A stretch of DNA of 64,000 nt from contig NZ_AP021901.1 of assembly GCF_018325905.1 (NCBI RefSeq), positions 6,356,001 through 6,420,000 of the forward strand, given 5' to 3'. Of this stretch, positions 1-64,000 are shown one piece after another. How positions within the stretch are numbered: the first letter of the stretch is position 1; every line of letters begins with the position of its first letter. The position numbers were made by a program, and so were the translations under genes. The DNA is from Pseudomonas sp. St316. GTDB taxonomy: Bacteria; Pseudomonadota; Gammaproteobacteria; Pseudomonadales; Pseudomonadaceae. The notes below the pieces were generated by a model. It ran no database searches and was not told the DNA's origin. It saw only the letters and a program-made list of their open reading frames with translations.

Positions 1-385
1 AGACAACGTCATCGAAAACAACCAGGCCCTGGCCCAGCGCATGGCAAGCGCCACCGCGCACCTGGCCGACCACCCGAATGTGGCCGAAGTGCGCCAGACC
101 GGCATGGTGCTGGCGATCGAGATGGTCAAGGACAAGGCCAGCAAAACCGCTTATCCGTGGCAGGAACGGCGCGGCCTGAGCGTGTTCCAGCATGCCTTGG
201 AGCGCGGTGCCTTGCTGCGACCGCTAGGCAGCGTGGTGTATTTCCTGCCGCCGTATGTCATTACCCCCGAGCAGATCGATTTCCTCGCCGAAGTGGCCAG
301 TGAAGGCATCGACATTGCCACCCGGGACAAGGTCAGCGTGGCGGTGCCGAAGGACTTCCACCCGGGTTATCGCGATCCGGGCTAA
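1..385 (+). CDS. bioA: Adenosylmethionine-8-amino-7-oxononanoate aminotransferase, C-terminal part
   Basis: This is the last 127 codons of a gene whose start lies before the window; the reading frame is open from base 2 to the TAA at 383. BioA transfers an amino group from S-adenosylmethionine to 7-keto-8-aminopelargonate in biotin synthesis, using PLP, in the cytoplasm. The visible part fits the small C-terminal domain of class III aminotransferases, with the segments VRQTGMVLAIEMVKD, RGALLRPLGSVVYFLPPY and ITPEQIDFL. The PLP lysine lies outside the window. The next gene is rsmE, the neighbour usually found beside bioA in Pseudomonas, which supports the name over other class III aminotransferases. 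Confidence 0.85.
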   Translation, partial: DNVIENNQALAQRMASATAHLADHPNVAEVRQTGMVLAIEMVKDKASKTAYPWQERRGLSVFQHALERGALLRPLGSVVYFLPPYVITPEQIDFLAEVASEGIDIATRDKVSVAVPKDFHPGYRDPG

Positions 386-394
386 GCCAGGGCC

Positions 395-469
395 ACCGCC
401 ATCGCGGGCAAGTCTTGCTCCCACAGTTGATTCGCATACGCCTGGGAGCAAGGCTTGCCCGCGATGAGG
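395..469. repeat. REPIN (two inverted REP palindromes) between bioA and rsmE
   Basis: Two REP sequences in opposite orientation (395-426 and 441-469) share the CGCGGGCAAG...TTGCTCCCA core with the GGGCAAG variant. They lie in the short bioA-rsmE gap and could form one long hairpin in RNA. REPINs are mobilised by RAYT transposases encoded elsewhere; none is in this window. Confidence 0.85.
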
Positions 470-511
470 CCATCAGCCTCAACCCTCCTCTTTTTCTTTC
501 AGAGACTCCAC

Positions 512-1231
512 ATGAGACTGTCCCGCTTCTTCATCGACGCGCCCCTGAGCCTCGGCGACCACGAACTGCCTGAAGCCCAGGCCCACTACATCGGCCGAGT
601 GCTGCGCATGGCCGAAGGCGATGCGGTGCAGGTGTTCGACGGCTCGGGCCAAGAGTTTCGCGGCACCCTGGCCGAAGTCGGCAAGAAACGCGTGCGGGTG
701 CAATTGGACGAGCAGTTCGCCGGACAGGCTGAGTCGCCGCTGCGCATTCACCTCGGCCAAGGCCTGTCCCGAGGCGAGCGCATGGATTGGGCGATCCAGA
801 AAGCCACCGAGCTTGGGGTCAGCGAGATCACGCCGATTTTCAGCGAGCGCTGCGAAGTGCGCCTCAAGGACGAGCGCGCCGACAAGCGCCTGCTGCACTG
901 GCGCCAGGTGGCAATCAGCGCCTGCGAGCAGTGCGGGCGCTCGAGCGTGCCGCTCATCCACCCGCCGCTGTTGCTGGCTGACTGGCTGAAGCAGACCGAG
1001 GCCGAACTGAAGCTGGTGCTGCATCCGGTGGCCGAGCCGCTGCTCAGCCATGACAAACCGTCGACACTGGCGTTCCTGATCGGTCCCGAAGGCGGCTTGT
1101 CAGACACCGAAGTCGAACAGGCCAAGGCCGCCAGCTACCACGCCGCCCGCCTCGGCCCTCGCGTGCTGCGCACCGAAACCGCGCCGGTGGTGGCGCTGGC
1201 GGTGGCGCAGCAGTTGTGGGGGGATTTCTAA
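512..1231 (+). CDS. rsmE: 16S rRNA (uracil(1498)-N(3))-methyltransferase RsmE
   Basis: RsmE methylates N3 of U1498 in 16S rRNA using S-adenosylmethionine. The 239-residue product fits the family. The N-terminal part is a PUA-like domain (MRLSRFFIDAPL, then HYIGRVLRM near residue 30). The C-terminal part is a SPOUT/alpha-beta-knot methyltransferase with the signature LIGPEGGLSDTEV and the knot end LGPRVLRTETAP. I chose the ATG at 512 because it gives the usual family N-terminus; an in-frame ATG at 455 would add a tail that lies partly in the upstream REPIN. The gene follows bioA in the same direction, with a REPIN between them. Confidence 0.95.
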   Translation: MRLSRFFIDAPLSLGDHELPEAQAHYIGRVLRMAEGDAVQVFDGSGQEFRGTLAEVGKKRVRVQLDEQFAGQAESPLRIHLGQGLSRGERMDWAIQKATELGVSEITPIFSERCEVRLKDERADKRLLHWRQVAISACEQCGRSSVPLIHPPLLLADWLKQTEAELKLVLHPVAEPLLSHDKPSTLAFLIGPEGGLSDTEVEQAKAASYHAARLGPRVLRTETAPVVALAVAQQLWGDF

Positions 1232-1271
1232 GTCAACTGCAGGCCCCCTGTGGGAATCAACTGCAGGCCCC

Positions 1272-1363
1272 ATGTGGGAGCGAGCTTGCTCGCGATTGCG
1301 GTTTAACACTCAACATGGATACCGACTGATCCACCGCCATCGCGAGCAAGCTCCCTCCCACAA
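1272..1363. repeat. REPIN between rsmE and the hemolysin III-like gene
   Basis: A forward REP (GTGGGAGCGAGCTTGCTCG from 1273) and an inverted REP (CGCGAGCAAGCTCCCTCCCA ending near 1362) flank about 45 bases of spacer. It sits between the convergent 3' ends of rsmE and the next gene, the usual place for a REPIN, where it may also limit read-through. Confidence 0.85.
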
Positions 1364-1384
1364 TGGATCAACGGCGTCCAGGCG

Positions 1385-2001
1385 TCAGAGCACATAGAAC
1401 AAAATCGCCACGAAGTGCAACAGACTGCCGGCCATGACAAACAGGTGCCAGATGCCATGGGCGTGGCGCAGCCGCTGATCGAGGGCAAAAAAGACTATGC
1501 CGACGGTGTACAACACGCCCCCGAGGCCAACCAGGCGAACCCGGCGCTGCCCAGGGCCGCCAGCAGCGGCTTGACCGCCACCAACACGATCCAGCCCATC
1601 ACCGCGTAGATGACGATCGACAGGATCCGCGCTTCGGAACGCGGCTTGATCTCCTGCAAGATCCCGATCAGCGCCAACCCCCAGACGATCCCGAACAAAC
1701 TCCAGCCCCACGGCCCGCGCAGGGTCACCAGGCAGAACGGGGTGTAGCTGCCGGCAATCAACAAGTAGATCGAAAAATGATCGACCTTCTGCATGATTGC
1801 TTTTTTGCGCCCGCGCACGCTGTGGTAGACCGTCGAAGCGCTGTATAGCACCAACAAGGTGAACCCGTAGATCGCCACGCTGACGATCTTCCACGGATCA
1901 CCCGCCATCCCGGCGATCACCAGCAACCACACCGCCCCGATAAAAGCCGCCACCGCACCGACCAAGTGGGTCCAGGCGTTGAGTCGTTCCCCGTGATACA
2001 T
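1385..2001 (-). pseudogene. Hemolysin III / PAQR-like membrane protein, interrupted by a -1 frameshift
   Basis: The product resembles the hemolysin III (Tr/AdipoR-like) family: about seven membrane segments, the conserved START of the core STVYHS (serine and histidine near residues 56-60), then [16 protein letters not shown] and, at the end, [18 protein letters not shown] with the paired histidines expected for metal binding. The first 160 or so codons read in one frame from the ATG at 2001 and run into a stop at 1495. The last 45 or so codons read in another frame to a TGA at 1385. One extra G in the G5 run of the coding strand (plus-strand C5 at 1518-1522) would join them into exactly 205 residues, the normal length. 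So this is either a recent inactivating deletion or a homopolymer sequencing error; I cannot tell which. Confidence 0.8.
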
Positions 2002-2074
2002 CCACTACCACCTCACATTTCGAAACAGGTGCCAAGGCTCAGGCCTGGCGCTTGAAAGTGCAATGCTTTGCTTC

Positions 2075-2163
2075 CTGTGAGAGCAAGGCTTGCCCGCGAT
2101 GCAGGTCACTCGGTTTCTGCAAACCGAGTCGCCTGTTTCGCGAGCAAGCTTTGCTCCCACAGG
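2075..2163. repeat. REPIN upstream of mdcR
   Basis: An inverted pair of REPs (GAGAGCAAGGCTTGCCCGCG at about 2080 and CGCGAGCAAGCTTTGCTCCCA ending near 2161). It ends only about 35 bases before the mdcR start codon, so the mdcR promoter must overlap it, lie in the remaining 35 bases, or lie beyond it. Confidence 0.8.
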
Positions 2164-2197
2164 GCACAATCGGGCAATACGAATAAGAGTCCGCCCC

Positions 2198-3112
2198 ATG
2201 CTGATCGACGAAGAATTGACCCTGAAAAAGCTCGAGGTGTTCCTGGCCTTCATGCGCACCGGCAACCTGGCGCGGGCGGCGGCCGAGTTGCAGACCAGCA
2301 ACGTCAGCGTGCACCGGGCCATTCACTCGCTGGAAAGCGCCTTGCGCTGCCCGCTGTTCAAGCACGAAGGCCGCAACCTCACGCCGCTGGAGAGCGCCTA
2401 CGTACTGGAAGAGCGGGCACAGAAGCTGATCCAGGACGTGGTCGAAAGCGTACGCCTGACCCGCGAAGCCGCCGGGTTCTCTGCCGAACGCTTCAAGCTG
2501 GGCTCGCTGTATTCGCTGACGGTCAAGACCGTGCCGCAGTTGATCATGGGCCTGAAAATCCGCCGCAGCGAACTCAATATCGACCTGATCCTGGGATCGA
2601 ACATCGACCTGCTGTACAAGCTCAAGAACATGGAGGTGGACGCGATCCTGATTTCCCTGGACGAAAGTGTGAACGACCCGGATTGTGAGCATATCGAGCT
2701 GTTTTCCGACGACATCTTCCTCGCCACGCCAGCTGACTCACCCTTTGCCCAACGCACTGAAGTCGACCTGGCCGAGGTGCGCGGCGAGACGTTCATCACC
2801 TTGACCCAGGGTTTTGCCACGCACCAGGACGGTATTCGGGTGTTCAAGCAGGCGGGGTTCGAGCCGAAGGTGGCGATGCAGGTCAACGACATCTTCACGC
2901 TGCTGAGCATGGTCAGCTCAGGGGTGGGTTATGCGCTGCTGCCGGGCAGGATTGCGGCGGTGTATGAAAACCGGGTGAAACTGATCCCGTTGCAGGAAAA
3001 GTATCGATTGCAGCAGCACATTGGCGTGGTGTTCCTGAAGGCCAAGGAGCGGGATCCGAACCTGTTGGCGTTGTTGGCCGAATGCAGGATGTACGCCAAT
3101 CGCCAGGTTTGA
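2198..3112 (+). CDS. mdcR: LysR-family regulator of malonate use, MdcR-like
   Basis: A 304-residue LysR-type regulator. The N-terminal winged helix-turn-helix spans about residues 8-66 (LEVFLAFMRTGNLARAAAEL, SNVSVHRAIHSLE, then LTPLESAYVLEERA). The rest is a periplasmic-binding-protein-like effector domain (GSLYSLTVKTVPQL, DAILISLDES, SSGVGYALLPGRIA). The ATG at 2198 gives the standard LysR N-terminus; upstream in-frame starts would be in a REPIN. The malonate operon converges on it from the right with madM ending about 120 bases away, so the likely role is malonate-dependent activation of mdcA transcription. The role is inferred from family and position. Confidence 0.85.
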   Translation: MLIDEELTLKKLEVFLAFMRTGNLARAAAELQTSNVSVHRAIHSLESALRCPLFKHEGRNLTPLESAYVLEERAQKLIQDVVESVRLTREAAGFSAERFKLGSLYSLTVKTVPQLIMGLKIRRSELNIDLILGSNIDLLYKLKNMEVDAILISLDESVNDPDCEHIELFSDDIFLATPADSPFAQRTEVDLAEVRGETFITLTQGFATHQDGIRVFKQAGFEPKVAMQVNDIFTLLSMVSSGVGYALLPGRIAAVYENRVKLIPLQEKYRLQQHIGVVFLKAKERDPNLLALLAECRMYANRQV

Positions 3113-3123
3113 AACCGAGTCGC

Positions 3124-3205
3124 CCTCATCGCGAGCAAGCTCGCTCCCACAGGGGATTTGTGAACACCGATCCAATGTGAGAGCGAGCTTGCTCGCGATG
3201 AGGAC
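3124..3205. repeat. REPIN between the convergent ends of mdcR and madM
   Basis: Two inverted REPs (CATCGCGAGCAAGCTCGCTC at 3127 and GAGCGAGCTTGCTCGCGATG ending near 3201), spacer about 35 bases. No other terminator is evident between these convergent genes. Confidence 0.85.
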
Positions 3206-3231
3206 AGCCCACTCAGCGAAAATCCAAAGCC

Positions 3232-3996
3232 TTAGCCCATCAACCCCCGCATGATCAGGAACAACAACGAAGGCCCCAACAAGCATCCAAGTGCCGTATA
3301 GAACGCCGCCGTCAGGCAACCATAGGGCACCAGCTTCGGATCGGTGGCCGCCAGCCCGCCAGCCACGCCGCTGGAGGTGCCCATCAGGCCGCCAAAGATC
3401 ACCGCGCTGCGTGGATTGTTCAGGCCAATCAACGGCGCCACGAACGGCGTCGCGACCATCACCAGGATCGCCTTGATCAACCCGGCGGCAATGGACAGCG
3501 CCATGACCTCGGAACTGGCGCCGATCGCCGCGCCGGTGACCGGCCCGACAATGTAAGTCACCGCCCCCGCGCCGATGGTGGTCAGGCTCACCGCATCGGT
3601 GTAACCAAAGGCCATTGCGACTCCGACACCGGCAATGAACGAGGTACCCACCCCGACAAACAGCGCCAGCACCCCGACGAAACCGGCGCGCTTGAGTTCT
3701 TCGACACTCACGCCAAACGCCGTGGCGACAATGGCAAAGTCCCGCAGCATGGCGCCGCCGAGCAAACCAATCCCGGACAGCAACGGAATGTCCACCACGC
3801 CTTTCTGCCCGCCAGTCATCGCACCGCCGATGTACGACAGCACCAACCCCAACAGAATGGCGATGGCCGAACCGTGCAATCGGCCTTTAGTGAACGTGTT
3901 GCTGATCCAGTAGGACACCCACATGGTGATGCCGACAATCGCAAAACCACTGATCAGGCCGTAACCGGTGATGACTTTCATCATGGATTCGTACAT
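3232..3996 (-). CDS. madM: Malonate transporter subunit MadM
   Basis: MadM forms a two-component malonate:Na+ symporter in the inner membrane with MadL. The 254-residue product is almost wholly hydrophobic and glycine-rich, with about eight to ten predicted membrane segments and a conserved start KVITGYGLISGFAIVGITM. I give the ATG at 3996; a GTG at 4005 overlaps the madL stop as GTGA and would add three residues, so translational coupling is possible from either. This is the last gene of the mdc operon. Confidence 0.93.
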   Translation of the reverse strand: MYESMMKVITGYGLISGFAIVGITMWVSYWISNTFTKGRLHGSAIAILLGLVLSYIGGAMTGGQKGVVDIPLLSGIGLLGGAMLRDFAIVATAFGVSVEELKRAGFVGVLALFVGVGTSFIAGVGVAMAFGYTDAVSLTTIGAGAVTYIVGPVTGAAIGASSEVMALSIAAGLIKAILVMVATPFVAPLIGLNNPRSAVIFGGLMGTSSGVAGGLAATDPKLVPYGCLTAAFYTALGCLLGPSLLFLIMRGLMG

Positions 3997-4001
3997 GGCA
4001 A

Positions 4002-4394
4002 TCACCCGACCGTCTTCACGGAAACATCAGCTTGGGGATCTTTGTTGCCAATGCGCACCAGCACCGGCACCAGCGCAAAGGCAATTACCACCGCCAGGGT
4101 CCCGGCCAGGATCGCCATCGGCCCGCCTTTAAGGGCGCCGTAGACGTTTTGCTGCGCGGCCATCGCCACTACGATCGGGATGTAGATTGCGCTCCAGAAT
4201 TCCACACCGGCCTCGGACTTGCCCTTGAACAGGCCGCGCTTGCTCAGGTAACTGCCCAGGCCGATCAACAGCAGCATCGCAATGCCGACACCGCCGACAT
4301 TAGCGGGTACGCCGATCAATTTGCCCAGCAGCTCGCCGATAAAAATACCCGTCAGGGTACAAAAGGCCAAAAATGCCACACCGTAGATAATCAT
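4002..4394 (-). CDS. madL: Malonate transporter subunit MadL
   Basis: The small subunit (130 residues) of the MadLM malonate transporter. It has four hydrophobic segments (starting MIIYGVAFLAFCTLTGIF, then GVGIAMLLLIGLGSYL, YIPIVVAMAAQQNVYGAL and AILAGTLAVVIAFALV). The start is the ATG at 4394, preceded by a GAGGA ribosome-binding site about eight bases upstream; the longer open frame would run back into the mdcH gap and lacks homology-like sequence. A 67-base gap separates it from mdcH, and it overlaps the alternative GTG start of madM. Confidence 0.93.
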   Translation of the reverse strand: MIIYGVAFLAFCTLTGIFIGELLGKLIGVPANVGGVGIAMLLLIGLGSYLSKRGLFKGKSEAGVEFWSAIYIPIVVAMAAQQNVYGALKGGPMAILAGTLAVVIAFALVPVLVRIGNKDPQADVSVKTVG

Positions 4395-4461
4395 TGTTGT
4401 AGTCCTCAAAGTGCATCGTCGAAGTTGTTGTTTTTGTGCTTCGCCAGCTTGAGTCGGTGGT

Positions 4462-5382
4462 CTAGGGTTGGCGGCTTCCCTCCTCACGCAACAGCGCCTG
4501 CAAGGTATCGAGCCGGGCACCGTCGAAGGCCATGACAGTGCCTTGCTCGAACACCCGGCGCGCCAGAGCGGTCAGCACCGCACCGGGCGGCAGTTCGATT
4601 TGCAGCCTGACGCCGCGCTCATAGGCGCTTTGCACCGTGCCGCGCCAATCGACGACGCGGCACATGTTGAACGCCAGGTCGTCGCGCAAGGCCTCGGTGT
4701 TGATGACCGGGCGGGCGCGGCTGCCGCTGAGATAGCCCAAGGCAGGTACTTTCAACGTCACATCAGCGAACGCTTGGGCCAATAACCGCGCAGGGATCTC
4801 CAGCAACGGGCAATGGGACGGCACGCTCACCGCCAGCCGGCACGCCTTCCCGGCACCCAGGCTTCGCGCTTGTTTGGCAACGTTGCTCATTGCCTCGTCG
4901 CTGCCGGCAATGACCACCTGGTTATCGGCATTGATGTTGGCCAGATAGACCGGTGTGCGGTCGCTGTGCACCTGGGCCAGCAAAGCTTCCACTGCCGCGA
5001 GGTCCAAGCCGATGATCGCGGTCATGCCGTAGCCTTGCGGATACGCCTGCTGCATCAACTCGCCGCGCAGGCTGACCAACCGCAACGCATCGTCAAACTC
5101 CAGCGCACCGGCCACCACCGCCGCCGGATAGGCACCGATGGACAATCCCGCGACGTAATCCGGCGCGGGGGCCTGTTGCAACAATCGACGGGCCGCCGCC
5201 ACGCCTGCGATCAGCAGGCACAACTGCACGGCGCGGGTCGATTGCAAGGCCTCGGCACTGTCCAGTTGCAAGACGTCTTCGCCCAGGACCTCCCCCGCCT
5301 CAGCCAGGATCTGTGGCGCCAAGCCATGGAGCATGCCCACGCGCTGCGCACCTTGGCCGGGAAAGACCAAGAGGCTGCTCAC
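4462..5382 (-). CDS. mdcH: Malonate decarboxylase holo-ACP: malonyltransferase (epsilon subunit)
   Basis: MdcH loads malonyl groups from malonyl-CoA onto the acyl carrier protein MdcC to prime the decarboxylase. The 306-residue product has the malonyl-CoA:ACP transacylase fold: LLVFPGQGAQRVGM at the N-terminus, the nucleophile motif GLSIGA with serine near residue 81, and SVPSHCPLL with the likely catalytic histidine. I start it at the GTG at 5382, which overlaps the mdcG stop as GTGA and gives the usual N-terminus; an upstream ATG at 5409 would lie inside mdcG. Confidence 0.93.
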   Translation of the reverse strand: MSSLLVFPGQGAQRVGMLHGLAPQILAEAGEVLGEDVLQLDSAEALQSTRAVQLCLLIAGVAAARRLLQQAPAPDYVAGLSIGAYPAAVVAGALEFDDALRLVSLRGELMQQAYPQGYGMTAIIGLDLAAVEALLAQVHSDRTPVYLANINADNQVVIAGSDEAMSNVAKQARSLGAGKACRLAVSVPSHCPLLEIPARLLAQAFADVTLKVPALGYLSGSRARPVINTEALRDDLAFNMCRVVDWRGTVQSAYERGVRLQIELPPGAVLTALARRVFEQGTVMAFDGARLDTLQALLREEGSRQP

Positions 5383-6002
5383 GCGACCTGCTCCGATGAA
5401 GGCTGCCAAGGATCGTTCACCAGCCGGGCCTGAACCTCATCCTTGAGCAAGACCCGCCGCGACGAACCCGCCCATTCACGCAGGGCCACCGCGCCCCAAG
5501 GCGTTTGCAACTGCATGTCCACGGCGCATCCCGAGGTCTCCAGTTGCGCCAGCAAATCCCTGGCCTGGAGACGATCCAAAAAGCGCGGCGTACGCAGGAT
5601 CAAATCCAGGTCACTGCGTTCATGCAGCGCCTCGACACCGGTGGCGAGCTCGAACCCGGCGCTGCCGCTGACACCCCAGGTCCAGCCACTGGCATCGAGC
5701 AGCGGACGCAGTCGGGACAGCGCTTGCAGGGCTGGCAATTCGCGAGTCGAGGCAACGTGACAAAGGTCTTCTGGCCTGACGCGATGGGAAATCGCCGCGA
5801 TCGCCATCGACGTCGCATAACGCTGCTCGCGCAAGCGACCACGCACGCCGACCGCGATTCGATCCGGTGCTGTCAGCGAGCGCCGAACCACCACCGGTTG
5901 GCCGGCAGTGATCGACTCGACCACCCATGCCGGCGCATCCGCCGCCAACTGCTGCGGGGTCATCCCCCACAGCAGATCATGGGCCAGAAACGCGGTCACC
6001 AC
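5379..6002 (-). CDS. mdcG: Malonate decarboxylase holo-ACP synthase
   Basis: MdcG attaches the 2'-(5''-phosphoribosyl)-3'-dephospho-CoA prosthetic group, made from MdcB product, to a serine of MdcC. The product is 207 residues, normal for the family. Visible features are the substrate-binding WGVSGSAGFELATG and the nucleotidyltransferase-like HERSDLDLILR with its paired aspartates. It overlaps mdcE by seven bases and mdcH by four, so the genes are very probably co-translated. Confidence 0.93.
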   Translation of the reverse strand: MVTAFLAHDLLWGMTPQQLAADAPAWVVESITAGQPVVVRRSLTAPDRIAVGVRGRLREQRYATSMAIAAISHRVRPEDLCHVASTRELPALQALSRLRPLLDASGWTWGVSGSAGFELATGVEALHERSDLDLILRTPRFLDRLQARDLLAQLETSGCAVDMQLQTPWGAVALREWAGSSRRVLLKDEVQARLVNDPWQPSSEQVA

Positions 6003-6799
6003 TGCGCTCTCAGCAGTTGGCGAACCCTGCTCGACGCGACGCGGTTGTACGCACCCAGACGTCCGCTCAGATCTCGCGGCCCCGCCTCTACATCTTCAAT
6101 CGCCTGGAGCAGACACTCCGTCACCCGCGCCAGATCCTCCGCCAACGGCTGTTCAACCTGCTCCACCGACAAGGTTTCCCAGAGCAAACCCAGGCTGGCA
6201 AAACTGTCGATGTCATAGGCCATCGGCGGCACGCTGGCGGCCAGGGCTTCAAGTTCCTCGACGCTGCGCAGGGTCACACGTGCCGCTGAGGCCTTGCCCA
6301 TGGCGTGGACCATCACGCCCGGGTCGCGCAGGGCGATCAGTCGGTTGGCCTGATAACCGTGGGCCAGGAACGCCCCCGACATGGCCTTGCCTACCAGCAA
6401 GCCGATCACCGGATGCCCGGCCAATCGGGCGCGGGCATAGCTGTCGGCCGCCCCGGCCAAGGCCTGATGAATGCCCAACGCTTCTTCGCGTCGGCCATAG
6501 GCCTGGCTCGGTACATCGACAATGGCGATCAACGCACGCTTGTGGGGAGCATCGCGGTCGGCGTCGATGGCCTCGTCCACCGCCTTGGCCAGGCCCCAGC
6601 CCTCCAGCAAACCGACTTCGCCGTTGCGCGCACGGGGAAACCGACTCTCGGGATCCGCCACCACCGCCAGCAGGCGCACGCTCTGCTCACCCAACCTGAC
6701 GTCAGCGACTTTCAACGAAGCCGGCAAGCCTTCCAGCGGTTTGGCGTCGCCACCCAAGGCCTCGAACCAGCGCAAGCCTCTCAATGAATAAGAACTCAT
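5996..6799 (-). CDS. mdcE: Malonate decarboxylase gamma subunit
   Basis: MdcE, with MdcD, forms the component that decarboxylates malonyl-ACP to acetyl-ACP. The 267-residue product belongs to the carboxyltransferase/crotonase-like superfamily, with ALIAIVDVPSQAYGRREEA in the middle and the glycine-rich PVIGLLVGKAMSGAFLAHGY. It starts by a four-base ATGA overlap with the end of mdcD and ends seven bases inside mdcG. Confidence 0.95.
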   Translation of the reverse strand: MSSYSLRGLRWFEALGGDAKPLEGLPASLKVADVRLGEQSVRLLAVVADPESRFPRARNGEVGLLEGWGLAKAVDEAIDADRDAPHKRALIAIVDVPSQAYGRREEALGIHQALAGAADSYARARLAGHPVIGLLVGKAMSGAFLAHGYQANRLIALRDPGVMVHAMGKASAARVTLRSVEELEALAASVPPMAYDIDSFASLGLLWETLSVEQVEQPLAEDLARVTECLLQAIEDVEAGPRDLSGRLGAYNRVASSRVRQLLRAQW

Positions 6800-7647
6800 G
6801 GGCGTTCTCCCTGATACAGCTGACGAACCGTCGCCGGTTCGATTTGCACGTCAGTGTCCAATCGGGCCAGGCGCTGCAGGAACAGCTCGGCCTGGCCACT
6901 GCGGTGTTGCGCGGGAACGCCCAGGTGCATCAACTGGCCGACCTGTTGGCGGATCTGCGCCACATCATCGGCGACGTAACGGTCCACCAGCCCACTGGCG
7001 AAACGTTGTTCACCGCCAGTCAGGCTCCAAATGAACGGCCGGTCGCGGGAGTCGTATTCATCGATCCCGGCCTCCTGTTCGATCACCTGTGGGCCGTTCA
7101 GGCCCAACCGCGCTTCCTGGGTCACCAGCAGATAACTGCACAGCCCGGCGGCGATGGACATGCCACCAAAACAGCCAACGCTGCCGGCCACCACGCCGAC
7201 CACCGGTTGGTATTGGCGCAAGTCGACAATCGCCGAATGAATCTCGGCAATCGCCGCCAACCCGAGGTTGGCCTCCTGCAAACGCACGCCGCCGGTTTCC
7301 AGCAGCAATACGGCGCGGGTCGGGATGCCCTTGCGGTTGTCCTCGGCGGCCAGTTCCAGCGCACCGGCAATCTTCGCCCCGCCGACTTCGCCGAGGCTGC
7401 CGCCCTGGAACGCGCCTTCGATGGCGGCGATCACCACGGGCAGGCCATCGAGCGTGCCCTTGGCGATCACCACGCCGTCGTCGCTTTGCGGCACCACGCC
7501 CTGACGCAACAGCCACGGCGACATGACTCGCTGGAACGGGTCGAGCAGTTCACGGAACGTGCCGTCATCGAGCAAGGCCTTGGCCCGTTGCCGGGCGCCG
7601 AGTTCGACGAAGCTGTGCTTGTTGAGCAACGCTGCACTGTCAGTCAT
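6796..7647 (-). CDS. mdcD: Malonate decarboxylase beta subunit
   Basis: MdcD is the partner of MdcE in the malonyl-ACP decarboxylase component. The product is 283 residues from the ATG at 7647, which lies near the end of mdcC; longer in-frame starts would be inside mdcC. Family segments are SFVELGARQRAKALLDDGTF, PVVIAAIEGAFQGGSLGEV, VLLLETGGVRLQEAN, GCFGGMSIAAGLCSYL and LGLNGPQVIEQEAG, typical of carboxyltransferase beta domains. It overlaps mdcC by eight bases and mdcE by four. Confidence 0.95.
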   Translation of the reverse strand: MTDSAALLNKHSFVELGARQRAKALLDDGTFRELLDPFQRVMSPWLLRQGVVPQSDDGVVIAKGTLDGLPVVIAAIEGAFQGGSLGEVGGAKIAGALELAAEDNRKGIPTRAVLLLETGGVRLQEANLGLAAIAEIHSAIVDLRQYQPVVGVVAGSVGCFGGMSIAAGLCSYLLVTQEARLGLNGPQVIEQEAGIDEYDSRDRPFIWSLTGGEQRFASGLVDRYVADDVAQIRQQVGQLMHLGVPAQHRSGQAELFLQRLARLDTDVQIEPATVRQLYQGERP

Positions 7648-7939
7648 GGCCGATCTCCTCGAAGCCTTGCTCCAGGCGCAAACGCACCACGCCGGGGGTG
7701 GCGCCGAAATCGTGGATGTCGATAGACAAGGCCGGCGGTGTCTGGCCGTCGAACATGCGGGCGAACAGATGCTGCCAACGTTGTTCACTGCCGTTGACCG
7801 AGGTCTGCACCTGGATGGTCAGCTTGCCCGCCAGCCCTGGTTCGATCAGCACTTCCAGGTCACCCGAGCCGACACAGCCCACCAGCGCCCGGCCCCGTGG
7901 CGGCTGCCCGGCGGGGAATTCAAAGGATAAGGTTTCCAT
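7640..7939 (-). CDS. mdcC: Malonate decarboxylase acyl carrier protein (delta subunit)
   Basis: A 99-residue acyl carrier protein that carries the acyl group between MdcA, MdcH and MdcD-MdcE. The serine in VGCVGSGDLEVL (near residue 27) is the expected attachment site of the phosphoribosyl-dephospho-CoA group, as in CitD. The ATG at 7939 gives the usual N-terminus METLSFEFP and overlaps the mdcB stop as ATGA. Confidence 0.94.
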   Translation of the reverse strand: METLSFEFPAGQPPRGRALVGCVGSGDLEVLIEPGLAGKLTIQVQTSVNGSEQRWQHLFARMFDGQTPPALSIDIHDFGATPGVVRLRLEQGFEEIGHD

Positions 7940-8814
7940 CAGCACACTCCAGGGAAGAGGCCATCGCCGCGTTCGATACGGTCGAGAAACAGGCAGGCGG
8001 CGAGCAAGTCGGCAGCGCCGCCGGGCGAGGCGTTCAAGGCAATCAGTTGTTGGTCCAGCGCGTGCAACTGGCGGCGACCGCTCAGGCTCGCACTGCCGCC
8101 CGCATCGAGTACCGCTTTGGCACCGTGCTGCATGGCCAGCAGGCCTTTTTCACCCGCACGGTAAAGCACGCAGGTGTCGGCCAACGTGGTCATGATCGCC
8201 AGCAGGGCATCGAGCCGAGCGTTCTGCTCACCCGCGCCCGCCGCGCGGCTGCGCTTGAGTTGCGGCAAGCCCAGGCCGGTGACGGCCGGGAACGCCAATT
8301 GCGCTTCTTCCCGGGCACCGCGCACGCCGTAGCGTTGGGCTACCTGGGCGCCATGGCTCAAAGGTTGCGGCGCGTAGCGGTCGTTGAGCAAGGCCAGGCG
8401 GGCAGCACGTAAAGTCACGGCACCCGCGACGCTGGATTCAGGTTCCAGCGCGGCCGCAGCGACCAGCAGGCCCAAGGCCCAGATCGCCCCTCGGTGGGTG
8501 TTGACGCCGCCAGTGGTGGCGAGCATCGCCGCTTCCCCCTCACGGCCAATCCGCCCAAGGGCTTCGCGCAGCGGCAAGCCGATCTCGCCACAGCCAAGGG
8601 CGACTTCGGCCATTTCCTTGAATGCGGGCCACAGCGACAGCGCCGAGGCATGCATCAGGCCCAGGTGCAGATCGGTGTGGGCGCCATTGCCGCGCCGGTC
8701 CACCAAGGCTGGCTTGGGTGACAGGTCGGCTTCGTCGATCAGCGCATCCACCGCCATATCCGCCAGGCGCTCAGCCAAGGACAGTTTTTTCGGTTGCAGG
8801 TTGAAGGCGTGCAT
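7939..8814 (-). CDS. mdcB: Triphosphoribosyl-dephospho-CoA synthase
   Basis: MdcB makes the precursor of the MdcC prosthetic group from ATP and dephospho-CoA. The 291-residue product belongs to the CitG family. Supporting segments are [21 protein letters not shown] near residue 40, [14 protein letters not shown] near residue 105 and the late [13 protein letters not shown]. It begins directly after the mdcA stop and ends in an ATGA overlap with mdcC. Confidence 0.94.
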
Positions 8815-10485
8815 TTACCAGCTCCTGAACTTGGCGGGCGGGTTGTAGAGGCCACCGGACCACTCCACCAGATCGGCCACGCTCTTGGCCGCGAGCAGCT
8901 CGCGGGTGGCGTCGGTGCGGCGGATACCGAGGTCTTCGGGCAAGGCGATCAGCCCTTCGCGGCGCATGCGCGCGGTGTCTTTCGGGTTGTGGCGCAGGCC
9001 GATGGCGGTGACGCCGGCCACGGCGGCGATCATTGCCTGGCGCTCCTCCAGGGAGCGGGCCTTGTACAGGTAGGCGATACCCTCTTCGGTCAGCAGGTGG
9101 GTGACGTCGTCGCCGTAGATCATGATCGGCGCCAGGGGCATGCCGGCCTTCTTCGCCACGTCCACCGCGTCGAGGGTCTCGACGAACGTCGGCTTGCCGC
9201 CCTCCTGAAAGGTCTCGACCATCTGCACCACCAGCTTCTTGCCACGCTCCAGCAGCGGCGCCTCGCCGTCGCCGTGACGCATGTCGAGCCAGGCCGGCGT
9301 GCCGTGACGACGACCGCGTGGGTCGTGGCCCATGTTTGGCGCACCGCCGAAACCGGCCAATCGGCCACGGGTGACGGTGGAGGAATGGCCGTCACCATCG
9401 ACTTGCAGAGTCGCGCCGATGAACAGGTCCACCGCGTATTGCCCGGCCAGTTGGCAGACCATGCGGTTGGAGCGCAGCGAACCGTCGCGGCCGGTGAAGA
9501 ACACATCCGGCCGCGCGGCGATGTAATTTTCCATGCCCAGTTCAGTGCCAAAGCAATGCACGCTTTCGACCCAGCCGCTTTCGATGGCCGGGATCAGGGT
9601 TGGGTGGGGATTGAGGGTCCAGTTGCGGCAGATCTTGCCCTTCAGGCCGAGGGATTCGCCGTAGGTCGGCAGTATCAGTTCGATGGCGGCGGTGTTGAAG
9701 CCGATGCCGTGATTGAGGGACTGGACGTTGTGTTTTTCGTAGATTCCACGGATCGCCATCATCGCCATCAGCACGTGCACAGGCTTGATGTGACGCGGGT
9801 CGCGGGTGAACAGCGGCTCGATGTAGAACGGCTTGTCGGCCACCACCACGAAATCGACCCAGGACGCCGGAATATCCACCCGTGGCAAGTCGCTGACGTC
9901 GTCCACCAACTGGTTGACCTGAACGATGACGATGCCGTCGCTGAAGGCCGCCGGCTCAATCAGCGCGGGGGTGTCTTCGGTGCTCGGGCCGGTGTAGATA
10001 TTGCCCGCGCGGTCGGCCATGAAACCGGCCGAGAGCACCACGTTGGGAATCAGGTCCACCACCAGCCGGGCATAGAGTTCGATGTAGGTGTGGATCGCGC
10101 CGATTTCCAGCAGGCCATCTTCGAGCAACTGGCTGATGCGCAGGCTCTGGGTGCCGGCGAAGGAAAAATCGAGTTTGCGGGCGATGCCACGTTCGAACAG
10201 GTCCAAGTGTTCGGAGCGGCCGACACTGGGCATGATCATGTGCAGATCATGCAGCTTCGAAGGGTCGACCTTGGCCAGTGAGCGCGAGAGAAAATCCGCC
10301 TGCTTCTGGTTGTTACCCTCCAGCACCACACGATCGCCCGGCAGGATCAACGCCTCCAGCGCGGCAACGATCTTGTCGGTGGGCAACACCACACCGTCGG
10401 CAAGCCCCTTCACCAGCTCGAGACGCCGCTGCTTTTCGCTGCGCCGCCGCGTCCAGCGCGAGTCGGGGGATATTGTTGTTGTCAT
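8815..10485 (-). CDS. mdcA: Malonate decarboxylase alpha subunit (acetyl-ACP:malonate ACP transferase)
   Basis: MdcA exchanges acetate on acetyl-MdcC for malonate, the first step of each catalytic cycle; malonate is then split to acetate and CO2. The product is 556 residues from the ATG at 10485, the family length; a GTG two codons upstream is the only alternative. Segments seen include GDRVVLEGNNQKQADFLSRS, HDLHMIMPSVGRSEH, NVVLSAGFMADRAGN and LNHGIGFNTAAIEL. It is the first gene of the nine-gene mdc-mad operon and is preceded by a candidate promoter at 10518-10546. Confidence 0.96.
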   Translation of the reverse strand: MTTTISPDSRWTRRRSEKQRRLELVKGLADGVVLPTDKIVAALEALILPGDRVVLEGNNQKQADFLSRSLAKVDPSKLHDLHMIMPSVGRSEHLDLFERGIARKLDFSFAGTQSLRISQLLEDGLLEIGAIHTYIELYARLVVDLIPNVVLSAGFMADRAGNIYTGPSTEDTPALIEPAAFSDGIVIVQVNQLVDDVSDLPRVDIPASWVDFVVVADKPFYIEPLFTRDPRHIKPVHVLMAMMAIRGIYEKHNVQSLNHGIGFNTAAIELILPTYGESLGLKGKICRNWTLNPHPTLIPAIESGWVESVHCFGTELGMENYIAARPDVFFTGRDGSLRSNRMVCQLAGQYAVDLFIGATLQVDGDGHSSTVTRGRLAGFGGAPNMGHDPRGRRHGTPAWLDMRHGDGEAPLLERGKKLVVQMVETFQEGGKPTFVETLDAVDVAKKAGMPLAPIMIYGDDVTHLLTEEGIAYLYKARSLEERQAMIAAVAGVTAIGLRHNPKDTARMRREGLIALPEDLGIRRTDATRELLAAKSVADLVEWSGGLYNPPAKFRSW

Positions 10486-10517
10486 GACCACTCCACGGGT
10501 TCGCTGTCGTGAGGGTC

Positions 10518-10546
10518 ACATTAGGAGTGTTGGGGAGAGGCATCAA
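10518..10546 (-). promoter_or_regulatory. Candidate sigma-70 promoter of the mdc operon
   Basis: On the minus strand, TTGATG (10546-10541) and TAATGT (10523-10518) are separated by exactly 17 bases and end about 33 bases before the mdcA start codon. Spacing and position fit a sigma-70-type promoter with a leader of roughly 25 bases. I see no clear MdcR site, and the -10 match is moderate. Confidence 0.4.
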
Positions 10547-11035
10547 TCAAGCTTAGCGGCGGATCGTTACGGTTGGAGTAATGGTTTGCGAACCCGGCCC
10601 TTGTGGCTGGATTCGAATTCTGTGGCGAGGGGATTTATCCCTTCGCCACAAGAGTGCGTTCGACTTTAGCGCGGGTCGACAATGTCCAGCGCCCGATGGG
10701 CCGAACCTTCAAGGTCGAAAGCCAACTCGTTGAGCATGACGGGTGGCAGCCGTACGCAGGTTGGAACCGGGGTAAACGAGCCCGACAGACCCGAAGATCT
10801 CCCGCGCACAGCGGCCATAACGAAAGCATGGTCAAAAAACGACCGCAAGCATACGAAGGGCGCTTTCGCGCCGTCTACTTATCGGTTTTCCAAGCCCGGC
10901 CGCTGAATTTGCAACGACGGGAACGGTTAGCGATAGCCCTTCCCACCCGGCAACCGCCAGAGCTCGTCGGAAAAATCTGCTTGAACCTGGAAGGGTGTCC
11001 GACCATTCCCACAAACCCTGGTCGGCTGTCAGGCC
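10547..11035. other. Gene-free segment with hairpins, function unknown
   Basis: No convincing gene here. A hairpin of a different palindrome type (TGTGGCGAGGGG...CCCTTCGCCACA) lies at 10620-10650. On the minus strand, short open stretches (for example 10666-10848 and 10832-11014) shift frame and lack a good start. A perfect five-base-pair stem around 10859-10872 reads GGCGC-GAAA-GCGCC on the minus strand, that is, with a GNRA tetraloop, which hints at structured RNA. I have the impression that similar sequence recurs between genes of other Pseudomonas, but cannot check it. Confidence 0.4.
10619..10652. repeat. Single palindrome of the TGTGGCGAGGGG type
   Basis: The arms TGTGGCGAGGG and CCCTTCGCCACA pair with one mismatch around a loop of about seven bases. 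The sequence differs from the main REP family of the window and resembles another recurrent Pseudomonas intergenic palindrome. It is a lone copy here. Confidence 0.6.
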
Positions 11036-12545
11036 GCCATCGCGAGCAAGCTCGCTCCCACAGAGGTTTTTGGTCGTTTATAAGGTCAGTGTCCACCGCC
11101 GATCCCTGTGGGAGCCGAGCTTGCTCGCGATAGCGGCGGGCCTGCTTGCATCAATGCTGAATGTGCCGCCGCCTTCGCGAGTAAGCCCGCTCCCACAGAG
11201 GTTTTTGGTCGTTTATAAGATCAGTGTCCACCGCCGATTCCTGTAGGAGCCGAGCTTGCTCGCGATAGCGGTGGACCTGCCTGCATCAATACTGAATGTG
11301 CCGCCGCCTTCGCGAGCAAGCCCGCTCCCACAGAGGTTTTTGGTCGTTTATAAGATCAGTGTCCACCGCCGATCCCTGTGGGAGCCGAGCTTGCTCGCGA
11401 TAGCGGTGGGCCTGCTTGCATCAATCCTGAAGGTGCCGCCGCCTTCGCGAGCAGGCTCGCTCCCACAGAGGTTTTTGGTCGTTTATAAGATCAGTGTCCA
11501 CCGCCGATCCCTGTGGGAGCCGAGCTTGCTCGCGATAGCGGTGGGCCTGCTTGCATCAATCCTGAATGTGCCGCCGCCTTCGCGAGCAGGCTCGCTCCCA
11601 CAGAGGTTTTTGGTCGTTTATAAGATCAGTGTCCACCGCCGATTCCTGTAGGAGCCGAGCTTGCTCGCGATAGCGGTGGACCTGCCTGCATCAATGCTGA
11701 ATGTGCCGCCGCCTTCGCGAGCAAGCCCGCTCCCACAGAGGTTTTTGGTCGTTTATAAGATCAGTGTCCACCGCCGATTCCTGTGGGAGCCGAGCTTGCT
11801 CGCGATGGCGGTGGGCCTGCCTGCATCAATGCTGAATGTGCCGCCGCCTTCGCGAGCAAACCCGCTCCCACAGAGGTTTTTGGTCGTTTATAAGATCAGT
11901 GTCCACCGCCGATCCCTGTGGGAGCCGAGCTTGCTCGCGATAGCGGTGGATCTGCTTGCATCAATGCTGAATGTGCCGCCGCCTTCGCGAGCAAACCCGC
12001 TCCCACAGAGGTTTTTGGTCGTTTATAAGGTCAGTGTCCACCGCCGATCCCTGTGGGAGCCGAGCTTGCTCGCGATAGCGGTGGGCCTGCTTGCATCAAT
12101 CCTGAATGTGCCGCCGCCTTCGCGAGCAGGCTCGCTCCCACAGAGGTTTTTGGTCGTTTATAAGATCAGTGTCCACCGCCGATCCCTGTGGGAGCCGAGC
12201 TTGCTCGCGATAGCGGTGGGCCTGCTTTCAATGCTGAATGTGCCGCCGCCTTCGCGAGCAGGCTCGCTCCCACAGAGGTTTTTGGTCGTTTATAAGATCA
12301 GTGTCCACCGCCGATTCCTGTAGGAGCCGAGCTTGCTCGCGATGGCGGTGGGCCTGCCTGCATCAATGCTGAATGTGCCGCCGCCTTCGCGAGCAAGCCC
12401 GCTCCCACAGAGGTTTTTGGTCGTTTATAAGATCAGTGTCCACCGCCGATTCCTGTGGGAGCCGAGCTTGCTCGCGATGGCGGTGGGCCTGCCTGCATCA
12501 ATGCTGAATGTGCCGCCGCCTTCGCGAGCAAGCCCCCTCCCACAT
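11036..12545. repeat. Tandem array of eleven 135-bp REPIN units
   Basis: The anchor CAGAGGTTTTTGGTCGTTT occurs at 11061, 11196, 11331, 11466, 11601, 11736, 11871, 12006, 12141, 12273 and 12408: period 135 bases, with one 132-base step caused by a three-base deletion near 12227. Each unit has an inverted REP (CGCGAGCA..GCTCCCA), about 40 bases of spacer, a forward REP and a second spacer of about 41 bases. Every forward REP carries the same extra C (GGGAGCCGAGC), so the units come from one ancestral REPIN. Variants (CTGTGGG or CTGTAGG, GCAAGCCCGC or GCAGGCTCGC, ATAGCGG or ATGGCGG) are shuffled between copies, as expected from unequal crossing-over or conversion. The array fills the gap between the end of chpC and the segment upstream of mdcA. 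Confidence 0.95.
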
Positions 12546-12561
12546 TGGAACTTCGTATGTC

Positions 12562-13044
12562 TCAGGGTTTGTGGGGCTGTACCAGCCCTGCAGCCAACAC
12601 CAACTCTTCCAACGCCAACAAATCCGGCACTTTCGCCACATGCTCACCCACTTGCACCGCCGCCTGTTCCAACCCGCACAGCGGCACGTCGACGTAGCTC
12701 AATTGGCTGTCGAGCTTGTAGGAGCGCGGGATGCCCTGCACCAGCAGGGCAATGAAACGCAGCTCCGGCCGTCCGCCCAGGGCGTTGAGCACGACGATGC
12801 GCACTCGCTCGCCAATCACGGTCTTCTGGCCGCAGGCCGATTCGAAGCTCAGCAGCGGGATTTGCCGTTCGCGCCAGCTCACCCAACCCAGGAACCACGG
12901 CGGGGTATCTATATCGAAGGCGCTGCTCTGGTAGTCGATCAGTTCGGCCACGGCCACGTTGGGCAACACCAGATGCCGGTCGGCCAATGGCAACAACAGG
13001 CCGGTGAGCGGGCTGGTGCGCGAGTGAAGATGCAGGTCATGCAT
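12562..13044 (-). CDS. chpC: CheW-like protein of the Pil-Chp chemosensory system, ChpC-like
   Basis: A 160-residue single CheW-like domain, expected to couple a chemoreceptor to the ChpA kinase. Segments are GLLLPLADRHLVLPNVAVAE near the start, FLGWVSWRERQIPLLSFESA in the middle and RFIALLVQGIPRSYKL later, the usual beta-barrel pattern. It overlaps the end of chpA by eight bases and is last in the pilGHIJ-chpA-chpC operon. I name it ChpC by position and family; PilI, the other CheW-like protein, is separately present at 21432. Confidence 0.85.
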   Translation of the reverse strand: MHDLHLHSRTSPLTGLLLPLADRHLVLPNVAVAELIDYQSSAFDIDTPPWFLGWVSWRERQIPLLSFESACGQKTVIGERVRIVVLNALGGRPELRFIALLVQGIPRSYKLDSQLSYVDVPLCGLEQAAVQVGEHVAKVPDLLALEELVLAAGLVQPHKP

Positions 13045-16000
13045 GGGTTTTGCTCCAGTACGCGATGCTGTCGAGCAATACCGATTCCTGGTATGGCTTG
13101 CCCAGGTAGTCGTTGACGCCGATGGCCATGGCGCGGTCGCGGTGTTTCTGGCCGGTGCGGGAGGTGATCATGATGATCGGCAGGTGCGCCAGGCGCGGGT
13201 CGTTGCGCACTTGGGTGGCCACTTCGAAGCCGTCCATGCGCGGCATCTCGATGTCCAGCAGCATCAGGTCCGGGGCGTGCTCGGCCAGCAGCGCCATGGC
13301 ATCCACGCCGTCCTTGGCGGTGAGGACGTGCATGCCATGGCGTTCCAGCAAGCGGCTGGTGACCTTGCGCACGGTCACTGAGTCGTCCACCACCAGCACC
13401 AGCAACGGCCGTTGCGGTTCGCCCTCGCCTTCGGCCGGCACCTGGCGGCGCGGGACCTGGTGGGGCAAGGCGCGGATCGGCGCCAGCAGGTCGAGAATCA
13501 ACACCACCCGGCCGTCCCCCAGGATCGTCGCCCCGGACAGGCCCTGTACCGCCGAGAACTGCGGGCCGAGGCTCTTGACCACGATCTCCCGGGTCCCGGC
13601 GGTAGCGTCCACCTGCACGGCGACATGCCGCTCGTTGCACTGCACCAGCAGCACCGGCAAGGGCTGGCTCTGGCCCAGCAGTTTCGGCCGGGTGCCGGTT
13701 TTCAATAGCTCACCGAGGTAGCACAACTCGTAACGCTGCCCGGCGTAGGTGTAGGTCGGCGGATCGAGCTGGTAATAGCCCTCCAGCTCGGCGGGCAACA
13801 CCCGGACAATGCTCTCGATGGTGTTCAGCGGGATCGCGTACTGGTCTTCGTGACAGTGCACCATCAACGCCCGGTTCACCGCCACCGTAAACGGCAGGCG
13901 AATGCGGAAATGCACGCCCTGCCCCGGCGTGGAATCGATGATCATGCTGCCGCCCAATTGCCGCACTTCTTCGTGGACCACGTCCATGCCGACGCCGCGC
14001 CCGGAGATCTGGGTGATTTTCTCGGCAGTGGAAAACCCTGGTTGCAAGATGAACTGCAGCACATCGCGGTCGCTGATGTCGCTGTCCGGCGTCAGCAAGC
14101 CACGCTTGATCGCCTTGCTGCGCACGGCCTCCAGCGGCACGCCGGCGCCGTCGTCGCGGATGTCGAATATGATGTCGCCGCCTTCCCGGGACAGGTCGAG
14201 GCTGATACGTCCTCGTGCCGGCTTGCCGGCGGCAATGCGCACATCGGCCGCCTCCAGACCGTGGTCGACGGCGTTGCGCAGCATGTGTTCCAGGGGCGCA
14301 GCCATGCGTTCCAGCACGTTACGGTCCATCTCGCCGTCGGCATTGCCGACCACGAATTCCACGTCCTTGCCCAGCTCCTGCGCCACTTGCCGGACGATGC
14401 GCTTGAGCCGTGGCAGCATGCGCTCGAACGGCACCATGCGCGTACGCATCAGGCCTTCCTGGAGCTCGGTGTTGACACGCCCCTGCTGTTGCAGCAGGAC
14501 CTCGGCATCGTGATTGCTGCGATCAAGGGTTTCCTTGAGCTCGAGCAAGTCCGAGGCAGACTCGAACAGTGCCCGGGACAACTGCTGCAACTGGGAATGG
14601 CGGTCCATCTCCAGTGGATCGAACTCTTCATAGCCCAAGCGCTCGGCCTCGACCTGCTGGCGGCTGAGAATCCGCCCCTGGGTTTCGGTATCCAGGCGCC
14701 GCAACTGATCGCGCATGCGCTCGATGGTGGTTTCCATTTCGCCCAGGGCCACGCGCGCGTCGTTGACCTGTTGTTCGATACGCCCACGGAAGATCGACGT
14801 TTCACCCGCCAGGTTCACCAGGTCGTCGAGCAGTTCGGCGGAGACCTTGACCATGTCCGCGCCGTCGCCCGCTGCGCTGGGGTCCGGTCTTGCAGGCGCC
14901 GCGGGCGGGCTGACGATGGGCGTGGGCGCTGGTTCCGGCGCCGAGACAGCCTGCGGCGCGGCATGCGCCTGGGGATGATTCACCGCCTGGATCTGCGCGA
15001 TCAGCCGGTCCGCCAGCGGGCACGGGTGGCCGGCGCGCACCGCATCGAGCATCTGCGCCAGACGGTCATGGCTGCTTTGCAACAAGGTGAACAGCGCCGG
15101 GGTCGGCTGGAGCAGGCCAGCCGACAGACCTTCGTAGAGGTTTTCCAGCTCGTGGGCCAGGTCGCCGATGGGCACGATTTCCACCATGCGCGCACCGCCC
15201 TTGAGGGTGTGCAAGTCCCGCAGCAAGGTTTCCACGGCTTGTCGATTCGACGGTTCTTCCTGCCAGCGCAGCAGCGCCGCGCCCGAGCTGTCGAGGATAT
15301 CGAAGCCTTCCTCAAGGAAGATTTCCAGCAACTCGGGATCATGGCCGGCACCGTCGGCCTGAGCCGCTGCGCTCGTCTCAATGGCGTTCGGCTTGTCTTG
15401 GCGAAACCGTCGAATGGCGTCGATCAGCGCAACGGGATCGCCCAACGGCTGGCCCTGCTGCAACTGCCCGAGCAACAGGTCGAGGCGTTCGTGACTGCTG
15501 GCGAGCAGTTGCGCCAGTTCCTCGCTGTAGCTGTAGCGCCGGTCCACCAGCCCTTCGTAAAGGTTTTCCAACTCCTGGGCCAGGTCGCTCACTGGCCGGA
15601 TGCCGGCCATTCGCGCACCGCCCTTGAGGGTGTGCAAGTCACGTTGCAGCGAGGACAGCGGCGCGCCGTTATCCGGATCGGCCAGCCAGCGTTGCAAGGC
15701 CTGGGCGGCGCTTTCAAGGATGTCCTGGGCCTCTTCGAGGAAAATCGATGCGAGGTCATCGTCCATCGAGGTATCGACGGGTGCGTCACGCTCCATTTCA
15801 GCCGTCGCGTGGCCCAGTTCGCGGATGCTCAGGGTGCGGCTACCGTCGCTGCGGATCAAGCCGGTGGCCGACGGGTCGAGGCTCTCCTGGAGCAGGCGGC
15901 GCAAGGCATGTACCCGTTCGGGCTGCGCATGCACATGCTGCCCGGCCGCGAGCTCATCGAGCATGTCGATCAGCGCTTCATGGGCGCGTTGGGCCTCCTG

Positions 16001-18970
16001 GAAAAATTCATCGCTAACCGCCAGGCTGCTTTCTTCTACCGCGCCGTAGAGGTCGAGCAAGGCTTCGCAGAGTTCGTCCACCGGGTCCAAGTCGGCCAGG
16101 TGCGCGCCTTCACCGAGGGTGGTCAGCTCATCGAGCAGCGCACTCAGCTCCTGGCCTTCGCCGGGGTGCTGCTGCCAGCGCTGCAAGAGGCTTTCGGCGT
16201 CCAGCAGAATGTCCATGCCCTGGGCGAGGAAGTTGTTGATCAGTTGTGGGTCGCGCTTGGTCCGCAGCGCTTTGTCTGGGGCGCTGTCGGCGGCGTGCAG
16301 GCGCTCGGCCAGCAAGGCCTGGGCGCGCTGGATCAGATCCTCGGCGCCGGGGATCGCGGCCAGCGGCTCGCTGTGCAACTGGCGCAAGCCACGACGCAGC
16401 AGCCCCTCGGCCTCCAGCAGCAATTCAACCTCGTCCAGGTCGAGGGCAATCAGATGCGCCCGGTATTCCCGGGCCAGCTCATCCATCACCCCGGCCAGCT
16501 CGGCGATCGGCAGCACGCCGGCCATCGAAGCGCTGCCCTTGAGCGTATGCAAGGCCCGCTGCAATTCATCACTGGCCTGCAAGGGCAGGTGGTCGGCCGA
16601 CTGATCGAGAAAGCGATTGAGGCTGGCGAGGTGGCCCTGGGCTTCGTTGTCGAAGATCTTCAACAACAGCGGATCGAGGGCGGCCACGTCCTGCTCGTCT
16701 TCATCCTCCTCATCGCCGCCCTTGGCCAGGACATGGGCGCGGGCGGCCAAGCGGTCGACGTCGTCGCGCTGGCGCTGGTGATTGGCGGCGAATTCGGCCA
16801 CCAGGGCCGGCAACAACTGCACCGTGTCGTCGATCAACTGGCGGACCGAGGCCTGCGGCTCGACACTGCGCTCCAGGACCCGGTTGAGCAGGTTTTCCAC
16901 AGCCCAGGCCAGTTCACCCAGCACCAGCGCCCGGACCATCCGGCCGCTGCCCTTGAGGGTGTGGAAGGCCCGGCGCAGTTCGCTCAGGGCGCCGTGGTCG
17001 TCGGGGTGCGCACTCCAGCGCGGCAGGTACTCACGCAGGACATCCAGCACCTCGGCGGCTTCCTCCAGGAAGACCTCGCGCAATTCGTCGTCCACCGGAC
17101 TTTCACCCAACGGTGGCGGCAACAGGCTGCCCGGTGTGCTCCTGGCCGGCGGATTGACCGCCGAGACCGGGCTGGCCAGCACCTCGGCCAAGGACTGCAC
17201 CGTCTGCGGGTCATCCAGCTCCTGCAAGTCCTGCATGACCTGGGCTTCGTTGGGGCTCAACACATCGTCGAGCACCGGCACCCGCGCTTCGTCAGGGAAA
17301 TAACCGAGCGCGGCCAGGCTCCGCTCGACCCCATCGAGCAACGGCTCGCCGGGGGTTTCCGGGTCCTCGCTCAAGCGCTCCAGGTAGTATTCGAGGCCGG
17401 TGATCACGTCGGCCAGGTGGTCGAGTTCTTCCCAACCCGGCTGGGCCTGGTCCAGCAACAGGTGGTCGCGGATGAATGCGTTGCAGGCCTCCACGAGGCT
17501 GGCGGCACGGCTCAGGGGAATCATCGCCAGCGCGCCGCGTACTTGGGTCAGCAGCGCCGGCAAGGGCTGCAGTTGCTCGCTGTTCCAGTCCGCGTCGATG
17601 TAGTCGACGATCATGTCCTTGGCCTGTTGCAGGCAGGTGTGGGCTTCCTTGATGACGATCTGGTGGATCTGGGTCAGGTCGGTGGTAGGCAGGTGGGTGT
17701 CTTCGCGGCTCTCGGGCTCGACGGTGCCGACCATGCCGGCCAGGGTCGCCTCGACGTAGAGCAAGGCACCGGCGACGTCCATGAGGATCGCGTCATCCGG
17801 CTCGCGCTGGCCTTGGGCGAGGCTCAAGACCACCGCCAATTGATCGATGATGACCTTGCGCGGCTGGCCGAAACCCAGCACCGCCAGGGTGTCGGCGATC
17901 TGCCGCAGCGGCGCCAACAGGCTGTCCAGCTCCGAGGCGTGCTGGCGATCGCTGCGCACGAACAGGTCCAGGCGCTCCTTGACCCGTACCAATTCCTCGC
18001 ACAGCGCGGCAAGCACCGAGCGCATGGCATCGCGGTCGGGCCCGGCCAGGCGCGCGCGTTCTTCGTCGACCATGGCGCTGTCGGGCAGCGCGTCGTCCAG
18101 TGAGTAGCGTTCTTTCATGATCTGCATCTGCCCGCTGGGGTGTTCGGCCTTGGCAATATAGAACAACAAACTCTTGAGCAGGTGGGGCGGTGCCGGCTGA
18201 TTGATGCCAGGCATGCCTTGGTCCAGCAGGCGCTTGAGTTCCTTGTCGGCTTCCTTGAACAGGCTGCGCAGCGCCGGGCTGTTGGCGATACGTGCGTCAC
18301 GCATGCCTTCGACCAGCGCCGAGGCTATCTGCCATAACGCATTGAGCGGTGCCCCGGTACACAAGGTTTCCAGGCGATGGAAGACCTTGGCCAGGTAACC
18401 GAGGTGGGTCGCGTCATCCTGTTCGCGCAGCAGGCCCACCAGGGCCATTTGCAGGGTCTGGCGCAATTTGCGCAAGGTATTTGGCAGGTCAGCGGGTTCG
18501 AGGCGCTGCAAGGCCTCATCGCTGAGCGGCGCAATATCGGGCAACTCGGGGCTGAACAGGCTGGTTTCCGACAACAGGCTCTCGCCCCTGGCACTGCGCA
18601 GGTCGTTGATCAAGGGCAGTACCACCAGCGGCAGGTCGCGACGGGCACCTTGGACGCGGTCCAGGTAGATCGGCAACTGCCCCAGGGCCTGGCTCAACAG
18701 GCTGATGGCTTCGTCGCGATGGGCGACGCGGTTGTCCTGCAGGGCGGCGCACAGCTGCTCCATCTCCTCGGCCAACAGCGCCGCGCCGTAGAATTCGACC
18801 ATCTGCAGGCCGCCGTGGACCTGGTGAATACAGGCCAGGCATTGCCCGAGGGCATCTGACGCCTGCGGATCGTCCACCAGGCGGTTGAGGGCCAGATGAG
18901 CCTGCTTCAGCGTTTCGGCAATCTCGCCCTTGACCCATTCCAGGGCCACGTAGTCGTGCCGATCACCCAT
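13037..18970 (-). CDS. chpA: ChpA, hybrid chemosensory histidine kinase for type IV pili
   Basis: ChpA is the CheA-like kinase of the Pil-Chp pathway, which controls twitching and surface sensing through PilG and PilH. From the ATG at 18970 it has 1977 residues (a GTG at 18976 is less likely since the family begins MGDRHDYVALEW). An N-terminal Hpt-like helix bundle has VHGGLQMV (histidine about 52). Four canonical HTLKG phosphotransfer motifs have histidines at about 670, 808, 1113 and 1254. A dimerisation region is followed by the kinase domain (N box RNAVDHGLE near 1566, then DDGAGVPLE and GRGVGMDVV), a CheW-like domain, and a receiver domain with the phospho-aspartate in LLDIEMPRMDG near 1906. 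P. aeruginosa ChpA is longer with more phosphotransfer domains, so this form has a shorter N-terminal part. Confidence 0.95.
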   Translation of the reverse strand: MGDRHDYVALEWVKGEIAETLKQAHLALNRLVDDPQASDALGQCLACIHQVHGGLQMVEFYGAALLAEEMEQLCAALQDNRVAHRDEAISLLSQALGQLPIYLDRVQGARRDLPLVVLPLINDLRSARGESLLSETSLFSPELPDIAPLSDEALQRLEPADLPNTLRKLRQTLQMALVGLLREQDDATHLGYLAKVFHRLETLCTGAPLNALWQIASALVEGMRDARIANSPALRSLFKEADKELKRLLDQGMPGINQPAPPHLLKSLLFYIAKAEHPSGQMQIMKERYSLDDALPDSAMVDEERARLAGPDRDAMRSVLAALCEELVRVKERLDLFVRSDRQHASELDSLLAPLRQIADTLAVLGFGQPRKVIIDQLAVVLSLAQGQREPDDAILMDVAGALLYVEATLAGMVGTVEPESREDTHLPTTDLTQIHQIVIKEAHTCLQQAKDMIVDYIDADWNSEQLQPLPALLTQVRGALAMIPLSRAASLVEACNAFIRDHLLLDQAQPGWEELDHLADVITGLEYYLERLSEDPETPGEPLLDGVERSLAALGYFPDEARVPVLDDVLSPNEAQVMQDLQELDDPQTVQSLAEVLASPVSAVNPPARSTPGSLLPPPLGESPVDDELREVFLEEAAEVLDVLREYLPRWSAHPDDHGALSELRRAFHTLKGSGRMVRALVLGELAWAVENLLNRVLERSVEPQASVRQLIDDTVQLLPALVAEFAANHQRQRDDVDRLAARAHVLAKGGDEEDEDEQDVAALDPLLLKIFDNEAQGHLASLNRFLDQSADHLPLQASDELQRALHTLKGSASMAGVLPIAELAGVMDELAREYRAHLIALDLDEVELLLEAEGLLRRGLRQLHSEPLAAIPGAEDLIQRAQALLAERLHAADSAPDKALRTKRDPQLINNFLAQGMDILLDAESLLQRWQQHPGEGQELSALLDELTTLGEGAHLADLDPVDELCEALLDLYGAVEESSLAVSDEFFQEAQRAHEALIDMLDELAAGQHVHAQPERVHALRRLLQESLDPSATGLIRSDGSRTLSIRELGHATAEMERDAPVDTSMDDDLASIFLEEAQDILESAAQALQRWLADPDNGAPLSSLQRDLHTLKGGARMAGIRPVSDLAQELENLYEGLVDRRYSYSEELAQLLASSHERLDLLLGQLQQGQPLGDPVALIDAIRRFRQDKPNAIETSAAAQADGAGHDPELLEIFLEEGFDILDSSGAALLRWQEEPSNRQAVETLLRDLHTLKGGARMVEIVPIGDLAHELENLYEGLSAGLLQPTPALFTLLQSSHDRLAQMLDAVRAGHPCPLADRLIAQIQAVNHPQAHAAPQAVSAPEPAPTPIVSPPAAPARPDPSAAGDGADMVKVSAELLDDLVNLAGETSIFRGRIEQQVNDARVALGEMETTIERMRDQLRRLDTETQGRILSRQQVEAERLGYEEFDPLEMDRHSQLQQLSRALFESASDLLELKETLDRSNHDAEVLLQQQGRVNTELQEGLMRTRMVPFERMLPRLKRIVRQVAQELGKDVEFVVGNADGEMDRNVLERMAAPLEHMLRNAVDHGLEAADVRIAAGKPARGRISLDLSREGGDIIFDIRDDGAGVPLEAVRSKAIKRGLLTPDSDISDRDVLQFILQPGFSTAEKITQISGRGVGMDVVHEEVRQLGGSMIIDSTPGQGVHFRIRLPFTVAVNRALMVHCHEDQYAIPLNTIESIVRVLPAELEGYYQLDPPTYTYAGQRYELCYLGELLKTGTRPKLLGQSQPLPVLLVQCNERHVAVQVDATAGTREIVVKSLGPQFSAVQGLSGATILGDGRVVLILDLLAPIRALPHQVPRRQVPAEGEGEPQRPLLVLVVDDSVTVRKVTSRLLERHGMHVLTAKDGVDAMALLAEHAPDLMLLDIEMPRMDGFEVATQVRNDPRLAHLPIIMITSRTGQKHRDRAMAIGVNDYLGKPYQESVLLDSIAYWSKTHA

Positions 18971-19019
18971 AACCACTCCAATCAGGAGAACACACCACGC
19001 CTGCGGGGAAGGGATTTAC

Positions 19020-19110
19020 CTGTGGGAGCAAAGCTTGCTCGCGATGCAAACACCTCGGTGCCCGAAGTACCGCGTTATCTTCATCGCGGGCAAGCCTTGC
19101 TCCCACAGAA
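19020..19110. repeat. REPIN between pilJ and chpA
   Basis: Inverted REPs TGTGGGAGCAAAGCTTGCTC (19021) and CGCGGGCAAGCCTTGCTCCCA (ending near 19107). It lies inside the pil-chp gene series, at the place occupied by pilK in P. aeruginosa. Confidence 0.85.
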
Positions 19111-19156
19111 ACATCCTCGCCCCAAAAAGCCTTTTCCAACAGATGGATCCGGTTGG

Positions 19157-21220
19157 TCACCCTTTTTCCTCATCGCCAGCCGCTGCCGCCGCCGGCAACG
19201 TGAACCCCGACACCGAACGACGCAGCTGGCTGGCCATTTTCGCCAGGTTGCCGATGCTTTCGGCGGTGGCGGTGGAACCGGATGAGGTCTGCGAAGTGAT
19301 CTGTTGGATCACGTTCATGGTCAAGGAAATCTGCCCCGCCGAGGTGGTCTGTTGCTGCGCCGCGTTGGAAATGCTCTGGATCAGCGCCGCCAGGGTCTTG
19401 GACACGCCTTCGATTTCCTCCAGGGCAACGCCGGCGTCCTGAGCCAATCGCGCGCCGCGCACCACCTCGGTGGTGGTCTGCTCCATGGAAATCACCGCCT
19501 CGTTGGTATCGGCCTGGATCGCCCGCACCAGGGTCTCGATTTGCCGGGTGGCCGCCGAAGAGCGCTCGGCCAGGCGCTGCACTTCATCGGCCACCACCGC
19601 GAACCCGCGTCCGGCATCACCGGCCATGGACGCCTGGATGGCGGCATTGAGAGCCAGGATGTTGGTCTGATCGGCAATGTCGTCGATCAGGCTGACAATG
19701 TCGCCGATTTCCTGGGATGACTCACCCAGGCGCTTGATGCGCTTGGCGGTGTCCTGGATCTGCTCGCGAATGTTGTCCATGCCATGAATGGTGTTGTGCA
19801 CCACCTCGTTGCCCTTGTTGGCGATCTCCACCGAACGCTCGGCCACCGCCGACGACTCGGCGGCATTGGCCGATACCTGGTCGATGGACTGGGCCATTTC
19901 ATTAATTGAAGTCGAAGCTTCGGAAATTTGCTGGGCCTGGTGCTCGGAAGCCTGGGCCAGGTGCATCGCCGTGGCCTGGGTTTCCTGCACGGCGGCGGCG
20001 ACCTGTCCGGCGGTGAGGTTGATGGTCGCCACCAGATCGCGCAGTTGGTCCACCGAGTAGTTGATGGAGTCGGCGATGGTGCCGGTGAAGTCCTCGGTGA
20101 CCGAAGCAGTGACGGTCAGGTCGCCATCGGCCAAGTCTTCGATTTCATCCAGCAACCGCATGATCGCGTTCTGGTTGCGTTCGTTCTTTTGTGCGGTTTC
20201 GTGCAACTGGCGATTGGTTTCACGGACCATCACCAACCCGATCAGGATGATCGACATCAGCGCCAGCAGGCCCAGCACATAGCCGCCAATGGTGTTGATG
20301 GAACGCCCGCCGGCGAGGTTTTCGAAGGCCGTGGCCAGGTGCGAAGCCTCGTCGAGCAGGGTTTGCGAGAGGTTGAAGATGTTGCCGGCCGACTCGCGGA
20401 CCTTGAACAGCTCCGGGGAGGTCTCAAGGATTTCATCCACCGAGCCGGAGACGAACTCGAAGAGTTCGCTGATTTCGCTCAGGCGTGCCCGGGCATCGCG
20501 GTCCTGGACTTGGGAAATCTTCAGGGCCGCGTCACCTTGCAACATGCCATTGAGCACCTGGCCAAAACGCGCGGCGTCACGACCGAAGGTGTCCGCGGCC
20601 TGGCTGGCGTTTTCGTCCCCCGCCAGCACGGTATTCACCGCGCCGAGGATCCGCTCGGCCAACAGCGACTGGCGCTGGGCCATGGCCACCTGGGTGGCCG
20701 GCGCGCCGCGTTGCAGCAGGATCTCGACGACTTTTTCGTACTCGACCTGCAACTGCGGCACGGTTTCGGCCAGGGTCGCCGCCACCTGGTGCAGCGACAG
20801 CACGGTCTGTTCGCTGGAGAGGATGGCATCGGTGTTCTTGAGCAGGCGTTCCCAATCCAGCTGCACGGCACGCATCTGCGGACGCAGGGTGGCCGGCGCG
20901 GGGGGCAGGCCGGTCACCGGGTCGCCCTGTTTCAGGGAGCCCCAGTGCTGGGCGAAGTCATTGCGCGCATCGCTCAGCAGCTTGAACGCCGCGGGCTTGC
21001 CGGCGGCGGCCTCGGTGGCGTTCTTGGCGATGCGCTGGGACAGCACACGCAGCTCACCGGCATGGCCGATGTACTGTTTGTCATAGGTGGATTGGGTGTT
21101 GAGGTAGGCGAAGTTGGCGAACAGCAGCATGATGAAGACGATCAGCGCGACGAACAGCACGATGATCTGCGAACGACTGCGCGACGCTTCCAGTGGCTTG
21201 CCTGCTTTTGCTTTGATCAT
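19157..21220 (-). CDS. pilJ: PilJ, methyl-accepting chemotaxis-type receptor for type IV pili
   Basis: PilJ is the inner-membrane receptor that feeds the ChpA kinase. The 687-residue product has a first membrane segment at about residues 22-46 ([20 protein letters not shown]), a periplasmic region with two PilJ-type helical domains ([16 protein letters not shown], then the related [11 protein letters not shown]), a second membrane segment near 310-330 ([17 protein letters not shown]), a HAMP domain and a long cytoplasmic coiled-coil. The signalling tip near residue 525 reads [19 protein letters not shown], matching the MCP hairpin except for the family's usual variations. REPINs lie on both sides of the gene. 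Confidence 0.96.
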
Positions 21221-21307
21221 CGGTTCTCGCCTGTACTGCCCAATCCAACTTACAGCTATTAACTGTAAGCAAACCTCTGTCGTGCAGCCTGCTCAACCCG
21301 TGCGGCT

Positions 21308-21396
21308 CTGTGGGAGCAAGGCTTGCCCGCGATGAGAACGACACAGTTCTCTCGCCAACCGAGGCACCGCCATCGCGAGCAAGCTTTGCTCCCACC
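21308..21396. repeat. REPIN between pilI and pilJ
   Basis: Inverted REPs TGTGGGAGCAAGGCTTGCCC (21309) and CATCGCGAGCAAGCTTTGCTC (ending near 21393) in the 211-base pilI-pilJ gap. A hairpin here could change the relative expression of pilJ and chpA against pilGHI. Confidence 0.85.
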
Positions 21397-21431
21397 GGCT
21401 CCCTCCCAAAAGGGGCCTGCGCTGCATCTCG

Positions 21432-21971
21432 TTAAATTGCCACATCCATGAACCCCGGCGACCGCGTCAATGCAAACGGGCTGAACACATGCCACTCGCG
21501 CTCGCCGCCAAACCGACCCTTGACGAAAGCCGCCTCCGGGCCGTCGAGGTCATCCACCAGCGTCGGTTCCAGGCTGTCCTGGGCAAAATGCTGCAGCCCA
21601 AGGACCTCGTCCACCAACAACCCGGCGAACACCTCGTCGTGATCCACCACCAACACGCGCCGCTGCTTGCGCACGGTCGACAGCTCGTGGCCAAAGAACC
21701 CGCACAAGTCCATCAACGGCAACAAGCGCCCGCGCAGGTTAGCCACGCCACACACCCACGGCTTGACCCCGGGCAAATGCGTGTGACGTGGTTCGTGCAG
21801 CACTTCGCTGACTTCGCCCATCGGCGCCACGTACCAGTGCTCGCCCAAACGAAAGCCGATGCCGCTCCAACCGGCGCGATGGGTCGGTTGGGAGGGCAGG
21901 CCCGCCCCCAGCAACCGGCAGCGCCGGTCGATTTGCAGCAGCAGTTCGAATGCGGTCAGGGATTGGCTCAT
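21432..21971 (-). CDS. pilI: PilI, CheW-like coupling protein
   Basis: A 179-residue CheW-like protein that links PilJ to ChpA. CheW-domain segments include GIGFRLGEHWYVAPMGEVSEVL (about 37-58), GVANLRGRLLPLMDLCGFFG (about 83-102) and RRVLVVDHDEVFAGLLVDEVLG. The start is the ATG at 21971. The gene is ten bases downstream of pilH, so these are co-transcribed. Confidence 0.93.
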   Translation of the reverse strand: MSQSLTAFELLLQIDRRCRLLGAGLPSQPTHRAGWSGIGFRLGEHWYVAPMGEVSEVLHEPRHTHLPGVKPWVCGVANLRGRLLPLMDLCGFFGHELSTVRKQRRVLVVDHDEVFAGLLVDEVLGLQHFAQDSLEPTLVDDLDGPEAAFVKGRFGGEREWHVFSPFALTRSPGFMDVAI

Positions 21972-21981
21972 GGCCGTGCCG

Positions 21982-22347
21982 TCAACCCGCCAGTACTTTG
22001 TTCAGGGTCGCGATCAGGGTTTCTTCGTCCACCGGTTTGGTCAGGTAGTCCTTCGCCCCTTGGCGCGTGCCCCAGACCTTGTCGGTGTCCTGATCCTTGG
22101 TGGTGATGATGATCACGGGGATGTGGCCGGTGTCCGGGTCCTTGGTCAGCTGGCGCGTGGCCTGGAAACCGTTGAGGCCGGGCATGACGATGTCCATCAG
22201 CACCGCATCGGGTTTTTCCTGGCGGGCCAGGGCCACGCCATCGGCGCCATTCTCGGCCTTCAGGACCTGATGGCCGTGCTTTTCCAGCATGCCGGTCAGT
22301 TTGTACATTTCAGTCGGCGAATCATCGACGATCAGAACTCGTGCCAT
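21982..22347 (-). CDS. pilH: PilH, single-domain response regulator
   Basis: A 121-residue CheY-like receiver that takes phosphate from ChpA; in P. aeruginosa it opposes PilG in setting pilus motor and cAMP output. The acidic pair is VDDS near residue 8-9, the phospho-aspartate D52 is in LMDIVMPG, and the conserved lysine is in YLTKPVDEE. The ATG at 22347 gives MARVLIVDDSPTEMY, the usual start; the longer open frame upstream is not supported. Confidence 0.95.
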   Translation of the reverse strand: MARVLIVDDSPTEMYKLTGMLEKHGHQVLKAENGADGVALARQEKPDAVLMDIVMPGLNGFQATRQLTKDPDTGHIPVIIITTKDQDTDKVWGTRQGAKDYLTKPVDEETLIATLNKVLAG

Positions 22348-22396
22348 GGTGTTCCCCATTCTTTTTGTTGACTCCAGGCCCGGTGGCCGAGTGTCA

Positions 22397-22825
22397 TTAA
22401 TGTGCCTGGTGCGGCTGGACAGCGGCAAAGCCCGGAACATGGGCCTGTATCGCGCCCAGCAGTTCTTCCTTGCTGAACGGCTTGGTCAAAAACTGATCGG
22501 AACCGACGATGCGTCCCTTGGCCTTGTCGAACAACCCGTCGCGCGACGACAACATGATCACTGGCGTGGCCTTGAACGCGCTGTTGTTCTTGATCAGGGC
22601 ACAGGTCTGGTAGCCATCCAGGCGCGGCATCATGATGTCGACAAAAATGATGCCCGGATGATGGTCGGCGATCTTGGCCAGGGCATCGAAACCATCGACG
22701 GCCGTGATCACCTCGCAGCCCACGTTGCGCAGCAAGGTTTCGGCGGTGCGGCGGATGGTCTTCGAGTCGTCGATGACCATGACCTTCAAGGCGCTGGGTT
22801 GCTGCTGCGTGAGATGCTCTGCCAT
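22397..22825 (-). CDS. pilG: PilG, single-domain response regulator
   Basis: A CheY-like receiver of 142 residues and the first gene of the Pil-Chp operon; in P. aeruginosa it promotes pilus extension and CyaB-dependent cAMP production. Visible are the acidic pair in MVIDDSK (about 19-20), D63 in FVDIMMPRLDG and the lysine in FLTKPFSKEE. I chose the ATG at 22825 because it gives a short N-terminal tail before the receiver, as in the family. It is divergent from gshB with about 220 bases between them. Confidence 0.95.
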   Translation of the reverse strand: MAEHLTQQQPSALKVMVIDDSKTIRRTAETLLRNVGCEVITAVDGFDALAKIADHHPGIIFVDIMMPRLDGYQTCALIKNNSAFKATPVIMLSSRDGLFDKAKGRIVGSDQFLTKPFSKEELLGAIQAHVPGFAAVQPHQAH

Positions 22826-23049
22826 TGCCACTGCGAACCGGTTTTTAACGCGTAAGTGTGATCGACAGCGCAAACCCTTGATGTTCAAGGCCCGCACGTC
22901 ACATGGCAGCCTTTTTAGCACAGTCTCCATCGCCGATCTATCGGCCGCTCGGCGCGGTGGTTTTTCCTTGACCGCCAATCTTCCGGGCGCCACTCTGACG
23001 CCACTTTTTCGCACCAATATGTGCCCATCACATTTCGAGGAACCAAGCC

Positions 23050-24003
23050 ATGAGCGTACGCGTCGGCATTGTCATGGACCCTATCGCCAGCATTTCCTAC
23101 AAAAAGGATAGCTCGCTGGCCATGTTGCTGGCCGCTCAGAAGCGCGGCTGGGAGCTGTTCTACATGGAACAGCGCGACCTCTACCAGGCCGAAGGCCAGG
23201 CTCGAGCGCGGATGAAGCCGCTGAAAGTCTTCGCCAATCCCGAGAAGTGGTTTGAGCTGGGCACCGAAAGCGATGCACTGCTCAGCGACCTTGACGTGAT
23301 CCTGATGCGCAAGGATCCGCCGTTCGACATGGAGTTCGTGTACTCCACCTACCTGCTGGAACAGGCTGAAAACGCCGGCGTGCTGGTGGTCAACAAGCCC
23401 CAGAGCCTGCGCGACTGCAACGAAAAGCTGTTCGCCACGCTGTTCCCGCAGTGCACGCCGCCGACCATCGTCAGCCGTCGCCCCGACGTGTTGCGCGAAT
23501 TTGCCGACCATCACGGCGACGTGATCCTCAAGCCCCTGGACGGCATGGGCGGCTCCTCGATCTTCCGGCACACCGCCGGCCACCCGAACCTCTCGGTGAT
23601 CCTGGAAACCCTGACGTTGCATGGCAAGCAGCAGATCATGATCCAAGGCTACCTGCCGGCCATCGTCGATGGCGACAAGCGCATCCTGATGATCGACGGC
23701 GAACCGGTGGACTATTGCCTGGCACGCATCCCGGCAGCCGGCGAAACCCGCGGCAACCTGGCCGCTGGCGGGCGTGGCGAGGCGCGTCCGTTGACCGACA
23801 AGGATCGCTGGATCGCCGCCCAGGTCGGCCCGACCCTGCGCGAAAAGGGCCTGCTGTTCGTCGGCCTGGACGTAATCGGCGAGCACCTGACGGAAATCAA
23901 CGTCACCAGCCCGACCTGCATCCGCGAGATCGACAATGCCTTTGGCACCGACATCGGTGGCATGCTGATGGATGCCATCGATCAGAAGCTCAAGGCTCGT
24001 TGA
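23050..24003 (+). CDS. gshB: Glutathione synthetase
   Basis: GshB joins gamma-glutamylcysteine and glycine using ATP to make glutathione. The 317-residue product has the family start VRVGIVMDPIASI with YKKDSSLAML, and the ATP-grasp core: DVILKPLDGMGGSSIF (about 157-172), QGYLPAIVDGDKRI, RGNLAAGGRGEARPL and, at the end, EINVTSPTCIREID. It stands alone upstream of tonB, with its own promoter region shared with divergent pilG. Confidence 0.97.
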   Translation: MSVRVGIVMDPIASISYKKDSSLAMLLAAQKRGWELFYMEQRDLYQAEGQARARMKPLKVFANPEKWFELGTESDALLSDLDVILMRKDPPFDMEFVYSTYLLEQAENAGVLVVNKPQSLRDCNEKLFATLFPQCTPPTIVSRRPDVLREFADHHGDVILKPLDGMGGSSIFRHTAGHPNLSVILETLTLHGKQQIMIQGYLPAIVDGDKRILMIDGEPVDYCLARIPAAGETRGNLAAGGRGEARPLTDKDRWIAAQVGPTLREKGLLFVGLDVIGEHLTEINVTSPTCIREIDNAFGTDIGGMLMDAIDQKLKAR

Positions 24004-24079
24004 TCCAGATCTGCTGAAGGAAACCCACATTGCGTTATCATGCCCGGCCTGAAAAAAACGCGATGTTGGTTTCCTTGTC

Positions 24080-24976
24080 ATGACACTCCCGTCCGATCTG
24101 CCCCAAGAGCTCGCCCATCGTGGCGTGCGCCCGGCTGATCGCCTCGGTTTTACCCTGTTCCTGGCGGCGTTGATCCACCTGGCCCTGCTGCTGGGCGTCG
24201 GTTTTGCCACGGTCGAGCCCAAGCAGATCAGCCAGACCCTGGAAATCACCCTGGCCACCTTCAAGAGCGAGACCAAGCCCAAGAAGGCCGACTTCCTCGC
24301 CCAGGAAAACCAGCAAGGCAGCGGCACCCTGGAAAAAAAGGCGATCCCCAAGACCACCGAGATCGCGCCGTTCCAGGACACCCAGGTGCAGAAAGTCACC
24401 CCGCCGCCAGCCGCCAAGCCCGAGGTGCAGGAAACGGCGCCAAAGGCAGCCGTGACCACCGTGGCGCCGAAGCCGAAGAAGGCCCCGGTCAAGGAAGAGG
24501 TCAAGCCTGATCCCAAGCCCAAGGCCCCCGAACCCACCTTCGACAGCTCACAGTTGTCCAGCGACATCGCCAGCCTGGAAGCCGAACTGGCCCAGGAGCA
24601 ACAGCTCTATGCCAAGCGCCCGCGTATCCACCGCCTGAGCGCCGCCTCGACCATGCGCGACAAGGGTGCCTGGTACAAGGACGAATGGCGCAAGAAGGTC
24701 GAGCGCATCGGCAACCTCAACTATCCCGACGAAGCGCGGCGCAAACAGATCTACGGCAACCTGCGGCTAATGGTCTCGATCAACCGTGACGGCTCGCTGT
24801 ATGAAGTGCTGGTGCTTGAGTCTTCCGGCCAGCCGCTGCTGGACCAGGCCGCCCAACGAATCGTGCGCCTGGCCGCACCTTTCGCGCCGTTTACCGGGGA
24901 TTTGTCGGACATCGACCGACTGGAGATCATCCGCACCTGGAAATTCGCCCGGGGCGATCGCCTCTCCAGCAACTGA
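24080..24976 (+). CDS. tonB: TonB-family energy transducer
   Basis: A 298-residue inner-membrane protein that would transmit proton-motive energy to outer-membrane transporters or to another partner. One membrane segment is at about residues 24-45 (FLAALIHLALLLGVGFATV). A Pro/Lys-rich periplasmic linker covers about 70-155 (repeats such as PKPKKAPVKEEVKPDPKPKAP). The C-terminal TonB domain starts near 200 (NYPDEARRKQIYGNLRLMVS, then SLYEVLVLESSGQPLLDQAA). No exbB or exbD is adjacent. The position after gshB is the usual one in Pseudomonas, so this may be a TonB3-type protein, linked there to pili, rather than the iron-uptake TonB; that is inference. Confidence 0.88.
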   Translation: MTLPSDLPQELAHRGVRPADRLGFTLFLAALIHLALLLGVGFATVEPKQISQTLEITLATFKSETKPKKADFLAQENQQGSGTLEKKAIPKTTEIAPFQDTQVQKVTPPPAAKPEVQETAPKAAVTTVAPKPKKAPVKEEVKPDPKPKAPEPTFDSSQLSSDIASLEAELAQEQQLYAKRPRIHRLSAASTMRDKGAWYKDEWRKKVERIGNLNYPDEARRKQIYGNLRLMVSINRDGSLYEVLVLESSGQPLLDQAAQRIVRLAAPFAPFTGDLSDIDRLEIIRTWKFARGDRLSSN

Positions 24977-24990
24977 TTAACCACCCCATC

Positions 24991-25087
24991 CCCTGTGGGA
25001 GCGAGCTTGCTCGCGATAGCGGTTGATCATTCAACATAGGCGTCGACGGTCAGTCCACCATCGCGAGCAAGCTCGCTCCCACAAGGG
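24991..25087. repeat. REPIN between tonB and yqgE
   Basis: Forward REP (CTGTGGGAGCGAGCTTGCTC at 24993) and inverted REP (CGCGAGCAAGCTCGCTCCCA ending near 25083), with about 45 bases of spacer. Confidence 0.88.
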
Positions 25088-25162
25088 ATCGGGGTCAATT
25101 TCAGGTACTTCCTGCACATCCCCAGCTTGTCAGTTCGCCCCTGCCCCGCCACACTAGCGTCT

Positions 25163-25732
25163 ATGAAAAACGTCAGCCCCACCTACCTCAAGCATCACTT
25201 CCTGATTGCCATGCCGCACATGGCCGATCCGAATTTTGCCCACACCTTGACCTACATCGTCGAGCACACGGCCAATGGGGCCATGGGGCTGGTAATCAAT
25301 CGCCCGCAGGAACTGAACCTGGCGGACATCCTGGAGCAGTTGCGCCCCGACGTGGAACCGCCACTCCTGTGCCAGCACGTGCCGATTTTCATCGGCGGCC
25401 CGGTGCAGACCGACCGCGGTTTCGTGCTCCATCCGTCGGGCCCCAAATACCAGGCCACCGTGGATCTGGACGGGGTGTCACTGTCCACCTCCCAAGACGT
25501 GCTGTTCGCCATCGCCGACGGCGTCGGCCCGCAAAAGAGCCTGATCGCCCTCGGCTATGCCGGTTGGGAACCCGGGCAACTGGAAGCCGAACTGGCCGAT
25601 AACGCCTGGCTGACCTGCCCGTTCGACGCCGACATCCTGTTCAACACCAGCAGCGAACTGCGCCTGGAAGCGGCGGCCAGCCGGTTGGGGGTCAACCTCA
25701 GCCTGCTCACCAGCCAGGCAGGACACGCCTGA
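25163..25732 (+). CDS. algH: YqgE/AlgH family protein (UPF0301)
   Basis: A 189-residue protein of the UPF0301 family, called AlgH in Pseudomonas for an old link with alginate; its biochemical role is not settled. Family segments are YLKHHFLIAMPHMADPNFA, GAMGLVINRPQELNLADIL, PIFIGGPVQTDRGFVLH and IALGYAGWEPGQLEAEL. The ATG at 25163 gives the normal N-terminus. The stop overlaps the start of ruvX by one base (TGATG), so the two are translationally coupled. Confidence 0.93.
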   Translation: MKNVSPTYLKHHFLIAMPHMADPNFAHTLTYIVEHTANGAMGLVINRPQELNLADILEQLRPDVEPPLLCQHVPIFIGGPVQTDRGFVLHPSGPKYQATVDLDGVSLSTSQDVLFAIADGVGPQKSLIALGYAGWEPGQLEAELADNAWLTCPFDADILFNTSSELRLEAAASRLGVNLSLLTSQAGHA

Positions 25733-26169
25733 TGGCCCTGCGCTTGCTGCTGGGCTTCGATTACGGCACCAAACAGATCGGCGTGGCGGTCGGCCAGGTC
25801 ATTACCGGCCAGGCCCGCGAGTTATGCACGCTGAAAGCCCAGAATGGCGTGCCGGACTGGAACCAGGTCGAAGCGTTGATCAAGGAGTGGAAACCCGATG
25901 CCGTGGTGGTCGGCCTGCCGCTGAACATGGACGGCACACCCAGTGACATGTGCCTGCGCGCCGAAAAGTTCGCCCGCCGGCTCAATGGCCGCTACAACCT
26001 GCCCTTCTATACCCATGACGAGCGCCTGACCACTTTCGAGGCCAAGGGCGAGCGCCTGGTGCGCGGCGGGCAGAAAGGCAGTTACCGCGACAACCCGGTG
26101 GACGCCATCGCCGCGGCCCTGCTACTGCAAGGCTGGCTCGACGCCAACGCCGCCCTGTTCGAAACCTGA
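25732..26169 (+). CDS. ruvX: RuvX/YqgF, RNase H-fold nuclease
   Basis: A 145-residue RNase H-like protein, annotated as putative Holliday junction resolvase and tied to 16S rRNA 5' maturation in E. coli. It has LLGFDYGTKQIGVAVGQ with the first catalytic aspartate at about residue 8, VVVGLPLNMDGTPSDM, YTHDERLTTFEA and the late DAIAAALLLQGWL with another acidic residue. It overlaps algH by one base and is followed by a terminator. Confidence 0.94.
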   Translation: MALRLLLGFDYGTKQIGVAVGQVITGQARELCTLKAQNGVPDWNQVEALIKEWKPDAVVVGLPLNMDGTPSDMCLRAEKFARRLNGRYNLPFYTHDERLTTFEAKGERLVRGGQKGSYRDNPVDAIAAALLLQGWLDANAALFET

Positions 26170-26175
26170 TTTTTT

Positions 26176-26203
26176 GAAAGCGCCGCCAAGGCGCTTTCTC
26201 TTA
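26176..26203 (+). terminator. Rho-independent terminator after ruvX
   Basis: A perfect nine-base-pair stem, GAAAGCGCC at 26176-26184 and GGCGCTTTC at 26190-26198, around loop GCCAA. The downstream T-run is short (TCTCTTA), so it may act partly. It is preceded by a T6 run that would serve the opposite strand. Confidence 0.7.
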
Positions 26204-26253
26204 GCGATAGACCGCGCCACTCACCACCGGCCCGGGAACCTGAAGGAGCCAGC

Positions 26254-26760
26254 ATGAGCCTGCCCAATCCTGCCGAACTGATCAGCCAGATGGCGATCCG
26301 TCTCACGGCACACCTGGAACAACGCGGCATCAGCGAACCGCGCTACATCGGTATTCGCACCGGTGGCGTCTGGGTCGCCCAGGCCTTGCTTGAAGCACTG
26401 GGCAGCCAATCGCCGCTGGGCACCCTGGACGTGTCCTTCTACCGCGACGACTTCAGCCAGAACGGCCTGCACCCGCAGGTGCGCCCCTCGGCGCTGCCGT
26501 TCGAGATCGAAGGCCAGCACCTGGTGCTGATCGACGACGTGCTGATGAGTGGCCGGACCATCCGCGCCGCCATGAACGAACTGTTCGACTACGGCCGCCC
26601 GGCCAGCGTGACGCTGGTGTGCCTGCTGGACCTGGACGCCGCGGAACTGCCGATCCGGCCGAACGTGGTCGGTGCGACGCTGACGCTGGCCGCCCACGAG
26701 CGGGTCAAGCTATCCGGGCCGTCGCCGCTGCAACTCGAACTGCAAGACCTTGCCCTTTAA
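26254..26760 (+). CDS. pyrR: PyrR, pyrimidine regulatory protein / uracil phosphoribosyltransferase
   Basis: A 168-residue type I phosphoribosyltransferase-fold protein. It has [20 protein letters not shown] near residue 30 and the PRPP-binding loop [17 protein letters not shown] at about 91-107. PyrR can regulate pyrimidine genes by attenuation and has weak uracil phosphoribosyltransferase activity. In Pseudomonas it heads the pyrR-pyrB-pyrC' cluster, as here, with pyrB beginning 24 bases downstream. I did not find a convincing anti-terminator structure in that gap. Confidence 0.95.
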
Positions 26761-26784
26761 CTGCCCTTGTAAGAGTCCATCGCG

Positions 26785-27789
26785 ATGACGCCTCTCGAAA
26801 CCAAGCGCCCGCTGCAGCTCAACGATCAGGGCCAGCTGCGGCACTTCCTGTCCCTCGACGGCCTGCGCCGCGAGCTGCTGACGGAAATCCTCGACACAGC
26901 CGACTCGTTCCTCGAAGTCGGTGCCCGGGCGGTGAAGAAAGTCCCGTTGCTGCGCGGCAAGACCGTGTGCAACGTGTTCTTCGAAAACTCCACCCGCACC
27001 CGCACCACCTTCGAGCTGGCGGCCCAGCGGCTGTCGGCAGACGTGATCACCCTCAACGTGTCCACGTCCTCGGCGAGCAAGGGTGAAACCCTGCTCGACA
27101 CCCTGCGCAACCTCGAAGCCATGGCCGCCGACATGTTCGTCGTGCGCCACGGCGACTCCGGCGCGGCGCACTTCATTGCCGAACACGTCTGCCCGCAAGT
27201 GGCGATCATCAACGGCGGCGATGGCCGTCATGCCCACCCGACCCAAGGCATGCTGGACATGCTGACCATCCGTCGGCACAAGGGCAGCTTCGAGAACCTG
27301 TCGGTGGCCATCGTCGGCGACATCCTGCACTCGCGGGTGGCCCGTTCGAACATGCTGGCCCTCAAGACCCTCGGCTGCCCGGACATCCGCGTGATCGCGC
27401 CGAAGACCTTGCTGCCCATCGGCGTCGAACAATACGGCGTGAAGGTCTACACCGACATGACCGAGGGCCTCAAGGATGTGGACGTGGTGATCATGTTGCG
27501 CCTGCAGCGTGAACGCATGACCGGCGGCCTGCTGCCCAGCGAAGGCGAGTTCTACCGGCTGTTCGGCCTGACCACCGCCCGCCTGGCCGGGGCCAAGCCG
27601 GACGCTATCGTCATGCACCCGGGGCCAATCAACCGCGGCGTGGAAATCGAGTCGGCGGTGGCCGACGGGCCGCACTCGGTGATCCTCAACCAGGTGACCT
27701 ACGGCATCGCCATCCGCATGGCCGTGCTGTCCATGGCCATGAGCGGGCAAACGGCCCAGCGCCAATTCGACCAGGAGAACGCCCAGTGA
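26785..27789 (+). CDS. pyrB: Aspartate carbamoyltransferase catalytic subunit
   Basis: PyrB condenses carbamoyl phosphate and aspartate in pyrimidine synthesis. The 334-residue product has the carbamoyl phosphate motif [16 protein letters not shown] (about 67-82), [19 protein letters not shown] (about 147-165), and [14 protein letters not shown] near 281. It carries a somewhat longer N-terminus than E. coli PyrB, as in other pseudomonads, where this extension helps bind PyrC' and nucleotides. It overlaps the start of pyrC' by four bases. Confidence 0.97.
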
Positions 27790-29057
27790 AGCTCAGCATT
27801 CTCGGCGCACGCGTGATCGATCCAGCCAGCGGCCTGGATCAAGTGACTGATATCCATATCGATGCCTGCAAGATCGTCGCCCTGGGCGTCGCGCCCGCCG
27901 ATTTCATCGCCGTCGAGACCCTCGACGCCCAAGGCCTGGTGGCCGCTCCCGGCCTGGTGGACCTGAACGTCGCCCTACGTGAACCGGGCTACAGCCGCAA
28001 AGGCAGCATCGTCAGCGAAACCCGCGCCGCCGCTGCCGGGGGCGTGACCAGCCTGTGCTGCCCGCCGCAGACCAAACCCGTGCTGGACACCTCGGCCGTG
28101 GCCGAACTGATCCTCGACCGGGCCCGCGAGGCCGGCAATACCAAGGTCTTCCCAATTGGCGCACTGAGCAAGGGCCTGGACGGCGAGCAACTGGCCGAGC
28201 TCATCGCCCTGCGTGACGCTGGTTGCGTGGCGTTCGGCAACGGCCTGAACAGTTTCCGCAACACCCGTACCCTGTGCCGCGCCCTGGAATACGCGGCAAC
28301 CTTCGACCTGACGGTGATCTTCAACTCCCAGGATCACGATCTGGCCGAAGGTGGCTTGGCCCATGAGGGCCCGACCGCCAGTTTCCTCGGCCTGCCGGGC
28401 ATCCCGGAAACCGCCGAGACCGTGGCCCTGGCCCGGGACCTGCTGTTGGTCGAGCAAAGCGGCGTGCGCGCGCACTTCAGCCAGTTGACCAGTGCCCGCG
28501 GTGCGGCACTGATCGCCCAGGCCCAGGCCCGCGGCTTGCCGGTGACCGCCGATGTGGCGCTGTACCAGTTGATCCTGACCGACGAAGCGCTGATCGATTT
28601 CAACAGTGTCTATCACGTCCAGCCGCCACTGCGCACCCGCGCCGACCGCGAGGGCTTGCGCGAGGCGGTGAGGTCCGGGGTGATCTCGGCCATCTCCAGC
28701 CATCACCAACCTCACGAGCGCGACGCCAAGCTGGCACCGTTCGGTGCCACCGAGCCGGGCATCAGCAGCGTCGAACTGCTGCTGCCCCTGGCCCTGACCC
28801 TGGTGGAAGACGGCTTGCTCGACCTGCCGACCTTGCTGGCACGCCTGAGCGCCGGCCCGGCCCAGGCACTGCAATTGCCGGCAGGTAAACTGGCGGTTGG
28901 CGCGGCGGCGGACCTGGTGCTGTTCGACCCTGCGGCGTCCACCGTGGCCGGTGAAGCCTGGCGTTCCAAGGGTGACAACTGCCCGTTCCTGGGCCATAGC
29001 TTGCCAGGGGTCGTGCGCTACACCCTGATGGATGGGCGGATCACTCACCAGGCCTGA
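27786..29057 (+). CDS. pyrC': PyrC', dihydroorotase-like subunit lacking the metal-binding HxH
   Basis: A 423-residue amidohydrolase-fold protein. Dihydroorotases have a D-x-H-x-H-x-R metal site; here the same place reads [14 protein letters not shown] (about residues 57-70), so both histidines are lost. The later sequence ([17 protein letters not shown] near 300) also departs from the catalytic consensus. This matches the known inactive PyrC' of Pseudomonas, which forms a dodecamer with PyrB and is needed for its assembly. Dihydroorotase activity must come from another gene elsewhere. ATGA overlap with pyrB keeps the subunits coupled. Confidence 0.93.
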
Positions 29058-29070
29058 TACCGCGCCGTTC

Positions 29071-29167
29071 CTATCGCGAGCAAGCTCGCTCCCACAGGGG
29101 ATTTTCGGTGAACACATGATGCGTGAACACCTCGATCCAATGTGGGAGCGAGCTTGCTCGCGATGCA
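29071..29167. repeat. REPIN after pyrC'
   Basis: Inverted REP (CGCGAGCAAGCTCGCTCCCA at 29075) and forward REP (TGTGGGAGCGAGCTTGCTCG ending near 29164) between the convergent ends of pyrC' and the TM2 gene. Confidence 0.88.
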
Positions 29168-29179
29168 GCCGACTCGGTC

Positions 29180-29608
29180 TTACTGGAAAGCCCCTCGCTT
29201 CTGCGCATTACGAATCGAAACCTGATCGTTCAACGTCCAGAAGTCATACAGCACCCCCAGGAAAAACACCCCGCCGGTCAGCAGGTAGAGAATCCCGCTG
29301 AGCCATTTGCCCTGGTACATGCGGTGTACGCCCAGCACCCCGAGAAACGTCAGCAGAATCCACGCCACACTGTATTCGATAGGCCCCGGAGTGAAACGCA
29401 GGTCCGCTTCGCGATCCATGGCTGGAATCAGGAACAGGTCGATCAGCCAGCCAATGCCCAGCAGCCCGAAGGTGAAGAACCAGATCGTGCCCGTGACCGG
29501 CTTGCCGTAATAGAAACGATGGGCCCCGGTGAAACCGAAAATCCACAGCAGATACCCAATGACCTTGCTGTGGGTATCGTGGCTGGCGTCCTGCTGATAG
29601 CTGTTCAT
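29180..29608 (-). CDS. TM2 domain-containing membrane protein
   Basis: A 142-residue inner-membrane protein with two TM2-type repeats. The first is at about residues 17-55 (GYLLWIFGFTGAHRFYYGKP, then WFFTFGLLGIGWLIDLFLIP), the second at about 82-125 (AWILLTFLGVLGVHRMYQG, then LLTGGVFFLGVLYDFWTLND). TM2 domains have paired helices with a G-x-H-R-(F/M)-Y turn, which is present twice. The function of this family in bacteria is unknown. It stands alone between a REPIN and a 249-base gap before the divergent NlpC/P60 gene. Confidence 0.85.
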   Translation of the reverse strand: MNSYQQDASHDTHSKVIGYLLWIFGFTGAHRFYYGKPVTGTIWFFTFGLLGIGWLIDLFLIPAMDREADLRFTPGPIEYSVAWILLTFLGVLGVHRMYQGKWLSGILYLLTGGVFFLGVLYDFWTLNDQVSIRNAQKRGAFQ

Positions 29609-29857
29609 GAATGGCCTCTTTTGCCTCGATAGATAAATTTTTTCGGACTTTTTGTGACTTTTTCGTGTCTGGCCGACAAGCGGTCCTTGGCGACTCGGAC
29701 CGGCGAAACCCCCGTGGTATAGGGGTTCTGTCGGACAATCGGGTCAATTTGTCGCATTTTGCCGGGTTTTGCGCTGCGTTTCGAATCGACAAACGGCCTC
29801 GGAAACGCGAAAAAAGCTGTTATAAAGTTGCGCGCTAACCTTTAAGAGCCCTGCCTA

Positions 29858-30469
29858 ATGCGTCCATTTTTCAAGACATGGCTAACCATTTGCCTTTTAT
29901 TGCCGCTGGCCGCCCACGCCACCAATCGTGAGCAACGTCTTCCCAACGTCAACGGCTATACGCCGAAGTCCCACGTTTCTGCTTCCTCGAGCAAGAACAC
30001 GCCAAGCGTCCAGCGCGTGAGCACAGCCAACAGCAAGCTGGTCCCGCCGATGGCGACCAAAGCGAGCAGTAACGTGTTGAGTCGCGCCGTGAATGTACTC
30101 GGCACACCTTATCGTTGGGGCGGCAGTAGCCCAAGTAAAGGTTTCGATTGCAGCGGGCTGGTGAAATACGCCTTCAACGACGCCACCTTCGACCTGCCGC
30201 GCACCTCCAACGCCATGGCCGCCGGTCATGGCGATAAAGTCGAGCGCAAGGACCTCAAGCCCGGCGACCTGATCTTCTTCAAGCTCAAGAGCCGCCGGGT
30301 CAACCACGTGGCCATCTACCTGGGCAACGACCGCTTCATCCACGCCCCGCGCCGTGGCAAGTCGGTGACCATCGACACCTTGAACAAGCCGTACTGGGAC
30401 ACCCACTACGTGGTTGCCAAGCGCGTGCTGCCGAAAGAGCCTGGAGCAATGCGCGTGGTTCAGCGCTGA
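29858..30469 (+). CDS. Secreted NlpC/P60-family peptidoglycan hydrolase
   Basis: A 203-residue cell-wall hydrolase candidate, probably a gamma-D-glutamyl-diamino acid endopeptidase. A signal peptide covers about residues 1-21 (WLTICLLLPLAAHA). A Ser/Thr-rich linker follows. The NlpC/P60 domain has GTPYRWGGSSPSKGFDCSG with the catalytic cysteine at 98, then LKPGDLIFF, and RRVNHVAIYLGNDRFIHAP with the catalytic histidine near 151. The promoter probably uses TATAAA at 29821-29826. The final protein is likely periplasmic. Confidence 0.92.
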   Translation: MRPFFKTWLTICLLLPLAAHATNREQRLPNVNGYTPKSHVSASSSKNTPSVQRVSTANSKLVPPMATKASSNVLSRAVNVLGTPYRWGGSSPSKGFDCSGLVKYAFNDATFDLPRTSNAMAAGHGDKVERKDLKPGDLIFFKLKSRRVNHVAIYLGNDRFIHAPRRGKSVTIDTLNKPYWDTHYVVAKRVLPKEPGAMRVVQR

Positions 30470-30488
30470 TTCAAGGTATACATGGCCC

Positions 30489-30614
30489 CTGTGGCGAGGG
30501 AGCTTGCTCCCGCTTGAGTGCGCAGCGCTCACAAAATGCTTGAGCCCCAGAGATCATTGGTCAGTTTGGGGCGGCTGCGCCACCCAGCGGGAGCAAGCTC
30601 CCTCGCCAAAGGGG
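30489..30614. repeat. REPIN of the second REP family (TGGCGAGGGAGC type)
   Basis: Arms CTGTGGCGAGGGAGCTTGCTC (30489) and GCGGGAGCAAGCTCCCTCGCC (ending near 30608) are inverted copies of a palindrome different from the main family. The spacer is about 65 bases. It lies between the convergent NlpC/P60 gene and pilT. Confidence 0.85.
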
Positions 30615-30629
30615 CCGAACCACCTCCCC

Positions 30630-31664
30630 TCAGATGTTATCCGGCGTACGCGCCCGCTCCCGAGCATGTTCGCGACTGATCAACCCCTTGTTCACCAAAT
30701 CCTTCAAACACATGTCCAGCGTCTGCATCCCCAGCGAACCGCCGGTCTGGATAGCCGAGTACATCTGCGCCACCTTGTCTTCGCGGATCAGGTTCCGAAT
30801 AGCCGAGGTGCCCAGCATGATTTCATGCGCCGCGATCCGGCCGCCGCCGATTTTCTTGACCAGCGTCTGGGAAATCACCGCCTGCAATGATTCCGACAAC
30901 ATCGAGCGAACCATGGACTTCTCGTCACCGGGGAACACGTCCACCACCCGGTCAATGGTCTTGGCCGCCGACGTGGTGTGCAGGGTGCCAAAGACCAGGT
31001 GCCCGGTTTCCGCGGCGGTCAGCGCCAGGCGAATGGTTTCCAGGTCGCGCATCTCCCCCACCAGGATCACGTCCGGGTCCTCCCGCAGGGCCGAACGCAG
31101 GGCCGTGGAGAAACCCTGGGTGTCACGGTGCACCTCACGCTGGTTGATCAGGCACTTGCGCGGTTCGTGAACGAATTCGATAGGGTCTTCGATGGTTAGG
31201 ATGTGATGGTGCTTGTGGCTGTTCAAGTAGTCGATCATGGCCGCCAGGGTGGTGGACTTGCCTGAACCGGTCGGCCCGGTCACCAATACCAGCCCGCGTG
31301 GCGATTCGGTCACCTTGCGAAACACCTCGCCCATCCCCAGGTCTTCCATGGTCAGGACTTTCGACGGAATGGTGCGAAACACCGCCCCTGCGCCGCGATT
31401 CTGGTTGAAAGCGTTGACCCGGAACCGCGCCACGCCCGGCACGTCGAAGGAAAAATCGGTCTCCAGAAACTTTTCGTAATCTACTCGTTGCCGGTCGTTC
31501 ATGATGTCGTAGATCAGTTCATGAACCTGCTTGTGGTCCAGCGCCGGCAGGTTGATGCGCCTGACATCGCCATCGACGCGGATCATCGGTGGCAGCCCGG
31601 CGGACAGGTGCAGGTCCGACGCGCCCTGCTTGGCGCTGAACGCCAGTAACTCAGTGATATCCAT
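30630..31664 (-). CDS. pilT: PilT, type IV pilus retraction ATPase
   Basis: PilT is the hexameric cytoplasmic motor that depolymerises type IV pili, the output arm of the Pil-Chp system encoded at 12562-22825. The 344-residue product from the ATG at 31664 has the usual start MDITELLAFSAKQGASDLHL, Walker A GPTGSGKST near residue 133, the Asp box, ILTIEDPIEFVH, Walker B VILVGEMRDLETIRLALTAA near 197, and the C-terminal AIRNLIREDK retraction-related helix. It is divergent from yggS with 53 bases between the start codons. Confidence 0.97.
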   Translation of the reverse strand: MDITELLAFSAKQGASDLHLSAGLPPMIRVDGDVRRINLPALDHKQVHELIYDIMNDRQRVDYEKFLETDFSFDVPGVARFRVNAFNQNRGAGAVFRTIPSKVLTMEDLGMGEVFRKVTESPRGLVLVTGPTGSGKSTTLAAMIDYLNSHKHHHILTIEDPIEFVHEPRKCLINQREVHRDTQGFSTALRSALREDPDVILVGEMRDLETIRLALTAAETGHLVFGTLHTTSAAKTIDRVVDVFPGDEKSMVRSMLSESLQAVISQTLVKKIGGGRIAAHEIMLGTSAIRNLIREDKVAQMYSAIQTGGSLGMQTLDMCLKDLVNKGLISREHARERARTPDNI

Positions 31665-31717
31665 AGCGCTCCTCAATTCCAGTAGAATGCCGCGAACCTC
31701 ACCGCTGGCGCTTCTTT

Positions 31718-32404
31718 ATGTCCACGATAGCAGACAACATCGCTCAGGTTAGTTCGCGCATCCGCGCTGCGGAGCAGGCCGCCCAGCGTGCCGAACACAG
31801 TGTCCAGCTGCTGGCCGTGAGCAAGACCAAACCCGTCCAGGCCCTGCGCGAAGCCTATGCCGCCGGCCTGCGGGACTTCGGCGAGAACTACCTGCAAGAA
31901 GCCTTGGGCAAACAGCTCGAACTGACCGACCTGCCCTTGATCTGGCACTTCATCGGCCCCATTCAATCGAACAAGACGCGCGCTATCGCCGAACATTTCG
32001 ACTGGGTGCATTCCGTGGATCGCTTGAAAATTGCACAGCGCCTGTCCGAGCAGCGTCCGGCCGACTTGCCACCGCTGAACATCTGCATTCAGGTCAACGT
32101 CAGCGGTGAAGCCAGCAAATCCGGCTGCACCCCAGCGGACCTGCCTGCCCTGGCCAGCGCCATCAACGCCCTGCCCCGCCTGAAACTGCGCGGGTTGATG
32201 GCGATTCCCGAACCCACCGAAGACCGCGCCGCCCAGGATGCTGCCTTCGCCGCTGTCCAACGCCTGCAAGCCAGCCTGGCACTGCCGCTGGACACCCTTT
32301 CCATGGGCATGAGCCACGATCTTGAGTCGGCCATTGCCCAGGGCGCCACCTGGGTTCGCATCGGTACGGCCCTGTTTGGTGCCCGCGACTACGGTCACCC
32401 CTGA
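31718..32404 (+). CDS. yggS: YggS/PROSC family PLP-binding protein
   Basis: A 228-residue protein that carries pyridoxal phosphate and helps keep free PLP and amino-acid pools in balance. The PLP lysine is K36 in LLAVSKTKPV. Other family segments are FGENYLQEALGKQ, WHFIGPIQSNKTR, QVNVSGEASKSGC and LSMGMSHDLESAIAQGATWVRIG. It sits directly upstream of proC, the common bacterial arrangement. Confidence 0.95.
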   Translation: MSTIADNIAQVSSRIRAAEQAAQRAEHSVQLLAVSKTKPVQALREAYAAGLRDFGENYLQEALGKQLELTDLPLIWHFIGPIQSNKTRAIAEHFDWVHSVDRLKIAQRLSEQRPADLPPLNICIQVNVSGEASKSGCTPADLPALASAINALPRLKLRGLMAIPEPTEDRAAQDAAFAAVQRLQASLALPLDTLSMGMSHDLESAIAQGATWVRIGTALFGARDYGHP

Positions 32405-32439
32405 AACATGGCCGACTCATCTCTTTATAAGGACCTGTC

Positions 32440-33258
32440 ATGAGCAACACGCGTATTGCCTTCATCGGCGCCGGCAACATGGCCGCCAGCCTGATCGGCG
32501 GCCTGCGGGCCAAGGGCCTGGACGCTTCGCTGATCCGCGCCAGCGATCCGGGGGAAGAGACCCGCACCCGGGTGAGCGCCGAACACGGCATCGAAACCTT
32601 CGCCGACAACGCCCAGGCCATCGACGGCGCCCACGTCATCGTACTGGCGGTCAAGCCGCAAGCGATGAAAACCGTCTGCGAAGCCCTGCGTCCAAGCCTC
32701 AAGCCTCATCAACTGGTGGTCTCGATTGCCGCCGGCATCACGTGCGCCAGCATGAACAACTGGCTCGGCGAGCAGCCGATCGTACGCTGCATGCCCAACA
32801 CCCCGGCACTGCTGCGCCAGGGTGTCAGCGGCCTGTTCGCCACGGCCCAGGTGTCCACAGCACAACGCCAGCAGGCCGAGGAGCTGCTGTCAGCTGTCGG
32901 CCTGGCACTGTGGCTGGACACCGAACAGCAACTGGACGCCGTCACCGCCGTCTCCGGCTCCGGCCCGGCGTACTTCTTCCTGCTGGTGGAGGCCATGACC
33001 GCCGCCGGCGAGAAACTCGGCCTGCCCCGTGAGATCGCCGCGAAGCTGACGGCGCAGACCGCCCTTGGCGCGGCCCACATGGTGGTGTCCAGCGACGTCG
33101 ATGCGGCCGAGCTGCGTCGCCGCGTAACCTCGCCGGCCGGCACCACCGAAGCGGCCATCAAATCGTTCCAGGCCGGGGGCTTCGAAGCCCTGGTGGAAAA
33201 AGCACTCGGCGCCGCCGCGCACCGCTCGGCCGAAATGGCCGAACAACTGGGTCAATAA
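32440..33258 (+). CDS. proC: Pyrroline-5-carboxylate reductase
   Basis: ProC makes proline from pyrroline-5-carboxylate with NAD(P)H. The 272-residue product has the Rossmann motif IAFIGAGNMAASLIGGL at the N-terminus, VILAVKPQ near residue 70, VRCMPNTPALLRQGVSGL, and the C-terminal dimerisation signature TAVSGSGPAYFF and TSPAGTTEAAIKSFQ. It is 35 bases downstream of yggS and 10 bases upstream of yggT, so an operon is likely. Confidence 0.97.
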   Translation: MSNTRIAFIGAGNMAASLIGGLRAKGLDASLIRASDPGEETRTRVSAEHGIETFADNAQAIDGAHVIVLAVKPQAMKTVCEALRPSLKPHQLVVSIAAGITCASMNNWLGEQPIVRCMPNTPALLRQGVSGLFATAQVSTAQRQQAEELLSAVGLALWLDTEQQLDAVTAVSGSGPAYFFLLVEAMTAAGEKLGLPREIAAKLTAQTALGAAHMVVSSDVDAAELRRRVTSPAGTTEAAIKSFQAGGFEALVEKALGAAAHRSAEMAEQLGQ

Positions 33259-33268
33259 GGAGCCATTC

Positions 33269-33859
33269 ATGATTGGATTGAACACCGCAGCGGTCTACGT
33301 GCTGCAAACCCTTGGCAGCCTGTACCTGCTGATCGTGCTGCTGCGCTTCGTGCTGCAACTGGTGCGCGCCAACTTCTACAACCCGCTGTGCCAGTTCATC
33401 GTCAAGGCCACCCAGCCGCTGCTCAAGCCCCTGCGCCGGATCATCCCGAGCCTGTTCGGCCTGGACATGTCGTCGCTGGTGCTGGCGATCCTGGTGCAAC
33501 TGGCGCTGATGGCCCTGACCCTGCTGCTGACCTACGGCACCACCGGCAACCCGCTGCAACTGCTGATCTGGTCGATCATTGGCGTGACCGCGCTGTTCCT
33601 GAAGATTTTCTTCTTTGCCATGATCATCAGCGTGATCCTGTCGTGGGTCGCGCCAGGCAGCCATAACCCGGGCGCCGAGCTGGTGAACCAGATCTGCGAG
33701 CCGGCCCTGGCGCCGTTTCGCCGCATCGTGCCGAACCTGGGCGGCCTGGATATCTCGCCGATCCTGGCGTTCATGGTGCTCAAGCTGATCGACATGCTGG
33801 TGATCAACAACCTGGCGGCGATCACCATGATGCCGGAAATCCTGCGCCTGCTGATCTGA
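33269..33859 (+). CDS. yggT: YggT family membrane protein
   Basis: A 196-residue inner-membrane protein with two YggT repeats, each of two membrane helices and a conserved N-P-(L/I) region: LLIVLLRFVLQLVRANFYNP then QPLLKPLRRIIPSL, and later ISVILSWVAPGSHNPGAEL then LAPFRRIVPNLGGLDISP. The family is widespread next to proC and yggS; its function is uncertain, with suggested roles in osmotic stress or cell-surface integrity. Confidence 0.92.
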   Translation: MIGLNTAAVYVLQTLGSLYLLIVLLRFVLQLVRANFYNPLCQFIVKATQPLLKPLRRIIPSLFGLDMSSLVLAILVQLALMALTLLLTYGTTGNPLQLLIWSIIGVTALFLKIFFFAMIISVILSWVAPGSHNPGAELVNQICEPALAPFRRIVPNLGGLDISPILAFMVLKLIDMLVINNLAAITMMPEILRLLI

Positions 33860-33864
33860 CCCAC

Positions 33865-34158
33865 GTGAGCTACTTTCGCTGGGATGGCGACGACCTGGTC
33901 CTGGAGTGTCACCTGCAACCGGCAGCCCGCAGCGATGATTTCGCCGGGCTGCACGGTGACCGCCTGAAGATCCGCCTCACCGCCCCGCCAGTCGAGGGCA
34001 AGGCCAACGCGTACCTGATGGGGTTCCTGGCCAAGGCGTTTGGCGTGTCCAAGAGCCAGGTCAGCCTGGTCAGCGGCGAATTGAACCGGCAGAAACGGGT
34101 GCGCATTCATTCGCCGAAGAAACTGCCGGAGTTGCCGGGCCTCGTCCGGCCAGCCTGA
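33865..34158 (+). CDS. DUF167 (YggU) family protein
   Basis: A 97-residue small protein of the DUF167/YggU family, of unknown function. It starts with GTG at 33865, five bases after yggT, and begins VSYFRWDGDDLVLECHLQP; the core is RLTAPPVEGKANAYLMGFLA and VSLVSGELNRQKRVRI. The tight spacing shows co-transcription with yggT. Confidence 0.93.
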   Translation: MSYFRWDGDDLVLECHLQPAARSDDFAGLHGDRLKIRLTAPPVEGKANAYLMGFLAKAFGVSKSQVSLVSGELNRQKRVRIHSPKKLPELPGLVRPA

Positions 34159-34186
34159 TCCGGCTTGGATCGGGGCATGGTCAACC

Positions 34187-34314
34187 TGTGGCGAGGGAGC
34201 TTGCTCCCGCTGGGTTGCGAAGCCGCCCCAAACAGGCAACGCACAATGACTGGCAGCCCCCCCTGCTTTCAGGGCCGCTTCGCGCCCCAGCGGGAGCAAG
34301 CTCCCTCGCCACAA
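34187..34314. repeat. REPIN of the second REP family upstream of metX
   Basis: Arms TGTGGCGAGGGAGCTTGCTC (34187) and GCGGGAGCAAGCTCCCTCGCC (ending near 34311) match the pair at 30489-30614, with a spacer of about 70 bases. It lies between yggU and metX. Confidence 0.87.
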
Positions 34315-34404
34315 AAACAACGGCGGACAATCAGCGGCGCCTTTGCTTGCTGCCTGCCACAGCGGTCTTTAGACTTACGCCTCATTTCAACGCGAGCAGG
34401 GTCG

Positions 34405-35544
34405 ATGCCAGCTGCCTTTCCCCCCGATTCCGTTGGTCTGGTGACGCCGCAAATGGCGCATTTCAGCGAGCCCCTGGCCCTGGCCTGCGGCCGTTCGTTG
34501 CCAGCCTATGACCTGATCTACGAGACCTACGGTACCCTCAATGCCACGGCGAGCAATGCCGTGCTGATTTGCCACGCCTTGTCGGGGCATCACCACGCCG
34601 CCGGCTACCACAGCATCGACGACCGCAAGCCCGGCTGGTGGGATAGCTGCATCGGCCCGGGCAAGCCCATCGACACCAGCAAGTTCTTCGTGGTCAGCCT
34701 GAACAACCTGGGCGGTTGCAACGGCTCCACCGGCCCCAGCAGCCTCAACCCGGACACCGGCAAACCTTTCGGTGCCGATTTCCCGGTGCTGACCGTGGAA
34801 GACTGGGTTCACAGCCAGGCACGCCTGGCCGACCGCCTCGGTATTGGCCAGTGGGCAGCCGTGATCGGTGGCAGCCTGGGGGGCATGCAGGCCCTGCAAT
34901 GGACCATCACCTACCCGGACCGCGTGCGCCACTGCCTGGCAATCGCCTCGGCGCCCAAGCTGTCGGCGCAGAACATCGCCTTCAACGAAGTGGCGCGCCA
35001 GGCGATCCTCACGGACCCGGAATTCCATGGCGGCTCGTTCCAGGAACACGGCGTGATCCCCAAGCGCGGGCTGATGCTGGCGCGGATGGTCGGGCACATC
35101 ACCTACCTGTCCGACGACTCCATGGGCGAGAAATTCGGCCGTGGCCTCAAGAGCGAGAAGCTCAACTACGACTTCCACAGCGTCGAGTTCCAGGTCGAGA
35201 GCTACCTGCGTTATCAGGGCGAGGAATTTTCCGGGCGTTTCGACGCCAACACCTACCTGTTGATGACCAAGGCGCTGGACTACTTCGATCCGGCGGCAAA
35301 CTTCGACGATGACCTGGCGAAAACCTTCGCCAACGCCACCGCCAAGTTCTGCGTGATGTCATTCACCACCGACTGGCGCTTCTCCCCGGCGCGCTCGCGG
35401 GAGCTGGTGGACGCGCTGATGGCCGCGCGCAAGGACGTCTGCTACCTGGAAATCGACGCGCCCCAGGGTCACGACGCCTTTTTGATCCCGATCCCGCGCT
35501 ACCTGCAGGCGTTCGGCAACTACATGAACCGTATAACGCTGTGA
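34405..35544 (+). CDS. metX: Homoserine O-acyltransferase MetX
   Basis: MetX acylates homoserine to start methionine synthesis; in Pseudomonas MetX is generally the O-succinyltransferase form, although the name acetyltransferase is common. The 379-residue alpha/beta hydrolase has [17 protein letters not shown], the nucleophile elbow in [14 protein letters not shown] near residue 156, and the late [12 protein letters not shown] with the catalytic histidine. The ATG at 34405 gives the family N-terminus; longer frames run into the REPIN. metW begins seven bases downstream. Confidence 0.95.
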
Positions 35545-35551
35545 GGACGCC

Positions 35552-36172
35552 ATGAGAGCCGATCTGGAAATCATCCAGGAATGGATCCCCGCCGGCAGCC
35601 GCGTGCTCGACCTGGGCTGCGGCAACGGCGAACTGCTGACCTGGCTGCGGGACAACAAGCAAGTCAGCGGCTACGGCCTGGAAAACGACCCGGACAACAT
35701 CGCCGAGTGCGTCGCCAAGGGCATCAATGTCATCGAGCAGGACCTGGACAAAGGCCTGGGCAACTTCGCCAGCAACAGTTTCGACGTCGTGGTCATGACC
35801 CAGGCGCTGCAGGCGGTGCACTACCCGGACAAGATCCTCGACGAAATGCTGCGGGTCGGACGCCAATGCATCATCACCTTCCCCAACTTCGGCCATTGGC
35901 GTTGCCGGTGGTACCTGGCGAGCAAGGGCCGCATGCCGGTGTCGGATTTCCTGCCCTACACCTGGTACAACACGCCAAACATTCACTTCTGCACCTTTGA
36001 GGACTTCGAGGCGCTGTGCCGCGAACGCCAGGCCAAGGTCATCGATCGCCTGGCGGTAGACCAACAGCACCGCCACGGGTGGGCCAGCAAGCTATGGCCT
36101 AATCTGTTAGGTGAAATAGGCATCTATCGGGTCAGCAGCCCAGGCCTTGCCGATCATCAGGTCGCGGTGTGA
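35552..36172 (+). CDS. metW: MetW, methionine biosynthesis protein
   Basis: A 206-residue SAM-methyltransferase-fold protein that is the usual partner of MetX and is needed for its full function in several proteobacteria. It has VLDLGCGNGELLTWL near residue 19, FDVVVMTQALQAVHYPD and RQCIITFPNFGHWRCRWYL. It is separated from metX by seven bases, so the pair forms an operon. Confidence 0.95.
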   Translation: MRADLEIIQEWIPAGSRVLDLGCGNGELLTWLRDNKQVSGYGLENDPDNIAECVAKGINVIEQDLDKGLGNFASNSFDVVVMTQALQAVHYPDKILDEMLRVGRQCIITFPNFGHWRCRWYLASKGRMPVSDFLPYTWYNTPNIHFCTFEDFEALCRERQAKVIDRLAVDQQHRHGWASKLWPNLLGEIGIYRVSSPGLADHQVAV

Positions 36173-36197
36173 ACCCGGCCTTATCCAGGAGCACGAC

Positions 36198-36632
36198 ATG
36201 AAACGTCTAGCGTTGTTTCTCATCACCGCTTGCCTGAGCGTTGGCGCCATGGCCGCCGATGTCATCAAGGCTGAGCGCAAGGAAGTGTTCGGTGATGTCA
36301 CCGTGCACTACAACACGTTCAACTCCACCTTCCTGACACCGGACATCGCCAAGGCCGCCGAGCTGATTCGCAGCAAGCAGCAGGGCGTGATCAACATCTC
36401 GGTGCTCAAGGATGGCAAGCCCTTGATGGCCCAGGTCAGCGGCACGGTGAAAGACCTCACCAGCCAGAGCGTCCCCCTGCAATTCAAGCAGGTGACCGAG
36501 CAAGGCGCGATCTACTACATCGCCCAGTACCCGGTGCCCCAGCAGGAAACCCGCACCTTCGAGATCAAGGTGCAAACCGGCGACAAGATCAACACCATCA
36601 ACTTCAACCAGGAACTGTTCCCGGGCCAATGA
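36198..36632 (+). CDS. Exported DUF4426 protein
   Basis: A 144-residue protein with a clear signal peptide ([18 protein letters not shown], cleavage near residue 20) and an immunoglobulin-like beta-rich body, so probably periplasmic. Family segments are [16 protein letters not shown] and [14 protein letters not shown]. Its function is unknown. The ATG at 36198 follows an AGGAG-like site. Its TGA overlaps the ATG of rdgB (ATGA), and it lies between metW and rdgB in one rightward run. Confidence 0.85.
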
Positions 36633-37225
36633 TCAATTTCACCCAACTTGTACTGGCCAGCCACAACGCCGGCAAACTCAAGGAACTGCAGGCCATGCTC
36701 GGCGGGTCTGTGCAGTTGCGCTCGATTGGCGAGTTCAGCCAGGTGGAACCGGAAGAGACCGGCCTGTCGTTCGTCGAGAACGCCATCCTCAAAGCCCGCA
36801 ATGCCGCACGCATCTCGGGCCTGCCGGCGCTGGCCGACGATTCCGGGCTGGCGGTGGACTTCCTGGGCGGCGCGCCGGGCATTTACTCGGCCCGCTACGC
36901 CGACGGCAAAGGTGACGCGGCGAACAACGCCAAGCTGCTCGACGCCCTCAAGGACGTACCTGAGGCCGAGCGTGGCGCGCAGTTCGTGTGCGTGCTAGCC
37001 CTGGTGCGCCATGCCGACGATCCGTTGCCGATCCTTTGCGAAGGCTTGTGGCACGGGCGCATGCTCACCGAAGCCCGCGGCGAGCACGGTTTCGGCTATG
37101 ACCCGTTGTTCTGGGTGCCGGAGCGCAATTGCTCCAGCGCCGAGCTGGGGCCGGTGGAAAAGAACCAACTGAGCCATCGCGCCCGCGCCATGGCCCTGCT
37201 GCGTCAACGCCTGGGCCTGCAATGA
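36629..37225 (+). CDS. rdgB: RdgB, XTP/dITP pyrophosphatase
   Basis: RdgB hydrolyses non-canonical purine nucleoside triphosphates such as dITP and XTP to monophosphates, to keep them out of DNA. The 198-residue product has [18 protein letters not shown] at the N-terminus, [22 protein letters not shown] near residue 70 with the catalytic aspartates, and [14 protein letters not shown]. It overlaps the upstream and downstream genes by four bases each. Confidence 0.96.
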
Positions 37226-38421
37226 TCGATGACGCTCCCGCGCCGCTGATTCATGGCGGTGTACAAACGCCTCGGGCGCCGCTGCCGGTGCTGCCGCCCC
37301 TGGCGCTGTACATCCACATCCCGTGGTGCGTGCGCAAATGCCCGTATTGCGACTTCAACTCCCACACCGCCAGCCCGCAGTTGCCGGAAGAGGAGTATGT
37401 CGACGCCTTGCTGGCCGACCTCGACCAGGATTTGCACGCGGTTTATGGTCGCCCGTTGAGCTCGATCTTTTTCGGTGGCGGCACCCCGAGCCTGTTCAGT
37501 GCCCAAGCCCTGGGGCGATTGCTCAAGGGTGTGGAAGCGCGGATACCGTTCGCCCAGGACATTGAAATCACCCTGGAAGCCAACCCCGGTACCTTCGAGC
37601 AAGAAAAATTCGTCGCTTACCGGGCCTTGGGCATCAATCGCCTGTCCATCGGCATCCAGAGTTTCCAGCAAGCCAAGCTCGAAGCCCTGGGCCGGATCCA
37701 CAACGGCGACGAGGCGGTGCGCGCCGCCGGCATGGCCCGCCAGGCCGGTTTCGACAATTTCAACCTGGACCTGATGCACGGGTTGCCCGACCAGTCCCTG
37801 GAAGACGCCTTGAGCGACCTGCGCCAGGCCATCGCCTTGAAGCCGACCCATTTGTCCTGGTACCAGCTGACGCTGGAACCGAACACGGTGTTCTGGAACC
37901 AGCCGCCGACATTGCCCGAAGACGACACGCTGTGGGACATCCAGGAGGCCGGGCAAGCCTTGCTGGCCGAACACGGCTACGCCCAATACGAGGTTTCGGC
38001 CTACGCCCAACCCGGCCGGGCGGCGCGGCATAACCTCAATTACTGGAGCTTCGGCGACTTCATCGGCATCGGTGCCGGCGCCCACGGCAAGCTCAGCCAT
38101 CCGGACGGGCGCATCGTGCGCACGTGGAAGACCCGCCTGCCCAAGGACTATCTCAACCCGGCAAAACGCTTCTTGGCTGGCGAGAAAACCCTGGCCAATG
38201 AAGAGCTGCCGTTCGAGTTCCTGATGAACGCCCTGCGCCTGACCGCAGGTGTTGAAGCGCGGCTGTACCCGGAGCGCACCGGCCTGCCCCTGCAAAGCCT
38301 GGTCGAAGGCCGGCGCGAGGCCGAACAAAGCGGGTTGTTGCAGGTCGAACCGTCACGTCTGGCGGCGACCGAGCGCGGACAGCTGTTTCTCAACGACTTG
38401 CTGCAGACATTTCTGAGCTGA
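37222..38421 (+). CDS. hemW: HemW, radical SAM heme chaperone
   Basis: A 399-residue radical SAM protein related to HemN; current evidence makes HemW a heme chaperone rather than a coproporphyrinogen oxidase. The cluster motif is WCVRKCPYC with cysteines at 36, 40 and 43. SAM-binding [11 protein letters not shown] and the later [19 protein letters not shown] follow. It has an N-terminal tail of about 25 residues before the conserved LYIHIPWC. The ATG at 37222 overlaps the rdgB stop. Confidence 0.94.
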
Positions 38422-38439
38422 TCAACACAAGGAAATCGA

Positions 38440-38763
38440 ATGGATCTGGTACTCGACCTGCTGGCCACCGTGTCCCGCTGGAGCCGCAGCAACCTATCGG
38501 AAATCTCCCTGGCATTGGTAGGCTGCCTGCTGGTGCTGTTTGGTGCCGATCTCAAGGGCTGGGTCGAACAACGCCTGGGCAGCATCGCCGGCGCCTTGCG
38601 CGTCCCGCTGATCGCCCTGCTGTGCATGATAGGCAGCGGCGCGGCACTGATCTACGCCACGCCGTGGGTCGTCAGGGGCTTGAGCCAGTTCAATAACTAC
38701 AGCCTGGCGCCGGTTTTGTTGGTGGTGCTGGTGTTGATTGGCGTAGTCGCGGATCGTCGCTGA
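38440..38763 (+). CDS. DUF3392 membrane protein
   Basis: A 107-residue inner-membrane protein with about three hydrophobic segments (ISLALVGCLLVLFGADL, VPLIALLCMIGSGAALIYA and YSLAPVLLVVLVLIGVVAD). It matches the DUF3392 family, which has no known function. It begins 18 bases after hemW and is last in the rightward yggS-to-hemW run. Confidence 0.85.
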   Translation: MDLVLDLLATVSRWSRSNLSEISLALVGCLLVLFGADLKGWVEQRLGSIAGALRVPLIALLCMIGSGAALIYATPWVVRGLSQFNNYSLAPVLLVVLVLIGVVADRR

Positions 38764-38787
38764 ACTTCAATACGCCGCAAACCGAAA

Positions 38788-38894
38788 TGTGGGAGCACGG
38801 CTTTGTGGGAGCAAAGCTTGCTCGCGATGCAGGCAACTCGGGGTTCAAGTGGGTGCCGAGGCGCTGCTATCGCGGGCAAGCCTTGCTCCCACAG
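38788..38894. repeat. REPIN between the DUF3392 gene and trmB
   Basis: Forward REP TGTGGGAGCAAAGCTTGCTC at 38804 and inverted REP ending near 38893 (CGCGGGCAAGCCTTGCTCCCA). An extra partial copy (TGTGGGAGCACGG) at 38789 looks like a remnant of a second palindrome. Confidence 0.85.
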
Positions 38895-38928
38895 AAGCTC
38901 AGCTCCCACATTGAGTATTGCGTGATGC

Positions 38929-39654
38929 CTACGCCACCTTCTCGAACTTCAAATCCCAAACCCCATGCCCAAGGCGTTCGCCACGGCGCTCGAACTTGGT
39001 GATCGGCCGCTCGGCCGGGCGAGGGACGCATTTGCCGTCCTCGGCCAGGTTGCGATAGCCCGGGGCGACGTTCATCACTTCCAGCATGTATTCGGCGTAG
39101 GGTTCCCAGTCGGTGGCCATGTGCAGTACACCGCCGACCTTCAACTTGCTGCGCACCAGTTCAGCGAACGACGCCTGGACGATACGGCGCTTGTGGTGAC
39201 GGCTTTTGTGCCAAGGATCCGGGAAGAACAGCATCAGCCGGTCAAGGCTGTTGTCGGCCACGCAGCGGTTGAGCACTTCGATGGCGTCGCAATCGTAGAC
39301 CCGCAGGTTGGTCAGCCCTTGGGTCAGCACGCCGTTGAGCAGTGCACCGACACCGGGACGGTGGACTTCCACCCCGATGAAATCCTGCTCCGGCGAAGCG
39401 GCGGCCATTTCCAGCAACGAATGGCCCATGCCGAAGCCGATTTCCAGCGAGCGCGGGGCCGAGCGGCCGAAGACCTGGTCAAAATCCACCGGTGCATCGG
39501 CAAGCGGCAGGACAAACAGCGGCGCGCCCTGCTCCAGGCCGCGCTGCTGGCCTTCAGTCATACGCCCGGCGCGCATCACGAAACTCTTGATGCGGCGGTG
39601 CTGGCGCTCTTCGCCTTCTTCCGGCAGGACCGGCGTGTCGTTCGATTCAGTCAT
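38929..39654 (-). CDS. trmB: tRNA (guanine(46)-N(7))-methyltransferase TrmB
   Basis: TrmB methylates G46 in the variable loop of tRNAs using SAM. The 241-residue product has [14 protein letters not shown] near residue 20, [16 protein letters not shown] near 70, the substrate loop [15 protein letters not shown] near 145 and the late [18 protein letters not shown] use the ATG at 39654; one at 39657 would add one methionine. It follows thiG by nine bases. Confidence 0.96.
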
Positions 39655-39663
39655 CAATGGCTC

Positions 39664-40458
39664 TTACTTGATCAGACCATCCAGCGGCGAGGAGGCGCTG
39701 GCGTAAAGTTTTTTCGGCATGCGGCCGGCCAGGTACGCCAGGCGACCAGCGACGATGGCGTGCTTCATGGCTTCGGCCATCAGGATCGGCTGCTGGGCGT
39801 GGGCGATGGCCGAGTTCATCAGCACCGCTTCGCACCCCAGTTCCATGGCGATGGTGGCGTCGGAAGCGGTACCAACACCGGCATCCACCAACACCGGGAT
39901 CTTGGCTTCTTCAAGGATGATCTGCAGGTTGTACGGGTTGCAGATCCCCAAGCCTGTGCCGATCAGCCCGGCCAGTGGCATGACCGCGATGCAGCCGATT
40001 TCCGCCAATTGACGGGCGATGATCGGGTCATCGCTGGTGTAGACCATCACGTCGAAGCCTTCCTTGACCAAAGTTTCAGCGGCCTTGAGGGTTTCGATCA
40101 CGTTGGGGAACAGGGTTTTCTGGTCGGCCAGCACTTCCAACTTCACCAGGTTGTGGCCATCGAGCAGCTCACGGGCCAGGCGGCAGGTGCGCACGGCCTC
40201 GATAGCATCGAAGCAACCAGCGGTGTTCGGCAGGATGGTGTAGCGGTCCGGCGGCAGGATATCCAGCAGGTTCGGTTCGCCCGGGTTCTGGCCGATGTTG
40301 GTCCGGCGCACAGCGACGGTCACGATTTCGGCGCCCGAGGCCTCGATGGCCAGGCGGGTTTCTTCCATGTCGCGGTACTTGCCGGTGCCTACCAGCAAAC
40401 GCGACTGGTAGGTACGACCGGCCAGGACGAAGGGCTTGTCGCTACGAACGATGCTCAT
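39664..40458 (-). CDS. thiG: Thiazole synthase ThiG
   Basis: ThiG forms the thiazole phosphate of thiamine from deoxyxylulose phosphate, dehydroglycine and the ThiS thiocarboxylate. The 264-residue TIM-barrel protein has [19 protein letters not shown] near the start, [12 protein letters not shown] with the Schiff-base lysine near residue 100, [19 protein letters not shown] near 160 and [20 protein letters not shown]. It lies between thiS and trmB, all leftward. Confidence 0.97.
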
Positions 40459-40512
40459 GGGAAATCCTCTGTTGGGGTGAGGTTCTTGCGAAATGCTGCG
40501 AAACCGAGGCGA

Positions 40513-40713
40513 CTAGCCGCCGCCGATGGCGTGGACCACTTCAACGCTGTCGCCATCGTTCAACGTGGTTTCGGCGTGCTGGCTGCGCGGGACGATATCC
40601 AGATTGAGCTCCACCGCGACGCGGCGTCCGGTGAGTTCCAGACGGGTCAGCAGGGCCGCAACGGTTTCACCGTCGGGCAGATCAAGGGGTTCGCCGTTCA
40701 ACTGAATGCGCAT
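40513..40713 (-). CDS. thiS: Sulfur carrier protein ThiS
   Basis: A 66-residue ubiquitin-like protein that carries sulfur as a C-terminal thiocarboxylate to ThiG. It begins [20 protein letters not shown] and ends in the required diglycine (HAIGGG). The ATG at 40713 gives the normal length; ATGs upstream would add seven residues. A 54-base gap separates it from thiG. Confidence 0.95.
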
Positions 40714-40787
40714 GCCGGATGCCGCCATCATTTTTAGGGGCTGGCATTCTAGCCCGATCGGTCCGGGTGACCCAAGCCCCTTGGTCA

Positions 40788-40825
40788 GCTACAAGTGGCA
40801 AGCTTCAAGCGGCAAGTTGTAGGCG
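40788..40825. repeat. Degenerate CTTGAAGCTTG-type repeat at the end of the DUF423 gene
   Basis: The stretch AGCTACAAGTGGCAAGCTTC and on into the gene reads as imperfect repeats of a (C)AAGCT(T/A)CAAG unit, a short degenerate repeat that I know from Pseudomonas intergenic DNA. It runs into the last codons of the DUF423 gene. Confidence 0.45.
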
Positions 40826-41185
40826 CCACGCCGCAAGCCCCAGGCACAGCCAGCCGATCAGGAACGCCACACCGCCAAACGGCGTGATGATGCCCAGCTT
40901 GCTGACACCCGTGAGGGTCAGCAGGTACAGGCTGCCGGAGAACAACAGGATGCCAACCACAAATGAAATTCCGGCCCAGGTGACGATGCGCCCGGGAATG
41001 TGCGTGGCCAGCAGCGCAACGCCCAGCAGGGCCAATGTGTGCACCAGTTGATAGGTGACGCCGGTGTGGAAAATCGCCAGGTAATCGGCGCTCAGACGGT
41101 TTTTCAGGGCGTGGGCGGCAAACGCCCCCAGTGCCACGCCGGTGAAGCCGAAAAAAGCAGCCAGCATCAGAAAGCTACGCAGCAT
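40805..41185 (-). CDS. DUF423 (YgdD-like) membrane protein
   Basis: A 126-residue inner-membrane protein of the DUF423 family, with four hydrophobic segments. It begins LRSFLMLAAFFGFTGVALGAFAAHAL and contains TGVTYQLVHTLALLGVALL and SLYLLTLTGVSKLGIITPFGGVAF. Its function is unknown. The ATG at 41185 gives the family start, and the last codons lie in a degenerate repeat, so the C-terminus may be altered. It is divergent from mtgA with 73 bases between starts. Confidence 0.9.
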   Translation of the reverse strand: MLRSFLMLAAFFGFTGVALGAFAAHALKNRLSADYLAIFHTGVTYQLVHTLALLGVALLATHIPGRIVTWAGISFVVGILLFSGSLYLLTLTGVSKLGIITPFGGVAFLIGWLCLGLAAWRLQLAA

Positions 41186-41258
41186 GAGAACTCCAATCAG
41201 ACGCGGTGGACAGGGTCTGTATAATGGCCCGCTCGACCGGTTCGGCCAAGCCATCTCT

Positions 41259-41981
41259 ATGCTGCGTTCATTGTTTCGACGATTCCTTAAAGCCCTGCTC
41301 TGGTTCGCCGTTGGCAGCGTTGTGCTCGTGCTGTTGTTTCGAGTGGTGCCGCCGCCGTTCACGGCGCTGATGATCGAGCGCAAGGTTGAATCCTGGTTCG
41401 GCGGCGAGCCGATCGACCTGCAACGCACCTGGCAGCCCTGGGACCAGATCTCCGACAACCTCAAGGTGGCGGTGATCGCCGGCGAGGACCAGAAATTCCC
41501 TGAACATTGGGGTTTCGACATCGGCGCGATCCAGGCCGCGTTCGCCCACAATGAACGTGGCGGCTCGATTCGCGGCGCCAGTACCCTCAGCCAGCAAGTG
41601 TCCAAGAACCTGTTCCTGTGGTCGGGCCGCAGCTGGCTGCGCAAGGGCCTGGAAGCCTGGTTCACCGCGCTGATCGAAGTGTTCTGGCCCAAGCAGCGCA
41701 TCCTGGAGGTGTACCTCAACAGTGTCGAGTGGGATGACGGTGTGTTCGGGGCTGAAGCCGCAGCGCGCCACCATTTCAGGGTCAGCGCAGACGGCCTGTC
41801 CCGGCAACAGGCGAGCCTGCTGGCGGCAGTCCTGCCGAATCCGCGCAAGTGGAGCGCCAGCCGGCCGAGCCCTTACGTACTGCGGCGGGCGAGTTGGATT
41901 CGCCAGCAGATGAGCCAGTTGGGCGGCGACAGTTATCTGCTGGAACTCAACGATTCGCGGCGTGCGCCCTGGGCCCAGTAG
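41259..41981 (+). CDS. mtgA: Monofunctional biosynthetic peptidoglycan transglycosylase
   Basis: MtgA polymerises lipid II into glycan strands at the outer face of the inner membrane. The 240-residue glycosyltransferase-51 protein has an N-terminal anchor at about residues 12-30 (LLWFAVGSVVLVLLFRVV), the catalytic motif AGEDQKFPEHWGFD near residue 73 with the first glutamate, RGASTLSQQVSKNLFLW near 107 and KQRILEVYLNSVEWDDGVFG near 147. The ATG at 41259 gives the usual start. The TATAATGG sequence at 41219-41226 is a likely -10 region. Confidence 0.95.
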   Translation: MLRSLFRRFLKALLWFAVGSVVLVLLFRVVPPPFTALMIERKVESWFGGEPIDLQRTWQPWDQISDNLKVAVIAGEDQKFPEHWGFDIGAIQAAFAHNERGGSIRGASTLSQQVSKNLFLWSGRSWLRKGLEAWFTALIEVFWPKQRILEVYLNSVEWDDGVFGAEAAARHHFRVSADGLSRQQASLLAAVLPNPRKWSASRPSPYVLRRASWIRQQMSQLGGDSYLLELNDSRRAPWAQ

Positions 41982-41998
41982 CTGCAACACTGAAAGCC

Positions 41999-42200
41999 CC
42001 CTGTGGGAGCGAGCTTGCTCGCGATAGCGGTGGATCAGTTTGCGGTGCTGTTGGCTGTGCCGACGCCATCGCGAGCAAGCTCGCTCCCACAGGTTTTTGT
42101 GTCGTGCCCAGATGCCGCACCCGCGACCCCATGCGGGAGCGAGCTTTCTCGCGATAGCGGTGGGTCAGTTTGCGGGGCTGCAAGCTCGCTCCCACAGGGG
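41999..42200. repeat. Cluster of four REPs between mtgA and rpoH
   Basis: REPs at about 41999-42030 (forward), 42065-42093 (inverted), 42130-42165 (forward, with GCTTTCTCG variant) and 42180-42200 (inverted, truncated). Two consecutive REPINs, the second degenerate. The spacers GGTGGATCAGTTTGCGGTGCT and its relative GGTGGGTCAGTTTGCGGGGCT are similar, so this looks like a first tandem duplication. The remaining bases up to 42283 hold the terminator. Confidence 0.85.
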
Positions 42201-42231
42201 GCTGCATCGAATCCAATATAGCGTACACATG

Positions 42232-42266
42232 AAAACGCCCCGATCATCGCTGATCGGGGCGCTTTT
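42232..42266. terminator. Bidirectional terminator between mtgA and rpoH
   Basis: A perfect 11-base-pair stem, CGCCCCGATCA at 42236-42246 and TGATCGGGGCG at 42251-42261, with loop TCGC. It is flanked by AAAA and TTTT, so it can serve both the rightward mtgA and the leftward rpoH transcript. Confidence 0.88.
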
Positions 42267-42283
42267 CATTGCCGTTGCGCCGG

Positions 42284-43138
42284 TCAAGCCGCAATCGATA
42301 CCTTGAGCTTGTTCATCGCGCTCTTCTCAAGCTGACGAATCCGCTCGGCCGACACGTTGTACTTCTGCGCCAGGTCGTGCAGCGTGGCTTTTTCCTCGGC
42401 CAGCCAGCGCTGGTAGAGGATGTCACGGCTGCGTTCGTCCAGCACTTCCAGGGCTTCGTGCAGGTTGGTGTTGGAGTTGTCGCTCCAGTCGGCGTCTTCC
42501 AGTTGACGCGCCGGGTCGTACCGGTGGTCTTCCAGGTAGTTGGCCGGCGATTGGAAAGCGCTGTCGTCGTCCGCTTCGGCGGCCGGGTCGAAGGCCATGT
42601 CATGGCCGGTCAGGCGGCTTTCCATCTCGCGCACTTCCCGAGGCTCTACACCCAGGCTTTCGGCAACACGATGGACTTCTTCGTTGTTCAGCCAGGCCAG
42701 GCGTTTCTTCTGGCTGCGCAGGTTGAAGAACAGCTTGCGCTGGGCCTTGGTGGTCGCGACTTTCACGATGCGCCAGTTGCGCAGGATGAACTCGTGGATT
42801 TCCGCCTTGATCCAGTGCACCGCAAACGACACCAGGCGCACGCCCATTTCCGGGTTGAAACGCTTGACCGCCTTCATCAGGCCGACGTTGCCTTCCTGGA
42901 TCAGGTCGGCCTGGGCCAGCCCGTAGCCGGAATAGCTGCGGGCGATATGTACGACAAAACGCAGGTGGGCGAGCACCATCTGCCGAGCCGCCTCAAGATC
43001 CTGCTCATAATAGAGACTCTCGGCCAGTTCACGCTCCTGCTCGGGGGTCAGCAATGGAATGCTGTTCACCGTGTGCACGTAGGCCTCCAGGTTCGCACCC
43101 GGGACCAGAGCATAAGCAGGTTGCAAAGAAGTGGTCAT
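42284..43138 (-). CDS. rpoH: RNA polymerase sigma-32 factor RpoH
   Basis: RpoH directs transcription of heat-shock genes. The 284-residue sigma-70 family protein has region 2 with [20 protein letters not shown] (about 53-72), [18 protein letters not shown] and [19 protein letters not shown], the RpoH box QRKLFFNLR near residue 130, and region 4 with [23 protein letters not shown] at the end. The ATG at 43138 gives the normal start. It follows ftsX in the same direction, but a 114-base gap with its own promoter match suggests independent expression. Confidence 0.97.
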
Positions 43139-43187
43139 ACGAAAAAACCTCCGACTCACATAACTCGTGCAGTTCAGCACTGCGAAA

Positions 43188-43215
43188 ATTGACCGGGAAC
43201 CCTAGGACAAGTTCC
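43188..43215 (-). promoter_or_regulatory. Candidate AlgU/sigma-E-type promoter of rpoH
   Basis: On the minus strand, GGAACTT (43215-43209) is followed after exactly 15 bases by GTCAAT (43193-43188). The E. coli sigma-E consensus is GGAACTT-N15-GTCTAA, so the -35 is perfect and the -10 has four of six. In P. aeruginosa, rpoH has an AlgU-dependent promoter, so this is the expected link between envelope stress and heat shock. The +1 would be about 40-45 bases before the rpoH start. Confidence 0.65.
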
Positions 43216-43252
43216 CACAAAAAATGAAAGGTCAATACACGCAAAAAAACAC

Positions 43253-44275
43253 TTATTTTGGCGCAAGCTCACGTAAGTGGCGTGCGACCGCAATCCATGC
43301 ACCGATATAACCCAACAGCACCGCGCCAAGCAAGAGCGACAGACCGTCGGCGACTGGCACGCCAGCCAGCGAGAAATCACTGCCGTACAAACCGGCCAGC
43401 CCCGTTACCGCATCGTTCAGCCAGTCCAGGCCGAACGCCAATACACCCCAGGACAGAATCCCGGCACCGAAGCCATACAGCGCGCCCATATAAAGGAAGG
43501 GCCTGCGTACATAACTGTCCGTACCGCCGACGAGTTTAATCACTTCTATCTCGGTGCGGCGGTTTTCAATATGAAGACGAATGGTATTGCCTATCACCAA
43601 AAGTAATGCAGAAACCAGCAGCACCGTCAGACCGAAGACAAACCGGTCGCCGAGCTTGAGGATCGCCGCAAGACGCTCGACCCAGACTAGATCAAGTTGC
43701 GCCTGTTGTACCTTCGGCAACTCGGAAAGTCTTTGTCTTAATGCTTCAAGGGTCGGCTTGTCGACTTCATTTGGCGTCACCAGCACCACGCCCGGCAGCG
43801 GGTTCTCCGGCAGCTCCTTGAGGGCTTCGCCCAGGCCGGACTGCTGCTGGAACTCTTCAAGCGCCTGCTCGCGCCCGATGTATTCGGCATCGGCCACGCC
43901 CGGCATGGCCTTGATCTGCTCGCGCAACGCCTGGCCTTCGCCGGGGCTCGCGTCCATCTGCAGGTACAGGGAAATCTGCGCCGCGCGCTGCCAGGAACCG
44001 CCCAGGCGCTCCACATTATTTAGCAATAATGACAGGCCCATGGGCAGACTCAGGGCAACCGCCATCACCATGCAAGTAAAGAAGCTGCCAATGGGTTGCT
44101 TGCCCAGGCGCCGCAGGCTGTCCAGCAGACTGGCGCGATGGCTTTCGATCCAGGCGCGCAGCAGCGTGGAGAAGTCCGGGCCGTCGTCATCGTCGCGTTT
44201 TTTCTTTTGCGGCTGCGGATCGGAGGCCTTCGGAGCCACGCGTTCGGCCACTTTCGGGCTGCGAGTCGCACTCAT
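43253..44275 (-). CDS. ftsX: Cell division protein FtsX
   Basis: FtsX is the membrane subunit of the ABC-like FtsEX complex that controls periplasmic amidases at the septum. The 340-residue product has a charged cytoplasmic N-terminus, a first membrane segment near 75-95 (FFTCMVMAVALSLPMGLSLL), a periplasmic loop, and three C-terminal segments (FGLTVLLVSALLLVIGNTI, then YMGALYGFGAGILSWGVLAF and SLLLGAVLLGYIGAWIAV). ATGA overlap with ftsE. Confidence 0.96.
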   Translation of the reverse strand: MSATRSPKVAERVAPKASDPQPQKKKRDDDDGPDFSTLLRAWIESHRASLLDSLRRLGKQPIGSFFTCMVMAVALSLPMGLSLLLNNVERLGGSWQRAAQISLYLQMDASPGEGQALREQIKAMPGVADAEYIGREQALEEFQQQSGLGEALKELPENPLPGVVLVTPNEVDKPTLEALRQRLSELPKVQQAQLDLVWVERLAAILKLGDRFVFGLTVLLVSALLLVIGNTIRLHIENRRTEIEVIKLVGGTDSYVRRPFLYMGALYGFGAGILSWGVLAFGLDWLNDAVTGLAGLYGSDFSLAGVPVADGLSLLLGAVLLGYIGAWIAVARHLRELAPK

Positions 44276-44943
44276 ACGCCAGCCTCCCCGTCACCGATCA
44301 ATCGACCGCGCTGCAAGGTGAGCATGCGGTGACGCATGCGCGCGATCAACGCCAGGTCGTGACTGGCAATCAGCACGCTGGTGCCCAGGCGGTTGATGTC
44401 TTCGAATACGCCCATGATCTCCGCCGCCAGGCGCGGGTCGAGGTTACCGGTGGGTTCGTCCGCCAACAGCAAGGCCGGGCGATGGACGATAGCGCGGGCG
44501 ATGCCGACGCGTTGTTGCTGGCCGGTGGACAGGTCGCCCGGGTACAAGTCGGTCTTGTCCGACAGGGCCACACGCTCCAGGGCCGAGTCCACACGCTTGA
44601 TGATCTCGGCCTTGGACAGGCCAAGGATCTGCAATGGCAACGCCACGTTGTTGAACACCGTGCGATCGAACAGCAACTGGTGATTCTGGAATACCACGCC
44701 GATCTGCCGGCGCAGGTAAGGGATCTGGGCATTGCTGATGGTGCTCAGGTCCTGGCCGGCCAGCAGCAGTTTGCCGGTGGAGGGCCGCTCCATCGCCAGC
44801 AGCAGGCGCAGCAAGGTACTTTTACCGGCGCCGGAATGGCCGGTGACAAACAGAAACTCGCCCCGACGGACCCGAAAGCTCAGCTCATGCAAGCCGACGT
44901 GACCGTTCGGATAGCGTTTACCGACCTGTTCGAAACGAATCAT
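44272..44943 (-). CDS. ftsE: Cell division ATP-binding protein FtsE
   Basis: The ATPase subunit of FtsEX. The 223-residue product has Walker [10 protein letters not shown] near residue 36, the Q-loop at [10 protein letters not shown], signature [15 protein letters not shown] near 137 and Walker [14 protein letters not shown] near 156. It overlaps ftsY and ftsX by four bases each, so ftsYEX is one operon. Confidence 0.97.
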
Positions 44944-46373
44944 GAATGCTCCCGCTCGGCAAACAGTGCCTGGACAAAGGGCTCGGCTTCAAAGGTGCGC
45001 AAGTCGTCGATGCCTTCACCCACGCCGATATAGCGAATGGGCAGGCCGAACTGCTTGGCCAGGGCGAAAATCACCCCGCCCTTGGCGGTGCCGTCGAGCT
45101 TGGTCAGCGCCAGCCCGGTCAGTTCGACGGTCTGGTTGAATTGCTTGGCCTGGTTGATGGCGTTCTGGCCGGTACCGGCGTCCAGCACCAGCAGCACTTC
45201 GTGAGGTGCGTCGGCGTCGAGCTTGCCGATCACCCGGCGCACCTTCTTCAATTCTTCCATCAGGTTGTCTTTGGTGTGCAGGCGACCGGCCGTGTCGGCG
45301 ATCAGCACATCGATGCCGCGGGCCTTGGCGGCCTGCACGGCATCGAAGATCACCGAAGCGGAATCGGCGCCGGTGTGCTGGGCGATCACTGGGATCTTGT
45401 TACGCTCGCCCCACACTTGCAGCTGTTCGACCGCGGCGGCGCGGAAGGTGTCGCCCGCGGCCAGCATGACTTTCTTGCCTTCGAGCTGCAGCTTCTTGGC
45501 CAACTTGCCGATGGTAGTGGTCTTGCCAGCACCGTTGACACCGACGACCAGAATCACGAACGGCTTGTTCTGCGAGGCGATCACCAGCGGTTTTTCCACC
45601 GGCTTGAGCAGACTGGTCAGCTCGCCTTGCAGGGATTTGTACAGCGCATCGGCGTCGGTCAGCTGTTTACGCGCGACCTTCTGGGTCAGGCTCTGGATGA
45701 TCACCGAGGTGGCCTCGACACCGACGTCGGCGGTCAACAGGCGGGTCTCGATGTCTTCGAACAATTCGTCATCGATGACTTTCTTGCCCAGGAACAGGCT
45801 GGCCATGCCTTCGCCGATGCTGGCGCTGGTCTTGGACAGCCCCTGCTTGAGGCGGGCGAAGAAGCCGACCTTGTTTTCTTCGGCGCTACGGACGGGCTCG
45901 ACGGGGGCGATGGTTTCCAGCAGGGCAGGTGTCGGCTCGGGGGCGGATTGCGCAACCACGGGCTCAACCACGGCGGCTGGCGGCTCAATGACCGCGTCGA
46001 CGACTGGCGCCTCGACAACCTGCATCGGTGCTGGAATCGGCGGGGTGATATGGGGCGCCGTTTCCTCGACCAACGCGACCGGCTCTTCCGCCACCGGCAA
46101 GGTCAGCCAGGGGGTATGCTCGGCAGGCGGGGTCAGCGGCGGCTCGACCACCGGCTCAACAACAGTCTCAGCCTCGACCGGTTGCAGCACCGGCTCGGCA
46201 ATCGGCAGGACGATGGGCGCGGTTTCTTCGGCCACTGCCTCGGCGGCGGGTTCAGGTAGCGGTTGAGGCTGCTCGACGGCGGTTTCCTGCGACTTCTTGC
46301 GCAGCCATCCGAACAGGCCTTTTTTCTCGCCAGCCGCAGCTGGGGTCTTCTTGTCGTCGTTGGAACCAAACAT
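44940..46373 (-). CDS. ftsY: Signal recognition particle receptor FtsY
   Basis: FtsY is the GTPase that receives SRP-bound ribosomes at the inner membrane. The 477-residue product has an acidic, Val/Pro/Glu-rich A domain (about residues 30-165, repeats such as EAETVVEPVVEPP), and an NG domain: DELFEDIETRLLTADVGVEAT, the P-loop GVNGAGKTTTIGKLAKKL near 280, LIADTAGRLHTKDNLMEEL and LTKLDGTAKGGVIFAL. It is first in the ftsYEX operon. Confidence 0.97.
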   Translation of the reverse strand: MFGSNDDKKTPAAAGEKKGLFGWLRKKSQETAVEQPQPLPEPAAEAVAEETAPIVLPIAEPVLQPVEAETVVEPVVEPPLTPPAEHTPWLTLPVAEEPVALVEETAPHITPPIPAPMQVVEAPVVDAVIEPPAAVVEPVVAQSAPEPTPALLETIAPVEPVRSAEENKVGFFARLKQGLSKTSASIGEGMASLFLGKKVIDDELFEDIETRLLTADVGVEATSVIIQSLTQKVARKQLTDADALYKSLQGELTSLLKPVEKPLVIASQNKPFVILVVGVNGAGKTTTIGKLAKKLQLEGKKVMLAAGDTFRAAAVEQLQVWGERNKIPVIAQHTGADSASVIFDAVQAAKARGIDVLIADTAGRLHTKDNLMEELKKVRRVIGKLDADAPHEVLLVLDAGTGQNAINQAKQFNQTVELTGLALTKLDGTAKGGVIFALAKQFGLPIRYIGVGEGIDDLRTFEAEPFVQALFAEREHS

Positions 46374-46717
46374 GGAGGACGGCTATCTCACGGTAGCGAC
46401 GCGCCACAAGGGCGCCTCGGTGATAAATATTCAATGCTGAACAGACTGCGTTTCATCCAGCTTGTTCACGCGCAACATTTTGTCGAGGCGTCCCAAGGAC
46501 ACCCCAAAGTCGATTTTTTCGAAGGACTGGTACGGCATCATCGGCGAAAACGCCGGGATCAACGAGCAAACCCGACATTTCTCCGGGGAACCCAGACAAC
46601 CCCGGGCCGATAAAAGGCCCGATAGGCGTGGCCGCCAGTAAAACGGACCGTTATCCTAGCACCCTCTCGCCCGCCGACGCTAAGACCTAGCGGGCAACCC
46701 AACAGGTTTAAACACGA
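46374..46717. other. Divergent intergenic region between ftsY and the M16 pair
   Basis: About 340 bases without a credible gene; small open frames on both strands have no start signals or family resemblance. It must hold the divergent promoters of ftsYEX and the M16 peptidase operon. No REP is present. I see no clear -35/-10 pair that I would commit to; TTATCCTAG near 46650 could be part of the rightward promoter. Confidence 0.5.
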
Positions 46718-48073
46718 ATGAATGCTCTTGCCCGCCGCGCCGCAGGCCTGCTGCTCAGCACAGTTTGTCTGCCCTTTTCAGCCTTGGCTGCCGACCCACA
46801 ACCCACCCACGAATTTACCCTCGACAACGGCCTGAAGGTCGTCGTGCGCGAAGACCATCGTGCGCCGGTGGTGGTCTCCCAGGTCTGGTACAAGGTTGGC
46901 TCCAGCTACGAAACGCCAGGCCAGACCGGTTTGTCCCACGCCCTTGAGCACATGATGTTCAAGGGCAGTGAAAAAATCGGTCCCGGCGAAGCTTCGCTGA
47001 TCCTGCGCGACCTCGGTGCCGAAGAGAACGCCTTCACCAGCGATGACTTCACCGCCTATTACCAGGTACTGGCCCGAGACCGCCTGGGCGTGGCTTTCGA
47101 ACTGGAAGCCGACCGCATGGCCAGCCTGCGCCTGCCGCCGGAGGAGTTCAGCCGCGAGATCGAGGTGATCAAGGAAGAGCGCCGCATGCGCACCGACGAC
47201 AAGCCCATGTCCAAGGCCTACGAACGCTTCAAGGCCATGGCTTACCCGGCCAGCGGCTACCACACGCCGACCATCGGCTGGATGGCCGACCTGGACCGGA
47301 TGACTGTCGAGGAGCTGCGTCACTGGTACGAATCCTGGTACACCCCGAACAACGCGACCCTGGTGGTGGTCGGCGACGTGACGCCGGACGAGGTCAAATC
47401 CCTGGCCCAGCGCTATTTCGGCCCGATTGCACGGCGCAAGGTGCCCGTCGCGAAAATCCCCCTGGAGCTGGCCGAACCCGGCGAGCGCCAGATCACCCTG
47501 CATGTGCAGACCCAACTGCCCAGCGTGATGCTGGCCTTCAATGTGCCCAGCATCGCCACCGCGACGGACAAGGGTTCAGTCAACGCGCTGCGGCTGATCT
47601 CGGCCCTGTTGGACGGCGGCTACAGCGGGCGGATCCCAACGCAGCTGGAGCGCGGCGAAGAGCTGGTGTCCGGCGGTTCGTCGGGCTACGACGCCTACAC
47701 TCGTGGCGACACGCTGTTCACGTTGTCGGCGACGCCCAACACGCAGAAAAACAAAACCATTGCCCAGGCCGAAGCCGGTCTGTGGCGCTTGCTCGAACAG
47801 TTGAAAACTACTGCGCCGACTGCCGAAGAGCTGGAGCGCGTCCGCGCCCAGGTCATCGCCGGCCTGGTGTATGAGCGCGACTCGATCACCAGCCAGGCCA
47901 CCGCCATCGGCCAGCTGGAGACCGTCGGTTTGTCCTGGAAGCTGATGGACACCGAACTCGCTGAACTGCAAAGCGTGACCCCGCAAGATATCCAGAAGGC
48001 AGCCCAGCTATATTTCACCCGCTCGCGCCTGAGCGTTGCGCATGTCCTGCCCGAGGAGAAAGCTCATGAGTGA
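46718..48073 (+). CDS. M16 family zinc peptidase, catalytic member
   Basis: A 451-residue insulinase-like metallopeptidase with an export signal at about residues 1-25 (GLLLSTVCLPFSALAA), so periplasmic. The inverted zinc motif is HALEH with H74, E77 and H78, and the third ligand lies in the ERRMRTDDKPMSKAYERF region around residue 150. It is the first of an M16 pair with an eight-base overlap to the next gene. In such pairs one member is catalytic and the other helps form the chamber. The substrate is not known. Confidence 0.92.
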   Translation: MNALARRAAGLLLSTVCLPFSALAADPQPTHEFTLDNGLKVVVREDHRAPVVVSQVWYKVGSSYETPGQTGLSHALEHMMFKGSEKIGPGEASLILRDLGAEENAFTSDDFTAYYQVLARDRLGVAFELEADRMASLRLPPEEFSREIEVIKEERRMRTDDKPMSKAYERFKAMAYPASGYHTPTIGWMADLDRMTVEELRHWYESWYTPNNATLVVVGDVTPDEVKSLAQRYFGPIARRKVPVAKIPLELAEPGERQITLHVQTQLPSVMLAFNVPSIATATDKGSVNALRLISALLDGGYSGRIPTQLERGEELVSGGSSGYDAYTRGDTLFTLSATPNTQKNKTIAQAEAGLWRLLEQLKTTAPTAEELERVRAQVIAGLVYERDSITSQATAIGQLETVGLSWKLMDTELAELQSVTPQDIQKAAQLYFTRSRLSVAHVLPEEKAHE

Positions 48074-49556
48074 GCGCAAATCACGGCGCCCGGTGCTGAT
48101 CGGCCTGGCGCTCATCGCCCTGACCGGCTCCCTGGCGTTCTATCTGTCGCCGACCAACGACGTCACCGCCAGCCAGGCATTGGATAACGCCAAGTCCGGC
48201 AACAAGCTGCAATCGTTGGCGGAACTGGACGGTAAAGCCCCCAGCCACCGCCAGCTCGACGTGCAAACCTGGAAAACCGCTGACGGCGCCAAGGTGCTGT
48301 TCGTCGAAGCCCGGGAATTGCCAATGTTCGACCTGCGCCTGACCTTCGCCGCCGGCAGCAGCCAGGACGGCGATGCCCCCGGCCTTGCGCTGCTGACCAA
48401 CGCCATGCTCAACGAGGGCGTGGCCGGCAAGGACGTCAGCGCCATTGCCCAAGGCTTCGAAAGCCTCGGCGCGGACTTCGGCAACGGCGCCTACCGGGAC
48501 ATGGCCGTGGCGTCCCTGCGCAGCCTCAGCGCCGCCGACAAGCGGGAGCCGGCCTTGAAGCTGTTCGCCGAAGTCGTCGGCAAACCGACCTTCCCTGCCG
48601 ACTCCTTCGCCCGCATCAAGAACCAGATGCTCGCCGGCTTCGAATACCAGAAACAGAATCCCGGCAAACTGGCCGGCCTGGAACTGATGAAGCGCCTGTA
48701 CGGCGATCATCCTTATGCCCATTCCAGCGACGGCACCGCCGACAGCATTCCACCGATCACTCTGGCCCAGGCCCGGGCTTTCCACGCCAAGGCCTACGCC
48801 GCCGGCAACGCCGTGATCGCACTGGTGGGGGACTTGTCCCGCGCCGAAGCCGAAGCGATGGCCAACCAGGTATCCGCTGCGCTACCCAAAGGCCCGGCCC
48901 TGGCGAAAACCCCGCCGCCAGTGGAGCCGAAGGCGAGCATCGGCCACATCGAATTTCCGTCCAAGCAGACCAACCTGATGCTCGCGCAACTGGGCATCGA
49001 CCGCGACGATCCGGACTATGCCGCAGTGTCCTTGGGCAACCAGGTCCTCGGCGGCGGTGGCTTCGGCACGCGGCTGATGACTGAAGTTCGCGAAAAACGC
49101 GGCCTGACCTACGGCGTCTATTCCGGCTTCACGGCGATGCAGGCTCGCGGTCCGTTCATGATCAACCTGCAAACCCGTGCAGAGATGAGCGAGGGCACCT
49201 TGAAACTGGTGCAGGACGTGTTCGCCGACTACCTCAAGAACGGTCCGACCCAGAAAGAACTCGATGACGCCAAGCGTGAGTTGGCCGGCAGTTTCCCGCT
49301 GTCCACCGCCAGCAATGCCGACATCGTCGGCCAGCTCGGCGCCATGGGTTTCTATGACTTGCCGCTGAGCTACCTGGAGGACTTCATGCGTCAGTCCCAG
49401 GAACTGACGGTCGAGCAGGTCAAGGCCGCGCTGAACAAGCACCTGAGCATCGACAAAATGGTCATCGTCACCGCTGGCCCGAGCGTGCCGCAAAAGCCGC
49501 TGCCGCCCCCCACTGACAAACCTGCCGAGCAGCCGCTCGGGGTTCCGGAGCACTAA
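48066..49556 (+). CDS. M16 family peptidase-like protein, non-catalytic member
   Basis: A 496-residue M16 protein with an N-terminal membrane anchor or signal (about residues 9-27, VLIGLALIALTGSLAFYL). At the position of the zinc motif it reads GLALLTNAMLNEGVAG, so the H-x-x-E-H is absent. The R/Y residues of the C-terminal M16 domain are kept (VREKRGLTYGVYSGF near 350), as usual for the non-catalytic partner, which provides substrate-binding residues. It overlaps the catalytic partner upstream by eight bases and rsmD downstream by one base (TAATGG). Confidence 0.92.
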   Translation: MSERKSRRPVLIGLALIALTGSLAFYLSPTNDVTASQALDNAKSGNKLQSLAELDGKAPSHRQLDVQTWKTADGAKVLFVEARELPMFDLRLTFAAGSSQDGDAPGLALLTNAMLNEGVAGKDVSAIAQGFESLGADFGNGAYRDMAVASLRSLSAADKREPALKLFAEVVGKPTFPADSFARIKNQMLAGFEYQKQNPGKLAGLELMKRLYGDHPYAHSSDGTADSIPPITLAQARAFHAKAYAAGNAVIALVGDLSRAEAEAMANQVSAALPKGPALAKTPPPVEPKASIGHIEFPSKQTNLMLAQLGIDRDDPDYAAVSLGNQVLGGGGFGTRLMTEVREKRGLTYGVYSGFTAMQARGPFMINLQTRAEMSEGTLKLVQDVFADYLKNGPTQKELDDAKRELAGSFPLSTASNADIVGQLGAMGFYDLPLSYLEDFMRQSQELTVEQVKAALNKHLSIDKMVIVTAGPSVPQKPLPPPTDKPAEQPLGVPEH

Positions 49557-50167
49557 TGGCCCGCCCATCGACTTCCAGCAAGAAACCTGTGCACAACGGG
49601 GTGAACCAGTTGCGCATCATCGGCGGCGAATGGCGCAGCCGGCGCCTGAGCTTCCCGGATGCCCCGGGCCTGCGCCCCACCCCGGACCGCGTGCGCGAAA
49701 CCCTGTTCAACTGGCTCGCACCCTATGTAGCAGGCGCCCGGGTGCTCGACCCGTTCGCCGGCAGCGGCGCGCTGTTTCTCGAAGCCCTGTCCCGTGGCGC
49801 CGCCATGGGCCAGGCGCTGGACGCCAGCAACCTGGCAGTCTCCAGCCTGAAAGAACACCTGGGCACACTGCGCTGCACCGTCGGTCAGGTGCAGACCGCC
49901 GACGCACTGCGCTACCTGGACAGCCAACCGGCGACGCCTTTCAACCTGGTGTTCCTCGACCCGCCTTTCAACCAGAACCTGTTGCCGACGGTTTGCGCTT
50001 TACTTGAGGAACGTCAGTGGCTGGCCGAGGATGCCTGGGTCTACACTGAAAGCGAGGCTGCCCCGTCCACCCTGGGCTTGCCGGGCAACTGGCGCTTGCA
50101 CCGCGAGCAGAAATCCGGACGGGTGTATTACGCGTTGTGGCAGCGTTTGCCAAAGGACATTGGCTGA
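49556..50167 (+). CDS. rsmD: 16S rRNA (guanine(966)-N(2))-methyltransferase RsmD
   Basis: RsmD methylates G966 in 16S rRNA. The 203-residue product has LRIIGGEWRSRRLSFPD near residue 20, GLRPTPDRVRETLFNWL near 40, VLDPFAGSGALFLEALSRG near 63 and the catalytic motif FLDPPF near 137. It begins in a one-base overlap with the M16 gene, the usual M16-M16-rsmD arrangement of Pseudomonas. Confidence 0.96.
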   Translation: MARPSTSSKKPVHNGVNQLRIIGGEWRSRRLSFPDAPGLRPTPDRVRETLFNWLAPYVAGARVLDPFAGSGALFLEALSRGAAMGQALDASNLAVSSLKEHLGTLRCTVGQVQTADALRYLDSQPATPFNLVFLDPPFNQNLLPTVCALLEERQWLAEDAWVYTESEAAPSTLGLPGNWRLHREQKSGRVYYALWQRLPKDIG

Positions 50168-50198
50168 ACCGCTGACCAGTGCATCGAGAATAATAATA

Positions 50199-51200
50199 AT
50201 GATGTCCGCCGCATCCGAACGTTTCGTCCCGGCCCCGGGCCTTGGTAACCCGCACCTGCAAACCCTGTGGGGCCCCTTGTGGCGCCAGACCACCCACATC
50301 GAGCGCCAACGTGAGCGCTTGTGGCTCGAAGACGGTGACTTCCTCGACCTTGACTGGCACGGCCCCCACAGCGCCGAGGCACCACTGGTGCTGGTGCTTC
50401 ACGGGCTGACCGGCTCTTCCAACTCGCCTTACGTGGCCGGGCTGCAACAGGCTCTCGGTCGCCAGGGCTGGGCCAGTGCGGCCTTGAACTGGCGTGGCTG
50501 CTCCGGTGAGCCGAACCTGTTGCCCCGCAGCTACCACTCGGGCGTCAGTGAAGACCTGGCCGCCGCCATCACCCACTTGCGCAACCGACGCCCCCTGGCA
50601 CCGCTGTTTGCGGTGGGTTATTCACTGGGCGGCAATGTGCTGCTCAAGCATCTGGGTGAAACCGGCCACGACAGCCAGTTGCAAGGAGCGGTGGCGGTCT
50701 CGGTGCCGTTTCGCCTCGACCAGTGCGCCGATCGCATCGGCCAGGGATTCTCCAGGTTCTACCAGGCGCATTTCATGCGCCAACTCGTGGCCTATGTGCG
50801 CAACAAGCAACGCCAGTTCCTGCACGACGGACGCCACGAAGGCCTGGCGACCCTGGCGGCGCTTGGCCCATTGGAAAACATGCGCACGTTCTGGGACTTT
50901 GACGGCCGGGTGACGGCGCCGTTGCACGGGTTCTCCGATGCCGCGGATTACTACCGCCGTGCCTCAAGCCGTTATTTCATGGCGGGTATCAGCACGCCGA
51001 CCCTCGTCATCCAGGCCGCCGACGATCCTTTTGTGTTCCCTCACAGCCTGCCCGAACCGGGCGAATTATCCGCTACGACCCGAATTGAACTGCACGCCCG
51101 CGGCGGGCATGTGGGATTTGTCGACGGAACCCTGCGGCGCCCGGGTTATTACCTGGAGCGGCGGATTCCCGATTGGCTGGCCAGCCTGGGTCACGGCTGA
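50199..51200 (+). CDS. Alpha/beta-fold hydrolase, YheT-like
   Basis: A 333-residue hydrolase of the YheT/ABHD1-3 group. It has the family start GNPHLQTLWGPLWRQ, LVLHGLTGSSNSPYVAGL near residue 66, the nucleophile elbow AVGYSLGGNVLLKHL near 147, and the late HARGGHVGFVDG with the catalytic histidine near 305. The substrate is unknown; esterase or lipase-like activity is likely. ATGs at 50199 and 50202 are both possible. It follows rsmD by 31 bases. Confidence 0.9.
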   Translation: MMSAASERFVPAPGLGNPHLQTLWGPLWRQTTHIERQRERLWLEDGDFLDLDWHGPHSAEAPLVLVLHGLTGSSNSPYVAGLQQALGRQGWASAALNWRGCSGEPNLLPRSYHSGVSEDLAAAITHLRNRRPLAPLFAVGYSLGGNVLLKHLGETGHDSQLQGAVAVSVPFRLDQCADRIGQGFSRFYQAHFMRQLVAYVRNKQRQFLHDGRHEGLATLAALGPLENMRTFWDFDGRVTAPLHGFSDAADYYRRASSRYFMAGISTPTLVIQAADDPFVFPHSLPEPGELSATTRIELHARGGHVGFVDGTLRRPGYYLERRIPDWLASLGHG

Positions 51201-51231
51201 GCGCAAGAAAGTTTGCAGCCCACACAAATCC

Positions 51232-51990
51232 CCTGTGGGAGCGAGCTTGCTCGCGATAGCGGTGGGTCAGCGGCATTGAAGCTGACTGACATACCCTCAT
51301 CGCGAGCAGGCTCGCTCCCACAATTGGATCAGCGTTCAGCCGCGGATTTGCAGGCGACAAAAAAACCTGTGGGAGCGAGCCTGCTCGCGATAGCGGTAGG
51401 TCAGCGGCATTGAAGCTGACTGACACACCCTCATCGCGAGCAGGCTCGCTCCCACAATTGGATCGGCGTTCAGCCGCGGATTTGCAGGCGACAAAAAACC
51501 TGTGGGAGTGAGCTTGCTCGCGATAGCGGTAGGTCAGCGGCATTGAAGTTGACTGACACACCCTCATCGCGAGCAGGCTCGCTCCCACAATTGGATCAGC
51601 GTTCGGCCGCGGATTTGCAGGCGACAAAAAAACCTGTGGGAGTGAGCTTGCTCGCGATAGCGGTAGGCCAGCGGCATTGAAGTTGACTGACACACCGCCA
51701 TCGCGAGCAGGCTCGCTCCCACAATTGGATCAGCGTTCGGCCGCGGATTTGCAGGCGACAAAAAACCTGTGGGAGTGAGCTTGCTCGCGATAGCGGTAGG
51801 TCAGCGGCATTGAAGTTGACTGACACACCGCCATCGCGAGCAGGCTCGCTCCCACAATTGGATCAGCGTTCAGCCGCGGATTTGCAGGCGACAAAAAAAC
51901 CTGTGGGAGCGAGCTTGCTCGCGATAGCGGTGGGTCAGCGGCATTGAAGCTGACTGACATACCGCCATCGCGAGCAGGCTCGCTCCCACA
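51232..51990. repeat. Second tandem array: six REPIN units of 133-134 bp
   Basis: The anchor CCTGTGGGAG occurs at 51232, 51366, 51499, 51633, 51766 and 51900, a period of 133-134 bases. Each unit has a forward REP, a 38-base spacer (GGTCAGCGGCATTGAAG...), an inverted REP (CGCGAGCAGGCTCGCTCCCA) and a 44-base spacer (AATTGGATCAGCGTT...GGCGACAAAAAA); length differences come from the A-run (6 or 7). The last unit lacks the second spacer. Copies differ by a few bases (GGGAGC/GGGAGT, AAGCTG/AAGTTG, CCTC/CGCC). It fills the gap between the convergent ends of the hydrolase gene and sseA. Spacers share nothing obvious with the array at 11036. Confidence 0.95.
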
Positions 51991-52007
51991 TTGACGCCAG
52001 GTGGTGG

Positions 52008-52862
52008 TTACTCGCCCTTCGCCACGCCGCGCTGGGGATCATTGATCCATTCACTCCACGAGCCAGCGTACAGCCTCCCCAGCGGATACCCTGCCAGGCA
52101 CAAGGCAAACAGGTTATGGCACGCCGTCACGCCGGAGCCGCAATAGGCCACCAGCTCGGTCGGCGAACGCTCGCCCAGTTTTTCGGCGAAGCGCTGCTTG
52201 AGCTGGTCGGCCGGCAAGAAGCGGCCATCGGCGCCCAGGTTGTCGGCGAACGCCGCGCATTGGGCGCCCGGGATATGCCCGGCTATCGGGTCGATCGGCT
52301 CGACTTCCCCTTTGAATCGCGGCAACGCCCGGGCATCCAGCAGGGTCATGTCCGATTGGCCGAGGCGTTGTTGCAGCGCTTGAGCACTGAGCAGCAAGCT
52401 CGCATCCGGTGCCCCGCTGAAGGTCCCGCGACTGTTCTGCGGCGGATCCAGGCTCAAGGGCAAGCCAGCGGCATGCCAGGCCTTGAGCCCGCCGTCGAGG
52501 ATGTACACGCCATCGCGCTTGCCCAGCCAGGCCAGCAACCACCAGGCCCGCGCGGCATAGGCGCCGGGACCGTCGTCATACAGCACGACATCGCTGTCGT
52601 TATCGATCCCCCAGGCCTTGAGGCGCTCGATCAAGGCCCCCGGCTCCGGCAGCGGATGACGTCCGGTCACACCTTTGGTCACCGGCCCGCTCAGGTCGCG
52701 CTCAAGGTCTGCGAACGACGCACCGGCGATGTGGCCCTCGGCATAACTGCGCTGACCGTAATCCGGGTCTTCCAGGGCAAAACGGCAATCGAGGATGACC
52801 AGCCCGGACTGTGATCGCCGCTGTTCGAGGGCTTGAGGGCTGATGAGTTGCGCAATGGGCAT
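52008..52862 (-). CDS. sseA: 3-mercaptopyruvate sulfurtransferase
   Basis: A 284-residue tandem rhodanese protein that transfers sulfur from 3-mercaptopyruvate to a thiol or cyanide. The N-terminal rhodanese domain covers about residues 10-135 (VILDCRFALEDPDYG, GHIAGASFADLERDLSG) and the C-terminal one about 165-280. The active-site loop CGSGVTA, in LVAYCGSGVTACHN near residue 240, is the mercaptopyruvate type rather than the CRKGVTA of thiosulfate sulfurtransferase. It is leftward, next to the tetR gene by 33 bases. Confidence 0.93.
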   Translation of the reverse strand: MPIAQLISPQALEQRRSQSGLVILDCRFALEDPDYGQRSYAEGHIAGASFADLERDLSGPVTKGVTGRHPLPEPGALIERLKAWGIDNDSDVVLYDDGPGAYAARAWWLLAWLGKRDGVYILDGGLKAWHAAGLPLSLDPPQNSRGTFSGAPDASLLLSAQALQQRLGQSDMTLLDARALPRFKGEVEPIDPIAGHIPGAQCAAFADNLGADGRFLPADQLKQRFAEKLGERSPTELVAYCGSGVTACHNLFALCLAGYPLGRLYAGSWSEWINDPQRGVAKGE

Positions 52863-52895
52863 GGTGAACTCCTGTGGCTAAGTCGGGGGTCGGTC

Positions 52896-53567
52896 CTACT
52901 GCCCTTCCTCCAGGGTCTGGGCCAGGGGGACGTAATACTCTTTGAACAGTGCATCCACCTCTTCGCGGGCCTGATCGGTCACGAAACCGGCCTCCAACAC
53001 CAGTACCTGGTATACGCCACGCTTGATGGCCTGCTCGCTCAGGTGGCTGAAGTTTTCCCGCGTGGTGCACAAAAACCGCACCCAGGACGTGAGGATGATC
53101 CAGGCATTGAGGGTCAGGGACTCGATCTGCACCCGGTCCATCTTCAGGATGCCGGCGGCAACGAAGCCTTCATAAATAGCGGTGCCGTGGATCAGGCTGC
53201 GCTGGGAAAACCGTCGATAGCGCGCCGCAAGGTCCGGGTCGCTGTCGAGCAGATGCTCCAGGTCCCGGTGCAGAAAACGGTAGCGCCACATGGCCGCCAG
53301 CAGCTCCTGCAAATAGAAGCGCTTGTCCTCCACCGTGGCCGCACGGCCCTGGGGCGGGCGCAAGAAACTGTCCACCAGGTTCTCGTATTCACTGAACAAC
53401 ACGGCGATGATCGCCTGCTTGTTGGGGAAGTGGTAATAGAGGTTGCCTGGGGACATGTCCATGTGGGCGGCAATGTGGTTGGTGCTGACGCTACGCTCGC
53501 CTTGCTGGTTGAACAGCTCAAGGCTGTTTTGCACGATGCGCTCGCTGGTTTTCATTCGTGGGGCCAT
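52896..53567 (-). CDS. TetR-family transcriptional regulator
   Basis: A 223-residue TetR-like regulator. The N-terminal DNA-binding domain at about residues 5-60 reads RIVQNSLELFNQQGERSVST, then NHIAAHMDMSPGNLYYHFPNKQAIIAVLF, the standard helix-turn-helix. The C-terminal part is a helical ligand or dimerisation domain resembling the TetR_C group found beside acyl or aldehyde metabolism genes. It is divergent from the aldehyde dehydrogenase gene at 53716, so it probably controls that gene and itself through the imperfect palindrome at 53611-53622. Confidence 0.9.
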   Translation of the reverse strand: MAPRMKTSERIVQNSLELFNQQGERSVSTNHIAAHMDMSPGNLYYHFPNKQAIIAVLFSEYENLVDSFLRPPQGRAATVEDKRFYLQELLAAMWRYRFLHRDLEHLLDSDPDLAARYRRFSQRSLIHGTAIYEGFVAAGILKMDRVQIESLTLNAWIILTSWVRFLCTTRENFSHLSEQAIKRGVYQVLVLEAGFVTDQAREEVDALFKEYYVPLAQTLEEGQ

Positions 53568-53607
53568 GGTTTGGGCTTTAATTCGACGAAGGCATTGATC
53601 GGCATCT

Positions 53608-53625
53608 TACGACCTATCGGTCACA
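53608..53625. promoter_or_regulatory. Candidate TetR operator between the regulator and calB
   Basis: GACCTATCGGTC at 53611-53622 has perfect outer arms (GACC/GGTC), within TTACGACCTATCGGTCAC. Length and position, about 45 bases before the tetR start and 95 before calB, are reasonable for autoregulation. The call rests on symmetry alone. Confidence 0.35.
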
Positions 53626-53715
53626 GGAAAAACCCATCGCCGTTACGGATGCCATTGACTTTTTAGAGTACAAGCTCTAGAAAACAGCCACTCTAATAAT
53701 ATTCGGTGCCTGACG

Positions 53716-55146
53716 ATGCCTGCCGACGTTGCCTACCTGCACGAGTCTCAACAACAACTGGACGAGCTGCGGTCGCTCTTCGATGCCCAGCGCCAGGCCT
53801 ACGCCGCCCATCCAATGCCTCCGGCCGAACAGCGCCGGCAATGGCTCAAGGCACTGCGCGAGGTATTGAGCAACGAACGACAAGCCTTGATCGACGCCAT
53901 CAGCCAGGATTTCAGCCACCGCAGCGCCGACGAAACACTGCTGGCCGAGTTGATGCCGAGCCTGCACGGCATCCATTATGCCAGCCGCCATCTCCAGGGC
54001 TGGATGAAACCCTCCCGGCGCAAGGTAGGCATGGCCTTTCAACCGGCATCAGCCAAAGTGATCTATCAGCCGTTGGGCGTGGTCGGCGTCATCGTGCCGT
54101 GGAACTACCCGCTATTCCTGGCCATTGGACCGCTGACGGGAGCGCTGGCGGCGGGCAACCGGGTGATGCTCAAGCTCAGCGAATCGACACCGGCGACCGG
54201 CTTGCTGCTAAAGCAGTTGCTGGCCCGGGTCTTCCCCCAGGACCTGGTCTGCGTGGTGCTTGGCGAGGCGGAAATCGGCATGGCGTTCTCCAAGCTGCCC
54301 TTCGATCACCTGCTGTTCACCGGCGCCACCAGCATCGGCAAGCATGTCATGCGGGCCGCCGCCGAAAACCTGACCCCGGTCACCCTCGAGCTGGGAGGAA
54401 AGTCGCCGGCCATCGTGTCGACCGATGTGCCGCTCAAGGACGCCGCCGAACGCATCGCTTTCGGCAAGACCCTGAATGCCGGGCAAACCTGTGTCGCCCC
54501 GGACTACGTGCTGGTGCCGCAGAACCGCGTCGGCGAGTTCGTTGAGGCCTATCGCGAGGCGGTTCGCGGGTTTTATCCGACCCTGGCGGACAACCCGGAC
54601 TACACCGCAATCATCAACGAACGACAGCTGGCGCGGCTCAACGGCTACATCAGCGACGCCACCAGCAAGGGCGCGCTGCTGATCGAACTGTTCGACCAGG
54701 GCCAGGACCGTCGCATGGCCCACAGCCTGCTGCTCAACGTCAGCGATGAAATGACCGTCATGCAGGACGAAATTTTCGGTCCGCTGCTGCCCATCGTGCC
54801 CTATGACAATCTGGACCAGGCGTTTGCCTACATCAATCAGCGACCCCGCCCGCTGGCGCTCTACTACTTCGGCTACAACAAGGCCGAACAGCATCGGGTG
54901 CTCCACGAAACCCATTCAGGCGGTGTCTGCCTGAACGACACGCTGTTGCATGTTGCCCAGGATGACATGCCGTTCGGCGGCATTGGCCCCTCGGGAATGG
55001 GGCATTACCACGGGCATGAGGGTTTCCTGACCTTCAGCAAGGCCAAGGGCGTGCTGACCAAGCAGCGCTTCAACGCGGCGAAGCTGATTTATCCGCCCTA
55101 CGGCAAACCTTTGCAGAAACTGATTCAGAAGCTGTTTGTCCGCTGA
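53716..55146 (+). CDS. calB: Coniferyl aldehyde dehydrogenase-like enzyme
   Basis: A 476-residue NAD(P)-dependent aldehyde dehydrogenase of the short group that includes coniferyl aldehyde dehydrogenase and fatty aldehyde dehydrogenases. It has GVIVPWNYPLFLAIGPL near residue 120, LLFTGATSIGKHVM near 200, the general base in VTLELGGKSPAI near 223, and the nucleophile in NAGQTCVAPDYVL with cysteine near 257. The late PFGGIGPSGMGHYHG is the usual C-terminal motif. The C-terminal tail is hydrophobic and basic (LIYPPYGKPLQKLIQKL). Substrate specificity is by resemblance only. Confidence 0.85.
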   Translation: MPADVAYLHESQQQLDELRSLFDAQRQAYAAHPMPPAEQRRQWLKALREVLSNERQALIDAISQDFSHRSADETLLAELMPSLHGIHYASRHLQGWMKPSRRKVGMAFQPASAKVIYQPLGVVGVIVPWNYPLFLAIGPLTGALAAGNRVMLKLSESTPATGLLLKQLLARVFPQDLVCVVLGEAEIGMAFSKLPFDHLLFTGATSIGKHVMRAAAENLTPVTLELGGKSPAIVSTDVPLKDAAERIAFGKTLNAGQTCVAPDYVLVPQNRVGEFVEAYREAVRGFYPTLADNPDYTAIINERQLARLNGYISDATSKGALLIELFDQGQDRRMAHSLLLNVSDEMTVMQDEIFGPLLPIVPYDNLDQAFAYINQRPRPLALYYFGYNKAEQHRVLHETHSGGVCLNDTLLHVAQDDMPFGGIGPSGMGHYHGHEGFLTFSKAKGVLTKQRFNAAKLIYPPYGKPLQKLIQKLFVR

Positions 55147-55173
55147 CGCGCCTCTTCCCGGGTAATCACAATA

Positions 55174-55719
55174 ATGAACCCAAGCCCCACCGATGCACCC
55201 GCGCTGTCACGGCGCGGCCTGCTGACGTTCAGCCTCGGGGCCAGCGCCTTCCTGGCCACCGTCGGCCTGGGCGCCAGCCTGAGCGGTTGTTCGCCAAGCC
55301 AACCGGCCAATGGCCTGGCGGCCTTGCGCGACAGCGACCTGCCATTCTTACGCAGCGTCATTCCCGTGATGCTGGATGGCGCAGTGGCCGTCGGACAGAT
55401 GACCGCCGCCACTGACGCGACCCTGCGAAGCCTGGACAGCAGCCTGGCCCACCTGTCCCCTGCCATGCTCAAGCTCACGCGCCAGCTGTTCGACGTGCTC
55501 ACGCTGGGCATTACCCGCGGGCCGCTGACCGGGGTCTGGGGCCCGTGGGAAAACGCCAGCGCCGATGACATCCGCCAGTTTCTCCGGCGGTGGGAAAACA
55601 GTTCTCTGGACCTGCTGCGACAAGGCCACAGCTCGTTGCTGCAACTGGTGATGATGGCCTGGTACAACCGACCCGAGGCCTGGGCGCATTGCGGGTATCC
55701 AGGGCCGCCAGCCGTTTGA
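55174..55719 (+). CDS. Small Tat-signal lipoprotein next to a GMC oxidoreductase
   Basis: A 181-residue protein with a twin-arginine signal (SRRGLLTF at residues 12-19), a hydrophobic segment, then a lipobox LSGC with cysteine 39, so it may be a Tat-exported lipoprotein. The mature part is helical with no motif I can identify. In size and setting it resembles the small gluconate 2-dehydrogenase subunit 3-type partner of GMC dehydrogenases. It begins 27 bases after calB and precedes the GMC gene, with a REPIN between. Confidence 0.75.
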   Translation: MNPSPTDAPALSRRGLLTFSLGASAFLATVGLGASLSGCSPSQPANGLAALRDSDLPFLRSVIPVMLDGAVAVGQMTAATDATLRSLDSSLAHLSPAMLKLTRQLFDVLTLGITRGPLTGVWGPWENASADDIRQFLRRWENSSLDLLRQGHSSLLQLVMMAWYNRPEAWAHCGYPGPPAV

Positions 55720-55736
55720 AGCCAGCCTTAAACCCA

Positions 55737-55828
55737 GTGGGAGCGAGCTTGCTCGCGATAGCGTCACATCAGCAATCTATCCATTGGCTGACACACGGCT
55801 ATCGCGAGCAAGCTCGCTCCCCCAAGGG
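55737..55828. repeat. REPIN between the Tat lipoprotein and the GMC gene
   Basis: Forward REP AGTGGGAGCGAGCTTGCTCG (55737) and inverted REP CGCGAGCAAGCTCGCTCCC (ending near 55823), spacer about 40 bases. It lies in a gap of about 150 bases inside what is otherwise a functional gene group. Confidence 0.87.
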
Positions 55829-55866
55829 GACTATCACAACCTCATAACAACAAGAGAACCCTGAAC

Positions 55867-57462
55867 ATGCCCGTACCCGATCCCTTCCACGAAGGCCTGG
55901 CCCGTGGCTGGACCACCTACAACGGCGCGCGGCTGACCCAGGACCTGACCCTGGAAGCGGACGTGGCCATCGTCGGCAGCGGTGCTGGCGGCGGCACCAC
56001 GGCAGAAATCCTCAGTGCTGCCGGCTACCGGGTGCTGCTGATCGAGGAAGGTCCGCTCAAGACCAGTCATGACTTCACGCTGCTCGAAGACCAGGCCTAC
56101 AGCAGCCTGTATCAGGAAGGCCTCGGGCGCATGAGCAAGGACGGCGCCATCACCATTCTCCAGGGCCGGGCCGTCGGTGGCACGACGCTGATCAATTGGA
56201 CTTCCAGCTTCCGCACGCCCGACCAGACCCTCGACCACTGGGCCGCCGAGCACAACGTCAAGGGCCACGGCCGCGCTGAAATGGCGCCCTGGTTTACGCA
56301 GATGGAACAACGCCTGGGCGTGGCGCCGTGGCTGATTGCGCCCAATGCCAACAACGACGTGATCCGCAAAGGCTGTGAACAATTGGGCTACGCCTGGCAC
56401 GTCATCCCACGCAACGTACGCGGCTGCTGGAACCTGGGCTATTGCGGCATGGGCTGCCCGACCAACGCCAAGCAGTCGATGCTGGTCACCACCATCCCGG
56501 CCACGCTGGACAAGGGCGGCGCGCTGCTTTACCTGGCGCGAGCCGAGCGTCTGACGATCAAAAACGATGCCGTCATCGGCCTGGAGTGCCAGGCCATGGA
56601 TGAACGCTGCGTAGCACCGACCGGGCGGCGCATCACCGTCAAGGCGCGGCATTATGTGCTGGCGGGCGGCGGCATCAATAGTCCCGGATTGCTGCTGCGC
56701 TCCGATGCGCCAGACCCGCATGAACGCGTGGGCAAGCGCACCTTCCTGCACTTGGTGAACATGTCCGCCGGGCAATTCGACGAGGTCATCAACCCGTTCT
56801 ACGGCGCGCCGCAATCGATTTATTCCGATCATTTCCAATGGCAGGACGGAACCACCGGCAAAATGTCCTACAAGCTTGAAGTCCCGCCCTTGCACCCGGC
56901 CCTGGCCACCACGCTATTGGGCGGGTTCGGCCCCGAGAACGCTTTGCACATGTCCCGACTGCCCCATACCCACGCCATGCTAGCGCTGTTGCGCGACGGT
57001 TTTCATCCGGACAGCCCTGGCGGCAGCGTCGAGTTGCGCAGCGACGGCACGCCCGTGCTCGATTATCCCGTTACGCCGTATGCCTGGGATGGCTTGCGTC
57101 GGGCCTTCCACAGCATGGCCGAGATCCAGTTTGCCGGCGGCGCCCAGGCAGTCATGCCTTTGCACAGCGATGCCCGCTACGTAAAGACCCTGGCCGAAGC
57201 CCGCACACTGATCGACGGGCTCGACCTGGCTTTGTATCGCACACGCCTGGGCAGCGCCCACGTAATGGGCGGTTGCGCCATGGGTGAAGACCCGAAAACC
57301 GCGGTCACCGACAGCCTTGGCCGCCATCACCAACTGGGCAACCTGTCGATCCATGACGGCTCGTTGTTCCCCACCAGTATCGGCGCCAACCCGCAATTAT
57401 CGGTGTACGGGCTGACCGCGCAATTGGCGACGGCCCTGGCCGAGCGCCTGAAAAATCCATGA
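55867..57462 (+). CDS. GMC-family FAD-dependent oxidoreductase
   Basis: A 531-residue flavoprotein of the glucose-methanol-choline family. The FAD motif is VAIVGSGAGGGTTAEIL at about residues 34-50, followed by VLLIEEG; LQGRAVGGTTLINWTS near 98 is the second signature. GNLSIHDGSLFPTSIGANPQLSVYGL near 497 is the C-terminal active-site region, with the usual histidine replaced by N or located in HVMGGCAMG near 461. There is no signal peptide in it; export could occur with the Tat partner. With calB it could oxidise an alcohol to acid. The substrate is not known. Confidence 0.9.
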   Translation: MPVPDPFHEGLARGWTTYNGARLTQDLTLEADVAIVGSGAGGGTTAEILSAAGYRVLLIEEGPLKTSHDFTLLEDQAYSSLYQEGLGRMSKDGAITILQGRAVGGTTLINWTSSFRTPDQTLDHWAAEHNVKGHGRAEMAPWFTQMEQRLGVAPWLIAPNANNDVIRKGCEQLGYAWHVIPRNVRGCWNLGYCGMGCPTNAKQSMLVTTIPATLDKGGALLYLARAERLTIKNDAVIGLECQAMDERCVAPTGRRITVKARHYVLAGGGINSPGLLLRSDAPDPHERVGKRTFLHLVNMSAGQFDEVINPFYGAPQSIYSDHFQWQDGTTGKMSYKLEVPPLHPALATTLLGGFGPENALHMSRLPHTHAMLALLRDGFHPDSPGGSVELRSDGTPVLDYPVTPYAWDGLRRAFHSMAEIQFAGGAQAVMPLHSDARYVKTLAEARTLIDGLDLALYRTRLGSAHVMGGCAMGEDPKTAVTDSLGRHHQLGNLSIHDGSLFPTSIGANPQLSVYGLTAQLATALAERLKNP

Positions 57463-57490
57463 ATAGCCGAATTATTCGCACCGTCTATAG

Positions 57491-58447
<957 letters not shown>

Positions 58448-58478
58448 GCCAAGTCGTTTTGTAGTGTTTTTGCCGGCC

Positions 58479-58578
58479 CTATCGCGAGCAGGCTCGCTCC
58501 CACAGGAATTCGCTGTGCTCACCACATTTGTGTCTTGAGCAAAACGCTTGTGGGAGCGAGCCGGCTCGCGATAGGGCC
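58479..58578. repeat. REPIN after yfhL
   Basis: Inverted REP CGCGAGCAGGCTCGCTCCCA (58482) and forward REP TGTGGGAGCGAGCCGGCTCG (ending near 58571), between the convergent yfhL and the small exported protein gene. Confidence 0.87.
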
Positions 58579-58613
58579 ATCAGACCACGCCAAAAACACA
58601 CATGCTTGACGCC

Positions 58614-58934
58614 TCACTCCTGCCGTTCAAACCCCTCCCCGATACACCCCAGGCACCGCACGAACGTGGCCTTCGCCGGGTCCACCACCAGCGCCTTGCC
58701 CGCATCGCCGACCCCACCGCCAAGCGCGGTAAAGGGCAACGACACCACGAATGCCCCGGTGCCAATCACCGTGGCCGCCAGCAGCAACGGACGAGCGATC
58801 AGCAAGTCGCCGAGCATGGCGAAGGCCGGCGGGTTCTGGATGGTGTAGCGCGGGTCGCCGCTGCCGTCGCTTGCCAGAGCAGGCAAACCGACACTCAGCA
58901 GCAGCGCTAGTGCGAAAGGTCGAAACAGTTTCAT
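58614..58934 (-). CDS. Small exported protein of unknown function
   Basis: A 106-residue protein with a signal peptide at about residues 1-22 ([16 protein letters not shown]). A hydrophobic segment at about 47-68 ([20 protein letters not shown]) probably crosses or lies on the inner membrane. A late CLGC pair is the only noticeable motif. Similar short proteins in Pseudomonas are often given the label multidrug transporter, which nothing here supports. It is divergent from nothing nearby and leftward like mutM. Confidence 0.75.
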
Positions 58935-58989
58935 CGGGCGATCCTTCGGCTAAATCAGTATGACTACTGACTATAGACCGTAGGACAAA

Positions 58990-59802
58990 TCAGCTCTGAC
59001 AGCGTGGACACCAGACACTGGCGCGCTGACCCAGGCGGATTTCCCTCAGCCCCGTGCCACAGACTTTGCACAGTTCCCCGCCCCGGCCGTAGACGAACAG
59101 CTCCTGCTGGAAATAGCCGGGCTGGCCGTCCCCGCCGATAAAGTCCCGCAACGTCGTGCCACCGCGCTCGATGGCATGGGCGAGGATGCGCTTGATCTCG
59201 ATCGCCAGCTTCAAGTAACGCGCCCGGGAAATGCCTCCGGCGGCCCGGCGCGGGTCGATCCCGGCGGCGAACAGCGCCTCGGTCGCGTAGATATTGCCCA
59301 CGCCCACCACCACCGCGTTGTCCATGATGAATGGCTTGACCGCCATGGACCGCCCCCGCGAGAGCTGGAACAGCCGCTCACCATCGAACAGGTCGGTCAA
59401 CGGCTCGGGGCCAAGGCGAATCAACAGTTCATGATTGAACGGGTCGAGGCTCCAGAGCATCGCGCCAAAGCGTCGCGGGTCGGTGTAGCGCAAGGCCAGG
59501 CCGGACTCCAGCTCGATATCCACGTGCTCGTGCTTGGCCGCAGGCATGCCGACCTCCACCAAGCGCAGGTTGCCGGACATGCCCAGGTGGCTGATCAACG
59601 TGCCGACCTCGGCATTGATCAACAGGTACTTGGCCCGCCGTTCCACCTGCACGATGCGCTGGCCCGAAAGTCGCACGTCGAGATCTTCCGGGATCGGCCA
59701 GCGCAGGCGGCGATCACGCACCACCACGCGGCTGACCCGCTGGCCTTCAAGATGGGGCGCGATGCCGCGACGGGTGGTTTCGACTTCCGGCAGTTCTGGC
59801 AT
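58990..59802 (-). CDS. mutM: Formamidopyrimidine-DNA glycosylase
   Basis: MutM removes 8-oxoguanine and ring-opened purines from DNA. The 270-residue product has the catalytic N-terminal proline in [13 protein letters not shown] with E at position 3, the conserved lysine near residue 58, the H2TH region with [19 protein letters not shown] near 174, and the C-terminal zinc finger [11 protein letters not shown]...WCPRCQ. All expected parts are present. Confidence 0.97.
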
Positions 59803-59832
59803 GAGGTTCTCGAGTCAGGCGAAGCCGCGCAC

Positions 59833-60702
59833 TCAACGAGAGGCGAGGTCGCGAATTTCCTGTTTCTGGGTCTGGAAGTCGTATTCCGACAAACCGATGT
59901 AATCGAGCACCAGGCTGCCGACGCCATTCCATTCATGGTCTTCGGCCTGATTGCCGAGCACCCGGTGGGACGCACAGATGTTCTCGGACATCTTCAGGAT
60001 CGCCAGCAGGTTTTTCAGTTGGCTGTTGTTGCGTGAAGACTCGTCGCTGAAGATCGCCAGGGCATTGTGGTGGTTGGCGATGGCCTGGCTGACGTGATCC
60101 GGCAGGCGCCAGGACTTGGAGGTGTAGTAACCGACCACCGCATGGTTGGTGTTGAACACGCGGTTCTCGGTGTCCACCACCCGGCACTCGGCGCTGGCAC
60201 TGGCGTAGGCCTCCTCCAGCACGCTCATGTAGTTGGGAAACTGCTTGAGCATCAACGGCACGCCGCAATCGTGGAACAAGCCCATCGCATAGGCTTCGTC
60301 GCCATTCTCCAGGCCGACGCGCTTGGCCAGGGTCAGGCAGGTCATCGCCACGTCCTGGGCGGTATCCCAGAAGCGGTTCAGGGTGACGATGGCGTCATCG
60401 TGCAACTCGCCCTTGATCGACTGCGCATTGATCAGGTTGATGATCGAACGACTGCCCAGCAGGTTCACCGCGCGCTGGATCGAGGTGATCTTGTTGCGCA
60501 GGCCGTAATACGGCGAGTTGACGATCTTGAGCAAGGCCCCCGAGAGGCCCGGGTCCTGGGAGATCAACTTGGCGATGGTCTCCAGGTCCGGGTCGGGCAT
60601 GTACTGTTCCATCTGCAGATCCACCATGATCTGCGGCTGGGGCGGCACACTGATCCCTTGCAGGGACTGTTGGATCTGTTCGGCGGAAAGTTCTTGGGAC
60701 AT
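59833..60702 (-). CDS. HDOD-domain protein
   Basis: A 289-residue HDOD (HD-related output) domain protein, a likely cytoplasmic signalling protein. HDOD segments are LISQDPGLSGALLKIVNSPYYG near residue 45 and AVNLLGSRSIINLINAQSIK near 78, followed by the altered HD-like GLFHDCGVPLMLKQFPNY near 145 and VGYYTSKSWRLPDHVSQAIANHH near 190. The family has no proven enzymatic activity. It is leftward, 30 bases upstream of mutM, so the two may be co-transcribed. Confidence 0.92.
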   Translation of the reverse strand: MSQELSAEQIQQSLQGISVPPQPQIMVDLQMEQYMPDPDLETIAKLISQDPGLSGALLKIVNSPYYGLRNKITSIQRAVNLLGSRSIINLINAQSIKGELHDDAIVTLNRFWDTAQDVAMTCLTLAKRVGLENGDEAYAMGLFHDCGVPLMLKQFPNYMSVLEEAYASASAECRVVDTENRVFNTNHAVVGYYTSKSWRLPDHVSQAIANHHNALAIFSDESSRNNSQLKNLLAILKMSENICASHRVLGNQAEDHEWNGVGSLVLDYIGLSEYDFQTQKQEIRDLASR

Positions 60703-60839
60703 GAGTACACACTCCGGGTCAGGCGGGGATTCTAACCCTTAAAGATGGATCCGATACACCGCTGGGCCATCGATCGTCCTTCAAGCACGCCAATCATTGC
60801 AACACGGTATACTCCCGCTCTTTTTTCCGGAGCGACGTC

Positions 60840-62036
60840 ATGTCCCTGCCTAGCCTGCGCCTCAAAGCCAACGCCGACCGTCGCCTGCGCGCCGGCCACC
60901 TGTGGGTCTACAGTAACGAAATCGATGTAGCCGCCACCCCGCTGCACGGCTTCAAGGCCGGCGACCAGGCCATCCTCGAAGCCGCCGGCGGCAAGCCGCT
61001 GGGCATCGTTGCGATGAGCCCCAACAACCTGATCTGCGCCCGGCTGCTGTCCCGTGACGTGAAGCTGCCGCTGGACAAGTCCCTGCTGGTGCATCGCCTC
61101 AACGTGGCGTTGTCCCTGCGCGAGCGGCTGTTCGACAAGCCGTTCTATCGCCTGGTCTATGGTGACTCCGACCTGTTGCCAGGCCTGGTGGTCGACCGTT
61201 TCGGCGACATTCTCGTGGTGCAGATCGCCTCGGCCACCATGGAAGCCCACAAGGACGACGTGATCGCCGCCCTGACCCAGGTGCTCAAGCCCAGCGGCAT
61301 CCTGTTCAAGAACGACTCCGCGGCCCGCGACGCCGAAGGCCTTAACCGTTACGTCGAGACCGTGTTCGGCCTGGTGCCGGAATGGGTCGCCCTGGAAGAG
61401 AACGGCGTGAAGTTCGAAGCGCCGGTCATGGAAGGCCAGAAAACCGGCTGGTTCTACGACCACCGCATGAACCGCGCGCGCCTGGCTCCGTATGCCAAGG
61501 GCAAGCGTGTACTGGACCTGTTCAGCTACATCGGCGGCTGGGGCGTGCAAGCCGCGGCGTTTGGCGCCAGTGAAGTGTTCTGCGTCGATGCCTCGGCCTT
61601 CGCCCTCGACGGTGTCGAGCGCAACGCCGCGCTGAACGGCTTCGCCGAGAAGCTGACCTGCATCGAAGGCGACGTGTTCGAAGCCCTGAAGGAGCTCAAG
61701 GCCAGCGAAGAGCGTTTCGACGTGATCGTGGCCGACCCACCCGCTTTCATCAAGCGCAAGAAAGACCTGAAAAACGGTGAAGGCGCCTATCGCCGTCTCA
61801 ATGAGCAAGCCATGCGCCTGCTCAGCAAGGACGGCATCCTGGTCAGTGCGTCGTGCTCGATGCACCTGCCCGAAGACGACTTGCAAAACATCCTGCTGAC
61901 CAGCGCTCGCCACCTGGACCGCAACATTCAATTGCTCGAACGCGGCGGACAGGGGCCAGACCATCCGGTACACCCGGCCATTGCCGAAACCCGCTACATC
62001 AAGAGCATTACCTGCCGGTTGTTGCCCAACAGCTGA
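60840..62036 (+). CDS. rlmI: Class I SAM-dependent rRNA cytosine methyltransferase, RlmI-like
   Basis: A 398-residue enzyme resembling RlmI, which makes m5C1962 in 23S rRNA. An N-terminal PUA-type domain (LRLKANADRRLRAGHLWVYSNE) is followed by a linker domain and the methyltransferase domain: GWFYDHRMNRARLAPYAKG, VLDLFSYIGGWGVQAAAFGA, and FDVIVADPPAFIKRKKDL near 295, and the catalytic cysteine region VSASCSMHLPEDD near 340. The start is the ATG at 60840. It ends before a strong terminator. Confidence 0.85.
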   Translation: MSLPSLRLKANADRRLRAGHLWVYSNEIDVAATPLHGFKAGDQAILEAAGGKPLGIVAMSPNNLICARLLSRDVKLPLDKSLLVHRLNVALSLRERLFDKPFYRLVYGDSDLLPGLVVDRFGDILVVQIASATMEAHKDDVIAALTQVLKPSGILFKNDSAARDAEGLNRYVETVFGLVPEWVALEENGVKFEAPVMEGQKTGWFYDHRMNRARLAPYAKGKRVLDLFSYIGGWGVQAAAFGASEVFCVDASAFALDGVERNAALNGFAEKLTCIEGDVFEALKELKASEERFDVIVADPPAFIKRKKDLKNGEGAYRRLNEQAMRLLSKDGILVSASCSMHLPEDDLQNILLTSARHLDRNIQLLERGGQGPDHPVHPAIAETRYIKSITCRLLPNS

Positions 62037-62096
62037 GTCTCCGACGGGGGCATGGCCACGGCTCTGTCCCGTCCGTCAATAGTGACCGACATCCTG

Positions 62097-62123
62097 ATCG
62101 CAGCCTTGGCTGCGATTTTTTTT
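62097..62123 (+). terminator. Rho-independent terminator after the RlmI-like gene
   Basis: Perfect eight-base-pair stem ATCGCAGC (62097-62104) / GCTGCGAT (62109-62116) with loop CTTG, followed by a T8 run. A clear rightward terminator. Confidence 0.92.
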
Positions 62124-62285
62124 GCGCGCCTGTCGAGCTTGGACATGAAAGTTAACGAATAGCAAAAGCCTGTAGGAGACCCCTCACGTCATTACCAGAG
62201 CCTTCCTACTCAATCTCCCCGTATCGGGTGGGGATTACGCATTAGGATTGAAAGGTGCCATTCAGGTACACCCTGGGACTCGTCG

Positions 62286-63491
62286 ATGATTGATCCGCAA
62301 AATCGCCTGGTTAACCGAAAGCCTGCCACCATTGGCTTATTGATGACGCTGACGTTGCTCGGCGTCTTTCCTATCGATGTCGTGCTGCCGTCCTTTCCTG
62401 CCCTTTCCGTGCAATTCGAACGCCCGTCGTCAGACATCGCCCTGTCGGTCAGCCTGTTCGCAGTGGGCATCGCCCTTTCCCAACTGTTCGTCGGCCCGCT
62501 CTCCGATGCCATGGGGCGAAAGAACCTGCTGCTGATCGGGATCAGCGTTTGCGCCGTCGGGGCAGCAGGTTGCTTGCTCGCCGACGGCTATGGGTCCTTT
62601 CTGTTTTTCCGTGTCGTCCAGGCCTTGGGGTGCGGTTCTTTCGTACTGTCCCAGGCATTGATCCAGGACCTGTTCACGGGCAGGGAACAGCAGCGACTGC
62701 GTATTTTCCTCGTCACCTGCGGCGGCATTTTCATTTCCGTTTCCCCCCTGGCCGGCACTGGCCTACAAAGCTGGATGGGCTGGCGCGGCAGTTTCCTGGT
62801 GTTCGTTGCCCTGGCAGTCGGTGTGTTTGTGGGCGTGGGCCTTTTACTCAAGCCTTCTCCGGTGGGTCACCCACGCCGGCGCCTGGACTTCATTGCGTCC
62901 TATCGAAAGGTCTGCGGTGACTTCAGCTTCATGGCCTATTGGCTGACATCGGCATTGGCCTTTTCCTGCCATTTTTCGTTTATCGTCATTTCACCGCTGG
63001 TGCTCATCGATCAGTTGCGACTCTCGCCCGAGGCCTTTTCGTGGACACTGCTGGGCTACGGGCTGGCGTATATCGGCGGCGGCGCGGTGGCGACCGTGCT
63101 GAGCAATCGAATCGACCCACAGACGCAAATCATCACAGGCCTGGGCCTGATCCTGGCGGCGGGTGTCTTGATGCTTGGGCTCTCCAGCCAATTGGGATTG
63201 TCGGTCACCACCCTGCTGCTGCCCATGATCGTGTGCACCGCCGGAACGACCATTGCCCGGGCGGCGGCCCATACCCTGGCAATGAATAGATTCCCGGAGC
63301 AAGCCGGCACGTCCGCCTCGGCCGGCAGTGTGCTGATCTTCATCGTCGGCGGGCTGAGCAGTGCAACCATCAGCCTTACCCCGCTGGATATGCAGATCAC
63401 GCTGGCCCTGTGCCTGACGTTACTCAGCCTCCTGGGGCTGGGGCTCAATACCCTGGTCCGGCACCGTGACAACGGGTTGTTGGTCGGCTGA
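62286..63491 (+). CDS. Bcr/CflA-type drug efflux transporter (MFS)
   Basis: A 401-residue major facilitator with twelve predicted membrane segments, of the Bcr/CflA drug-resistance group. The first helix has LTLLGVFPIDVVLPSFPALS, the group signature where MFS drug pumps keep an acidic residue, followed by motif A VGPLSDAMGRKNLL near residue 80. The late AAHTLAMNRFPEQAGTSAS near 335 is also typical. Substrate unknown. The upstream region 62124-62285 has no REP. The ATG at 62286 is the only good start. Confidence 0.9.
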   Translation: MIDPQNRLVNRKPATIGLLMTLTLLGVFPIDVVLPSFPALSVQFERPSSDIALSVSLFAVGIALSQLFVGPLSDAMGRKNLLLIGISVCAVGAAGCLLADGYGSFLFFRVVQALGCGSFVLSQALIQDLFTGREQQRLRIFLVTCGGIFISVSPLAGTGLQSWMGWRGSFLVFVALAVGVFVGVGLLLKPSPVGHPRRRLDFIASYRKVCGDFSFMAYWLTSALAFSCHFSFIVISPLVLIDQLRLSPEAFSWTLLGYGLAYIGGGAVATVLSNRIDPQTQIITGLGLILAAGVLMLGLSSQLGLSVTTLLLPMIVCTAGTTIARAAAHTLAMNRFPEQAGTSASAGSVLIFIVGGLSSATISLTPLDMQITLALCLTLLSLLGLGLNTLVRHRDNGLLVG

Positions 63492-63749
63492 ACCCTGCCA
63501 GTCGTCATCCCAAGGGCGACATTGGTCTGCGATCAGCGCTTTGCGTCATTTCATCCTGGCGCCAGCGGTGTAGAATCGCGACATTCATCGCCATTCATCC
63601 CCGGCGGGTTTATGAGCTCATGCTGAGGCGCGCAGTGATCCTGCAAAGTCATCGGCCACTTCCGGACACTCGGCCAATCCCCGGTGTTCCAGAACGTCAA
63701 CAGAAGCTCACTTCCCCTTTGATATCTGATTAGCCGCCCGGAGTGCTCC

Positions 63750-64000
63750 ATGCCTGATTACCGCTCGAAAACATCCACCCATGGCCGCAACATGGCCGGC
63801 GCCCGTGCCTTGTGGCGCGCCACGGGGATGAAGGATGACGACTTCAAGAAGCCGATCATCGCCATTGCCAACTCCTTCACCCAGTTCGTACCGGGCCACG
63901 TTCACCTCAAGGATCTGGGCCAACTGGTCGCCCGGGAAATCGAGCGCGCTGGCGGCGTGGCGAAGGAATTCAACACCATCGCCGTGGACGACGGCATCGC
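63750..64000 (+). CDS. ilvD: Dihydroxy-acid dehydratase, N-terminal part
   Basis: The first 83 codons of a gene that continues past the window. The start [21 protein letters not shown] followed by [20 protein letters not shown] and [12 protein letters not shown] is the unmistakable N-terminus of IlvD, which dehydrates dihydroxy-acids in branched-chain amino acid synthesis. It begins about 260 bases after the efflux gene; the gap has a TAGAAT sequence near 63571 that could be the -10 of its promoter. Confidence 0.95.

Follow-up and report, generated by a model that had tools for sequence, protein, structure and literature searches.

The DNA between mdcA and a CheW-like gene of Pseudomonas sp. 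St316 carries a unit of about 135 bp with inverted REP sequences that is repeated eleven times, which raises the question of where this unit came from and how it was multiplied. A sequence-only reading had taken the locus as the exceptional product of one ancestral REPIN, amplified in place together with its own spacers. We analyzed the window (the whole stretch of DNA under study, 64,000 nt in length) together with the St316 genome, a single contig of 6,777,545 bp, and other genomes of the genus. The array is a long case of the known BIME-2-like REP arrays and, judged by sequence comparison, is built from repeat modules present in many Pseudomonas species. Less expected are a genus-wide concentration of head-in loops near 44 bp and the occurrence of such doublets around RAYT genes.

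The tandem structure described in the earlier reading, eleven copies with a period of 135 bp, was confirmed. TRF reports an array at 11033-12544 with a period of 135 bp, 11.2 copies, 95% matches and a score of 2709, higher than that of any other tandem repeat of the window, and REP parsing gives the order of its parts. If F denotes a forward REP (TGTGGGAG...) and R an inverted one, the array consists of one R followed by eleven repeats of 44 bp, F and R, that is, 12 reverse and 11 forward REPs. A REP stands at both ends, and sequence and parsing place no linker beyond the terminal REPs. The F-to-R pairs are eleven head-out doublets, inverted REP pairs for one hairpin as in a REPIN, and measure 91 bp except for the ninth (88 bp); the R-to-F pairs are head-in doublets, with a linker of 44 bp in 11 of 11 copies. 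Nine linker-to-linker steps are 135 bp long, and one is 132 bp long because of a 3-bp deletion. Both the alternating REP orientation in tandem (R44F91R, eleven times) and the constant linkers are as in BIME-2-like arrays. The features of the locus are listed here, with the strand where there is one.

11033..12544: whole tandem REP array, 135 bp x 11.2 copies (TRF, REP parsing)
11039..11062, minus strand: first REP of the array (reverse), which runs out into GGCCGCC and the left flank (sequence, parsing)
11063..11106: first of 11 linkers, 44 bp, putative loop of a head-in REP doublet (parsing, family tests)
11107..11197: first of 11 head-out REP doublets (REPIN, 91 bp; parsing)
11301..11840: units 2-5 (counted from 0), one half of a lag-5 block duplication (unit comparison)
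11976..12512: units 7-10, other half of the lag-5 block duplication (unit comparison)
12187..12274: head-out doublet with the 3-bp deletion, 88 bp (linker steps, parsing)
12454..12544: last head-out doublet, ending 17 bp from the CheW-like gene (sequence, parsing)
12562..13044, minus strand: CheW-like gene (chpC of the sequence-only reading), 3' end towards the array (PF01584)
8815..10491, minus strand: mdcA, malonate decarboxylase alpha subunit, 5' end towards the array (TIGR01110)
10739..10822, minus strand: C4 antisense RNA-like element between the array and mdcA (RF01695, 57.2 bits, gathering threshold 45)
51232..51990: second REP array with the same layout and a different linker, 6 head-out doublets and 5 linkers (TRF, parsing)

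The 17 bp at one end of the array lead to the stop of the CheW-like gene. On the other side, about 540 bp with the C4 antisense RNA-like element precede the start of mdcA. At Rfam gathering thresholds, no known structured RNA was found over the array, only the adjoining C4 RNA. For the 316-bp flank with the C4 element, 13 partial matches were found at other places of the genome, and a similar flank joins the same linker at two loci (L122, L126) of another genome, G039. The second array of the window, absent from the sequence-only reading, was detected by TRF with a period of 134 bp and 5.7 copies, and with a doubled period of 267 bp; its linker is at first sight unrelated to that of the first array. 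Near 29096, 42091 and 58504, the window has head-in REP doublets that are lone or nearly so, their gaps measuring 44, 40 and 44 bp.

The array was found at none of 80 named chpC loci, some of whose contigs stop inside the region (e.g. L034, L039). The longest evenly spaced chain among these loci (L070) has 4 linkers of different sequence. The initial REP pattern used for the chpC loci caught 17 of the 23 window REPs, and the counts rest on later parses. In P. kilonensis (L035, 5790-6864), REP-rich modules in the gap between chpC and mdcA enclose a gene that encodes a nucleotidyltransferase domain (PF18765), along with another ORF that has no Pfam match. Four loci (L046-L049) start with a similar GGGACC-rich inverted repeat.

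The same unit is dispersed. A 26-base stretch of the linker (up to 3 mismatches) matches the St316 genome 14 times, 11 times in the array and 3 times elsewhere, and a 25-base stretch (up to 2 mismatches) was found in 12 of 398 genomes of the genus, St316 included; with three more loci in St316 and 11 of the 397 other genomes, the spacer is not unique to the locus. The nine dispersed loci inspected (three in St316, six in G039) have an R REP on the left of the linker and a REPIN on the right, the left REP being degenerate at one St316 locus (L168). In G039 the same unit is found in tandem, in 3 copies, and in G317, G303 and G241 a spacing of about 135 bp between matches suggests tandem copies as well. 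The extra C that the sequence-only reading had noticed is indeed present in all 11 forward REPs of the array, but it is not private to it: three other copies in St316 (one with a further change), 5 of 8 copies in G039, and the consensus units of two further St316 arrays (L169 and L172) carry it too. It is therefore no marker of the window array.

Arrays of this kind are common in the St316 genome, which holds 835 forward and 824 reverse REP cores (at most 2 mismatches), versus 0 for the reversed pattern. Sixty stretches of 20 kb, taken at even steps without regard to repeats, were analyzed as a sample of 1.2 Mb or 17.7% of the genome, in which one of 61 steps is omitted (6337001-6357000, adjoining the window). 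The sample contained 89 lone head-out doublets, which together with the 835 and 824 REP cores fits a dispersed many-copy element. TRF found 19 tandem repeats with a period of at least 40 in the sample (overlapping rows merged), 15 of them with REPs; nine REP arrays had a period of 130-138 and at least 3 copies. By extrapolation from these nine in 17.7%, the whole genome may contain perhaps about 50 arrays of about the same pitch. Long arrays fetched through earlier matches have 12.7 (L171), 11.0 (L172) and 10.2 copies (L169, also in the sample), and the window array is among the longest seen, with L171 being longer. Other array pitches in the genome are 104, 173, 179 and 364 bp. Elsewhere in the genome, a REP array with a 104-bp period has its REPs in the same direction (L282, 13159-13880), another has a 198-bp period with 110-bp gaps (L254, 12256-13247), and a 249-bp tandem repeat of 4.9 copies lacks REPs (L259, 8185-9411). 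The view of tandem REPIN amplification as exceptional found no support: arrays are common in this genome and tandem REPIN or REP clusters are described in the accessible parts of the literature (PMC3116915, PMC3733652).

The second spacer of the unit, 44 bp long, is most plausibly the loop of a head-in REP doublet (TT dimer), because gap lengths, lone doublets, the pattern across the genus and profile tests all point to it. Among 87 neighbouring R..F gaps of the St316 sample, 62 measure 43-47 bp and 25 lie outside this range. Lone head-in doublets of the sample (n=21) have loops of 43-46 bp in 13 cases, and others lie near 17 and 26 bp. The pattern CTCCCACA-N43..47-TGTGGGAG occurs in 180 of 298 Pseudomonas genomes, St316 having the top count with 317 exact pairs. 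Within 20 genomes, picked mostly for high head-in pattern counts, 3,672 matches fall on the 5 lengths of 43-47, versus 1,745 on the 20 lengths of 23-42 and 83 on the 20 lengths of 48-67. In one genome, G264, the 23-42 class exceeds the 43-47 class (185 versus 79). Among the matches listed, chiefly those for G264, there are two palindrome-like head-in loop families, one of about 27 bp (GGATTTGTG..CACAAATCC) and the other of about 34 bp (TTTGACCGAGTTC..GAATGCGGTCAAA).

Linker identity is 96% (0.956) within St316 arrays, 46% (0.461) between arrays and 34% after shuffling, with linker clusters defined at 75% identity, which favours the contrast of within-array and between-array values. The idea that the linkers of different arrays are unrelated, in line with their few pairwise matches, was rejected, as profile tests give a weak shared consensus. 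On a profile of 35 non-redundant linkers from other genomes, 36 of 36 St316 linkers scored above the mean of their own shuffles, the weakest two with z 1.9. The window linker reached z 4.3, with 0 of 500 shuffles as good, and by this profile resembles the lone head-in doublet loops of other species. Lone head-out REPINs provided flanks for comparison (192, from 96 REPINs), which are unconserved past about three bases. With the four REP-adjacent positions removed, the linkers scored above these flanks (AUC 0.818), and 1.0% and 10.9% of the 192 flanks reach the scores of the window linker's two halves. The flanks in turn scored higher than shuffled linkers (AUC 0.694), which makes the profile signal partly unspecific. 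Mirror complementarity of St316 linkers was 0.32, versus 0.249 for shuffled ones (z 4.7). The linker as an independently covarying palindrome was nonetheless discarded: pairing with the half of a different linker gives 0.357, which therefore reflects a shared consensus, and we claim no covariation. In the accessible parts of the open-access literature, we found no statement of a 44-bp head-in class, which may already be in print.

As for the growth of the array, its units have 17 variable columns and differ on average by 6.5 of 135 bases. The differences are lowest at lag 5, with a mean of 3.67 versus 5.4 for neighbours, and units 2-5 compared with units 7-10 have 3, 1, 2 and 0 differences. 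When the order of the units was permuted, a four-pair run as good was seen in 11 of 20,000 cases (26 of 20,000 when the first unit was kept in place). The doubled or tripled TRF periods of other arrays (267, 273, 408 bp) point in the same direction, i.e. to duplication of blocks of several units. The place behind chpC was inspected at 13 of the 80 named loci; a single REP is found there in 4 relatives, and 9 carry other content. In the 4 relatives, the single REP leads straight into the sequence beyond the far end of the array, which fits growth from one REP, with the reservation that the sequence identifying this site is also part of dispersed modules. The starting point of the array was probably a single REP next to chpC, from which recombination would have enlarged it by duplicating units in blocks. 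Of the earlier idea of growth from one ancestral REPIN, the part that stands is local amplification of a REPIN-containing unit, as seen from the 6.5 differences in 135 bases and the lag-5 block duplication. The part that finds no support is the nature of this unit as a local REPIN with its own spacers: it is dispersed, occurs in 11 other genomes and has a linker that fits a genus-wide loop class.

The reading that we consider likely is that of a BIME-2-like chain, in which head-out (REPIN, about 90 bp) and head-in (44-bp loop) doublets alternate and share REPs, and which was dispersed by RAYT and multiplied by recombination. A pitch of about 135 bp then arises because it is twice the sum of a REP (about 23 bp) and a loop (about 44 bp). 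RAYT, a Y1 transposase, would have dispersed the REP doublets, and a linker-REPIN unit would have joined a single REP already present immediately behind chpC. The subsequent multiplication, at times of several units at once, would be due to unequal recombination or slippage of replication between the repeats, and the same processes would have kept the copies within the array alike. More speculatively, the array may be for the most part a by-product of mobile REPs and of recombination that is tolerated behind the 3' end of a gene, and it might give the chp transcript strong terminal hairpins and hinder read-through towards mdcA.

Purely local duplication of one REPIN with neighbouring host DNA, the 44-bp spacer being ordinary flank, would account for copies that are alike within and unlike between arrays (0.956 versus 0.461, a contrast that the 75% clustering favours). 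It is nevertheless improbable, and largely refuted by the presence of the same linker elsewhere in the St316 genome and in 11 other genomes. Moreover, the array lacks a linker outside its terminal REPs, the spacer length is equal in unrelated arrays, and the 192 lone-REPIN flanks show no conservation past the first bases. Accordingly, we rejected a derivation of the linker from host flank on the grounds of linker dispersal and unconserved flanks. The pitch itself might have been selected. DNA gyrase wraps about 130-140 bp of DNA. Arrays with a pitch of about 135 bp could form a lattice of sites for a DNA-wrapping protein, gyrase in the first place, and so relax or anchor chromosome loops. The pitch is common to different arrays, and E. 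coli BIME-2 is reported as a strong gyrase binder in the accessible part of PMC2817692. We regard such selection as unlikely, though somewhat less so than local duplication, since lone head-in doublets, which offer no pitch for selection to act on, have the same loop length, and since the genome has other pitches as well (104 to 364 bp, as given above).

Tandem repeats are prone to miscounting, and the true genome could have fewer units or just one. We find an assembly artefact very unlikely, given that the genome is a single 6.78 Mb contig, that the units are not identical but have their 17 variable columns and the 3-bp deletion in an ordered pattern, and that similar arrays exist at many loci and in other genomes. 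Finally, 135 is 3 x 45, and the array might encode a protein with a 45-residue repeat; three ORFs (131, 220 and 140 aa) traverse it, and its sole length change is 3 bp. This coding reading was rejected and has hardly any chance of being correct, as stops interrupt the frame between the three ORFs, the pitches of sister arrays (133, 134, 136 and 137) are for the most part not divisible by 3, and the sequence is made up of REPs and loops.

Returning to the BIME-2-like chain, its layout has several known relatives. Like the array, E. coli BIME-2 has alternating REPs in tandem with constant segments between them, and a RAYT in the genome. For P. fluorescens SBW25, 16 ordered tandem REPIN clusters are reported (Bertels and Rainey 2011, PMC3116915). 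In the accessible part of that paper, the largest cluster has four REPINs and one REP, as opposed to 11 and up to 12.7 units here, and the segments between REPINs are treated as flanking sequence. The HH/TT REP dimers of PMC3733652 are similar in comprising head-out and head-in doublets with spacers alike in length and unlike in sequence, complementary spacer ends and tandem reiteration, with Pseudomonas included. They differ in that spacers are given as 20-100 bp in general, and the parts of the paper available to us mention neither a 44-bp class nor HH-TT alternation with shared REPs nor RAYT framing of the layout. REPa of P. fluorescens-group strains (PMC3390384, as far as its text was accessible) agrees in abundance range and RAYT association, with two RAYTs in Q8r1-96, a strain related by group; its doublet spacing is different (60-70 bp), and the word 'tandem' occurs 0 times in the main text.

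RAYT genes were present in 20 of 20 genomes searched. St316 has three REP-associated tyrosine transposases (NF047646). One of these genes (L003, NF047646) is flanked by TGTGGGAGCGAGC REPs, as expected of a cognate RAYT, and the RAYT at 1768287 is framed by the main REP in the order R-44-F-gene-R-44-F. BIMEs adjoin about one third of detected RAYTs according to the accessible part of PMC2817692. We examined five RAYTs, the three of St316 and two from sampled stretches of G010 and G034. Three of the five lie between two head-in doublets, whose gaps measure 44/44, 42/43 and 32/26 bp; of the remaining two, one is flanked by a 65-bp doublet and, at its opposite end, by a single REP, and the other has none within 350 bp. 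We tentatively suggest, as a possibility that we rate well below the BIME-2-like chain itself, a second, head-in class of RAYT-linked REPs. Its loop would keep near discrete lengths (about 44, and also about 17, 26 and 34 bp) with drifting sequence, it would form R-44-F-rayt-R-44-F frames, and the long arrays would be such frames with the REPIN loop in place of the gene.

Stabilisation of 3' ends and attenuation of read-through have been proposed for REPs in general. As RNA of the chp-coding strand, two units of the array have a predicted folding energy of -145.7 kcal/mol (z -11.5 versus 200 shuffles), and the minimum-energy fold pairs the head-in doublets. The repeated hairpins that the sequence-only reading had envisaged for an RNA of this locus are supported by this model, in which two units are far more structured than shuffles. 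With such a strong predicted fold, a role of the array in 3'-end stabilisation or read-through attenuation is possible.

REP arrays are usually put aside as clutter. The arrays of St316, by extrapolation perhaps about 50 of roughly the same pitch and with differing linkers, together with hundreds of REP doublets, constitute a natural experiment on REP multiplication, on what sets REP spacing, and on whether both types of doublet, head-in and head-out, are acted on by RAYT. If the RAYT-linked head-in class is real, head-in doublets would be structural components of the unit in RAYT transposition or amplification rather than idle spacers.
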